Shown here piece after piece: positions 1 through 37,919 of a stretch of DNA of 37,919 nucleotides (within the stretch, counting starts at the first letter, position 1; each line of letters opens with the position of its first letter). The DNA comes from a virus: the IMG/VR virus record IMGVR_UViG_3300044844_000044, positions 1-37,919 of that record; one strand, 5' to 3'. The notes under the pieces were generated by a model. The model was not told where the DNA came from. It ran no database searches and saw only the letters and a list, made by a program, of their open reading frames with translations. A program made the position numbers and the translations under genes.

Positions 1-156
1 ATGTTGTGTTTCGTTATCCTCATATTTTTTGCTCCAGTTAGTAGATTTGTAAACCATTCCATTTTTTAATGTTACCTTCCATTCGGTAGGTGATAAAAGT
101 TTTCCTTCTTCATCAATGTCAAAGTATTTAAACCATTCAGTTGTTTTGTAGTTCAT
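1..156 (-). CDS. Small hypothetical protein, left copy (3' part lies beyond the window start)
   Basis: This is the first 52 codons of the gene found complete at 36658-36846. It begins with ATG at 156, overlapping the helicase stop by 4 bases. The single base that differs from the right copy (position 85, g versus a) is a synonymous Thr codon change in this frame, which supports this frame as coding. The gene is cut by the window edge, not broken. Confidence 0.6.
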   Translation of the reverse strand, partial: MNYKTTEWFKYFDIDEEGKLLSPTEWKVTLKNGMVYKSTNWSKKYEDNETQH

Positions 157-1064
157 ATTGGCTTATCCCTATATCTCAATGACTTTGGTTGAAACCATAA
201 TGGTATAGATCCTTCCCACTCAAAATGCCTTTGCTTATTCACAGCCATAAATCCATCTGGAACAATCCTTGCATCTTCTTCAGAAAGTTTACCTTCCATT
301 ATGTCTTTTTCTTTTTTCTTATTACGGTACACCGAAATACAATTATCTGCAAGATTTGTTATTGTCGCAGAACCTGCCACGTCAAACTTACTAGGTGTGT
401 GCGTGGTTTCGTCTATTGTTTTTCTGCTGTGTGCGATGAGGTGAATGTGAACATTTAAATCTCGTGCAGCGATACAAAGCTGGTCAACAAACTTCTTCTG
501 GCCATTGTAATCATCCTCATTAATAGAACACTTCATTAAACTATCTACCACGAAATGCTGAATACCTAACTGCTCAGCTCCATAGTAGATAACAGATAAT
601 ACTGCTGTAGGATTTGTGCTGCCTAACTGGTCGTACAAAAATAATTTTCCAGTTGCATCATTGCAAAACTGAGTTATCGCACTCTCTGTTGGTTCGTTAG
701 TTCCTACTGATTGACGGATATAGCGTGCTAATGTGCTCCTGCAACTCATCTCAAAAGAACATATCATAACCTTGTAGTTCTCAATAAGTTTAAGCGTTAC
801 ATAGCTCAAAAGCATTGATTTGCCATGTCCTGAATACCCCGACCAAATACTCGTCTCCCCTAAACGAAGTCTGAAATTCTCTGCTTTATCAAACGGAAGA
901 TACGCACCGCTTTGTATCTCGCCAGAGAAGTATCCAATAGTAGATTCAATAAAAGTATCTGGACTCTTAATTTTACGGTACTCATCGCTATCCCTTCTAA
1001 AAAAATAATTTTTAATCTTATCCTCATCAACAATGAGGCTCTGTACTTTATCTTCTAATGACAT
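153..1064 (-). CDS. DnaB-like replicative helicase, left allele
   Basis: A 303-residue RecA-fold ATPase of the DnaB/Twinkle type, which would unwind the replication fork. Visible motifs are Walker A GYSGHGKS (residues 76-83), a catalytic Glu in CSFEMS (about 105), Walker B FVVDS (171-175) and the sensor-like AHSRK (211-215). It lacks the N-terminal primase-binding domain of bacterial DnaB and matches helicase-only phage proteins in length. The start overlaps the end of the primase zinc-domain gene, so the two are translationally coupled. The other allele at 36843-37754 differs at about 12 residues (for example TSIWSG versus TTVWSG), all outside the ATPase motifs. Confidence 0.88.
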   Translation of the reverse strand: MSLEDKVQSLIVDEDKIKNYFFRRDSDEYRKIKSPDTFIESTIGYFSGEIQSGAYLPFDKAENFRLRLGETSIWSGYSGHGKSMLLSYVTLKLIENYKVMICSFEMSCRSTLARYIRQSVGTNEPTESAITQFCNDATGKLFLYDQLGSTNPTAVLSVIYYGAEQLGIQHFVVDSLMKCSINEDDYNGQKKFVDQLCIAARDLNVHIHLIAHSRKTIDETTHTPSKFDVAGSATITNLADNCISVYRNKKKEKDIMEGKLSEEDARIVPDGFMAVNKQRHFEWEGSIPLWFQPKSLRYRDKPI

Positions 1065-1465
1065 AAATCGTATGCCTTTCTTAATCTTTGAGATGCTACC
1101 ATTAACCTATCGTGATCTTCTAGTGGTAGCTTTTTCCCATTAGCAATATCAATAGCCGCTAAAGCTACAAGCAATGTTTCATTAGAGATAGATTTTAAAA
1201 CAGAATACGGATTAAATGGTTTTGATACTGGCTTAAAGTCACCAATACGCTGAGGCACAATATCATCAAAAGTTAATCCAACAGCACCAAGTATATCATT
1301 GGCTGCACATCCTGCAAAGCAATTAATAAGAATTCTACCATCTGGAAGTTCTTTTACCCCTAGCGATGCTGTTCTATCATCATGAGCTGGACAGATACAT
1401 TGGTATTCGTCTTTGCCAGATTTGTAAGATTTTTCAAAGTGACCGATAAACTCATAAATATTCAT
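1055..1465 (-). CDS. Primase-type zinc-binding domain protein (CHC2-like)
   Basis: A 136-residue protein with the DnaG/CHC2 zinc-finger pattern: CPAH at residues 25-28, then CFAGC at 49-53. Between these lies the usual beta segment (DGRILINC). No TOPRIM catalytic domain follows, so it is a stand-alone zinc domain. It probably recognises template for a host primase or works together with the adjacent helicase. It overlaps both neighbours by a few bases: the helicase start downstream and the stop of the initiator-like gene upstream. The first part of the second allele is not visible because the window ends inside it. Confidence 0.8.
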   Translation of the reverse strand: MNIYEFIGHFEKSYKSGKDEYQCICPAHDDRTASLGVKELPDGRILINCFAGCAANDILGAVGLTFDDIVPQRIGDFKPVSKPFNPYSVLKSISNETLLVALAAIDIANGKKLPLEDHDRLMVASQRLRKAYDLCH

Positions 1466-1854
1466 GCAATATCCTTTATAAAGGTTATCTTCTCTTCTTT
1501 TTTCTTCTCATATCCTATCTTCTCTTCTTCTCTTCTCTCTTCTCTAGCATAATCCTTATATAGCTCGTGTATAGAATTGGCTGAGTCGCCCTCAAACCAA
1601 GAGTTTAGAGTGATTAGCATATTCTGGACAAACTCTTTATCCTTATGCAATCTGAAGCATAGTTTTTTGAGATCTGGAAGTTCACCGTTCTTTTCAGAAG
1701 CCAAGCACCAAAGTTCAAAAAGTGTGGCCTTTTGATCAGAACTTAACTCGTGCCAGTCTGGGTCATTGATAATGTCCCTACCGTAAACCTTGAACCAAAC
1801 CATAGATGATTTGTTTTTAAAATGTTGAAATTTGCTCCAGTTCCTAACTTTCAT
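1462..1854 (-). CDS. Replication-initiator-like protein (helix-turn-helix, replisome organiser type)
   Basis: A 130-residue protein beginning MKVRNWSKFQHF and containing WFKVYGRDIINDPDWHELS. This resembles the N-terminal wing of phage replisome-organiser or DnaT/O-like proteins that sit just upstream of helicase genes. The second half becomes very Glu/Lys/Arg-rich (EERREEEKIGYEKKKEEK), probably an extended helix. Its position immediately before the primase zinc domain and helicase supports a role in loading the helicase at the phage origin. The function is inferred from context plus this weak family resemblance. Confidence 0.6.
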   Translation of the reverse strand: MKVRNWSKFQHFKNKSSMVWFKVYGRDIINDPDWHELSSDQKATLFELWCLASEKNGELPDLKKLCFRLHKDKEFVQNMLITLNSWFEGDSANSIHELYKDYAREERREEEKIGYEKKKEEKITFIKDIA

Positions 1855-1863
1855 AAAACCCCC

Positions 1864-2058
1864 TTAAAATAAACATTCTTCATATTGTGTCATGTCTGGC
1901 ACGACCTTTGCTTTAGGAATAACCTTTAACTTACAGTTAGGCCTATTCTCAAGAAACCATAATGCAGATGCCTTGTTACTAAAGGCTCTTAGCGGTTTTC
2001 CGTCAAACTCGTCCAAAATGATAAATCTAAGATATTCCATAGGTAAGAACGCTATCAC
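1864..2058 (-). CDS. Small hypothetical early protein
   Basis: First gene of the leftward early arm. The 64-residue form begins with GTG at 2058. An ATG at 2040 (MEYLRFIILDEF) gives 58 residues and is a plausible alternative; neither has a strong ribosome-binding site. The sequence RFIILDEFDGKPLRAFSNKASALWFLENRP resembles small phage proteins with an alpha-beta fold, but I cannot assign a function. It opens towards the AT-rich divergent region that holds the early promoters. Confidence 0.55.
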   Translation of the reverse strand: MIAFLPMEYLRFIILDEFDGKPLRAFSNKASALWFLENRPNCKLKVIPKAKVVPDMTQYEECLF

Positions 2059-2087
2059 AAGTAAAAATGATTTGCAAACTATTTTTG

Positions 2088-2117
2088 TATAAATATTATA
2101 TAAATATTATATAAATA
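2088..2117. repeat. AT-only 11-bp tandem repeat in the divergent early region
   Basis: The unit TATAAATATTA occurs at 2088-2098 and again exactly at 2099-2109, followed by a partial third copy (2110-2117). It sits between the leftward replication operon and the rightward early promoter. On the minus strand it yields TATAAT hexamers at 2100-2095 and 2111-2106 that could serve leftward transcription. Repeats of this kind can be DNA-unwinding elements or operator sites; which applies is not decided by the sequence. Confidence 0.5.
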
Positions 2118-2121
2118 GTTC

Positions 2122-2158
2122 TTGACATATTTTACCAAATCTATAAAATAACTATATC
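2122..2158 (+). promoter_or_regulatory. Rightward early promoter P1 (sigma70-like)
   Basis: TTGACA at 2122-2127 is followed by TAAAAT at 2144-2149 with a 16-bp spacer. Starting 14 bp after the -35 box there is a 17-mer, TATAAAATAACTATATC (2142-2158), that recurs with exactly the same spacing at the second early promoter (6906-6942). The first rightward gene starts at 2181. The shared downstream bases suggest a common regulator site or a common -10/discriminator element. Confidence 0.7.
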
Positions 2159-2180
2159 AACATTAACAACGGAGAAATAA

Positions 2181-2387
2181 ATGGAAGCAATAAAAGTAAT
2201 AAAAAGCTACATAGACGATCTTCAACACCATGACTGGTACTATAATTTTTCAGATGATCACCAAGCATGGAAGGTTGGATCAGCCACAGAAACTAGATTG
2301 CTTGAAACAGCAAAATCTATTGACCCAGAGTTTCAAATCTGGAATACAATAGCTCCAGACCCATTTAAGGATGGCAAAAATGGATAG
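2181..2387 (+). CDS. Small hypothetical early protein
   Basis: A 68-residue protein starting with ATG 22 bases after the shared promoter motif, with GGAG at 2171-2174 as ribosome-binding site. It is acidic and rich in aromatics (DDLQHHDWYYNFSDDHQAW). I do not recognise the family. It is the first rightward early gene, a position where lytic phages often encode small host-takeover proteins, but nothing in the sequence shows this directly. Its last codons overlap the next small ORF. Confidence 0.6.
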   Translation: MEAIKVIKSYIDDLQHHDWYYNFSDDHQAWKVGSATETRLLETAKSIDPEFQIWNTIAPDPFKDGKNG

Positions 2388-2508
2388 GTTCTTTAGAATT
2401 ATTACTAACACAAGATTGCAAAAAAAGTTTACACAAAAGTTTTATGTTGGGGTAAAATGGTTTTGTATCATATTTTGGAGTTACTTCATTTATGAATTCA
2501 TTAGATAA
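2380..2508 (+). CDS. Small aromatic, membrane-like peptide
   Basis: A 42-codon ORF, ATG at 2380, preceded by AAGGA 8-9 bases upstream and overlapping the end of the previous gene. The N-terminal half is basic (TRLQKKFTQKF) and the C-terminal half is hydrophobic and aromatic (WFCIIFWSYFIYEFI), consistent with a single membrane helix. Not recognised. The tight overlap with both neighbours is the main argument that it is real. Confidence 0.45.
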   Translation: MDRFFRIITNTRLQKKFTQKFYVGVKWFCIIFWSYFIYEFIR

Positions 2509-2665
2509 ATTAATTGCAGAAATCAAGGCCGCTGCAGATGAGCTAAAGGCCGATAACGATAAAGCGGAGCAAAAAGAAAATGGACGATATACAGTTTTAC
2601 CAGCAGTACCAGCAACAAGAGCAAGAACAATTAGAACAACAACAAAAACAAACGGAGGCAAGTGA
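2492..2665 (+). CDS. Small Lys/Ala/Glu-rich protein
   Basis: A 57-codon ORF starting MNSLDKLIAEIKAAADELKA, which reads as a good amphipathic helix, preceded by GGAG. Its C-terminal third (after about residue 30) is unusual, rich in Thr, Arg and Ala, and shares its DNA with a second overlapping ORF at 2580-2678. It ends in the TGATG that starts the annealing-protein gene. Either both frames are translated or only the first half of this one matters. Confidence 0.4.
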   Translation: MNSLDKLIAEIKAAADELKADNDKAEQKENGRYTVLPAVPATRARTIRTTTKTNGGK

Positions 2666-2678
2666 TGTCAACAACTAA
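2580..2678 (+). CDS. Small Gln-rich ORF overlapping its neighbours
   Basis: A 32-codon ORF beginning MDDIQFYQQYQQQEQEQ, with GGAG about 10 bases upstream. It overlaps the preceding ORF in another frame and the first codons of the annealing protein. The Gln/Glu composition could be a real low-complexity peptide or a by-product of the CAA/ACA-rich DNA here. Low confidence. Confidence 0.25.
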   Translation: MDDIQFYQQYQQQEQEQLEQQQKQTEASDVNN

Positions 2679-3180
2679 ACAAGGTGTAGTAAATATTCGT
2701 GGTAAAGAATACAAAACGGTTGCACTTCGTGTGCAGGAGTTTCGTGAACAGTTTAAGGATTATTGTTTAACTACTGAGGTAGTTCAATTGGATCAAGAAC
2801 AATGCGTTATTAAAGCATCTGTAATTGATACCGTTAATCGTGTAGTGGCCACAGGCCTTGCACAAGAATTTAGAAAGGCATCTCAAATCAATGGTACGTC
2901 TTATGTGGAAAATTGTGAAACTTCTGCTATCGGTAGGGCTTTGGCTTGTCTTGGTCTTGGCGGTACTGAGTTTGCTTCAGCTAATGAAGTACTTAATGCT
3001 ATTCACCAACAAAACAATCCAGTTGTTGAAAAGATTTCAGATGAGGATCTTGAGGTTATTAAAGGCCAACTGATCTTATCTCATGAAGCTGGTGAGCTTA
3101 AGCAAGCATTCCATAAGTTAAGTCCATACGCACAAGAAAAATTGCGTGACTTTGCTAATGATTTAAGAAAGGCTGCATGA
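2665..3180 (+). CDS. Single-strand annealing protein (ERF/Rad52-like)
   Basis: A 171-residue protein starting at ATG 2665, chosen over the GTG at 2662 because GGAGG lies 6 bases upstream. The core YVENCETSAIGRALACLGLGG, followed by FASANEVLNAI, is typical of phage ERF-type annealing proteins, which pair complementary single strands during recombination-dependent replication. The C-terminal part is helical and charged. The next gene is a YqaJ/lambda-type exonuclease, starting inside its last codons, which makes the classic exonuclease-annealase recombination pair. Exact family assignment is by memory of the motif. Confidence 0.7.
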   Translation: MSTTKQGVVNIRGKEYKTVALRVQEFREQFKDYCLTTEVVQLDQEQCVIKASVIDTVNRVVATGLAQEFRKASQINGTSYVENCETSAIGRALACLGLGGTEFASANEVLNAIHQQNNPVVEKISDEDLEVIKGQLILSHEAGELKQAFHKLSPYAQEKLRDFANDLRKAA

Positions 3181-3725
3181 GTCACCTCAAGCAAAATGCT
3201 AGACACAATCGTATTACCGCTAGTAATGCATGGGCAGCGGTTTACGAGAGGCAAAAACTTTGGAGGGACATGACGTTTCGTAGCCCTCCATTTGAAGGTA
3301 ATGAGGCCACAGAATGGGGTCAAGTTAATGAGCCAGTAGCATTGAGCCAGTTTGAAAAAGATATGGATGTTATCTGTGAGTCTGGTAATAAATTAATACT
3401 CCATCCAGAGTTGCCATTTGCTGCCAGCCCAGATGCATTCATTGATTCAATTCCAGTTGAGTTGAAGTGTCCCTTCACTCAAGTAGTATACCCAGAGATA
3501 CCAGAACGATATTATTTTCAAGTCCAGTTACAACTTGAAGTATGTGACCAACCATATGCATGGTTTTATGTTTGGACACCAGATGCAACACAAGTAACTA
3601 AAGTAGAACGTAACAAAGCATTCATTGAATGGTACACACCGTTAGCATTAGAGTTCTTAAAGTACTTAGATGATGACGTTGAGCCAGTAAGATGGAAACG
3701 TAAGCCAATTTTTATTAAGGAGTAA
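3177..3725 (+). CDS. YqaJ/lambda-exonuclease-family recombination nuclease
   Basis: A 182-residue PD-(D/E)XK exonuclease. Recognisable blocks are WGQVNEPVAL (the Glu of motif I), AASPDAFI followed by VELKCP (the catalytic Asp and the E-x-K pair) and YYFQVQLQLEVC (the Gln-rich helix typical of YqaJ). It would resect double-stranded ends 5' to 3' to feed the annealing protein upstream, with which it overlaps by 4 bases. This pair drives phage homologous recombination and concatemer formation. The short length fits lambda-Exo-like enzymes without extra domains. Confidence 0.85.
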   Translation: MSHLKQNARHNRITASNAWAAVYERQKLWRDMTFRSPPFEGNEATEWGQVNEPVALSQFEKDMDVICESGNKLILHPELPFAASPDAFIDSIPVELKCPFTQVVYPEIPERYYFQVQLQLEVCDQPYAWFYVWTPDATQVTKVERNKAFIEWYTPLALEFLKYLDDDVEPVRWKRKPIFIKE

Positions 3726-3728
3726 TGT

Positions 3729-3950
3729 ATGGCAGAATATGATAATACCAATACTTTTGTATTGTTTAAGAACGATAAAGGTGACAATCCTAAACGTCCA
3801 GACTACACAGGCAATGCTAATGTAGATGGAATTGAATTTAGAATTAGTGGCTGGATTCGTGAAGGTGCTAATGGTAAGTTTATTAGCGGATCTGTGCAAA
3901 TGAAAGAGGCTGCAAAGTCTGTAGAAAACAATGAGGATGTCCCTTTTTAA
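3729..3950 (+). CDS. Small ssDNA-binding-like protein (DUF736-like)
   Basis: A 73-residue protein with NPKRPDYTGNANVDGIEFRISGWIREG, similar to short beta-rich phage proteins often found after exonuclease/annealase pairs and compared with OB-fold or DUF736 proteins. The acidic tail ends DVPF, like the acidic hydrophobic tip of bacterial SSB that recruits partners. The stop codon lies in the loop of a 7-bp hairpin (3935-3957). It is convergent with pqqA on the other strand. ssDNA binding is inferred. Confidence 0.6.
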   Translation: MAEYDNTNTFVLFKNDKGDNPKRPDYTGNANVDGIEFRISGWIREGANGKFISGSVQMKEAAKSVENNEDVPF

Positions 3951-3957
3951 GACATCC
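3935..3957. terminator. Hairpin between convergent ssDNA-binding-like gene and pqqA
   Basis: Perfect 7-bp inverted repeat GGATGTC (3935-3941) and GACATCC (3951-3957) with a 9-base loop containing the stop codon of the plus-strand gene. No strong T-run follows on either strand (minus reads ATTGTTTTC), so it is at best a weak terminator. Its position between two converging genes suggests it ends or buffers both transcripts. Confidence 0.45.
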
Positions 3958-3967
3958 CCAGTTGGAG

Positions 3968-4039
3968 TTACTTGTTCATAACGTACATAGTTACTTCAAA
4001 GCCAAAACGCATTTCAGTAGCTGCTGGAGTTGTCCACAT
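3968..4039 (-). CDS. pqqA: PqqA, precursor peptide of pyrroloquinoline quinone (phage-encoded)
   Basis: A 23-residue peptide starting MWTTPAATEMRF and continuing GFEVTMYVMNK. PqqA peptides share MW-x-x-P-A near the start, R-x-G-x-EVT-x-Y in the core and a polar C-terminus ending in Lys or Arg; all are present. Glu15 and Tyr19 are the two residues that the radical-SAM enzyme PqqE cross-links, on the PqqD chaperone, to build PQQ. The gene has AGGA 8 bases before its ATG (TTAAGGATTAATACC), the same style as other genes of this phage, and a TATAAT 44 bases upstream. It is the only minus-strand gene inside the rightward early arm. No pqqB-E is present, so it must depend on host enzymes. It would raise PQQ supply for host PQQ-dependent dehydrogenases, such as methanol dehydrogenase. 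The peptide match is strong; the physiological role is inferred. Confidence 0.88.
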   Translation of the reverse strand: MWTTPAATEMRFGFEVTMYVMNK

Positions 4040-4082
4040 GGTATTAATCCTTAAAGGTTTCTGGCTTATGCCATTAAGTGTG

Positions 4083-4111
4083 ATTATACACCCAGCAGGC
4101 TATCTGGAATA
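4083..4111 (-). promoter_or_regulatory. Candidate promoter of pqqA
   Basis: On the minus strand a perfect TATAAT lies at 4088-4083, about 44 bases before the pqqA ATG, leaving a leader of roughly 35-40 bases. The best -35 match at a 17-bp spacing is poor (TATTCC at 4111-4106), so activity may be modest or activator-dependent. No other minus-strand gene lies upstream, so pqqA needs its own promoter. Confidence 0.5.
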
Positions 4112-4135
4112 TCAGTAAAACCATGAAAGAGGTCT

Positions 4136-4387
4136 ATGTTTAAGTTTGAGTTTAAGGAGTCCATAAGGGCTGAATTGGCAACTACACCACACGCTAGACT
4201 ATTCCATGCAATACTATTGCAGGCCATGAAAGATGCCATAGATGGTTATGGTACTGAACGTGAATCTGCTATTAGGTGGCTTAATGAACACGATAACGTT
4301 GTAAAAGACATATGCCTAATATTATCTGGATATGATGAACACTATATTCATGACATTGTAGGAAAGCGTAATAATGGACATTCATAA
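4136..4387 (+). CDS. Hypothetical phage protein
   Basis: An 83-residue mostly helical protein. The segment DAIDGYGTERESAIRWLNEHDN followed by DICLILSGYD resembles a common small phage family with a helical A-I-R-W-L motif, for which I know no function. GAGG precedes the ATG, and the gene overlaps the following SleB-like gene by 14 bases, so they are probably co-translated. Confidence 0.6.
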   Translation: MFKFEFKESIRAELATTPHARLFHAILLQAMKDAIDGYGTERESAIRWLNEHDNVVKDICLILSGYDEHYIHDIVGKRNNGHS

Positions 4388-4754
4388 TTTAGAGCTTGAT
4401 ATAGCCTGCTACAGTACCGCTGTTTACCACGAAGTCAACACTAGGACGCTTGAAGAAAAGCTAGGTGTTATTAACGTAATCAGAAACAGAGTTAAGTCTG
4501 GTAGGTGGGGTCATAGCGTGTGCAGCGTTGTGTACGCAAATGGCCAATTCGCTGTGCAAGATGAAGAGCATGAGCCTGTGAATGAGAAGGCATATCTCAA
4601 AACTAAGTTATTGGTGCTTGACACCATAGTGTTTAAGAAGTATGCTAATCCAGTTGCTAACAGCCTGTATTTTCATGACGATTCTATACCGCCAAAAAAA
4701 GAATGGTATGGTAGGAAAAAGGTTGTTCACATAAAAAGGATGGTTTTTTATTAA
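4374..4754 (+). CDS. SleB-like cell-wall hydrolase
   Basis: A 126-residue protein matching the Hydrolase_2/SleB fold: AVYHEVNTRTLEEKLGVINVI with the probable catalytic Glu at residue 20, NRVKSGRWGHSVCSVVY, then GQFAVQ, and near the end ALYFHDD-like NSLYFHDD. The family cleaves glycan strands of peptidoglycan. No signal peptide or membrane segment is visible. It lies in the early arm, away from the lysis cassette, so it may be delivered in the virion, act in early wall remodelling or have been repurposed. Confidence 0.75.
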   Translation: MDIHNLELDIACYSTAVYHEVNTRTLEEKLGVINVIRNRVKSGRWGHSVCSVVYANGQFAVQDEEHEPVNEKAYLKTKLLVLDTIVFKKYANPVANSLYFHDDSIPPKKEWYGRKKVVHIKRMVFY

Positions 4755-4984
4755 TGAAGCCAATTGCATTTTTAGTAGAAGAGTTTGACACTACAGGCCA
4801 ACTTGTGTGGTCTAGTCTTATGACTTCACAACCAACGTCTTTAGAAATTTCTAAAGATATAAAAAATAAATTACATAATTGGACTATTACACCTTTGCTT
4901 CCAGACACAAAAAATATTATTAAAGTAACTAACGTTAAAAAGTACGACTCAAAAAAACTTGTGGAGGCACATCTTGGCAACTAA
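4754..4984 (+). CDS. Hypothetical early protein
   Basis: A 76-residue protein, ATG overlapping the SleB-like stop by one base (TAATG). It begins MKPIAFLVEEFDTTGQLVW and has a polar, Lys-rich C-terminal half. The pattern resembles short beta-rich phage proteins of unknown function. Its end overlaps the glycosyltransferase start region, which suggests coupled translation. Confidence 0.55.
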   Translation: MKPIAFLVEEFDTTGQLVWSSLMTSQPTSLEISKDIKNKLHNWTITPLLPDTKNIIKVTNVKKYDSKKLVEAHLGN

Positions 4985-5711
4985 AACAAATTTATTTATT
5001 GCAACACCTATGTATGGTGGTTTATGTTATGGCACTTATTTAGAGTCTATGCTAAAGCTGCAGGCATGGCTCAATGCTAAAGATATAGAGGCATACTTTT
5101 CATTTCTTTATAACGAAAGTCTTATCACTAGAGGACGCAATACTTTAGTAAATGATTTCTTAAAGGGTGATGCTACACATTTAATGTTTATTGATGCTGA
5201 CATACAGTTTGAAGCAAAAGATTTATTAAAGATGATTGACTCTGACGTAGAAATTATATGTGGCCTATACCCTAAAAAAGAAATTAACTGGGGTGGTGTG
5301 GCCTATGCTATTGAAAAGAAAGTTCCAGAGGGTCAACTAAAGTACTTTACTGGTGAGTATGTAGTCAACATGGTAGGCGATGTTAAGTCACAGTTAGTGC
5401 CTTTGGACAAACCATTTGAAATTAAGCATGGCGGTACTGGCTTTATGCTAATTAAACGAGAAGTGTTTGAAAAGCTAAAAGACAAGTGTCCGTCTTATAA
5501 ACATAATATGAATGATGTGAATGACAATTCAAATATGGGTGATCAGATTACAGAATATTTTACCACTAGCATTGATGAGCAAAATCATTTATTAAGTGAG
5601 GACTATCACTTCTGTAAATTAGCTCGTGATAATGGTATTAAGGTTTGGGGTGCAGCATGGGCACAGTTAGGCCATACAGGAACTTATCAGTTTAGTGGCA
5701 GGCTTGTATGA
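4974..5711 (+). CDS. Glycosyltransferase-like protein (GT-A fold)
   Basis: A 245-residue protein. I choose the TTG at 4974, because GGAGG lies 6 bases upstream (4963-4967), over the TTG at 4959. The N-terminus TKTNLFIATPMYGG, the RGRNTLVNDFL segment and THLMFIDADIQF (a D-x-D metal and nucleotide-sugar site) match phage proteins of the GT-A glycosyltransferase superfamily. The C-terminal EDYHFCKLARDNGIKVWG carries the usual second acidic site. It precedes an FkbM methyltransferase with a 4-base overlap, as in glycan-decoration gene pairs. The substrate, whether virion, host surface or DNA, is unknown. Confidence 0.75.
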   Translation: MATKTNLFIATPMYGGLCYGTYLESMLKLQAWLNAKDIEAYFSFLYNESLITRGRNTLVNDFLKGDATHLMFIDADIQFEAKDLLKMIDSDVEIICGLYPKKEINWGGVAYAIEKKVPEGQLKYFTGEYVVNMVGDVKSQLVPLDKPFEIKHGGTGFMLIKREVFEKLKDKCPSYKHNMNDVNDNSNMGDQITEYFTTSIDEQNHLLSEDYHFCKLARDNGIKVWGAAWAQLGHTGTYQFSGRLV

Positions 5712-6313
5712 TTATTCCTAATAACATGATTAGTCATGTAGGAAAAATATTTCAAGGTGAGTATGCTGTACTTGGAGCATTAGAGAATCCATACATTATT
5801 GATATTGGTGCTAACGTAGGTGGGTTTGCAGTTTGGGCACATGAGTTTTTTAAGAATCCAAAAATAGATTGCTATGAACCTATAAAAGAAAACTATAGTT
5901 TATTAAGGCAAAATACAGCAGGTACTGATATAGCCATTAGGAACTTTGCTATAGGTAAAGAAGATGGTGAACGTCAAATGTATTATGGGCTACATAACTG
6001 TGGTGAGGCTAGTCTATATAGTGGTGAAGAGCAGGCCAAAGAAGGTGAGATGGTTAAGGTAATGTCAGCTAAGCATTTGCCAGAGTGTGACATCATGAAG
6101 ATTGATACTGAAGGTGCAGAGATTGAGATATTAGAAAACCTAGTAAACTTTCCATCAATATTTTTGATAGAGTTTCATAGTGCACATAACCGCAGACGCA
6201 TAGATGAATTACTACTTGACTATACGCTTTTAGAGTGTACAATGCGTGGTTATAATTATGGTGTATTAAAATACTTAAAGACTAATTTATGTATACAAGA
6301 TCAGACAGCATAA
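5708..6313 (+). CDS. FkbM-family SAM-dependent methyltransferase
   Basis: A 201-residue class I methyltransferase. SAM motif I is IIDIGANVGGFA, the next acidic loop is IDCYEPIKENY, and IMKIDTEGAEIEIL is the diagnostic FkbM motif. FkbM enzymes usually O-methylate sugars or polyketides, so with the glycosyltransferase upstream the pair probably builds a methylated glycan. The end overlaps the next small gene by 25 bases. Confidence 0.85.
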   Translation: MIIPNNMISHVGKIFQGEYAVLGALENPYIIDIGANVGGFAVWAHEFFKNPKIDCYEPIKENYSLLRQNTAGTDIAIRNFAIGKEDGERQMYYGLHNCGEASLYSGEEQAKEGEMVKVMSAKHLPECDIMKIDTEGAEIEILENLVNFPSIFLIEFHSAHNRRRIDELLLDYTLLECTMRGYNYGVLKYLKTNLCIQDQTA

Positions 6314-6495
6314 GACAGGCATATTTTATAAAAAATTATATTGAAGATAATCCTAATTGCACTATGAAAAATATTATTCAAAATTGTGTGACAAATGTTC
6401 ATAGGCTTAAAAATCTTGAAAGACAAGGATACATCAAATTACCTAAACCTACACCATATGGGGAACGCAATGGCCTTTTTAGAAAAACTGCTTGA
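6289..6495 (+). CDS. Small winged-helix-like protein
   Basis: A 68-residue protein with the pattern RQAYFIKNYIEDNPNCTMKNII followed by VHRLKNLERQGYIK, which reads as helix-turn-helix plus wing (a Leu-Glu-x-x-G-Y-I segment before the wing). It ends with PYGERNGLFRKTA. It overlaps the methyltransferase and the next small ORF. A DNA-binding regulatory role is inferred from this pattern only. Confidence 0.5.
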   Translation: MYTRSDSIRQAYFIKNYIEDNPNCTMKNIIQNCVTNVHRLKNLERQGYIKLPKPTPYGERNGLFRKTA

Positions 6496-6586
6496 TTTTA
6501 TTGTTTACTTATCAATTGTTAGTGGAATTGTTTGGTTTTTGTTTGGCTGTTATACTCTAATTGATTTATTTTTTATGAAAGGATAG
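6470..6586 (+). CDS. Single-pass membrane peptide
   Basis: A 38-residue ORF starting at ATG 6470, with GGGGA close upstream. I prefer this to an upstream in-frame start at 6395, which would run inside the winged-helix gene. MAFLEKLLDF is followed by a hydrophobic stretch (IVYLSIVSGIVWFLFGCY), then LIDLFFMKG. Probably an inner-membrane peptide of unknown role. Confidence 0.45.
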   Translation: MAFLEKLLDFIVYLSIVSGIVWFLFGCYTLIDLFFMKG

Positions 6587-6588
6587 TT

Positions 6589-6864
6589 ATGTCAGATAAT
6601 ATTAATCACCCAAAACACTATAATATAGGCGGATTAGAAACAATAGATATTATTGAGTCTAGGCTTACTAAGGAAGAGTTTGTTGGGTACTTGAAGGGTA
6701 GTAAGATGAAGTATGATTTGCGTTATCCATTTAAAGGAAACGTAGAAGAGGATCTTGCTAAATCAGAATGGTTTAAAAATAAACTTATCTCAGTATTAAG
6801 AGAAGTAGAAGCTGTTAATCCACCAGAAATTGAAGCCCATCTTCAAAGATTTGATGATGAATAA
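6589..6864 (+). CDS. DUF3310 protein
   Basis: A 91-residue protein with the DUF3310 signature: INHPKHYN-x-GG-x-ETIDIIES at the start, then KGSKMKYDLRYPFKG, VEEDLAKSEWF and a helical end. DUF3310 is widespread in phages and is sometimes labelled a nucleotide kinase, without firm evidence. AAGGA precedes the ATG by 7 bases. It is the last gene before the second early promoter. Confidence 0.85.
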   Translation: MSDNINHPKHYNIGGLETIDIIESRLTKEEFVGYLKGSKMKYDLRYPFKGNVEEDLAKSEWFKNKLISVLREVEAVNPPEIEAHLQRFDDE

Positions 6865-6905
6865 TTGATAAAAATCAATGACTTATAAAATAATTAAAAA
6901 AAGTG

Positions 6906-6942
6906 TTGACATTATATTGTAATTATATAAAATAACTATATC
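6906..6942 (+). promoter_or_regulatory. Rightward early promoter P2 (same motif as P1)
   Basis: TTGACA at 6906-6911, a 14-bp gap, then TATAAAATAACTATATC (6926-6942), identical in sequence and spacing to P1 at 2122-2158. The -10 is TAAAAT after a 16-bp spacer. An AT-rich short hairpin (6864-6879) and an A-rich tract precede it. The gene served starts at 6999. Confidence 0.7.
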
Positions 6943-6998
6943 GCTGATTTATCAATCCACTTGCAGGCGATCAAGAAATTTTGCTAAAGGAGAATTAC

Positions 6999-7190
6999 AT
7001 GACTATCTTATCAAGTTATAATGCAGTAGGCCTCGCCGAAGGCTTTGTAGAAGGCACAGAAGAAGAAGTACTAGAGGCATGGCAGTACCTAGTTGACACA
7101 GGCCTAGCGTGGAGTTTGCAAGGCTGGTTTGGAAGAACCGCATCTGATCTTATTGATGCAGGTATTATTAATCAACCACAATTACACTAG
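6999..7190 (+). CDS. Small conserved phage protein
   Basis: A 63-residue protein. ATG 6999 is preceded by AAAGGAG at 7 bases, so the longer form from TTG 6981 is unlikely. The block EEEVLEAWQYLVDTGLAWSL followed by QGWFGRTASDLIDAGII belongs to a small family I have seen repeatedly in phages and plasmids, without known function. First gene after promoter P2, so likely well expressed early. Confidence 0.7.
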   Translation: MTILSSYNAVGLAEGFVEGTEEEVLEAWQYLVDTGLAWSLQGWFGRTASDLIDAGIINQPQLH

Positions 7191-7201
7191 GGGAATACAA
7201 C

Positions 7202-7630
7202 ATGGCTTATGTCAACAACGAAACAAAATCAAAAATTCACGCAGCTTTAAAGCCTGTATTTAAGAAGTATGGTATTAAGGCCACAGTTGCTAGAAATTCT
7301 TATCACTCAACATTAGTTGTAAACCTTGTATCTGGCAGTATTGATTTTAGTAATGACTATGATACTAGACAGGTTAATGTTTACCATATTGATAAATATT
7401 ACGATGGAATTGCCAAACAGTTTTTAAATGAAGTAGTAGATAATATAAAAATTGCTGGTGAATGGTATGACGAATCAAATTCACAAATTGATTATTTTAA
7501 TACCGCCTTTTATATTTCAATTAATATAGGTAAACGTGAAAAGCCTTATGTTTATAACGCACCATCTCATGTAGTACAGGCTTTAAAAGAGCTTGGTAAA
7601 CTTGAGTTCATTGTTGTAGGAAGGAGTTAA
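7202..7630 (+). CDS. LPD29-like domain protein
   Basis: A 142-residue protein: ALKPVFKKYGIKATVARNSYHSTLVV, then SGSIDFSNDY, VNVYHIDKYYDG and DYFNTAFYISINIGKREKPYV. This order matches the LPD29 domain found as stand-alone phage proteins and inside large polyvalent proteins. Its biochemical role is unknown. AGG precedes the ATG, and the next gene begins 2 bases after its stop. Confidence 0.65.
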   Translation: MAYVNNETKSKIHAALKPVFKKYGIKATVARNSYHSTLVVNLVSGSIDFSNDYDTRQVNVYHIDKYYDGIAKQFLNEVVDNIKIAGEWYDESNSQIDYFNTAFYISINIGKREKPYVYNAPSHVVQALKELGKLEFIVVGRS

Positions 7631-7632
7631 AA

Positions 7633-7833
7633 ATGCCTAACTTTTTTGCTGTGACACATAATCAAGTATGGGATTTAGGATTTAAATCCAACCATAAAAA
7701 TGCTAATGATTATGCAGTTGATCAGTTTAATATTTATCATGCACCTAATGGATACCTTATACTTCATGCAAATGAATTAAAGGAACTAGTAAGGCTTGCA
7801 AATAAAAGGCTTGACGTGGAAGGAGTATTTTGA
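7633..7833 (+). CDS. Hypothetical early protein
   Basis: A 66-residue protein, MPNFFAVTHNQVWDLGF, with GGAG about 8 bases before the ATG. Not recognised. Part of the short operon of promoter P2, with tight spacing on both sides. Confidence 0.55.
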   Translation: MPNFFAVTHNQVWDLGFKSNHKNANDYAVDQFNIYHAPNGYLILHANELKELVRLANKRLDVEGVF

Positions 7834-7997
7834 CAACTAAATTTAAATACAAACCTACGCTATTAAGTGAAGAGCATATAAAACAAATATGCAAATTTTT
7901 AAAAACACCTTACGTTAAAGGTGAGTACCAGAAGTGGAATAAGTTTTCTCAATTTAAGTTCTGGCACAAAAATGAGATGGACAAAAGGGATAAGTGA
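7830..7997 (+). CDS. Small basic protein at the end of the early operon
   Basis: A 55-codon ORF with a TTG start at 7830 overlapping the previous stop. AAGGAG lies just upstream. It is Lys- and aromatic-rich (TTKFKYKPTLL, EYQKWNKFSQFKFWHK). The end of the frame runs into the stem of the terminator. Function unknown. Confidence 0.5.
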   Translation: MTTKFKYKPTLLSEEHIKQICKFLKTPYVKGEYQKWNKFSQFKFWHKNEMDKRDK

Positions 7998-8010
7998 TTA
8001 TCCCTTTTTT
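7983..8010. terminator. Strong bidirectional terminator between early and late blocks
   Basis: An 11-bp perfect stem, AAAAGGGATAA (7983-7993) with TTATCCCTTTT (7998-8008), loop GTGA, followed by T's on the plus strand and by TTTTG on the minus strand. It separates converging operons: the rightward early arm and the end of the 26-kb leftward late operon. Confidence 0.9.
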
Positions 8011-9679
8011 ATTTCTGTTCTTCAGTTCCTAACAGTCCACCGCCAACACTAAGTGGCATCAATGATAGCAAACTAATTTCACCAGATTTTAATTTCTTAA
8101 TCATTTCATTGTATGGAATATTTAATTTTTCCGCTTTAGTTTTAATGAGTGATAAATAAGTATCAGCAATAGATTTTGACTCGCCTTGAATTCCCGCACC
8201 TGCTGTTTTTTGGCCAAATACATTACCTTCTTGCTGTGCTTTATTTCTATATCCAGTCCATACATTAGCACTAAAATCTCTTGGTGTCATGTTGGCTTCT
8301 TTTGCTTGATTAGCAACAATTTTTTCTAAGTCTGCATATTGTTTGCCAGATGGGAATACACCTTTTTCAACACCTGTAAAAATATTGGCAGATGGCTTTT
8401 CTGAAAGGTTTGCCCAATGTCTATCAAATACCATAGCGTTAGGATCGCCCATTAATGCTTTACCCATGTTACGGACTTTTTCTTTTTGCAAATCTTCAAT
8501 ACGTCCTTGACTAGCAGCAAGTAAATTTTTAGCCCTACCAGTTTCCATAGGCATCATATTTCCTACAGTTTCAAATACAGAATTTTCTGGCATTCTAAAA
8601 TTAGGTTGAATGACTGGCTCACCTGAAATTTGCCTTCTCATGTATTCAGACGCTATTCTTGCATTGCGTGGCACATCTGATACTGGTGAAGTAGCCGCTA
8701 GATAACCAGCTAAATTTGGTATATTTTCTTTACCATATAAATCTTCTAATGGAGTGCCACGAAGATCCCACCAATTAACAGTTGGATGTTGCCTTAAATA
8801 CTCAACACCAGATTGATTTAACTCTGATAATCTTTGATTATATTCTGGACTTCTAATAAAATCTGACCAATTACCTACTGGAAATGTTTCGCCCTTGCCA
8901 ACATTGTACCCAGCAATTTGATTTGTACGTTCACCAAATTTAACTGCCTTTCTTAATTCTTTAGGTTCAAATCTTTTTGATACATCCAAATATGTTTTGC
9001 TAGTTTCTGGTTCTAACCATGTTCCAAAATAATTATCTGTTTGATCTAATGCTTTTTTATTTATTAAGTATTGTTGTTCAATATCTTTTTTAGTTAATTT
9101 ATCTAAAACTTTATTTCGTGGATCTGTATTTTTATATAGACCCATCATGAGGCCTTCAGTAGGTATATTTCCAGTAGGTACGTTTACAGAATATCCACCG
9201 CCCATTGTTTTATTATAAATTTCAGATGGCTTTGTAGATTTAAATTGGCCAAGACCTTCGGTAACTTTTTTGCTTTCAATAGACTTAACTATATCTTGAA
9301 TAGTTGTAGCACCTTTTTTCCCAGCACTTCCAACAGTACCAAGTGCAGCAAGGCCAACTCCACCAGCCATACTTAATGGGTCTTGATTATAAACAGCACG
9401 ACCAAATATGTCACCGCCTTCAGCACCCATGATAGGAGCAACACCAAAAACATTAGCAAGTTTAGAGGATGTTTGTCTTGCAAATCTAGGGTCTACGTTT
9501 AAAAATTCTAATCCGCTAGAAAGTGGATTTGTAAACATACGTTCTGTAGGTGTGTATGCACTAGATTTAAGTGCTTCTTTACCCATAGAAATTAAACGCT
9601 GTTCTTCTAATGCTCTTTTCCAATCAGCATCTAATCCTTCACGAAGCCATTGTAAATTTTTGTAATCTGATAATGCCAT
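8009..9679 (-). CDS. Large phage protein, DUF7178-like; candidate ejected virion protein
   Basis: A 556-residue protein, the last gene of the late operon. Its N-terminal part has a Gly/Ala-rich hydrophobic patch (LSMAGGVGLAALGTVGSAG). The C-terminal half carries NWWDLRGTPLEDLYG, LAGYLAATSPVSDVPRNA and MVFDRHWANL, then YADLEKIVANQAKEANMTPRDF, which resembles DUF7178-type modules of long phage polyproteins. It ends SLLSLMPLSVGGGLLG, a hydrophobic segment. Late position, size and the membrane-like segments suggest a protein delivered with the DNA or a virion-associated effector. AAGGA precedes the start. Function not established. Confidence 0.6.
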   Translation of the reverse strand: MALSDYKNLQWLREGLDADWKRALEEQRLISMGKEALKSSAYTPTERMFTNPLSSGLEFLNVDPRFARQTSSKLANVFGVAPIMGAEGGDIFGRAVYNQDPLSMAGGVGLAALGTVGSAGKKGATTIQDIVKSIESKKVTEGLGQFKSTKPSEIYNKTMGGGYSVNVPTGNIPTEGLMMGLYKNTDPRNKVLDKLTKKDIEQQYLINKKALDQTDNYFGTWLEPETSKTYLDVSKRFEPKELRKAVKFGERTNQIAGYNVGKGETFPVGNWSDFIRSPEYNQRLSELNQSGVEYLRQHPTVNWWDLRGTPLEDLYGKENIPNLAGYLAATSPVSDVPRNARIASEYMRRQISGEPVIQPNFRMPENSVFETVGNMMPMETGRAKNLLAASQGRIEDLQKEKVRNMGKALMGDPNAMVFDRHWANLSEKPSANIFTGVEKGVFPSGKQYADLEKIVANQAKEANMTPRDFSANVWTGYRNKAQQEGNVFGQKTAGAGIQGESKSIADTYLSLIKTKAEKLNIPYNEMIKKLKSGEISLLSLMPLSVGGGLLGTEEQK

Positions 9680-9687
9680 ATTAATCC

Positions 9688-9861
9688 TTAATCATCTAGG
9701 TCTTGAAACTCCATGTAAATATCTAAATCCTCACCAGATATTTCCACTAGTGAGCTATCGTCAAATTCTAAGTAAATAACTTGATCATTAAAATCAACCT
9801 CGCAGCTGACAATTGTTTTACCAACTATTTTTTCACATAGTTTTTGAATATCGCCAGACAT
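9688..9861 (-). CDS. Small acidic hypothetical protein
   Basis: A 57-codon ORF, with AAGGA 6 bases before its ATG at 9861. It starts MSGDIQKLCEKIVGKTI and continues as an acidic beta-rich peptide with DFNDQVIYLEFDD, ending DLDD. It sits between the DnaQ-like exonuclease and the large last late gene. Not recognised. Confidence 0.55.
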   Translation of the reverse strand: MSGDIQKLCEKIVGKTIVSCEVDFNDQVIYLEFDDSSLVEISGEDLDIYMEFQDLDD

Positions 9862-9869
9862 ATTAATCC

Positions 9870-10607
9870 TTAAATGTTTACAAGAAATTCTTTACCAATT
9901 TTTTGTGATTTATTTGATCTTGACCAAGCACCACAATCTTGACATTGAAAGCGTTGGAATATTGATGTTCTTGATCTTACCTCACCACGTTTGTGTAATT
10001 TGCTTGATCCGCAATTTGTACATACAGTATTTGCAGAATACGCATTATGGTTTGGATGTTGTTTAATCCAACCCTTGAGGCGATCATAGAGTGATTCAAG
10101 AAGTACGACATCATTCTTGTTATACTCTTCCATGCGTTTCCATGCTGCACGATCATTATTCATAACCTTTAGCCATAGCTCATGGCCTTCATGGTCAGTC
10201 TTTTTTCCAATACCTAATCTCTGAGAAACATAATCTAATTTATTTGAAACAAATCTAAAATTACTTTTTACTACTCTTAATAAGTCAATGTGCTTTACTG
10301 GGCTTGGTGGATTCATACCAGCCTCTAAAAATTCTTTGTTAAGCATTGGAATGTCAAAGCGTAGGCCATTATAATGAACAATTACGTCAGCAGATTCCAT
10401 AAGCTCATGAATGCTTTTTAGCATATGCTTGCGGTCTGTTTTGTATATTGAATCAAACATAATCTTTGACTCACCATACCACTTTGCTGCATAGCATAAT
10501 GTATAAGATGATTCAAGAAGTTGATTTAAAGCTACGTTTTGTTGCCAGATACCCCATACAGTTGCAAGGTTTGGAGCACATTCAATATCAAGTAAAAGTA
10601 TTTTCAT
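9870..10607 (-). CDS. DnaQ-like 3'-5' exonuclease with C-terminal zinc ribbon
   Basis: A 245-residue RNase-H-fold exonuclease of the DEDD type: LLLDIECAP (D7, E9), VHYNGLRFDIPML (Asp85) and YNKNDVVLLE for the last acidic residue. A zinc ribbon follows (VCTNCG, then CQDCG). It resembles YprB-type nucleases and phage-encoded ribonuclease-H-like proteins. It stands among late genes between lysozyme and the last virion genes, unusual for a replication factor, so it may trim DNA ends, degrade host nucleic acid late or be packaged. Confidence 0.78.
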   Translation of the reverse strand: MKILLLDIECAPNLATVWGIWQQNVALNQLLESSYTLCYAAKWYGESKIMFDSIYKTDRKHMLKSIHELMESADVIVHYNGLRFDIPMLNKEFLEAGMNPPSPVKHIDLLRVVKSNFRFVSNKLDYVSQRLGIGKKTDHEGHELWLKVMNNDRAAWKRMEEYNKNDVVLLESLYDRLKGWIKQHPNHNAYSANTVCTNCGSSKLHKRGEVRSRTSIFQRFQCQDCGAWSRSNKSQKIGKEFLVNI

Positions 10608-10635
10608 AAGTATTCTCTAGTGTTGAGAGAACTTA

Positions 10636-11085
10636 TTATAAACCTTCAAAAAGCCTTCTTTCATCTAAACGTCTGTTTTGTAAACCTTTTAATATCTTAC
10701 CACCAGCTTTACAATATTTAACTAACGACTCCATAGCCGCTTCTTTATCTCCACGAAGCAACGCTTGACGGATGGTTGAACGCTGAAAGCATCCAAGACC
10801 CAGATTAAAGCAAAAGCTGACAATAGCGTCAAATTCATGTTGTCGTAAAGGCACGTTAGGTAGCATCTTATGTACTCCCAACTCAAAACGTTTGAGGTCG
10901 TGTTTAAGAATTCCATCTATTTCCTCGTTTGTAAATGTTTTATTCCATTCAGGTGGTAGTGTTTTGCCATCACCTATCAAGTGACCGATTCCTACTGTCC
11001 AAAGTTTTGCGGGACACTTGTATGGTTTATTTCTAACACCTTCGTGATGACGTAGTAACTTGATAAGTTTATCAGATACTTTCAC
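10636..11085 (-). CDS. GH24 lysozyme endolysin (T4-type muramidase)
   Basis: A 149-residue lysozyme, with GTG at 11085 as preferred start: MKVSDKLIKLLRHHEG places the catalytic Glu at residue 15, as usual for the family, followed by LWTVGIGH (the Thr/Gly/His site) and the NLGLGCFQRSTIR helix. It would cleave peptidoglycan for host lysis. An ATG at 11160 gives a 174-residue form with a basic start and hydrophobic run (LLLHLLLVFISALV), a possible signal-anchor. However, that segment overlaps the membrane helix of the holin gene in another frame and may be spurious. The choice decides whether lysis needs the holin pore. Confidence 0.85.
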   Translation of the reverse strand: MKVSDKLIKLLRHHEGVRNKPYKCPAKLWTVGIGHLIGDGKTLPPEWNKTFTNEEIDGILKHDLKRFELGVHKMLPNVPLRQHEFDAIVSFCFNLGLGCFQRSTIRQALLRGDKEAAMESLVKYCKAGGKILKGLQNRRLDERRLFEGL

Positions 11086-11569
11086 GTTTCTTTTCCCATG
11101 TACGAGAGCCGAAATAAAAACCAATAATAGATGCAGTAATAGCCATTTCTTCAGAACCAAATACTTCTTGAGATGCTACTACAAAATCTACACCAGACCA
11201 CATAGCCCACACTAATGAAAGAAGATTAATAAGAACTAGTTCACCTACAAATATAAAAGCTACCACAGGTCTTACCATAGCATTCCAGTTCTTAACTGTT
11301 TTACTTGCACCATCAACTAATTTTTTATCATGATCGTATAACGCTACACGTTCTTCTGTGTATGTTTGCATTTCTATTTGGTCTAACTTAATTGCTTCAA
11401 TTTTTTCTTGAGATACGAAACCAGCTTTTGCAAGTTCAAGTTCACGTTCTGTTTGAAGTTTAGCCATTTCTCGTTCATGTTTTTGGTCACCTTTTTGTTG
11501 AAAGAATGATAGTAAACTAGGAAGCCCACTTGTAGCAAAACCTAGTATTCCAGATAATATAGATAACAT
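11072..11569 (-). CDS. 3-TM holin (GTA-holin-like family)
   Basis: A 165-residue membrane protein: a hydrophobic N-terminus (MLSILSGILGFATSGLPSLL), a charged coiled region (KHEREMAKLQTERELELAK) and two C-terminal helices (VVAFIFVGELVLINLLSLVW; ITASIIGFYFGSRTW). The order and the terminal FYFGSRT match the 3-TM holin family named for gene-transfer-agent release. It overlaps the lysozyme gene, giving a coupled lysis cassette. Confidence 0.78.
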   Translation of the reverse strand: MLSILSGILGFATSGLPSLLSFFQQKGDQKHEREMAKLQTERELELAKAGFVSQEKIEAIKLDQIEMQTYTEERVALYDHDKKLVDGASKTVKNWNAMVRPVVAFIFVGELVLINLLSLVWAMWSGVDFVVASQEVFGSEEMAITASIIGFYFGSRTWEKKRESI

Positions 11570-11841
11570 TATTTATATCCTTTAGTTTTTTCATGCTCTT
11601 CTAAAAGTCTTACACGAATATTTATTTCAGCAATTTGCAATTTAAGTTCTTCTTTAAGTCTAGCTCTTTGTTCTGCTGATATTGGACTGTCAGTTGGTAC
11701 ACCTTGTTCTGTAATAAGAATAGGCATTTTAGATTTGATATTAATAAGGTCAGCTTGAATAGATGACATAGATGTAAGTAACCAAGCAATAGCAGATACT
11801 ATTACAGGGAAAAGCATATTTGTTATTTTTTCCATATTCAT
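11569..11841 (-). CDS. Membrane-anchored coiled-coil protein of the lysis cassette
   Basis: A 90-residue protein with one N-terminal helix (MLFPVIVSAIAWLLTSM) followed by a helical, charged body (RARLKEELKLQIAEINIRV) and a Lys-rich end. The topology fits an inner-membrane spanin subunit or accessory holin, but there is no diagnostic motif. It overlaps its neighbours by single bases. Confidence 0.5.
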   Translation of the reverse strand: MNMEKITNMLFPVIVSAIAWLLTSMSSIQADLINIKSKMPILITEQGVPTDSPISAEQRARLKEELKLQIAEINIRVRLLEEHEKTKGYK

Positions 11842-12197
11842 TACAACTCCTTTGGGTCAAAGCCATACATCTTGGCTACACGTTTTTGTAGTTTTAAAAA
11901 TAAACCTTTATGACTAGCATATTGTTCTGTTTTAGGTGAGTCTAAATATACGCACATATGGATAATCTCATGGCATAAAGTCATCATGACAGGATATAGA
12001 TGAGAATGACGTGCAGTAGATATAGTAATAACATGAGGTTCGCCTTGTTCTGGTGGCTCATATTGTCCACATATAGTATCGTCATGCAATACTACAAAGT
12101 CTACTTTAGATGCAGGCGGTAGTTTATACTCGTCAAATATTGGCATATCTATCAGAGCACTATATAGTCCAGCTATACTGTTCTCTGTAATCCACAT
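11841..12197 (-). CDS. SprT-like zinc metallopeptidase
   Basis: A 118-residue protein with MTLCHEIIHMCVYL, a HExxH zinc motif (76-80). A third ligand could be the His of QYASHKGLFLKL (about 95-105), as in SprT-like families. It probably cleaves a protein in the late phase or acts on the virion or the host. It is placed between two membrane proteins of the lysis region. No signal peptide is visible. Confidence 0.75.
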   Translation of the reverse strand: MWITENSIAGLYSALIDMPIFDEYKLPPASKVDFVVLHDDTICGQYEPPEQGEPHVITISTARHSHLYPVMMTLCHEIIHMCVYLDSPKTEQYASHKGLFLKLQKRVAKMYGFDPKEL

Positions 12198-12407
12198 TTA
12201 TTTGCCAAACCAATGATTAGCAATGAATGTCATGAAGCCACCAATAGCAGAGGCTATTGCCATGCCTGCCCAAAAACCACCTTTAGATTTATTGGCAAGT
12301 TCAAGAAGTAGTTTAATATCTGTTTCTAAATTTTCTACTTTGTCTTGTAAATTTTGAACTTGTGCGATGAGCTTGCCATATTGTATTGGATCTATTTCAT
12401 TACTCAT
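12198..12407 (-). CDS. Coiled-coil/TM protein (XhlA-like)
   Basis: A 69-residue protein: IDPIQYGKLIAQVQNL and DKVENLETDIKLLLEL form a coiled-coil heptad region, followed by one C-terminal membrane helix (WAGMAIASAIGGFMTFIA). The arrangement resembles XhlA-type hemolysin or holin accessory proteins. Probably part of the lysis module. Confidence 0.6.
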   Translation of the reverse strand: MSNEIDPIQYGKLIAQVQNLQDKVENLETDIKLLLELANKSKGGFWAGMAIASAIGGFMTFIANHWFGK

Positions 12408-13975
12408 TGTATTTCGTCCTCTGGGTTAATAAGGTAGCTTGACAGTAAACCTTGAGGAATACCATATCCTGCACCAGTAGTTCTTAGATTAACATTTCTA
12501 GGTGTAGTTTCATATCTATTAGGTTGACCGCTTCTCATAAATCTAGCTAGGTCTGTAATAGCACCTTCACGCATTTTAGTAGCACCCATACGACCAACAG
12601 TTGTAGCACCAGCAAATGCACCGCCAGTTAGAATATCAGTTGCACCAAGTGCAATTGTTGGAAGTGCAGACACAGTTGATGTTGGAGCAAATCTACCTAC
12701 AAACTTAAGCGTGTTTACTAAGTCAGTACCTTTGGCTGCTTCAATAATTGCATCTTGTTCACCCTTAGAAAATAAACGCATACGCTTTTCATTTTTAGCT
12801 AGTTGCCTCATTTGTTTAGCTAATGAATTTTCTGCACCAGATTGTGTAAACTTACTTACATCAAGTTCTGCTTCTTGCAACATATCTGTAAATATTTCAG
12901 ATTTCTTAAATCTAGCGTAACTATCACGAGCTGCTTGCCATGTTTTAAGAGCTTCTTTATTACCAATCTTAATATTACTTACAGGCATATTGGCCATGTA
13001 GTCATCAAACTCATCTAACAATCTTGTAGCAATACGTCTTTCATTAGCATTTACAGATGATTGGCCATTCTTAATCATTGTGCGTAATGATTGTAGTTCT
13101 GTAAAATCTACAGGCATTTTTCCAGCAGTTAATTCTTTAATTGCAGCATTAACATCTGGGAAATTTCCACTAGGTGTATAACCTTCTTGTCTTAATCTTG
13201 CTGGCAAGTTTTTCATTGTTGCTTGAAATACATTTTTCTTTAATGTAATTCCTTCATCTCTTGCTTGATTAAAAAGGTTAGTAGCTTGTTGCTGAAAAAA
13301 TTCTTGTTCTGGTACAGCACCTAAATCCACTTTTGATTGTTTCATTAAGTTAGATGTAACTGTAGGAACATACATTGGATTTTTAGTAAATGGTAACTTA
13401 ATTGGCACAGCATTAAACTCTAGTGATCTAGGGTCAGCACCAAATAAAGTTTTAGCTGGTATTTTTTGAGGAACAACTCCCATTGTTGGAGTTGGAGCAA
13501 GTTTAGAAGTTTCTAAAAAACTACCTAGACCTTCCATTGCCTTTTGGCCAATCTCAGTTTGTGGCCTATATGCAGTTGCTTCCATACCTTTCATGACAGC
13601 TTCTTCAGCACTAGGAGCATATTGGTTACCAGTAATACCACCAATAGCTTGTCTACCTAAACCATAATAAGCACCTACTGGAGCTGTAACTATTGGGCTT
13701 GCAGCAGCTACAGCAGCATCAAATCCACCTACAGCTTCTCTAAGAATAGGAATCTGATCAAGTGTTGTTTGTGGTTTTTGAACAATTGGTTCAGCTGGCT
13801 TTACTCTTTGTTCTGGAGGAACTAATAAGTCATAAGGAATACTCTTATCAGTAGCACCAGCTGGAACACCAGATAATTGTCTTTGTAATTCAGTAAGCCC
13901 ATCTGTAGAAACTTTATCTATTTTTTGTGCTTTAAGATATTCTAAGTCTTTAGTAGAAAACTTTGAAAAGTCCAT
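12404..13975 (-). CDS. Candidate DNA-ejection (internal virion) protein 1
   Basis: A 523-residue protein. It starts MDFSKFSTKDLEYLKAQK, passes through a Pro-rich linker (KPAEPIVQKPQTT), then a hydrophobic Ala/Gly segment (GGFDAAVAAASPIVTAPVGA), a helical middle and a second hydrophobic stretch (TVSALPTIALGATDIL). The length, the modular layout and the place directly downstream of the tail genes match internal or ejected proteins of podoviruses. No lytic transglycosylase motif was seen. Confidence 0.6.
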   Translation of the reverse strand: MDFSKFSTKDLEYLKAQKIDKVSTDGLTELQRQLSGVPAGATDKSIPYDLLVPPEQRVKPAEPIVQKPQTTLDQIPILREAVGGFDAAVAAASPIVTAPVGAYYGLGRQAIGGITGNQYAPSAEEAVMKGMEATAYRPQTEIGQKAMEGLGSFLETSKLAPTPTMGVVPQKIPAKTLFGADPRSLEFNAVPIKLPFTKNPMYVPTVTSNLMKQSKVDLGAVPEQEFFQQQATNLFNQARDEGITLKKNVFQATMKNLPARLRQEGYTPSGNFPDVNAAIKELTAGKMPVDFTELQSLRTMIKNGQSSVNANERRIATRLLDEFDDYMANMPVSNIKIGNKEALKTWQAARDSYARFKKSEIFTDMLQEAELDVSKFTQSGAENSLAKQMRQLAKNEKRMRLFSKGEQDAIIEAAKGTDLVNTLKFVGRFAPTSTVSALPTIALGATDILTGGAFAGATTVGRMGATKMREGAITDLARFMRSGQPNRYETTPRNVNLRTTGAGYGIPQGLLSSYLINPEDEIQ

Positions 13976-15174
13976 TATTTCGCACCTTTTCTTTTATTAA
14001 GTTCTTTTGTTATAGCATCAAGATCAAGCATTAATCCACCACCTGTTCCTGCTGGTTTAGTTTGTTTAGGATACATTTTATTTGTGTAATAATTAATACC
14101 TGAGTTATTACTTTCTTGAACTGCTTCAATTGCACCAATTAAAGCATCTATACTTCCTCCGCCTTTAATAAATGTGCTAATTTGATCTGGAGGAGGTAGT
14201 TTTTTCTGTAAGCGTGGAAGATCTTCTTTATTAAGAACACCAAGTTGATCTGCAATACGAAGTTTAGTTAATGAATCTTCATATAATGTTTGCTGTCTAA
14301 ATCCAGCAGCACCAAGCCCACCAATTTGCAATCCATTTTGTTTAATATCAGCTTTTAAAGTTTCTAATGATGTATTAAATAAATTTGCTTGATTAACTTT
14401 ATCATCATACTCTTTAAATAATGTAGGAGTTAGTGCTGTAGGAGCTGAAGTAATATTGCCACTAGTTCCAGATGTAGTAGTTGGTTGAGTAGTAGTTGTT
14501 GCAGCTGTTTTAGCTGTGCCATCATATCCATATATTGGAGGTAAAATATTTGGCGGAGGAGGAGCTTGCTCAATCCGTACAGGAACTTGTTTTGTAACAC
14601 CAGTCACAGGATCTTGCACAGTTTGCATTACCGTTTTAGGAGCAAATGCTTCACGATAAGCAACAGCATATGCAGGAGTTGCTCTGCGTGCTTCAGCACC
14701 TGCAGAACCATCATTACCCTTGAGAAGAGTATTGTAAGATACACCCTCAACACTAGTACCATATAAGCCACCTTTTTGAAGAATAGCTGAATCATAAGTA
14801 CTAAGATATGGACTATTAGGATCAACTTCAGCAAGTTTTGATCTGTTATAAACTAACTTATCTAATTCAGTCATTCCTTCCATTTCAATTTGTTTAGATG
14901 TTTTAGCTATATTTAAACTATCCATTAAATTTTTAGCTTTAGTATCATAAACACCTTGAGCACCTTGCATACCACCTAAATATGTTCTTGCTAAAATATT
15001 AGCAGTACCAAGATTTTGGTTCTTTGGAAGTGTAAGGTAAGTTAAGGCTGCATTAATTAATCCAGACTTTGTGGATTGATTTTGCAAGTTTGCATATTTA
15101 TCACCAAGCAACCCTTTTAAATAATCTGGTTCTTGTGTGGGAAATATGTTTGGTAAATTATCTAATAGTGCCAT
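13975..15174 (-). CDS. Candidate ejection protein 2
   Basis: A 399-residue, mostly helical protein with a low-complexity linker (KTAATTTTQPTTTSGTSG) near the middle. The N-terminal part has KSGLINAALTYLTLPKNQNLG, common in phage ejection-type proteins. One of a run of three similar-sized Gln/Ala/Gly-rich proteins (12404-17063). Role assigned by position and composition. Confidence 0.55.
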   Translation of the reverse strand: MALLDNLPNIFPTQEPDYLKGLLGDKYANLQNQSTKSGLINAALTYLTLPKNQNLGTANILARTYLGGMQGAQGVYDTKAKNLMDSLNIAKTSKQIEMEGMTELDKLVYNRSKLAEVDPNSPYLSTYDSAILQKGGLYGTSVEGVSYNTLLKGNDGSAGAEARRATPAYAVAYREAFAPKTVMQTVQDPVTGVTKQVPVRIEQAPPPPNILPPIYGYDGTAKTAATTTTQPTTTSGTSGNITSAPTALTPTLFKEYDDKVNQANLFNTSLETLKADIKQNGLQIGGLGAAGFRQQTLYEDSLTKLRIADQLGVLNKEDLPRLQKKLPPPDQISTFIKGGGSIDALIGAIEAVQESNNSGINYYTNKMYPKQTKPAGTGGGLMLDLDAITKELNKRKGAK

Positions 15175-15177
15175 TGA

Positions 15178-15948
15178 CTAGCCTCCGAATAAATCTGGAT
15201 AAAGTTTTCTAAGTTCTGGATTTTGAGCTACAACTGTATCAAGTTGCAACATACCAGTTTTATTAATTGGTACTGGAACAATTTGTGGAGCTACATTACT
15301 TGCTGACGCTGTAGGGGTATATCCTTGAAATTGTCCTTGACGTACTGGTTGTTGAGCAGATGTATTAACTTTTTCTGGAGGAGCATTAATTGCTTCAATA
15401 CCTTTTACTGCAAAACCACCAGCTGAAATAGGATTATTTTTTGCCCAAGAAAATGCATCATTACCAAATCCTTGAATTTTATCCATCGCTGTTGGCGGAG
15501 TATAATTAAATAGTTTTGACATATCTGCAGTAAGAGCATTATTGCCAACACCACCTCTTAAATCAGAAACAGATAATGGAATGCCAGTAGAAGGCATACC
15601 GCTAGAAGCAATACCAATATCATCTACAAGTGAAGCTCCAATAACAGCATCGTCTGCAATACCTGCTAATGGTTTTGCAAATTGTGCAATATTAGAAATA
15701 CCTTGACTTCCTACACCTAAAGCAGTACCTCCAACATTTGTACCTACTTGAGATAATTGTATGCCATTAGAAACACCGCCTGCTGCACCTTGACCAAATG
15801 CACCAGCAATCTTGCCACCTAGTAAACTTTCTGATCCACCGAATAGGCCACCAGTAGCACCTCCAAGTAAAGCACCAGTTAATGGGCTCTGGCCTTGAAC
15901 AGCAGATCCTAGAGCACCAATACCTGCACCAATAAGAACTGGATTCAT
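15178..15948 (-). CDS. Glycine/alanine-rich virion protein, candidate ejection protein 3
   Basis: A 256-residue protein whose N-terminal half is Gly/Ala-rich and membrane-compatible (MNPVLIGAGIGALGSAVQG, then LLGGATGGLFGG). The C-terminal part has a Pro-rich end (PVRQGQFQGYTPTAS). Such Gly-zipper segments are common in podoviral DNA-injection proteins that insert into the host envelope. Confidence 0.55.
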   Translation of the reverse strand: MNPVLIGAGIGALGSAVQGQSPLTGALLGGATGGLFGGSESLLGGKIAGAFGQGAAGGVSNGIQLSQVGTNVGGTALGVGSQGISNIAQFAKPLAGIADDAVIGASLVDDIGIASSGMPSTGIPLSVSDLRGGVGNNALTADMSKLFNYTPPTAMDKIQGFGNDAFSWAKNNPISAGGFAVKGIEAINAPPEKVNTSAQQPVRQGQFQGYTPTASASNVAPQIVPVPINKTGMLQLDTVVAQNPELRKLYPDLFGG

Positions 15949-17063
15949 TATTTACCTACCTTACCTGCTACATAGCATAATGGTTCAATGATTGCACGAT
16001 AGATACGACCTAATGGATCTCTACGTTTACCACGCATTTCTTTCCATAAGTCAGCTGTACGATGTCTTGCAATATGTTCTGAAACTTTACGAACAATTTT
16101 GCGAGCAAATGTTTGTTTATCACTAAATGCAAATGCAACTACTGGTAAGAATAGTTTATGGTATCCTTTTTCAATTGTTTTAGCATTAGGCATTGTAGCT
16201 GAATGTTGTAACCAGATAGCTTGTCTAAATGATCCAAATCCGTATGCTTTATTCATTGCTGTACATACAATCTTACCACCACCAGATTGCGTAGTAGTAG
16301 ATACTGTACCTGTAGGTGCCCCATATGCCGCTCCCAAGTATGCACTTAACTTCTGATATGGTTTATTTTGTTCAAAGTTAAAGCGATCAATGTCAGCTTG
16401 CAATGCAGTTTTTTGATAATCTTCAGTAGTTTTACCTACATTCAGAAGTTGTTGAATGTCAGCATAATCAGCTTGTGCAAGTGCAGGAGCATTAAGAGCA
16501 GATTGTTGTTGCAACTGTCTTTCGTTGGCATAGTTTTGTGCAGCAAACTCACCGTACTTATTAGCAAGTGTATTAGCTAAAGTATTAGCAGCACGATTTT
16601 GAATATCAGCAGATACACCAGAACCATAACGACCAGCCATAGAAGCACCGCCTTGTGCTTTAGTAATTGCATCGTAATAGTTTTGTGTAGCACCTTGTGC
16701 AGCACCTTGCATAGCTTGTGAGAAGTAAGGATTACCAGCAGATAAAAATTCACCACCTACGGTAGCACCTTGTTGAGCTTGTGCACCAGTTAATAATGGG
16801 TTGCCAGCTAATGCTCTATTTTGAGCAGCTTGTAATGCTGATTGTGTTTGAGCAGATGGGCTAATATAAGTTTGACCACCGTAGTATTGTGGTGTATCTG
16901 TTTGATAAAGACCTTTAGCTTCGTTAAGACCGTATTCAACAAATGGTCTAATAGTAGGGTCTAGTTGATTTTTAGTTTCAGATGATCCGCCTCCGCCACC
17001 TCCGCCTTTATAAAATGTAAAGTAGTTACTTAATGATGGAAGTAAAAAGTGTAATAATTTCAT
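15948..17063 (-). CDS. Virion internal protein with conserved C-terminal domain
   Basis: A 371-residue protein. A seven-Gly run (residues about 20-26) precedes SSETKNQLDPTIRPFVEYGL, a common opening of phage internal proteins. The middle is Gln/Ala-rich (AAQGATQNYYDAITKAQGG). The C-terminal block KIVCTAMNKAYGFGSFR, EHIARHRTADLWK and LGRIYRAIIEPLCY is a recurrent phage domain of unknown biochemical function. Probably part of the DNA-injection apparatus. The first 18 residues are hydrophobic and could be an artefact of start choice. Confidence 0.6.
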   Translation of the reverse strand: MKLLHFLLPSLSNYFTFYKGGGGGGGSSETKNQLDPTIRPFVEYGLNEAKGLYQTDTPQYYGGQTYISPSAQTQSALQAAQNRALAGNPLLTGAQAQQGATVGGEFLSAGNPYFSQAMQGAAQGATQNYYDAITKAQGGASMAGRYGSGVSADIQNRAANTLANTLANKYGEFAAQNYANERQLQQQSALNAPALAQADYADIQQLLNVGKTTEDYQKTALQADIDRFNFEQNKPYQKLSAYLGAAYGAPTGTVSTTTQSGGGKIVCTAMNKAYGFGSFRQAIWLQHSATMPNAKTIEKGYHKLFLPVVAFAFSDKQTFARKIVRKVSEHIARHRTADLWKEMRGKRRDPLGRIYRAIIEPLCYVAGKVGK

Positions 17064-17064
17064 A

Positions 17065-17625
17065 TTATTTGCCTTGTGTGTTAGTTGTAACGATTGGTGA
17101 ATTTAATAAACCTGTAAACCTACCAGCACCGTATGAAGGTGGAGATAACATTGCTTGTTGTGGTAAAGCAAAGTTTAAATTTGAGTTAAGTGATGGAAAT
17201 AAATCTTCCATTGGTTTTGGTTGGTATGTAGGTTGTTGGTTAAGCAAAGATACCATAGACAAGTTACCGTTAATAATACCTTCAGCATTTCCTGTAAATG
17301 GTTTGAAGTATTGATTGCCTATTTTTATAGATTTTTCTACTTCACCACCTCTAGATGAGTTGTTATTAGGAATTCCAAGAGGATTATATCCACTAGACCA
17401 ATTGTTATTCATGCCACCCATAAATCCAAACGGGTTATACATTACTGGTGCTGGTGTATATGGTTGATACATAGTGCCACCTTGATAATACAATCCACTA
17501 GGTGTATGTAATTGCATACCTTCGTATTGTGATGGTGTTAAGTAACGATTAGTTTGAGCTGGTGCAGCATAAGTGTTCTGCACCTGTCCTGTTGGAGCAG
17601 AAAAATTCAAAGGTAAATTCATCAT
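17065..17625 (-). CDS. Pro/Asn/Tyr-rich structural protein
   Basis: A 186-residue low-complexity protein (TGQVQNTYAAPAQTNRY, YNPFGFMGGMNNNW) without recognisable domains. Its DNA lies between the paired small GNAT-like genes and the injection proteins. Its composition suggests an extended, disordered virion component. Confidence 0.5.
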   Translation of the reverse strand: MMNLPLNFSAPTGQVQNTYAAPAQTNRYLTPSQYEGMQLHTPSGLYYQGGTMYQPYTPAPVMYNPFGFMGGMNNNWSSGYNPLGIPNNNSSRGGEVEKSIKIGNQYFKPFTGNAEGIINGNLSMVSLLNQQPTYQPKPMEDLFPSLNSNLNFALPQQAMLSPPSYGAGRFTGLLNSPIVTTNTQGK

Positions 17626-18029
17626 AATTTTTTCTCTACTATAATATATCTGTTTTCAAATCCGTAAGCACGCTTCCAAAGCCTTGCTACTGCTTCAAAT
17701 GCTGCCCCTTGTATTTTTGTACCGCCATTAGCTTTAACCCATTGCTCAAACTCACCAAAACCTTGTTTGTCTGTCTTGCCACCAATAGCTGTGATAAATG
17801 CCACCCTATCGTTAGGATAGTTAATCCATTCAATAGTCATAGCACATTTAATTACTAAATCTTCTTCTGCACCTACACACAATACCTGTCTACCTTGTGT
17901 CAACAATACTTTAAGTTGGTCAAGGTCATATTCACCGCCAGAATGAGCCATAGCTCTATCTAACATGATCTCTACCTTATCCCATGTTTGTTGTATATGT
18001 GATGTAGGGACTACATAAAACTTTAGCAC
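17622..18029 (-). CDS. GNAT-like small protein A
   Basis: A 135-residue protein, MLKFYVVPTSHIQQTWDKVEIMLDRA, with WVKANGGTKIQGAAFEAVARLWKRAYGFENRY at the end, a beta-alpha-beta pattern resembling N-acetyltransferase-fold proteins of the T7 gp13 internal-protein type. It overlaps its neighbour at 18023, which has the same layout, so the two look like a tandem duplication. An acetyltransferase active site is not obvious, so a structural role is possible. Confidence 0.55.
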   Translation of the reverse strand: MLKFYVVPTSHIQQTWDKVEIMLDRAMAHSGGEYDLDQLKVLLTQGRQVLCVGAEEDLVIKCAMTIEWINYPNDRVAFITAIGGKTDKQGFGEFEQWVKANGGTKIQGAAFEAVARLWKRAYGFENRYIIVEKKL

Positions 18030-18412
18030 TCAAACCTCCATGTATATGGTCTGAATCCTAATGTTGGAGCAATCTTTTCCCAGCCCTTACGGTAAGAACT
18101 AAATGTTATGTCTTTAGCATTCATTTGTTGAGCAATATCAGTTATCTGTTTAAGACCTTCTGATAGTATGTCATGTGATTGACTGTAAGCAGCCCATACA
18201 TGAAGTGATTGACCTATTAACTGGGTAATAATATAACCTATAAAGCAACCTTCTTTAATGCCCAAATATAGTTGAGCCTTGCCTACCTTAATATCACAAT
18301 AGGCATCTTCTGGAATCCAGTCACTACCTAGTTCGGCTATTTCACCTAGACTTGGTTTGATCTGATTCCAAACTTGTTTTAATTCGTTTGGGTTTACATA
18401 TTTTAATTGCAT
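18023..18412 (-). CDS. GNAT-like small protein B (paralogue of A)
   Basis: A 129-residue protein with the same order as its downstream neighbour: VNPNELKQVWNQIKPSL, a middle KVGKAQLYLGIKEGCFIGYII, and the end FSSYRKGWEKIAPTLGFRPYTW. Both are GNAT-fold-like and end in the acceptor-binding G-F/R-x-Y segment. It begins right after the fibre gene stop. Confidence 0.55.
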   Translation of the reverse strand: MQLKYVNPNELKQVWNQIKPSLGEIAELGSDWIPEDAYCDIKVGKAQLYLGIKEGCFIGYIITQLIGQSLHVWAAYSQSHDILSEGLKQITDIAQQMNAKDITFSSYRKGWEKIAPTLGFRPYTWRFEC

Positions 18413-19206
18413 TAGGCTACTATAATATATCCGTATGTTTTGTCTGCTGTATCGTTTGCAAAGTGTTTTAGTGTTGCACTACCTTTAGCTCTAGCACTTA
18501 CATATACATTAGTAGATGCTGAAGGTGATACATAAGTCATTGTAGTAATAACGCTTGGTGTAGCTGGTCTTGTTGGACTTGTACCTGCTGCATAATGTTC
18601 TATAGACACACCAGTATCAGATACTTTCCACATAAGTTCAACATAGTCACCTGCTACTAATTCTACATAAAAGTTTAATGCACCAATAATATGACTTGGG
18701 TCACCAGCAGATTTTCTTGGGGATATACCAAACCAACTATTTGATGCTGGAATATCTGTGCCATTTTTTCTAAACCAAACGTCTGCGTGTTGAGAGTCGT
18801 TAGTTGTATTCTTAAACTGTATAGAAAACTCTAAATTATAAAGACCACTATTTCTTACATTAAGCCTAGAACTGTTTGACAAGTAAACACCATTAGAAAA
18901 GTCAGTAGTGTTAAATGTAATTGCATAAGCTGCAGTTGTTGATGCAGCAGTCTGGTCAGTTGAATCTTGAAACGCACCATAAGGAACAGTATCACTACCA
19001 GCAGCAGTACTAATAGGTGTTAGTAATATTATACTATTATAACCTATACGTTCATCATAAATGGTAGTTGTAGTAGCATTTCCTGTAGCTAAAGTAACTT
19101 CGCCTGTGTTGTTACTTTTACCTTCTACAAGGTTATTTACTACTTCTGAAATTTCACGAGGCTCTGAACCGCTAGGGTTTAGCTTACGGTACATATCACG
19201 AGCCAT
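18412..19206 (-). CDS. Tail fibre-like protein with jelly-roll C-terminal domain
   Basis: A 264-residue protein. MARDMYRKLNPSGSEPREISEVVNNL is a phage tail attachment-type start. After about residue 80 a beta-sandwich follows (SGLYNLEFSIQFKNT, HADVWFRKNGTDIP, GDYVELMWKVSD), like C1q/TNF-type receptor-binding tips. It would bind the host surface. Directly downstream of the tail hub gene. Confidence 0.6.
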   Translation of the reverse strand: MARDMYRKLNPSGSEPREISEVVNNLVEGKSNNTGEVTLATGNATTTTIYDERIGYNSIILLTPISTAAGSDTVPYGAFQDSTDQTAASTTAAYAITFNTTDFSNGVYLSNSSRLNVRNSGLYNLEFSIQFKNTTNDSQHADVWFRKNGTDIPASNSWFGISPRKSAGDPSHIIGALNFYVELVAGDYVELMWKVSDTGVSIEHYAAGTSPTRPATPSVITTMTYVSPSASTNVYVSARAKGSATLKHFANDTADKTYGYIIVA

Positions 19207-20858
19207 TATCTATTTCCTTGCTGCTCTACATCAATATCTACACTAATGGCTGTTGTCCATAGTCCTGTAGGTATAATTTTAAATCTATGGTATCTACCTG
19301 CTGAACGTAATGGAACTCTTCCTTCTGCTGAAGCTGCAATACCTGTTGAGAATGTAATAACGTCATTTAACTCACGTCTGGAAGCTACAGAAACTGTTGC
19401 AGAGCCATTGTCTATTGCAGGTCTTGCTAATGTGACTACTGAGTTATATCCTTTTTCTATATCGTATGTAATTAAACTAGGGATAGCATTTGTGCCAGAG
19501 AAGGTATATATATAAGCACCATTAATACCTGCAAATAAGAATTTACCACCTGCCCATATGCGTGAGTCAAATGATGTTGTAATACTATCTACAGTACCAA
19601 AGGCATCTAATCCTTCAAGTGTAATACCTGATGTTGCAATAGAGGCTATCTTTGTAGTATCTGTATCGCATATAGTCCATTTTTGAACTTGCCAATTATA
19701 AATAAGTAATGACTTTTCATTGTCTTGGTTATAGAAATTCCATACTACAATCTTGCGTTCTGGGTCAATAGCTGAGCTAATAAGGTCAATTTTGTTTAAA
19801 TCAACATTATCAAAGAACCATCTATCTACTTTATTAGCACCAATAGGTGTAATTGTTTGACCATCACATGAATAGAATCCGTTGTCAGCTAAGAAGTATG
19901 ATACATTGCCATATTGAGCAATAGAACCACCTGCCATACATCCTAAATTGCGTGAAATTGTATCAAACTGAAAGAAAAATGGTGAGCCAATATATGACAT
20001 ACGCACAATAGCTCGGTCTAAGAATACTAAGCCAAACTCTCCGCCAGTTAATCCTTGTATGTTACCACCATCACCGATTATTTGGAAATCAGATTGTGAA
20101 GCAGCTCCACTTTCCCAATCGGTTTCATCATTAATATCTGACCATTGTACTTTGTTAGGATTTACACCTGAATCTAAATTACCCACTACAACAAAGTCAC
20201 GCACTACTGTAATGTATTTAGCTACTGGTGCATAAGCTCCAGCATCACCAAAATAAGATGATAAGCCAATATTCCACTTTTGTATTTTACCTACATTATT
20301 TGTAGCTAATACTGAATCACCAAACTGAGTAAAGTTCCATGTGGTAACACCACCATAACTTGCAGCTATGACTGTACCTGTTGCAGCAGCACTAGCAATG
20401 TTAGCGTTGACTTTAGCATAAGTAAATGTGGTAGAAGTAGGTACAGTAGTAATACTATAAGTACCATCAAAAGTATTATTACTTGCGTCTACTGTGACTG
20501 AATCACCAACACTATATCCATGTGCATTAAGAGTTGTAATAGTAGCTACATTAGATGTTAAAGCTACATTAGAAATTGTTCTAGCAACGCTTTTAGATAC
20601 GTCATCAAGGCTTAAATCAGAGCCATCAAAAATATATAGTTTAGATGCACTTGCAGCAAATAATTGAGTAGTAGTGTTAAACTTACCTGCAAATATATTT
20701 AATAAATCTTCTGATGCTGCACCTGAATATCTTACTGAAGTAGAAAATGGAATATAGCCAACAGATGAAGGTACTACATTAGTAGCATCTTGTAATGATT
20801 CAATGATAGAAGGCTGGTCAGGTAACCATTCACCTAATATTACCCTTGTCGTAGCCAT
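19206..20858 (-). CDS. Tail hub/stabilisation-like structural protein
   Basis: A 550-residue protein beginning MATTRVILGEWLPDQPSI, matching a widespread podovirus structural protein near the tail. An Ig-like insertion (SNVATITTLNAHGYSVGDSV, TYSITTVPTSTTFTY) lies at about residues 95-160. Blocks such as NKVQWSDINDETDW, GLVFLDRAIVRM and FYSCDGQTITPIG are beta-propeller-like. It is likely the hub joining the tail to fibres. It overlaps the repeat protein gene upstream by 19 bases. Confidence 0.65.
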   Translation of the reverse strand: MATTRVILGEWLPDQPSIIESLQDATNVVPSSVGYIPFSTSVRYSGAASEDLLNIFAGKFNTTTQLFAASASKLYIFDGSDLSLDDVSKSVARTISNVALTSNVATITTLNAHGYSVGDSVTVDASNNTFDGTYSITTVPTSTTFTYAKVNANIASAAATGTVIAASYGGVTTWNFTQFGDSVLATNNVGKIQKWNIGLSSYFGDAGAYAPVAKYITVVRDFVVVGNLDSGVNPNKVQWSDINDETDWESGAASQSDFQIIGDGGNIQGLTGGEFGLVFLDRAIVRMSYIGSPFFFQFDTISRNLGCMAGGSIAQYGNVSYFLADNGFYSCDGQTITPIGANKVDRWFFDNVDLNKIDLISSAIDPERKIVVWNFYNQDNEKSLLIYNWQVQKWTICDTDTTKIASIATSGITLEGLDAFGTVDSITTSFDSRIWAGGKFLFAGINGAYIYTFSGTNAIPSLITYDIEKGYNSVVTLARPAIDNGSATVSVASRRELNDVITFSTGIAASAEGRVPLRSAGRYHRFKIIPTGLWTTAISVDIDVEQQGNR

Positions 20859-21493
20859 GTATTATTGTCCCCTGTTACTGTTGTCCATGTGTTTGAACTT
20901 GGTGTTACGTCAGTCCATGTGTTTGTGTCAAAAGTGGTATTTGACCACTCTTCACCTAAAATAGTGCCTTTAGCAATAATTGTTGCTGTACCTACAATAG
21001 AACTTGTACCATCCCATATAGATGAAGCATTGCAAGTAACTGTAGTGTCGCAAGTAATGTGACCTTCACCTGCATACTGAATACCACCGTTAGCTGTAAC
21101 AGTAGCATCACAGAAAATAGAACCAGTACCAATGACAAATTTCTGAGCAGAAGCAGTTACAGTTGCAAAACCAGTAATAGAGCCACTAGAAGTCTTAATG
21201 ACTACTGAGCCACTAGATACTGTTGCAAAGCCTGTAATAGCTCCAGAAGCCTCTCTAATTGCGTAGGCATAGGCAGATACTAAAGCGTTTCCGTTAATGC
21301 TTCCTGATGCTGTTCTTGTGCGAATAGCACTACTTGTTACAGTAGCATTGGCTGTAATAGCAGCAGAGTTTGTTCTTATTCTTAAAGCGTCAGCAGTAAC
21401 GGTAGCATCTGCAGTAATAGAAGCTGTGCCTAGTACAACACCGCTTGCTAGTGAGCTAAATGCTACTTGTGAAAAACTAGCAATTCCGAACAT
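20840..21493 (-). CDS. Beta-solenoid-like tail protein with eight 20-residue repeats
   Basis: A 217-residue protein. Residues 25-184 are eight back-to-back 20-residue units of the type SITADATVTADALRIRTNSA, each beginning (S/A/H)-I and carrying an A-T-V-T strand at the same place. The last section has a Trp-Thr motif repeated three times (NTWTDV, NTWTTV, NTWLRQ). A regular 20-residue repeat with alternating hydrophobics suggests a right-handed beta-helix or a triple-stranded fibre shaft. It sits among fibre genes. Confidence 0.65.
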   Translation of the reverse strand: MFGIASFSQVAFSSLASGVVLGTASITADATVTADALRIRTNSAAITANATVTSSAIRTRTASGSINGNALVSAYAYAIREASGAITGFATVSSGSVVIKTSSGSITGFATVTASAQKFVIGTGSIFCDATVTANGGIQYAGEGHITCDTTVTCNASSIWDGTSSIVGTATIIAKGTILGEEWSNTTFDTNTWTDVTPSSNTWTTVTGDNNTWLRQG

Positions 21494-21519
21494 TATTTAA
21501 TCCCTATATAAAGACTTTC

Positions 21520-22035
21520 TTATTCATAAAGAATGTTGATAGAACCTGCGTCAAATGTATCTGTGCCGTTTACTGTTGTAATTCTTACTCTGTCTAGCGT
21601 TCCACCCAAAGCAACAGAACCATTTCCTGTAGAAGTAAGAACTCCATAAGCTGCTTGACCAGAAGATACCCATGTATTACCTGTAATATTTGTTATCAAT
21701 ACATAAACTTGATATGTATTGGCAGCAACCATTGCTTCTGTAACAGAGAATCCAGTTGTAGAATTTGTACCGCTAGTATTATTAGTTTGTTTAGATGCCC
21801 CAGTATATCCACTTGTTGTAAAAGAACCAGCACCAACCTGAAAAATAAGATTACTTGTCCCACTTGTACTTACACCACTAAGCATCACAGTAATACGTTT
21901 TACCCAAGATGGAATACTTGTAAAGTCTATGCTTGTACCTGATGTAGAGGCTACAGCAGTCCCACGAGAAATACCGTCATATACAGCACCAGAGTTAGTT
22001 GTAACTCCTGCTGAACCGTTTAAAGTAATCGCCAT
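21520..22035 (-). CDS. Tail fibre protein A (paralogue of B)
   Basis: A 171-residue protein with GTAVASTSGTSIDFT, then IPSWVKRITVMLSGV, and the end LDRVRITTVNGTDTFDAG. It ends in a short receptor-tip-like beta domain. It shares the same two blocks as the next gene, so the two are duplicates that diverged in the middle, where host range is usually decided. Confidence 0.65.
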   Translation of the reverse strand: MAITLNGSAGVTTNSGAVYDGISRGTAVASTSGTSIDFTSIPSWVKRITVMLSGVSTSGTSNLIFQVGAGSFTTSGYTGASKQTNNTSGTNSTTGFSVTEAMVAANTYQVYVLITNITGNTWVSSGQAAYGVLTSTGNGSVALGGTLDRVRITTVNGTDTFDAGSINILYE

Positions 22036-22038
22036 AAT

Positions 22039-22620
22039 TTATCCTTCCCACATCACGTTAATTGAGCCAGCAGTAAATGTGTCTGTGCCGTTACTTGATG
22101 TAATTCTAATTCTATCTAAAGTGTCTGACAATGTTTTAGAACCACCACCAGAGCCAGCATTAGCACCATTTGAAAAGCCAAAACTTACAGATTGCGCCCA
22201 TTGATTTGAATTTATTAAAACTATTGTAGATATTCCATGCCAAACACTTCCAGAAGTAGAAGCATTTGTTATTAAAAGACCAGTAGTTGAGTTTGCTGCC
22301 GCCCCTCCAGAAACATATCTTCCGCATCCTGACAAATATCCAGTTGTTTCAACTCCACCACTATCACCTAATTGAATTTGTGCTGTTGCACTTCCTGACA
22401 AAGATAATCCAGCAAACATCACAGTAATACGTTTAGCCCATGCAGGAATACCTGTAAAGTCAATGCTAGTGCCACTTGTAGAAGCCACAGCAGTACCCAT
22501 TTGCAATAAGCTAATTGTACCTGTCGCTGCTGGTAAAGTAACTGTATTACTTCCTGCTACTAATGGAGCTGATACGGTTAATGTACCACTCGTATCACCT
22601 GTTAAAATTACTGAACTCAC
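22039..22620 (-). CDS. Tail fibre protein B (paralogue of A)
   Basis: A 193-residue protein starting GTG at 22620 with AAGGAG in the preceding HNH gene's last codons. Its GTAVASTSGTSIDFT, IPAWAKRITVMFAGL and LDRIRITSSNGTDTFTAG blocks match protein A. The extra N-terminal segment (TGDTSGTLTVSAPLVAGSNT) is a typical fibre beta-repeat. Confidence 0.65.
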   Translation of the reverse strand: MSSVILTGDTSGTLTVSAPLVAGSNTVTLPAATGTISLLQMGTAVASTSGTSIDFTGIPAWAKRITVMFAGLSLSGSATAQIQLGDSGGVETTGYLSGCGRYVSGGAAANSTTGLLITNASTSGSVWHGISTIVLINSNQWAQSVSFGFSNGANAGSGGGSKTLSDTLDRIRITSSNGTDTFTAGSINVMWEG

Positions 22621-23243
22621 GATAATTCTCCTTCAAATTTATTATTTTTCATAATGTTTAGTTTCCCTTCTATTACTTGTAAGTTGTTAGGGACATGAAG
22701 TCCAGATACTGTTTTGCCTTTTAATGGAATGATATGGTCAACGTGCCATTTAAAACCAAACAATTTAGTTCTTAATACTGATAATTCATATGCTTCTTTA
22801 ATTAACCATAAATCATCTTTAGTAAGCCATTTAGGAGTTCTATTTAGCTTATCTGCACGTCTTTTATTAACATTTGCATTTACTCTAGCAGAGTTATTTA
22901 TCCTACACTTTTTAGCATATTCTTTTTGCTTATCTTTATTTGCTAATCTCCATTTTTGATTATTAGCATATATCTTTTCTTTATTTTTTTGTCGCCATTC
23001 TTTTTGATGCTCTTTAATTTCTTCTAACGTAAATCTAGGATTCTTTTTGCCTTTATTCCAAGCATCTTGTCCCTTAGAAAATCTAGTAGGGCTATCAATC
23101 TTTTTTAGACTTTGGCTAATCTTTTGCTTAGCTTCTTCAGTATGACCTTTGCCTAAATGAGATTGCCTATTCTTTTCATTTGACTCTTTGCTATGAGGAA
23201 TACCTTTATTCCAAGATATTTGTCCTTTAACAAACTTAGCCAC
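22617..23243 (-). mobile_element. Free-standing HNH homing endonuclease with NUMOD3-type repeats
   Basis: A 208-residue protein. The N-terminal KGQISWNKGIPHSKES and RFSKGQDAWNKGKKNP are NUMOD3-type DNA-binding repeats. A long basic helix follows (RQKNKEKIYANNQKW). The C-terminal catalytic site is FKWHVDHIIPLKGKTVSG with PNNLQVI, an HNH (H-D-H-I-I-P-L) nickase motif. It lies in the fibre cluster and its last bases are shared with fibre B's start. Homing endonucleases spread between related phages by cutting fibre or structural loci. It is Lys-rich and AT-rich compared with fibre genes. Confidence 0.85.
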
Positions 23244-23477
23244 TTAATTAACCTTCAGATTTTTCAATTCATCTAATGTTGTTGCTGTGTCTACTTGTTT
23301 TGTAATATCACGAAGTCTTTGTTTCTCAGCTACGATAGCACTTGTATCGCTACTATTTTCTAAAGCACGTTGAAATGCTACGTCTTGAGCTTCTAGTAAT
23401 GGTTTACGTTCAGCACGTAACCTATCTTTAGTAATGTCTTTAGCTTTGTTAATGTTAATAGTTATTCCCATGTCCAT
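23244..23477 (-). CDS. Tail fibre assembly-like small protein
   Basis: A 77-residue helical protein, GITININKAKDITKDRLRAERKPLLEAQDV, then AIVAEKQRLRDITKQVD. This matches a common short phage protein (the DUF-type tail assembly or XkdW-like group) that carries R-D-I-T and L-D-E-L-K-N-L. It overlaps the next gene by 16 bases. Probably a chaperone for fibre assembly. Confidence 0.55.
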   Translation of the reverse strand: MDMGITININKAKDITKDRLRAERKPLLEAQDVAFQRALENSSDTSAIVAEKQRLRDITKQVDTATTLDELKNLKVN

Positions 23478-23647
23478 GCACCTCTAAAAGTTCTGTCTGT
23501 TGGTATTTCAGATACGTCTACAATATGGTATTCTTTACCAGTTGGAACATCTTTAGCAGCAATTTCTGCTATTGTTAAACTAGAGTCTGCTGGAACTATA
23601 ATGCTAATTCCACCTTCGTTATTTTGATATACAATTCTTTTGTTCAT
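23462..23647 (-). CDS. Tail fibre assembly partner
   Basis: A 61-residue protein beginning MNKRIVYQNNEGGISIIVPAD, ending DRTFRGAWTWE. The end motif R-T-F-R-G-A-W is typical of phage tail proteins that precede the previous small protein. The two always appear together in this kind of cluster. Confidence 0.6.
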   Translation of the reverse strand: MNKRIVYQNNEGGISIIVPADSSLTIAEIAAKDVPTGKEYHIVDVSEIPTDRTFRGAWTWE

Positions 23648-23662
23648 AATTAATCCTTTTGA

Positions 23663-24097
23663 TTAGCGGAATACGGAACAGCAAATAATAGGTAAATCTA
23701 CTGCTGAAAAAGCACTTTCAATACCTGTTCTTATTGGAAAAGAAGTAGTTGTTAGCGTATTATCAACAGTTTCATTAGAGATATACGCTACCCCATTGTC
23801 GGTTGTGCTTGTGGCTTGACCAGTAATGACTACTGAATAATTTGCATCAGGTAAAGCAGTTGACATATTAACCGTATATGTGCCTGTACCTCTATCAGTA
23901 ATAGAACTTACATTAAAACTAGCTCTAATTGCTACTGTGCCTGTTCCGTTAAAGTTTACCCAAGCACGACAAAATGTGCCTATTTGTGTGCCACCACTAT
24001 CTTGAATAGTTGGTGGTGTGCTTGCTACACCGTTTTTAATTACAAGTTGACTTGTAGAAGCCGCCTGTAAATTATCTGCTATGACTGTACCTGCCAT
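23663..24097 (-). CDS. Tail fibre tip protein
   Basis: A 144-residue protein: MAGTVIADNLQAASTSQLVIKNG, then CRAWVNFNGTGTVAIRASFN and ITDRGTGTYTVNMST. This is a conserved phage tail-fibre C-terminal motif (AWVNF-x-G and T-G-x-Y). It would contact the host receptor. Confidence 0.65.
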   Translation of the reverse strand: MAGTVIADNLQAASTSQLVIKNGVASTPPTIQDSGGTQIGTFCRAWVNFNGTGTVAIRASFNVSSITDRGTGTYTVNMSTALPDANYSVVITGQATSTTDNGVAYISNETVDNTLTTTSFPIRTGIESAFSAVDLPIICCSVFR

Positions 24098-24106
24098 GAT
24101 TTTTCC

Positions 24107-24970
24107 TTATAAAATAACCCAGCGTGAACCGCTAGGAACTGTAATTGTAACACCAGAGTCAATTGTGATGTCACCTGTAGATGAAGCTGATTTACCAGCG
24201 GTAATTGTATAGTCTGTAGTGACTGTTAAACTATTTTCAACAAATACATTATCTGCACCACCGCCTGTTGCACCTGCACCTAATTGACCCCATGCACCAT
24301 TAGCATATCCTTCAAAACGATTTAATGTAGAATTATAACGTATATAACCTTGAACACCTGTAGAAGGTCTTTGTGTGGTTGTGCCAACAGGAATTAGGAT
24401 AGCATCTGTAGCTGTAACTGATAATGTAGCATCATTAACTGTGCCTGTAATGGCTGTGCTAGATACTGTTTGTGAAGTGCTTACAGTATATGTACCTACT
24501 CCACCTGTGCCTGTTAAAAATGCTGAAATTGTAGTGCCTGCAGTAACGCCTGTACCTGTCAATAATGAGCCAATGTATAAAGCACCACTTGTTGCTACAG
24601 TAATGGTTAATGTAGTACCTGCAATTGCACCTGTACCTACAAAGTTTGTTCTTGATATAGCTAATTTATTTGCGATAGATAATGTATCGTCTGTAGAAAC
24701 GCTACCATTAACAGTTAAATTATTAAGTGTAACTGCTCCTGTAAATGTGCTTGCACCTGTAAAAGCAGACGTTCCTGTAACAGCTAAGTTTCCACCAACT
24801 GTAAAGTTATCACCATCTGTTCCAGCTTGTTGGTCTTTAAGTTGAGCCATAAGCTCTCTGATAGCATTATTTACATCACTTGGTGCCATACCTTCTGCAA
24901 TGTTAATCCCACCTATATCTGTATTACTGGCGGGAGTAGAGCTGTATTCGCTAATTTTATTTTTTGGCAT
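24107..24970 (-). CDS. Tail fibre shaft protein
   Basis: A 287-residue protein with [21 protein letters not shown] and [18 protein letters not shown] (the usual start of T7/cyanophage-like fibres), then repeated trimeric-fibre strands. It ends [15 protein letters not shown], an end motif that recurs in the next gene. Confidence 0.65.
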
Positions 24971-24979
24971 AGTATTTTC

Positions 24980-25453
24980 CTAAACGATTACCCATCTGCT
25001 GCCAGTTGGGACTGTAACAGTTACTCCACTATTAATGGTAACTGTACCTGTGCTCATAGCATTGGTATTTGTTGAAATGGTGTAGCTTGACGCAATAGTA
25101 TTTGTATTTTCCCAAATAGCTCCGCCAGTTACTGCTACTTTAGTTGAGTCATTATAATAAATAGATTGACCAGCAGGGTAAGTACAAAAGACATCTTTAG
25201 TACCTGATGTAAATGATATTTTACTTCCAGTAGATGAAGATAATACTGTATCTCTAGCTAATGTTCCTGCTCCAACCGTTCCGATACCTACTTCCCATTC
25301 TGTATTATTGACAATACTATAATAGGTAGTGTTGGTATTACCTATAGCACTTGAGAATGTTTGGAAGCCAGAAACTGCACCTGAAAGGGTAAATGTTCCT
25401 GTGCCTGTGGTTGTACTATTCTCTCGTACCCTGTCTTTAACGACTAGAGCCAT
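24980..25453 (-). CDS. Second fibre protein with the same C-terminal tip
   Basis: A 157-residue protein. The N-terminal ALVVKDRVRENSTTTGTGT resembles phage structural proteins that carry DUF-type fibre beginnings. Its end GVTVTVPTGSRWVIV is almost the same as the end of the shaft protein just downstream (TVP-S/T-GSRWVI), suggesting a duplicated tip or capping domain. Confidence 0.6.
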   Translation of the reverse strand: MALVVKDRVRENSTTTGTGTFTLSGAVSGFQTFSSAIGNTNTTYYSIVNNTEWEVGIGTVGAGTLARDTVLSSSTGSKISFTSGTKDVFCTYPAGQSIYYNDSTKVAVTGGAIWENTNTIASSYTISTNTNAMSTGTVTINSGVTVTVPTGSRWVIV

Positions 25454-25462
25454 GATTTATCC

Positions 25463-25861
25463 CTAAGCTAATGTTACTGTCAATGAACCTGATGCGATTT
25501 TAAAAATATCGCCAGAGTCAATAGTTTTGCTTACGTCTAATGCTGTATGGTATAAAAGATTGCCAGCAGTTGAAGCGTCCATAATACCAATCCAACCTAC
25601 AGTACCCCATGAGCTTGTAGCTTGTGGGAATGTGCAGTCTGCATTAGAAGCTACAGAACCAGATGTACCAGATGCAGTTGCAAATGTTACTGCAGTTCTA
25701 GAGTAGGCAGTACCAGATGTGCTAACTTCTGTACCTATGTTAGCGTCTGTAGGGTCAGATGTAAATAGAGCTACATAAACTGCTGCTGGTGCTGTAAAAG
25801 TTGTTGCATTTAGAGTGCCGTTTAAAAGTGCTACCTCTAAATAATTACTCATTTCTGCCAT
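25463..25861 (-). CDS. Phage structural protein near the neck
   Basis: A 132-residue protein: MSNYLEVALLNGTLNATTFTAP, AVYVALFTSDPTDANIGTEVS, TFPQATSSWGTVGWIGIMDA and LDVSKTIDSGDIFKI. This is a familiar phage tail/fibre family with a jelly-roll base. It lies between the adaptor and the fibre block. Confidence 0.65.
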   Translation of the reverse strand: MAEMSNYLEVALLNGTLNATTFTAPAAVYVALFTSDPTDANIGTEVSTSGTAYSRTAVTFATASGTSGSVASNADCTFPQATSSWGTVGWIGIMDASTAGNLLYHTALDVSKTIDSGDIFKIASGSLTVTLA

Positions 25862-25879
25862 GATGTTTTTCCTTTTAAA

Positions 25880-26500
25880 TTATCGTGTTGCTACTGAAAT
25901 TACCATTGGTGACGATGGTTGTTCACCAGCATCATCTGATATTGTTAATGAAGTTAAACCCTTATCGTATAATGCAGCCCATGTTGCAACTCTTGCGTCA
26001 TTCATCAAATATGGCTCTGCCTCACCTAAAGAAGCATATAACAATAAGTCTGGGCAAGTGGCCAAGAATACATTAGATGAAACGGATGAACTTAAATATG
26101 TAGGTGCTGCGTAATAAATCATTTTAAGTGTATATGCTGAATCTGGAATAGGTGCAAATTGAAACTCTGATCCAGTAACTGTGTAATAGCTAGGCATTCC
26201 ACTAGTTGTAACGTTAGAGTTTCTAAAAAAGTTACTTGGGTTTTGATATATGACTGTTTGAATTGGATTAGATTCAATATGAATATCACGCATCTCTAAA
26301 AAGTCACTAGGTAATGCTACTGTTGAATCACCTGCTGTAGTAGGTGCAGTTACTACCTTAATCATTTGTCTTAATCTTAAATCACGTCTTAATCTGTTTT
26401 CTGCTAATGTAATAAAATCTGGGATTTGTGTTGTTAAGTCTGTGCGAGCTAAGTAATCAGCTACAGATGCTTTTAAGTCTGTGTAGTTTGTAAATGCCAT
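25880..26500 (-). CDS. Head-tail adaptor (P22 gp4/SU10-adaptor-like)
   Basis: A 206-residue protein beginning MAFTNYTDLKASVADYLAR, then FITLAENRLRRDLRLRQM, ALPSDFLEMRDIHIES and YYAAPTYLSS. This matches the adaptor ring that connects the portal to the tail in P22-like and SU10-like podoviruses. Placed next to the capsid block. Confidence 0.7.
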   Translation of the reverse strand: MAFTNYTDLKASVADYLARTDLTTQIPDFITLAENRLRRDLRLRQMIKVVTAPTTAGDSTVALPSDFLEMRDIHIESNPIQTVIYQNPSNFFRNSNVTTSGMPSYYTVTGSEFQFAPIPDSAYTLKMIYYAAPTYLSSSVSSNVFLATCPDLLLYASLGEAEPYLMNDARVATWAALYDKGLTSLTISDDAGEQPSSPMVISVATR

Positions 26501-26808
26501 TATACTGTGCCTTCTCGTGTACGAAACACTCTGTTATCTGGGTCATTAAGAAATTTTCTAAATGCTTTATGGTCTATGATATGGAATCCACGCACAATAC
26601 CTTTTTTGTTTAATTCGTCAAAGACAGTCATAGGAATACTTGCTATCTTGTTATCAAATATATCATCACCCCAACGAGTGCGTTTATCTGTATATTTGCG
26701 TTGATTGTGATTGTCCTCAATAATATCTGTAATGTCTTGTCTAGTTTCAATCACTAAACCATTATCAGTATCATGGACAACGTTTGTTCTAAATGTTGTA
26801 GGTTTCAT
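26500..26808 (-). CDS. Neck/virion hypothetical protein
   Basis: A 102-residue protein: KPTTFRTNVVHDTDNGLVIE, then RWGDDIFDNKIASIPMTVFDEL and AFRKFLNDPDNRVFRTREG. It recurs next to the capsid and adaptor genes of related phages. Its role is unknown. AAGGA precedes the start. Confidence 0.6.
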   Translation of the reverse strand: MKPTTFRTNVVHDTDNGLVIETRQDITDIIEDNHNQRKYTDKRTRWGDDIFDNKIASIPMTVFDELNKKGIVRGFHIIDHKAFRKFLNDPDNRVFRTREGTV

Positions 26809-26822
26809 TCATTTATCCTTTA

Positions 26823-26850
26823 CCTGTTATTTGAATGAAAACTATTTTCA
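26823..26850. other. AT-rich hairpin upstream of the neck protein gene
   Basis: TGAAAA (26836-26841) and TTTTCA (26845-26850) form a 6-bp stem with a 3-base loop. Outside this lie CCTGT (26823-26827) and ACAGG (26850-26854). It occupies the intergenic gap after the capsid terminator. It could be an RNA-processing or stability element. Confidence 0.3.
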
Positions 26851-26875
26851 CAGGCAAATGTTTAAAAGGTTATTA

Positions 26876-26917
26876 CAAAAAGAATGACAGAGGTGTAAGC
26901 ATAACCTACAACCTCTG
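26876..26917 (-). terminator. Terminator after the major capsid gene
   Basis: On the minus strand GCAGAGGT pairs with ACCTCTG: a 7-bp stem, CAGAGGT (26917-26911) with ACCTCTG (26894-26888). It continues with an imperfect G-T-A extension, then TCATTCTTTTTG. It lies about 35 bases after the capsid stop, so part of late transcription would stop here, raising the capsid-to-tail ratio. Confidence 0.65.
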
Positions 26918-26952
26918 CACTCAATAACGGAATAAATTCCATTAAGTTATAA

Positions 26953-27903
26953 CTACTCTGCTAAGTCAGCAATAATTGCGTGAGCAGCTTGATTTCTAAC
27001 TTCTAATGTATATTCTACTAAAAGTTGAGTTACATCAGCGTCACCAGATTTAGCCAATTCATTTGTTTGGAATGGGCGTAAATATGCAACTGCTGCGTAC
27101 TCTGGATCAAGAACAAATGCTTGTTCACCACTATCACCAGAATCTGCAGTCATGAATCTGTTAGGAACAACAGATAATGTACCGAAGTCTGATAAGTAAA
27201 TATCAGCTGCACCGATGATTGTTGTAGCTTTGTTTGACGGAGCCATATAACGTTGAGCTGCAACACCTGCAAATGCAGATACATTTACTTTTTGTGTTGG
27301 AGTTGTCATAAGAATGGTTGGAGTACCACCATTAGTATATGCAGATTTAACTGCTGTTTTTAACATTGTTTCTGTGAAAGCTGCGTCTGTACCAGATACA
27401 CGAGCTGTAGTGCCTAATGAACCAGCAGTACCGTTAGTGCCACCAACGTAGTTAGAATTTAACCATGTTTGTAGACCACCAAGTGTACGAGCTGTAGTAG
27501 CATTACCAGCTGCTGCAACTGTGTTGCTTAAAAGTGCTTTTTCCATATCACGTTTAAGTTCAGCAGAAACTTTAGCTAATTGGTAAGCCTTTTCAGATTT
27601 ACGACCAGCCTTGTTAATTGCTTCCATAGTGCCAGAAATCTTAATCGTTTTAGATGAGATTTGAGTTCTATTACCTACTCGTGTTGTTGGAGTTACTGTA
27701 ATGTCAGAAGCTGTGTCACCTTCAACTACAGCATTAGATGCTGCTGCTGCGAGTGAGTCAGTTTGCCATTCGTGATATGTTGCTGTTGCTTTTGTTTTAC
27801 CAATAGAACTCATAAATGGAGTTTCTGTTGGTGAGATGTTATAAATAACATCTGACAAATCTTCTCTATTACCAATAGAGGTATAGGTTTGATACGTTGC
27901 CAT
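26953..27903 (-). CDS. Major capsid protein (SU10/DUF5309-like)
   Basis: A 316-residue protein: MATYQTYTSIGNREDLSDVI, SPTETPFMSSIGK, TYHEWQTDSLAAAASNAVVEG and TQISSKTIKISGTMEAINKAG are hallmarks of the SU10-type capsid family (HK97 fold). The C-terminal P-domain-like segment ends LEVRNQAAHAIIADL. Preceded by the scaffold gene and followed by a terminator, the canonical position. Confidence 0.88.
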   Translation of the reverse strand: MATYQTYTSIGNREDLSDVIYNISPTETPFMSSIGKTKATATYHEWQTDSLAAAASNAVVEGDTASDITVTPTTRVGNRTQISSKTIKISGTMEAINKAGRKSEKAYQLAKVSAELKRDMEKALLSNTVAAAGNATTARTLGGLQTWLNSNYVGGTNGTAGSLGTTARVSGTDAAFTETMLKTAVKSAYTNGGTPTILMTTPTQKVNVSAFAGVAAQRYMAPSNKATTIIGAADIYLSDFGTLSVVPNRFMTADSGDSGEQAFVLDPEYAAVAYLRPFQTNELAKSGDADVTQLLVEYTLEVRNQAAHAIIADLAE

Positions 27904-27912
27904 GATTTTTCC

Positions 27913-28911
27913 TTAGATTAAATTTTCAAATAGAGCTGCAGCATCTCTGACTTTGCCAGAGCTACGCAACTGCTGTGATTGTTTCTTTACAGTTTCGCTA
28001 TTACTTGCTTTAGTTTGTGCAGTACCAGATTTCAACATCTTTGGTGCGTCAGCAATCTTCTTTGTTAAGGCTGGTTTTGACTTTTGCAATTTGTCATACA
28101 TCATTGCCTTATGCAATGTAACAACGTGCCTAGAATCATAGACAGAAGATAACTCTTCCTCTGAGAATCCTAAGGCTTTGCCATAAGTACGAATCTCTTT
28201 TCTGAGGTTTTCGCCTTTGGTTGGATCTGAAAACTCTGGTAGGACTTGTGCTAGTTTAGATGCTTCCTGTGCAACTCTGTCAGACATGGCACGAGCTTGT
28301 TCAGATTGTTGCACTTGTGCAATTCTGTACTGCTCTGCTCTTATAGCTTGGAGTTGTTCTTTCCTTTCAGAAAGTTCAGCAACTTTTACTGCATAGCCTA
28401 TAGGGTCGTTTTCCTTTAGAGAATTTAAATCCTCTTGTGGTGACTGAGCTACGATAAATTCCTCAATAGCTTGTAAGCGTTGAGCATATGTATCACGAGC
28501 ATACTTTGCTTCTTCAATAGCTTGACGTTCAGCTTCAACAGCTTTACGTTGTTCTGCTACTTCAGTAGTCTTTTTAGTGTAGTCAGCACCAAGTTGATAA
28601 CCTTTAACTAATTCATCAAGGGTAACTTCCTTTTCTTCGCCAGCAGCTTTTACCTTGTAGCGAGGTTGTTCCTCTTCTTCAGTTTCGGTTTCTTCTTGTT
28701 CTTCAGAATCATCTTCAGCTTCAACTTCTTCAGCTTCTTCTGTTTGTGGCTCTGCTTCTTGAGCCTCTGCTTCTGCTTGTTCTTGAACTTCACCATCTGA
28801 TTGCTCTTGCGAGTTCGCTGGTGTATTCATTAAACCTTCAAATGCATTGGCTGCTGTACTTACTGTAAGCTCGCCATTCCCATCTTCTGGGGTCATGGTA
28901 GTTTCACTCAT
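27913..28911 (-). CDS. Scaffolding-like protein
   Basis: A 332-residue, highly acidic protein: EDGNGELTV, then a Glu-rich run of about 60 residues (EQAEAEAQEAEPQTEEAEE), KAAGEEKEVTLDELVKGYQLG and coiled helices (AEQRKAVEAERQAIEEAK). This is the usual layout of phage scaffold proteins directly upstream of the capsid gene. Confidence 0.75.
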   Translation of the reverse strand: MSETTMTPEDGNGELTVSTAANAFEGLMNTPANSQEQSDGEVQEQAEAEAQEAEPQTEEAEEVEAEDDSEEQEETETEEEEQPRYKVKAAGEEKEVTLDELVKGYQLGADYTKKTTEVAEQRKAVEAERQAIEEAKYARDTYAQRLQAIEEFIVAQSPQEDLNSLKENDPIGYAVKVAELSERKEQLQAIRAEQYRIAQVQQSEQARAMSDRVAQEASKLAQVLPEFSDPTKGENLRKEIRTYGKALGFSEEELSSVYDSRHVVTLHKAMMYDKLQKSKPALTKKIADAPKMLKSGTAQTKASNSETVKKQSQQLRSSGKVRDAAALFENLI

Positions 28912-28960
28912 TTAATTTTCCTATGTTTCCACTAGGGGTGGTTACCCATTTTAGATATTT

Positions 28961-29194
28961 CTAAAATATTTTCCACGACTTACTTTTAATGTCGCTAGTC
29001 TTAGCGATTGATTGTAAGTGAGCCATGAGTTCGTTGTAACAAGCTATACGTTGATATGCTTGTTCTCTAATGTCTTGTTCTTGATCTTGTGAGTATATAA
29101 TTTTGTCAAGGTGTTGAGCCTTTAACTCTTCCATAACATCAAGAAAATATTTGTCCTGTAATAACGCTTTTATTGAATCTATTTTATTTTGCAT
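28961..29194 (-). CDS. Small helical protein between portal and scaffold
   Basis: A 77-residue protein with KDKYFLDVMEEL-like helices (LLQDKYFLDVMEELKAQHL and REQAYQRIACYNELMAHL). Similar short proteins commonly sit between portal and scaffold. Its start abuts the portal stop. Function unknown. Confidence 0.6.
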   Translation of the reverse strand: MQNKIDSIKALLQDKYFLDVMEELKAQHLDKIIYSQDQEQDIREQAYQRIACYNELMAHLQSIAKTSDIKSKSWKIF

Positions 29195-31245
29195 TATTGT
29201 CCTGTTTGAGCTTTGTTAAACTTTTCTAGTGTATCTATAACTGTTTTAGTTTGTGAGTTACGAGTTACTTCAGATTGGTTAGAAGCGTCAGCTTGAATCT
29301 TAAATGCTTGCATCTGCAATTCTAATTGCTTACGAGCATTATCTAATTCCATTTGTTGTTTTTCTAACTCTAGTTTAGCCATCTCTGTTTGTTGTTTGAG
29401 CTGAGCTTTCTCACGTTCAACTTGAGCCAAGATTTCAGCTGCCCTAGTATTTGGATCTGGCTGTTCTTGTGATGCGTCTTGAATAACTTGCTGTTCAATC
29501 TCTGGAGTAATCTCATTCATGAATGCTGTAGCATCTTTGAATCCAGCCATGTGCACAAACTTAGCCAATGTATCTCTGTATTGTTTTAGTGAGATAAGAG
29601 GATTGCTTACACCATATGCTTGTAAGATTTGTTCTTGCTTACCTAAGATCATTTGCATAGTAGCAAGTTGTTCTTGACGTGAGCCAGTACCTAAACCTAC
29701 GTTGATTGTAACGTTATATTCTGTATCCCATTCACGAGGATTGAAGGGCACAAACTTACCATTAATACGAAGCGTTCTTACTGTGTCTTGATACTTGCAT
29801 AGCAATTGCAAGATACCTTTGAATAGTGATTTAACACCTGTTTCTGCAAAGATACGAGCAATCAATTCTAACTTACCATAAGATGCATTAGACATTGTAG
29901 CTACTGCTGCAGCTGTAACGTTTTGCAATACATCTGGACTTAAACCTTGTTGAGCATCACTAACACCTGTACGTTTAGCTTGAACTCCATCTAAGTACTC
30001 TAGCATTGGGAATGATTGTGCAGCACTTGACTGTACTGTTAATGGTACGATTGCACCTGCATTCTTAACACGAATCACACCACCTGCTGTAGATGTTAAT
30101 AAGTCATCTAAATTTACTTGGCCTTCAACTGCAGCAATGCGTGAGTTGTTAGTTAGGTATAAGTTATCTAACATCTGACGAGTTACAGTAGACTTAATTA
30201 ATTGAATATCTAATGTACGATCAGCTAGTGATTGGCCATAGAATTTATGTGGAATTGGTATTGGGCAGATAGAATGGAATGGTACATAGTCACATTCCAT
30301 ATCTTCTAGAATCTCATTAGATGCATATACAATTCTTCTTAGTTCTGCAATGCCATCTTCATTATAATCTACTTGGATGTAACACTCATACACTTCTACT
30401 AATTCCATAGAAGTATCTTGAGTGCCCATGCTGTTAGGTTGTTCACCACGAGAGTAACGAGCAATTCTTTCTGGGCTAAACTCTAATGTATCGCCAGACG
30501 CTAATGACTCTACCATGTCTTTATCAAAACCCATCGCCACTAACTCAGAACGAGTAAGCATTCTACGATGTGCTACGAATGGTGAATCTTGAATTGTTTT
30601 TGCACGTTTAGATATTAAGAACTCTTCTGGAGGAACATTTTCTACAACAATATTACCTTTGTTCTTAGTGCGTTTTAATGTAACGTTGTTTGATTTGCTG
30701 TATGTTGTTTCACCAGTCATCTCATCAACTGTTGATTCTTCAATGATTTCCTGTGATGCAAGTTCTACTTCTGGATCTTGCATGATCATCATTAGCTCAT
30801 CATCTGATAAACCTTCATACTTTTCTTTAGTAACATCTGTATTGTCATTCCAGTATGCTTTAACTACACCAGTCTTTTGTAGTAACGCATCTTTAAACCA
30901 GTTATGTAGGATTAAGAATCCATCGTTATCTTTATAGAATACATGATTAACTAATTGTGTGGCCTGCTCAGCATTTTGTTCATCGCCTTCTTTAGCTGGT
31001 GCAAATTCAACTACATTATCACTAGAAGTAAATACACGAATGAGTTGTGGCAATGCACCGTCAACTGCCTCAGCAACTTCACCTGTAACGATTGTAGACT
31101 TACCCTCAACTTCGTTACCATATGGCTCACGAAGATAATACTCAAGGGCTTGTTGACGTTCATCTGTGGTATCTGTTTCTAGATAACCTAATGAGTCATC
31201 TATCTCAGCCTCAATAATCGTCTTTAATTTGTTAATATCAATCAT
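29194..31245 (-). CDS. Portal protein (P22/SU10-type)
   Basis: A 683-residue protein: NEVEGKSTIVTGEVAEAVDG, DALLQKTGVVKAYW, VPPEEFLISKRAKTIQDSPF, MECDYVPFHSICPIPIPHKF and YGQSLADRTLDIQLIKSTV are typical portal segments. A long C-terminal coiled region (EREKAQLKQQTEMAKLELEKQ) follows. It would form the dodecameric vertex that receives DNA from the terminase. Confidence 0.88.
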   Translation of the reverse strand: MIDINKLKTIIEAEIDDSLGYLETDTTDERQQALEYYLREPYGNEVEGKSTIVTGEVAEAVDGALPQLIRVFTSSDNVVEFAPAKEGDEQNAEQATQLVNHVFYKDNDGFLILHNWFKDALLQKTGVVKAYWNDNTDVTKEKYEGLSDDELMMIMQDPEVELASQEIIEESTVDEMTGETTYSKSNNVTLKRTKNKGNIVVENVPPEEFLISKRAKTIQDSPFVAHRRMLTRSELVAMGFDKDMVESLASGDTLEFSPERIARYSRGEQPNSMGTQDTSMELVEVYECYIQVDYNEDGIAELRRIVYASNEILEDMECDYVPFHSICPIPIPHKFYGQSLADRTLDIQLIKSTVTRQMLDNLYLTNNSRIAAVEGQVNLDDLLTSTAGGVIRVKNAGAIVPLTVQSSAAQSFPMLEYLDGVQAKRTGVSDAQQGLSPDVLQNVTAAAVATMSNASYGKLELIARIFAETGVKSLFKGILQLLCKYQDTVRTLRINGKFVPFNPREWDTEYNVTINVGLGTGSRQEQLATMQMILGKQEQILQAYGVSNPLISLKQYRDTLAKFVHMAGFKDATAFMNEITPEIEQQVIQDASQEQPDPNTRAAEILAQVEREKAQLKQQTEMAKLELEKQQMELDNARKQLELQMQAFKIQADASNQSEVTRNSQTKTVIDTLEKFNKAQTGQ

Positions 31246-32538
31246 CTATACAATCCATTTATTATTAATGTTAAGAGGTTGACCCCAATCAGAGCCACTT
31301 TCATCTAAGCCTACAGCGAGATATCTAAAGGAATCGCTAGAATGACTGCACCAGTCGTGTAGTGGTGTGTCAAAGAATACGTTACGCTTCTCATCATATG
31401 TTCTACGATAGTTTCGTAATGCATCTATACCTTGCTTAACGTCTTTATCAAACCAGCATCTAGGAAGTAATCTGCGTACTGCTTGAATTCCATCTGCAAC
31501 TGGTAGTTTCTTTACTACTGTAATCTCTAGTCCTGCTTCTTGTAACATCTCTTTACGAGATTTGCCTGTACCTAATTCTCTTACCTCTACATCATGAGGT
31601 AACAACTGTACAGCATTATCCCAACCATTATCACGCAACCAAGCAACATAAGTATCCAATCCTTGTCCATGATTTTCATAGAAATCTACAAGTCTTATTT
31701 CCTTACCTACTACCTGTGCTACCCAAATTGCTGTGCTATCTGATATACCTAAGTCCCATGCACAATATGTTTTTGCTAGTTCTTCTCTAGGTATTGTTGT
31801 TATCTTGTTATTCTTTTCTAAGTCATTAATAATCTGGCCATAGTATGAACCTTCTACAGCTGCATTAAATGAGCATTCAAATTCTTGGTTATACTTATCT
31901 TCACCCATCTCATTTTTAGCTGAGGCTAATTCATTTGCATCTAGTAACTGTGTTTGTGATGCTTTAAACTCTAATAGCTTCCATTGATCGTCACCTTTGT
32001 CAGCACGATCTCTTAAGTCTTTAAAATGATTGTTGCCTTTAGGTGTACCAATAAACATTGCCCAACCTAAACGATCAGATAATGCTGGTCTAACAACCTC
32101 ACTAAATATACTTGGGTTTACGTCACCAATCTCATCAATCACTACACCATCTAAATAGATGCCACGAAGTGAGTCTGGTGAATCTGCTCCGTATAATGAA
32201 ATACGTCTGCCCATAAAATCAACTCTTAACTCTGCTATGTTAGCAATGGCACCTAGTGGTCTTGTATAGTTAAGTAAGTAATCCCATGCAATACGTTTAC
32301 ATTGTGAGTACGTTGGAGCAATGTATGCAAATCTTGGATTAGGTTTATCACACAGTAGTGATGAATGTATCAACTGGTTTATGGCTGATACTGTCTTGCC
32401 CATACGTCTATGAGCTACCACTACTGTGAACCTGTTGTCCTTCACCATTTGGTGAATCAACTTCTGTGGAGCACGAGGAGTATACTCAGTAGATACTATG
32501 TCCTCGTCATCGTAAACTGTTTCAATCTCTTCAGACAT
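31246..32538 (-). CDS. Terminase large subunit
   Basis: A 430-residue ATPase-nuclease. Walker A AHRRMGKT (42-49), Walker B VVIDEIGD (132-139) and the coupling motif IGTPKG are visible. The RNase-H nuclease region starts CAWDLGISDSTAIWVAQV and ends HDWCSHSSDSFRYLA. It would package genome-length DNA from concatemers. The portal start codon directly follows its stop. Confidence 0.92.
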   Translation of the reverse strand: MSEEIETVYDDEDIVSTEYTPRAPQKLIHQMVKDNRFTVVVAHRRMGKTVSAINQLIHSSLLCDKPNPRFAYIAPTYSQCKRIAWDYLLNYTRPLGAIANIAELRVDFMGRRISLYGADSPDSLRGIYLDGVVIDEIGDVNPSIFSEVVRPALSDRLGWAMFIGTPKGNNHFKDLRDRADKGDDQWKLLEFKASQTQLLDANELASAKNEMGEDKYNQEFECSFNAAVEGSYYGQIINDLEKNNKITTIPREELAKTYCAWDLGISDSTAIWVAQVVGKEIRLVDFYENHGQGLDTYVAWLRDNGWDNAVQLLPHDVEVRELGTGKSRKEMLQEAGLEITVVKKLPVADGIQAVRRLLPRCWFDKDVKQGIDALRNYRRTYDEKRNVFFDTPLHDWCSHSSDSFRYLAVGLDESGSDWGQPLNINNKWIV

Positions 32539-32773
32539 CTATGCCTGTTATAACTTTAATGGATACTGGTTGATCAGCATCGCCTGTAATTTCAGTAGAA
32601 GATAAATCTGGTAAACTCTTCTTTAATAGTAGCTCAATTGCTTTCATTCTTGTTGCTGAAATTTCATTTTCAGACAAGCCAAGTGCATGATTTTGAAGAA
32701 CATTTACGAGCTGACTAGTTTGAATCTTAGTCCTAATTTCTTCTTGATGTCTTTTTCTTAATCGTTCTGCCAT
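32531..32773 (-). CDS. Terminase small subunit-like protein
   Basis: An 80-residue protein: AERLRKRHQEEIRTKIQTSQLV, then ALGLSENEISATRMKAIELLLKK, a short version of the helical DNA-recognition domain of small terminases. It overlaps the start of the large subunit by 8 bases. It would select the packaging site. Confidence 0.65.
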   Translation of the reverse strand: MAERLRKRHQEEIRTKIQTSQLVNVLQNHALGLSENEISATRMKAIELLLKKSLPDLSSTEITGDADQPVSIKVITGIDV

Positions 32774-32835
32774 GATGTAACTCCATTACTGGGTCATTAC
32801 CTTTGTATGTTATAAATGTTTAACTAAATTGTAGC

Positions 32836-32861
32836 ATCGCATTTTTGTTTAAATTTGCGAT
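32836..32861. other. Inverted repeat between the small basic genes and terminase
   Basis: ATCGCA (32836-32841) pairs with TGCGAT (32856-32861) in the about-90-base gap upstream of the terminase genes. The inside is AT-rich with a second possible 3-bp pairing. No T-run follows. It could be a regulatory RNA structure or a packaging-related site. Confidence 0.3.
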
Positions 32862-32866
32862 ACAAA

Positions 32867-33118
32867 CTACCACTTTACTTTGTTAGCCCAGTAAGCTGCA
32901 CTCATCTTACCTTTAGCTATATTATCAGAATGTCTTGCCTTAAATGACTTAGATCGTGCAGTATCTTTTTTATCACCACTAACACCTTGTTGACCAAAGC
33001 GTATAAGTTTCTCTTTATCGCCTACCTTTGCCAGTACTGCATGGCTTTTAGTAGGATGGTCTGGAGTTCTCTTAGGCTTATTAACACCAGAGAATGTTTC
33101 TTTACCCTTCTTGATCAT
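32867..33118 (-). CDS. Small basic phage protein
   Basis: An 83-residue Lys-rich protein: GVNKPKRTPDHPTKSHAVLAK, RFGQQGVSGDKKD and RSKSFKARHSDNIAKGKMSA, ending AYWANKVKW. This family occurs in many podoviruses and siphoviruses, next to the terminase. It may bind DNA or be packaged. Its ATG overlaps the stop of the preceding small ORF. Confidence 0.75.
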   Translation of the reverse strand: MIKKGKETFSGVNKPKRTPDHPTKSHAVLAKVGDKEKLIRFGQQGVSGDKKDTARSKSFKARHSDNIAKGKMSAAYWANKVKW

Positions 33119-33270
33119 TTTTTCTTCTTAGCTGTTTTTGCTGCGTCCCTAAAGTCTTTTGCTGACGGAGCTTTCTTAGAACCCACCTTGTTCATCTTCT
33201 CACCAGAGCCCGCCTTGATCCTAGCCTTTTTTGCTGCGATGTTGGCATAAAGTCCAATTTTAGTAGCCAC
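33115..33270 (-). CDS. Small Lys-rich protein
   Basis: A 51-residue ORF starting with GTG at 33270: ATKIGLYANIAAKKARIKAG, GSGEKMNKVGSKKAPSAKDF, then a run of Lys. This family (KIGLYANI and SGEKM and APSAK blocks) is common in phages near the terminase. It overlaps the preceding gene and the next ATG. Confidence 0.75.
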   Translation of the reverse strand: MATKIGLYANIAAKKARIKAGSGEKMNKVGSKKAPSAKDFRDAAKTAKKKK

Positions 33271-33391
33271 TTTTCATGCCTTTCTTTGCAGGTTTAGCAA
33301 CCATCTTTTTGCCTGTTTTTTTAGCTTCTTTTTTTGCAGCTGCAACACCAGCTTTTGTATAACTGAATTTTTTACCATTAACGTTTGGCAT
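33260..33391 (-). CDS. Small basic Ala/Lys-rich protein
   Basis: A 43-residue ORF, MPNVNGKKFSYTKAGVAAAK, then KKEAKKTGKKM and ending KGMKSGY. It matches a recurrent phage micro-protein (MP-x-V-x-GKKF-x-YT-x-AG and an AAK-KEAKKTG run). GGAAAAAC precedes the start. It shares 11 bases with the next gene. Confidence 0.7.
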   Translation of the reverse strand: MPNVNGKKFSYTKAGVAAAKKEAKKTGKKMVAKPAKKGMKSGY

Positions 33392-33401
33392 TGTTTTTCC
33401 T

Positions 33402-33731
33402 TTATCTAGTTAGCATTCTTATAATTGCGTTTAAATCCATACCTTGTGGCATCATTTGGTTTTGCATTGGCATTGCATTTTGCATAGACATACCGCCAGC
33501 ATAAGGAGGAATGTTTTGCATTGTGTTAGCTTGTGGATTATATCCTCTTAGAAAGTCTACATCTGAAGGAGTGCCTTGCGTGTAAACATCACCCATTTGT
33601 CTTACCCTTGACATTTCATCCATCTGGGCTTTCATTTGTGCAAACCTTAACGCTGCTAATTCAGCTTCAGTCATAGTGGCTGTAGGTGATTTACCACCAT
33701 ATCCACCTAATAATCCTGCTAATCTATCCAT
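33402..33731 (-). CDS. Met/Gln-rich hypothetical protein
   Basis: A 109-residue protein, MDRLAGLLGGYGGKSP, then LRFAQMKAQMDEMSRVRQMG and a Met/Asn/Pro-rich C-terminus. Not recognised. It lies in the run of small proteins upstream of the terminase. AAGGA precedes the start. Confidence 0.5.
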   Translation of the reverse strand: MDRLAGLLGGYGGKSPTATMTEAELAALRFAQMKAQMDEMSRVRQMGDVYTQGTPSDVDFLRGYNPQANTMQNIPPYAGGMSMQNAMPMQNQMMPQGMDLNAIIRMLTR

Positions 33732-33740
33732 GATGTGTCC

Positions 33741-33914
33741 TTATTTTTTCTTTTTTTTGCTCATGCCTGCTTCGCTTAACGCAATAGCAATACCTTGAGC
33801 TTTAGATTTAACTACCTTGCCACCCTTACCAGAATGAAGTGTACCAGCCTTGTACTCACCCATCACTTTTGCTACTTTCTTCATCTTGCCTGCTTTTGTT
33901 GTTGGCTTCTTCAT
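33741..33914 (-). CDS. DUF6496-like small basic protein
   Basis: A 57-residue ORF with MKKVAKVMGEYKAGTLHSG, then KSKAQGIAIALSEAGMSK and a Lys tail. The GTLHSG, V-x-K-S-x-x-Q-A/G-I-AIALSEA pattern is typical of DUF6496. AAGGA lies 7 bases before the ATG. It overlaps the preceding zinc-ribbon ORF in another frame. Confidence 0.75.
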   Translation of the reverse strand: MKKPTTKAGKMKKVAKVMGEYKAGTLHSGKGGKVVKSKAQGIAIALSEAGMSKKKKK

Positions 33915-34020
33915 TAGGTATCCTTAATTTAAAATGCGTTAGGTTTGTACAGTCTGGACAAATATCATAACCTGTTGTGTCAAACGGTTGGCCACATTCA
34001 GAACAAATAGATACTTGCAT
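33856..34020 (-). CDS. Zinc-ribbon ORF (first late ORF)
   Basis: A 54-codon ORF starting at ATG 34020: MQVSICSECGQPFDTTGYDI and CPDCTNL give a CxxC-x(12)-CxxC zinc ribbon. The C-terminal half overlaps the DUF6496 gene in another frame and may be dispensable. It begins 11 bases after the late terminator T-run, so it would be the first gene read when late transcription gets through. Confidence 0.55.
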   Translation of the reverse strand: MQVSICSECGQPFDTTGYDICPDCTNLTHFKLRIPNEEANNKSRQDEESSKSDG

Positions 34021-34030
34021 ACACTTTACT

Positions 34031-34057
34031 TAAAAAAAATGCCCACAGAACGTGGGC
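34031..34057 (-). terminator. Late leader terminator (tR'-like)
   Basis: On the minus strand GCCCAC (34057-34052) pairs perfectly with GTGGGC (34046-34041) around a 5-base loop, followed by an ATTTTTTTT run (34040-34032). It is a textbook intrinsic terminator, lying about 55 bases downstream of the late promoter start and directly upstream of the first late ORF. It would block the whole late operon unless antitermination acts. Confidence 0.9.
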
Positions 34058-34062
34058 TAATA

Positions 34063-34078
34063 AACAACGGAGGTTGTT
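34063..34078 (-). other. First hairpin of the late leader
   Basis: AACAAC (34078-34073 read on minus) pairs with GTTGTT (34068-34063), loop CTCC. It directly precedes the terminator hairpin. Two adjacent hairpins in a short leader may help antiterminator loading or block RNA polymerase backtracking. Confidence 0.5.
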
Positions 34079-34117
34079 GAGCACGAAAGTAATAGATACA
34101 ATTATCCCAACCCCCAG

Positions 34118-34146
34118 ATTATACCACCAAATGTTACTGCTGTCAA
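34118..34146 (-). promoter_or_regulatory. Late promoter (pR'-like), perfect sigma70 consensus
   Basis: TTGACA (34146-34141), exactly 17 bp, TATAAT (34123-34118) on the minus strand. The -35 box lies within 10 bases of the stop of the Q-like gene. A second -10-like hexamer, GATAAT (34106-34101), follows 11 bases downstream of the first, about where a sigma-dependent promoter-proximal pause occurs in lambdoid late promoters. Confidence 0.85.
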
Positions 34147-34149
34147 GTT

Positions 34150-34473
34150 CTAGTTAGGTATTCTGCGTGTAGCAATAGTTAAAAGGTTATCTAATGCTTG
34201 GTTCATGTGGTAATCTTGCAACACTTCTGCCTTTGATCCTAAGTATTTATGATACACAGCATTCTGTTGCCTCTCTGGTAATGAATGGATTATAGCGTCA
34301 ATAGTCTTAACGTGATCGGCTGTCATGGATTCGTACATCTCGTCAAAAGAAGTACTAGTGCCACCCCCATACATACCAGATGATTTGTTTGGGTATCCCA
34401 AAGACTTTGATGTACTCTGCTTCATATAGGCAGACCATGCCTTTAATAAATCAAGTAAATGATTCATTGTCAT
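34150..34473 (-). CDS. Putative late-gene antiterminator (Q-like)
   Basis: A 107-residue protein: MNHLLDLLKAWSAYMKQS, GMYGGGTSTSFDEMYESM, TIDAIIHSLPERQQNAVYHKYL and LDNLLTIATRRIP. The pattern, with a C-terminal helical DNA-recognition-like part, is that of small phage late regulators annotated as antiterminator Q or ArpU-like. The strongest support is context: a perfect promoter and then a terminator lie immediately after it, the gene order of lambda-type Q-pR'-tR'. It would let RNA polymerase read through into the 26-kb late operon. It overlaps the upstream small gene by 4 bases. Confidence 0.55.
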   Translation of the reverse strand: MTMNHLLDLLKAWSAYMKQSTSKSLGYPNKSSGMYGGGTSTSFDEMYESMTADHVKTIDAIIHSLPERQQNAVYHKYLGSKAEVLQDYHMNQALDNLLTIATRRIPN

Positions 34474-34598
34474 TTAGAAACTTCCCTTTCAATTAATCTT
34501 GCAAATAAAAATACTTGATCAATAGTTGACAGGCCGCCTAAACTTCCAATGCTGGCCTTAAATGCTTTTAATATTTGTTCGTCTGTTAATGAATTCAT
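34470..34598 (-). CDS. Small helical protein upstream of the Q-like gene
   Basis: A 42-codon ORF: MNSLTDEQILKAFKASIGSL, then LSTIDQVFLFARLIEREVSK. AGAGGA precedes the ATG. Its stop shares bases with the ATG of the Q-like gene. Not recognised. Confidence 0.5.
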   Translation of the reverse strand: MNSLTDEQILKAFKASIGSLGGLSTIDQVFLFARLIEREVSK

Positions 34599-34600
34599 AC

Positions 34601-34993
34601 CTAGTCCTCTAAATAATATAATGCACTTGCGTTAAAACTTTCAGCGTGTTGCATTCTAAAGTTATTGTGTTTGTCTTTATCTTCAGTATGTGTATATACA
34701 CTTTTAATTTTTCCATCAAAGTTTGGCATTGGATGAAATATATCTTGTAATGGACAAGGATTGTTTACAAAATAAACTGTATGGCTTTTACTTCCACTTG
34801 AGTTTAAAAATCTATAGGCCACCATAGATGATATAGCACTTCTTATACTGTGATACTTTGCATTGATACGTTCAGATATTTCTGTTGAGGTAACCCTTTC
34901 ATTACCAATTGCATTAAGAATTAATTGCCTTAATTTAGTAACGTTAATATACTCACCATTAACTAAATATAATTTTTGAGATTTGTTATCCAT
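34601..34993 (-). CDS. Winged-helix DNA-binding protein
   Basis: A 130-residue protein with INVTKLRQLILNAIGNERV, TSTEISERINAKYHSIRSAI and SSMVAYRFLNSSGSKSHTVYF, a helix-turn-helix followed by a wing. It may regulate the middle-to-late switch, since it lies two genes before the Q-like gene. It overlaps the upstream nuclease gene by 8 bases. Confidence 0.6.
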   Translation of the reverse strand: MDNKSQKLYLVNGEYINVTKLRQLILNAIGNERVTSTEISERINAKYHSIRSAISSMVAYRFLNSSGSKSHTVYFVNNPCPLQDIFHPMPNFDGKIKSVYTHTEDKDKHNNFRMQHAESFNASALYYLED

Positions 34994-35498
34994 TGTCTTT
35001 TTTAAATCTATGTAATTTATTAATCTCTAAAGTTGTAGCGTGTGCGTAATCAAGATTAACACCATCTACTATTTTAGTTCCCATCTTAACAAAACTGCCT
35101 TTTTCAAAAAACTCTTTACACTTCATGTATCCAAGTATCCATGCTTTAGATTGATCATTAATAATTCTAGTAAATATATAATAATCGGCATCTTGTTTGT
35201 GAATACCGTTTATATTATGAGAGTTTACAGTACATAAGTAATGTGGCAAAGGTTTAAATTTACATGATATTGTTTTTATTTCTAACTTATATCCTTTGTA
35301 TTCCATATCATAATTGTAACTGTCAGCAATTGTTTTTATGCCAAGAAAATCTTTTATAATCTCTTCACCTAAATAACCAAATATTGTTCTACTTTTTTCA
35401 GAACCAAACTTACTTAATTCCTTTCTATTAAAAGAAAACTTATCTGCTCTATCTTGTGCCGACTTAATCATTTCCTTTGTAATATTTACTTCAATCAC
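34986..35498 (-). CDS. PD-(D/E)XK nuclease-like protein
   Basis: A 170-residue protein with GYLGEEIIKDFLG (a Gly-Glu of motif I), YNYDMEYKGYKLEIKTIS (D-x(n)-E-I-K core) and FTRIINDQSKAWILGYM, which match PD-(D/E)XK folds. Starts with GTG at 35498, inside the last codons of the preceding nuclease-like gene. A restriction-like or host-degrading endonuclease role is possible. Confidence 0.65.
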   Translation of the reverse strand: MIEVNITKEMIKSAQDRADKFSFNRKELSKFGSEKSRTIFGYLGEEIIKDFLGIKTIADSYNYDMEYKGYKLEIKTISCKFKPLPHYLCTVNSHNINGIHKQDADYYIFTRIINDQSKAWILGYMKCKEFFEKGSFVKMGTKIVDGVNLDYAHATTLEINKLHRFKKDNG

Positions 35499-35815
35499 GA
35501 AACATCAACTTCTTTTATTTGCCAACGATTGTTTTGTTTGTATGTACCCCATACAAATATCTTCCATCCTGCCTTGCGTACATACTTAACAGATTCACTA
35601 TCAGCTATCTTTTTTATGCGTGCCCCCATATTACTCTTTGATGTGACCTGCACCGCTACTACTTGGCCTTCTTCAGTTATAGCAAGGATATCAATAAACG
35701 TGAAAAGGTCTTTGCGGACACCAGCATGGAAGTTAAATGTTTCCACTATCTGTACTAGTGGGTAATTTTCCTTCTTCATTTTTGCTAGTGCTACTTGTGT
35801 TGGTGACATTGCCAT
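35495..35815 (-). CDS. Small nuclease-fold protein (possibly Holliday-resolvase-like)
   Basis: A 106-residue protein: SPTQVALAKMKKENYPLVQIVETFNFHAG, FTFIDILAIT and QVVAVQVTSKSNMGARIKKI. The Glu, the Asp in F-I-D-I-L and the V-A-V-Q-V-T strand sit like a PD-(D/E)XK core, with Gln replacing the usual Glu and Thr the Lys. It is at least the right fold for branched-DNA binding; catalysis is uncertain. Confidence 0.55.
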   Translation of the reverse strand: MAMSPTQVALAKMKKENYPLVQIVETFNFHAGVRKDLFTFIDILAITEEGQVVAVQVTSKSNMGARIKKIADSESVKYVRKAGWKIFVWGTYKQNNRWQIKEVDVS

Positions 35816-35984
35816 TAAATTGTTCCTCGTTAGGTTTACTTATTCCGTCTAAAAATCTTTTTTCAACTTCACCTGTACTTTTATTAAGCTGGTATTCATA
35901 ATCTTTTTTAAAAATTCTATTCCAATTATCTGCGGCCTCTTGCTCAGATATTAATAATGGCCTTCTTCCAGAACCTTTACCCAT
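35733..35984 (-). CDS. Small phage protein (MGKGSGRRP family)
   Basis: I place the start at ATG 35984, because GGAGG lies 6 bases upstream, rather than at 36032. The 83-residue protein MGKGSGRRPLLISEQEAADNWNRIF is a common phage micro-family of unknown function. The C-terminal part is Ser/Thr/Asn-rich and overlaps the nuclease-fold gene by 83 bases. Confidence 0.65.
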   Translation of the reverse strand: MGKGSGRRPLLISEQEAADNWNRIFKKDYEYQLNKSTGEVEKRFLDGISKPNEEQFNGNVTNTSSTSKNEEGKLPTSTDSGNI

Positions 35985-36099
35985 CACCATCCTCCATGAT
36001 ATGAACTTTAATATATTTATAAGCTGCCTCAATTGCTACAAATGGAATTAAGAATGGCACTAACATAAAGCCAGTTATACCTACAATAAATCTAAGCAT
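35977..36099 (-). CDS. Single-pass membrane peptide
   Basis: A 40-codon ORF: MLRFIVGITGFMLVPFLIPF is a membrane helix, then AIEAAYKYIKVHIMEDGDG. GAGGA precedes the ATG, which overlaps the end of the Ref-like gene. Its last codons contain the ribosome-binding site of the next gene. Function unknown. Confidence 0.5.
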   Translation of the reverse strand: MLRFIVGITGFMLVPFLIPFVAIEAAYKYIKVHIMEDGDG

Positions 36100-36442
36100 T
36101 TATTTTCCTCAATGTATCGGCAAGCAATTCTTCTTCAGTACCAAATTTATTTTCAAATGTTTCTTGTCCTGCATGAAGTGCTACACCATGACCACCATGT
36201 TGGTGATGCAATGGGCACAATGGAATTGCGTGCATAAAATCATTACGCATTCCTACTCCCATACCATGTCGTATGTGATGTATATGTGGAGGTGAATAAC
36301 CATAACCTTCTCTTAAACAAACAATGCAACCCAGTTGTGATAACTTATCATAATGTTGCTTCTCTGCTTTGGTCAAAATGAAATCCCAATCCGATTGCAA
36401 ATCGCTGAATGTCTTGAATGTAATTTTTAAACTCATCAACAT
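36092..36442 (-). CDS. Ref-like RecA-dependent nuclease (HNH fold)
   Basis: A 116-residue protein: KLSQLGCIVCLREGYGYSPP, HIHHIRHGMGVGMRNDFMHA and IPLCPLHHQHG with the end TFENKFGTEEELLADT match the P1 Ref family, which cuts at RecA-made D-loops and enhances recombination. The start is uncertain: ATG at 36442 overlaps NinB by about 95 bases, while a TTG at 36376 (TKAEKQHYDKLSQLG) would match the usual family start. Confidence 0.8.
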   Translation of the reverse strand: MLMSLKITFKTFSDLQSDWDFILTKAEKQHYDKLSQLGCIVCLREGYGYSPPHIHHIRHGMGVGMRNDFMHAIPLCPLHHQHGGHGVALHAGQETFENKFGTEEELLADTLRKINA

Positions 36443-36713
36443 TTAAAGACGTAGTACTCTTTATAGCATAGATTTCAGAACCTGCAACTGTTTTCTTTTC
36501 TGATAGATATTTGAAACGAAACATATCATGCAGCTCTTCTTCAGAATATCCTGTGTAATCACCAAGCTCTTTTAATATTGCCCAGTAGTAATCATTTTGA
36601 GAATTACTTCTCTTAGATTTAAACTTACCAAGTTCTAAGTCACCTTCTTTTTCAAAGTCATGACGATGAATTTTTGCTACTGCTAATAATATGTTGTGTT
36701 TCGTTATCCTCAT
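36348..36713 (-). CDS. NinB-like recombination protein
   Basis: I prefer the ATG at 36713 (MRITKHNILLAVAKIHR), which has GGAG 8 bases upstream, over the ATG at 36752. The block KFKSKRSNSQNDYYWAILKEL, EELHDMFRFKYLSEK and STTSLNVDEFKNYIQDIQRFA is that of the NinB/Orf-like family that helps phage recombination at ssDNA. 121 residues. It lies between helicase and Ref-like genes. Confidence 0.7.
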   Translation of the reverse strand: MRITKHNILLAVAKIHRHDFEKEGDLELGKFKSKRSNSQNDYYWAILKELGDYTGYSEEELHDMFRFKYLSEKKTVAGSEIYAIKSTTSLNVDEFKNYIQDIQRFAIGLGFHFDQSREATL

Positions 36714-36846
36714 ATTTTTTGCTCCAGTTAGTAGATTTGTAAACCATTCCATTTTTTAATGTTACCTTCCATTCAGTAGGTGATAAAAGTTTTCCTTCTT
36801 CATCAATGTCAAAGTATTTAAACCATTCAGTTGTTTTGTAGTTCAT
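36658..36846 (-). CDS. Small hypothetical protein after the helicase (right copy)
   Basis: A 62-residue protein: TTEWFKYFDIDEEGKLLSPT, then VTLKNGMVYKSTNWSKKY, ending in a Ser/Asn-rich tail. It starts with ATG overlapping the helicase stop. The WFKYFDIDEEGKL pattern resembles the start of a nuclease-like or recognition module, but I cannot assign it. The same gene begins at 156 in the left copy. Confidence 0.55.
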   Translation of the reverse strand: MNYKTTEWFKYFDIDEEGKLLSPTEWKVTLKNGMVYKSTNWSKKYEDNETQHIISSSKNSSS

Positions 36847-37754
36847 ATTGGCTTATCCCTATATCTCAATGACTTTGGTTGAAACCATAATGGTATAGAT
36901 CCTTCCCACTCAAAATGCCTTTGCTTATTCACAGCCATAAATCCATCTGGAACAATCCTTGCATCTTCTTCAGAAAGTTTACCCTCCATTATGTCTTTTT
37001 CTTTTTTCTTATTACGGTACACAGAAACGCAATTGTCTGCAAGATTGGTAATTGTCGCAGAACCTGCCACGTCAAACTTACTAGGTGTATGAGTTGTTTC
37101 ATCTATTGTTTTTCTGCTGTGTGCAATAAGATGAATGTGAATATTTAAATCTCGTGCTGCAATACAAAGTTGATCAACAAACTTCTTTTGGCCATTGTAA
37201 TCATCCTCATTAATAGAGCACTTCATTAATGAATCTACCACGAAATGCTGAATACCTAATTGCTCAGCTCCATAATAGATAACTGACAATACTGCTGTAG
37301 GATTTGTACTTCCTAACTGATCGTACAAAAATAATTTATTAGTTGCATTATTGCAAAAATCAGTTATTGCACCTTCTGTAGGTTCGCTAGTACCTACTGA
37401 TTGACGGATATATCTGGCCAATGTACTTCTGCATGACATCTCAAAAGAACAGATCATAACCTTGTAGTTCTCAATAAGTTTAAGCGTTACATAGCTGAGA
37501 AGCATACTCTTGCCATGTCCGCTGTAACCAGACCAGACTGTCGTTTCCCCTAAACGAAGTCTGAAATTTTCCGCTTTATCAAACGGAAGATACGCACCGC
37601 TTTGTACCTCGCCAGAGAAGTATCCAATAGTAGATTCAATAAAAGTATCTGGACTCTTAATTTTACGGTATTCATCGCTGTCCCTTCTAAAAAAATAGTT
37701 TTTAATTTTATCCTCATCAACGATAAGGTTCTGTACTTTTTCTTCTAATGACAT
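36843..37754 (-). CDS. DnaB-like replicative helicase, right allele
   Basis: The same 303-residue helicase as at 153-1064, with about 12 substitutions: EEKVQN versus EDKVQS near the start, TTVWSG versus TSIWSG, a patch around residue 123-139 (SEPTEGAITDF versus NEPTESAITQF), and VSVY versus ISVY. All ATPase motifs are intact (GYSGHGKS, FVVDS, AHSRK). Most DNA differences are silent, so both alleles are under purifying selection. Confidence 0.88.
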   Translation of the reverse strand: MSLEEKVQNLIVDEDKIKNYFFRRDSDEYRKIKSPDTFIESTIGYFSGEVQSGAYLPFDKAENFRLRLGETTVWSGYSGHGKSMLLSYVTLKLIENYKVMICSFEMSCRSTLARYIRQSVGTSEPTEGAITDFCNNATNKLFLYDQLGSTNPTAVLSVIYYGAEQLGIQHFVVDSLMKCSINEDDYNGQKKFVDQLCIAARDLNIHIHLIAHSRKTIDETTHTPSKFDVAGSATITNLADNCVSVYRNKKKEKDIMEGKLSEEDARIVPDGFMAVNKQRHFEWEGSIPLWFQPKSLRYRDKPI

Positions 37755-37919
37755 AAGTCGTAGGCCTTTCTCAATCTTTGTGATGCCACCATTAGTCTAT
37801 CGTGATCTTCTAGTGGTAGCTTTTTCCCATTAGCAATATCAATAGCCGCTAAAGCTACAAGCAATGTTTCATTAGAGATAGATTTTAAAACAGAATACGG
37901 ATTAAATGGTTTTGATACT
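37745..37919 (-). CDS. Primase-type zinc-domain protein, right copy (partial)
   Basis: This is the C-terminal end (about 57 codons) of the gene at 1055-1465. It reads to the same AYDLCH end with the stop at 37745-37747, and its 5' part is cut by the window edge. Bases upstream of 37820 are identical to the left copy. Confidence 0.75.
   Translation of the reverse strand, partial: VSKPFNPYSVLKSISNETLLVALAAIDIANGKKLPLEDHDRLMVASQRLRKAYDLCH

Follow-up and report, generated by a model that had tools for sequence, protein, structure and literature searches.

The window analysed here, the 37,919-nucleotide viral record IMGVR_UViG_3300044844_000044, carries a compact regulatory block immediately behind a small Q-like gene. 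As judged from its sequence, the block very probably constitutes a Q-type processive antitermination switch for the late genes, resembling the pR'/tR' arrangement. This explanation is the best supported because the promoter-terminator block is kept in relatives and moves together with Q. The kind of switch is already known, and the protein family is sparsely described. Past the promoter, the order is the GGGATAAT element, a structured leader of approximately 80 nt, an intrinsic T8 terminator and the late genes. The individual features are as follows:

34150-34473, minus strand: Q-like gene, 107 codons (107 aa)
34146-34141, minus strand: -35 element TTGACA, 3 nt past the Q stop codon
34123-34118, minus strand: -10 element TATAAT, TG-extended and pR'-like, spacer of 17
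34111-34076, minus strand: 5'-proximal RNA hairpin GUUGGG/CUCAAC, predicted transcript start at about 34111
34108-34097, minus strand: pause-like GG-N8-TA (T-1, A+1), overlapping the -10-like hexamer
34106-34101, minus strand: -10-like hexamer GATAAT (TGGGATAAT) in the initially transcribed region
34067-34072, minus strand: CTCCGT motif, unpaired within the linker and retained by most clades
34057-34041, minus strand: intrinsic terminator stem-loop, tR'-like, 7-bp stem
34039-34032, minus strand: T8 tract of the terminator, one A between stem and tract
33856-34020, minus strand: first late ORF, zinc-ribbon-like, 54 aa
33741-33914, minus strand: second late gene, DUF6496 ORF (PF20106, E 8e-9)
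8009-32538, minus strand: remaining late genes, all co-oriented (terminase 31246-32538, portal 29194-31245, scaffold, major head protein and others)

Source phage and genome organization

The two ends of the window (1-1229 and 36691-37919) share a 1.2-kb overlap with 92.8% identity, and the contig therefore over-wraps a circular map; the ends derive from two strains or represent a diverged repeat. Around the circle, the minus strand presents in order the replication genes, helicase, NinB, a Ref-like nuclease, Q, the promoter, the terminator and the late genes, an arrangement that corresponds to the lambdoid gene order. The Ref-like RecA-dependent nuclease lies at 36092-36442 within the Q operon (PF16786, E 2e-11). 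The co-oriented late run spans about 26 kb (34020 to 8009) and includes the endolysin. In most relatives, either a zinc-ribbon-like or a DUF6496 ORF is found directly after the terminator. The window probably represents a small aquatic phage whose hosts are methanol-using bacteria. No match to an integrase family was returned among the window ORFs scanned, and the phage is compatible with a lytic lifestyle.

The promoter behind the Q-like gene

A preliminary description of this DNA had placed TTGACA-17-TATAAT within 10 bases of the gene, and the element is indeed found 3 nt past the stop codon. No other 12/12 sigma70 site occurs on either strand of the window, for which first-order Markov simulations give an expectation of 0.11. 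Across 75 aligned promoters the -10 element is invariant or nearly so; the spacer between -35 and -10 is weakly conserved and not kept across clades. No Q-binding element could be defined between -35 and -10 in these aligned promoters, and no direct repeat could be delimited there. The -35 element of many clades contains the stop codon of Q (gctTGACA).

The Q-like protein

The gene had been described as small and helical, in agreement with the AlphaFold AF2 models (pLDDT 79), in which helices span residues 3-23, 43-64, 67-78 and 86-104 of the 107 and a disordered loop occupies residues 22-42. The loop is conserved (LGYPxKSxGMxxGGxSTS), and many invariant residues are located within it, namely L25, G26, P28, G37, G38 and S40. 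21Q has been described as a sigma-R4 domain joined to an RseA-like helix (PMC6606751). Its ring in the RNA exit channel is made by loops L1/L2 together with H2, and AlpA adopts a 21Q-like fold without sequence homology (PMC9371919). By analogy, the conserved loop of the Q-like protein is probably an RNA-channel nozzle, since its invariant residues cluster at the place taken by the ring loops in 21Q and AlpA.

Searches of Pfam with the window protein returned no antiterminator family; PF06530 gave no match at E<=1, and its curated cut-off (26 bits) was not reached. PF06530 was matched by 13 of 60 relatives at E<=0.01 (best 1e-4) and was the only Pfam family matched by more than one of the 60 at this threshold, while the Venkman homologue scored 16.4 bits for a cut-off of 26. 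Weak matches to Sigma70_r4_2 were seen in 18 of 32 relatives at E<=1. Alignment of the Q-like family with 21Q/QuuD using hhalign gave a probability of 9-12% (E 0.003-0.004), and in that low-probability alignment the N-terminal LxxWxxW region is colinear between the two. A PDB sequence search with the window protein returned nothing, and lambda Q (PF03589) was absent from all search results.

The AF2 models were used to search for structural homologues with Foldseek. The best PDB matches were mostly sigma-R4 domains, sigma/anti-sigma complexes and 21Q, all with E>1. The 21Q chain 6jnx_P ranks 2 and 7 among the PDB matches (E 2.8-4.6, TM<0.3), so that the comparison with Q structures places 21Q near the top of the list at non-significant scores. 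The predicted fold appears to be sigma-R4-like, as 21Q is, with structural matches that are all non-significant. Together with the profile matches of its relatives, the models suggest that the window protein is remotely akin to the 21Q/PF06530 type. No membership of PF06530 is claimed for it, because the protein itself has no family match, the hhalign result is of low probability and the Foldseek matches are non-significant. The switch had initially been called lambda-style; the layout of a compact Q, strong promoter and terminator bears this out, but the protein itself is remotely similar to 21Q/PF06530 and not to lambda Q.

Relatives and conservation of the block

Viral contigs were scanned twice with profiles, which yielded relatives down to about 40% identity. 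Among named records, the window protein is closest to proteins of uncultured Manatee Spring podovirus MW202481 (43% identity) and of Methylophilales phage Venkman (gp37, 38%), both annotated by their depositors ('phage antitermination protein Q' / 'antitermination-like protein'). The family had been thought poorly described, and a relative occurs in only 3 of 50,697 phage records that bear a name. Two scans of bacterial and archaeal genomes returned no relatives. Matches to the Scuro and Babayka phages (E~3) were taken as chance. One isolate among the relatives infects OM43-clade Methylophilales; other members are of freshwater or wastewater origin.

Sufficient downstream sequence was available for 114 distinct relative gene ends, and a promoter was sought from -30 to +60 of the stop codon. 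Matches of at least 10/12 occur at 69/114 Q ends, compared with 67/1372 (4.9%) for ORF ends other than Q on the same strand of these loci, and perfect 12/12 promoters at 43/114 and 0/1372, respectively. A terminator lies at most 140 nt away in 70 of the 79 loci having a promoter of 9/12 or better. In five loci (L046, L050, L052, L054 and L063) an apparent methyltransferase ORF is found between Q and the late promoter, and the block is kept 680-950 nt downstream, past the ORF. The promoter, pause element and terminator are all kept in MW202481. In EBPR podovirus 1, gp41 is a much more distant relative (37%); behind it come TTGACA-17-CAGAAT, then a terminator, then TerS. The positive control, ST64T (Q against the 21Q PDB chain, E 2e-91), has TTGACA inside the Q end, followed by CATAAT and a terminator.

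When the Q proteins are clustered at 90% identity, the block is found in 24 of 37 clusters; in the other 13, none is near the gene in the fetched DNA. Gene and block are retained together in the former, and the arrangement that the earlier description named as a refutation, a gene kept without promoter and terminator beside it, occurs in the latter; for this reason the claim is limited to block-carrying clades. The 13 block-less clusters are mostly Venkman-like. Venkman is the one complete block-less genome, and here the late genes and Q point towards each other, so that adjacency of Q and block is impossible. The only 12/12 promoter of Venkman (position 1478, minus strand, with GGATAAAC past the -10) was considered as a late promoter and rejected, as it is absent from close relatives and has no terminator nearby.

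Pause-like elements

As noted previously, a GATAAT hexamer is present downstream of TATAAT, with exactly 11 bases between the two, or 17 bp from start to start. The -10-like spacing of E. coli distal pauses and lambda pR' is ~11 bp (PMC7876045), and the 21Q structure (bubble +3 to +15) implies a spacing of about 13-14 bp. The -10-like element of the window accordingly departs from the lambda arrangement, being 17 bp from the -10 rather than 11-14 bp. The hexamer is weak in several clades, and it is enriched overall only if T at the last position is not required (p 0.10 with T).

In the relatives, GG(A/G/C)(T/C)A is nearly universal 9-12 nt past the -10. The universal pause consensus is G-10 Y-1 G+1 (PMC7876045), and GGN8YG (GG at -11/-10, Y-1 G+1) is found at about +14 to +17 in 41/64 distinct leaders. 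Its weighted frequency is 0.62, against 0.044 in shuffles (maximum 0.18), for a motif that was itself prior knowledge and was sought only after the leaders had been viewed; none occurs elsewhere in the leaders. In the window's clade the +1 base is A rather than G, but the -10-like hexamer there (TGGGATAAT) is the best one. In many relatives the GGN8YG consensus pause is better conserved than the -10-like element.

The leader RNA and terminator

Two hairpins had been proposed for the leader. The terminator with its T8 run is confirmed; the first hairpin is not well described as CAAC..GTTG and is better drawn as GUUGGG/CUCAAC. The whole window leader is more stable than all 200 shuffles (z -2.8), and the first 40 nt of the leaders are modestly above shuffles (mean z -1.26 for 18 representatives). 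The predicted transcripts, 51-84 nt in length, comprise a 5'-proximal hairpin, a linker and a terminator in 64/64 distinct leaders. In the AAGCCTGAC-type terminators of a large clade, four pairs are changed on both sides and the loop ACUCUCUCC is invariant. Covariation within the block, raised earlier as a check, is thus seen in terminator stems that change yet remain paired. Interpretation of the ITS as a protein-binding DNA dyad was rejected, as close relatives change the sequence and keep the pairing, which fits RNA better, short of proof.

CTCC(G/A)T is present in 13/18 representatives versus 0.56 in shuffles, an excess to which shared ancestry contributes in part, the sequences being related. 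In the leaders of relatives the motif occupies either the linker or the loop of the terminator. Duplexes between the leader, taken as antisense, and phage translation starts were not above shuffles, and no target was found; an Rfam scan of the window returned no match. The structured leader and its kept CTCCGT motif are the part worth following.

Proposed mechanism and alternatives

In the mechanism we propose, Q would be expressed as the last gene of the replication and recombination operon. The consensus promoter behind it would be used constitutively, with transcripts stopping about 70-80 nt on, at the terminator. Polymerase may pause early in the leader, in the GGGATAA region, where Q, bound to promoter-region DNA through its sigma-R4-like helical domain, could join it. 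The conserved flexible loop of Q probably makes the RNA-channel 'nozzle', and the modified polymerase would then pass the terminator, allowing the 26-kb late region to be transcribed.

It is possible, although we consider it rather unlikely, that the terminated leader is a conserved regulatory RNA, with its 5' hairpin, CUCUCCGU in the linker or loop, and terminator, and that Q loading depends on a consensus elemental pause near +14 to +17 instead of a lambda-spaced sigma pause. The block would then double as a small-RNA gene of the phage besides serving to load Q.

The small protein could conceivably be a classical late activator of the RinA/ArpU kind that recruits polymerase, with the hairpin merely attenuating. 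The sigma-R4-like HTH similarity would suit such a role, and 11 of 32 relatives match phrog_248 'transcriptional activator' at E<=1 (best 4e-4). However, a promoter at or near full consensus with an extended -10 needs no activator, the terminator is kept beside the promoter in 70/79 loci, and both named relatives carry an antitermination annotation. An activator therefore appears improbable.

Less probable again is a block that serves chiefly to encode a phage small RNA (structured, ~50-85 nt, with an accessible CUCUCC-type motif) and just happens to lie behind the Q-like gene, the late genes using other promoters. The uniform fold of the 64 leaders, the recurrence of CTCC(G/A)T and the invariance of the ACUCUCUCC loop on varying stems are all consistent with such a small RNA, and there is a precedent in StxS, a 74-nt phage sRNA that arises from terminated pR' transcripts. 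Against it, no strong duplex with phage translation starts rises above shuffles, and the adjacency of promoter and Q and the late operon directly downstream are left unexplained. A small-RNA role could be additional to the Q switch. Finally, that the terminator serves only to end the early operon, the consensus promoter being a constitutive late promoter of the ordinary kind with leaky termination and the protein having an unrelated task, is no more probable, as the promoter is upstream of the terminator and its own transcripts are cut too, and gene and block occur together in 24/37 Q clusters and also after ORF insertions, even if the gene stands without the block in Venkman-type relatives.

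Knowledge of Q-type late switches stems mainly from temperate lambdoid phages that infect enterobacteria. The Q-type switch favoured here would extend the lambda-type logic, by way of a protein of ~107 residues, to small aquatic phages. It would offer a function for genes now mostly labelled hypothetical, and offers dozens of natural promoter-pause-terminator variants for testing what Q loading needs.

Comparison with known systems

Venkman gp37 is a direct homologue (38%), but its late genes are convergent and it has no adjacent block. AlpA of Pseudomonas aeruginosa is likewise a promoter-loaded antiterminator ahead of a terminator; it differs in having inserted helices and in regulating a cell-death programme, and no sequence relation to the window protein was seen. 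With lambda Q at pR'/tR' the window shares its logic and the order of ninB region, Q, late promoter, terminator and late genes, whereas the proteins have no detectable sequence relation and the lambda -10-like element is about 11-12 bp from the -10, compared with 17 bp in the window. The 21Q and ST64T-type Q systems (PDB codes: 6jnx, 6p18; PF06530 neighbourhood) differ in the position of the -10-like element, which is further downstream in the window, and in the protein, which has 107 aa here versus 162, falls under the PF06530 cut-off and carries the LGYPxKSxGMxxGGxSTS loop. The 5'-proximal leader hairpin of the window is not evident in ST64T. In both, however, the 3' end of Q overlaps or touches a TTGACA promoter, a -10-like element lies past the start, a terminator is directly downstream and followed by the late genes, and the protein is helical and sigma-R4-like, as predicted here for that of the window.
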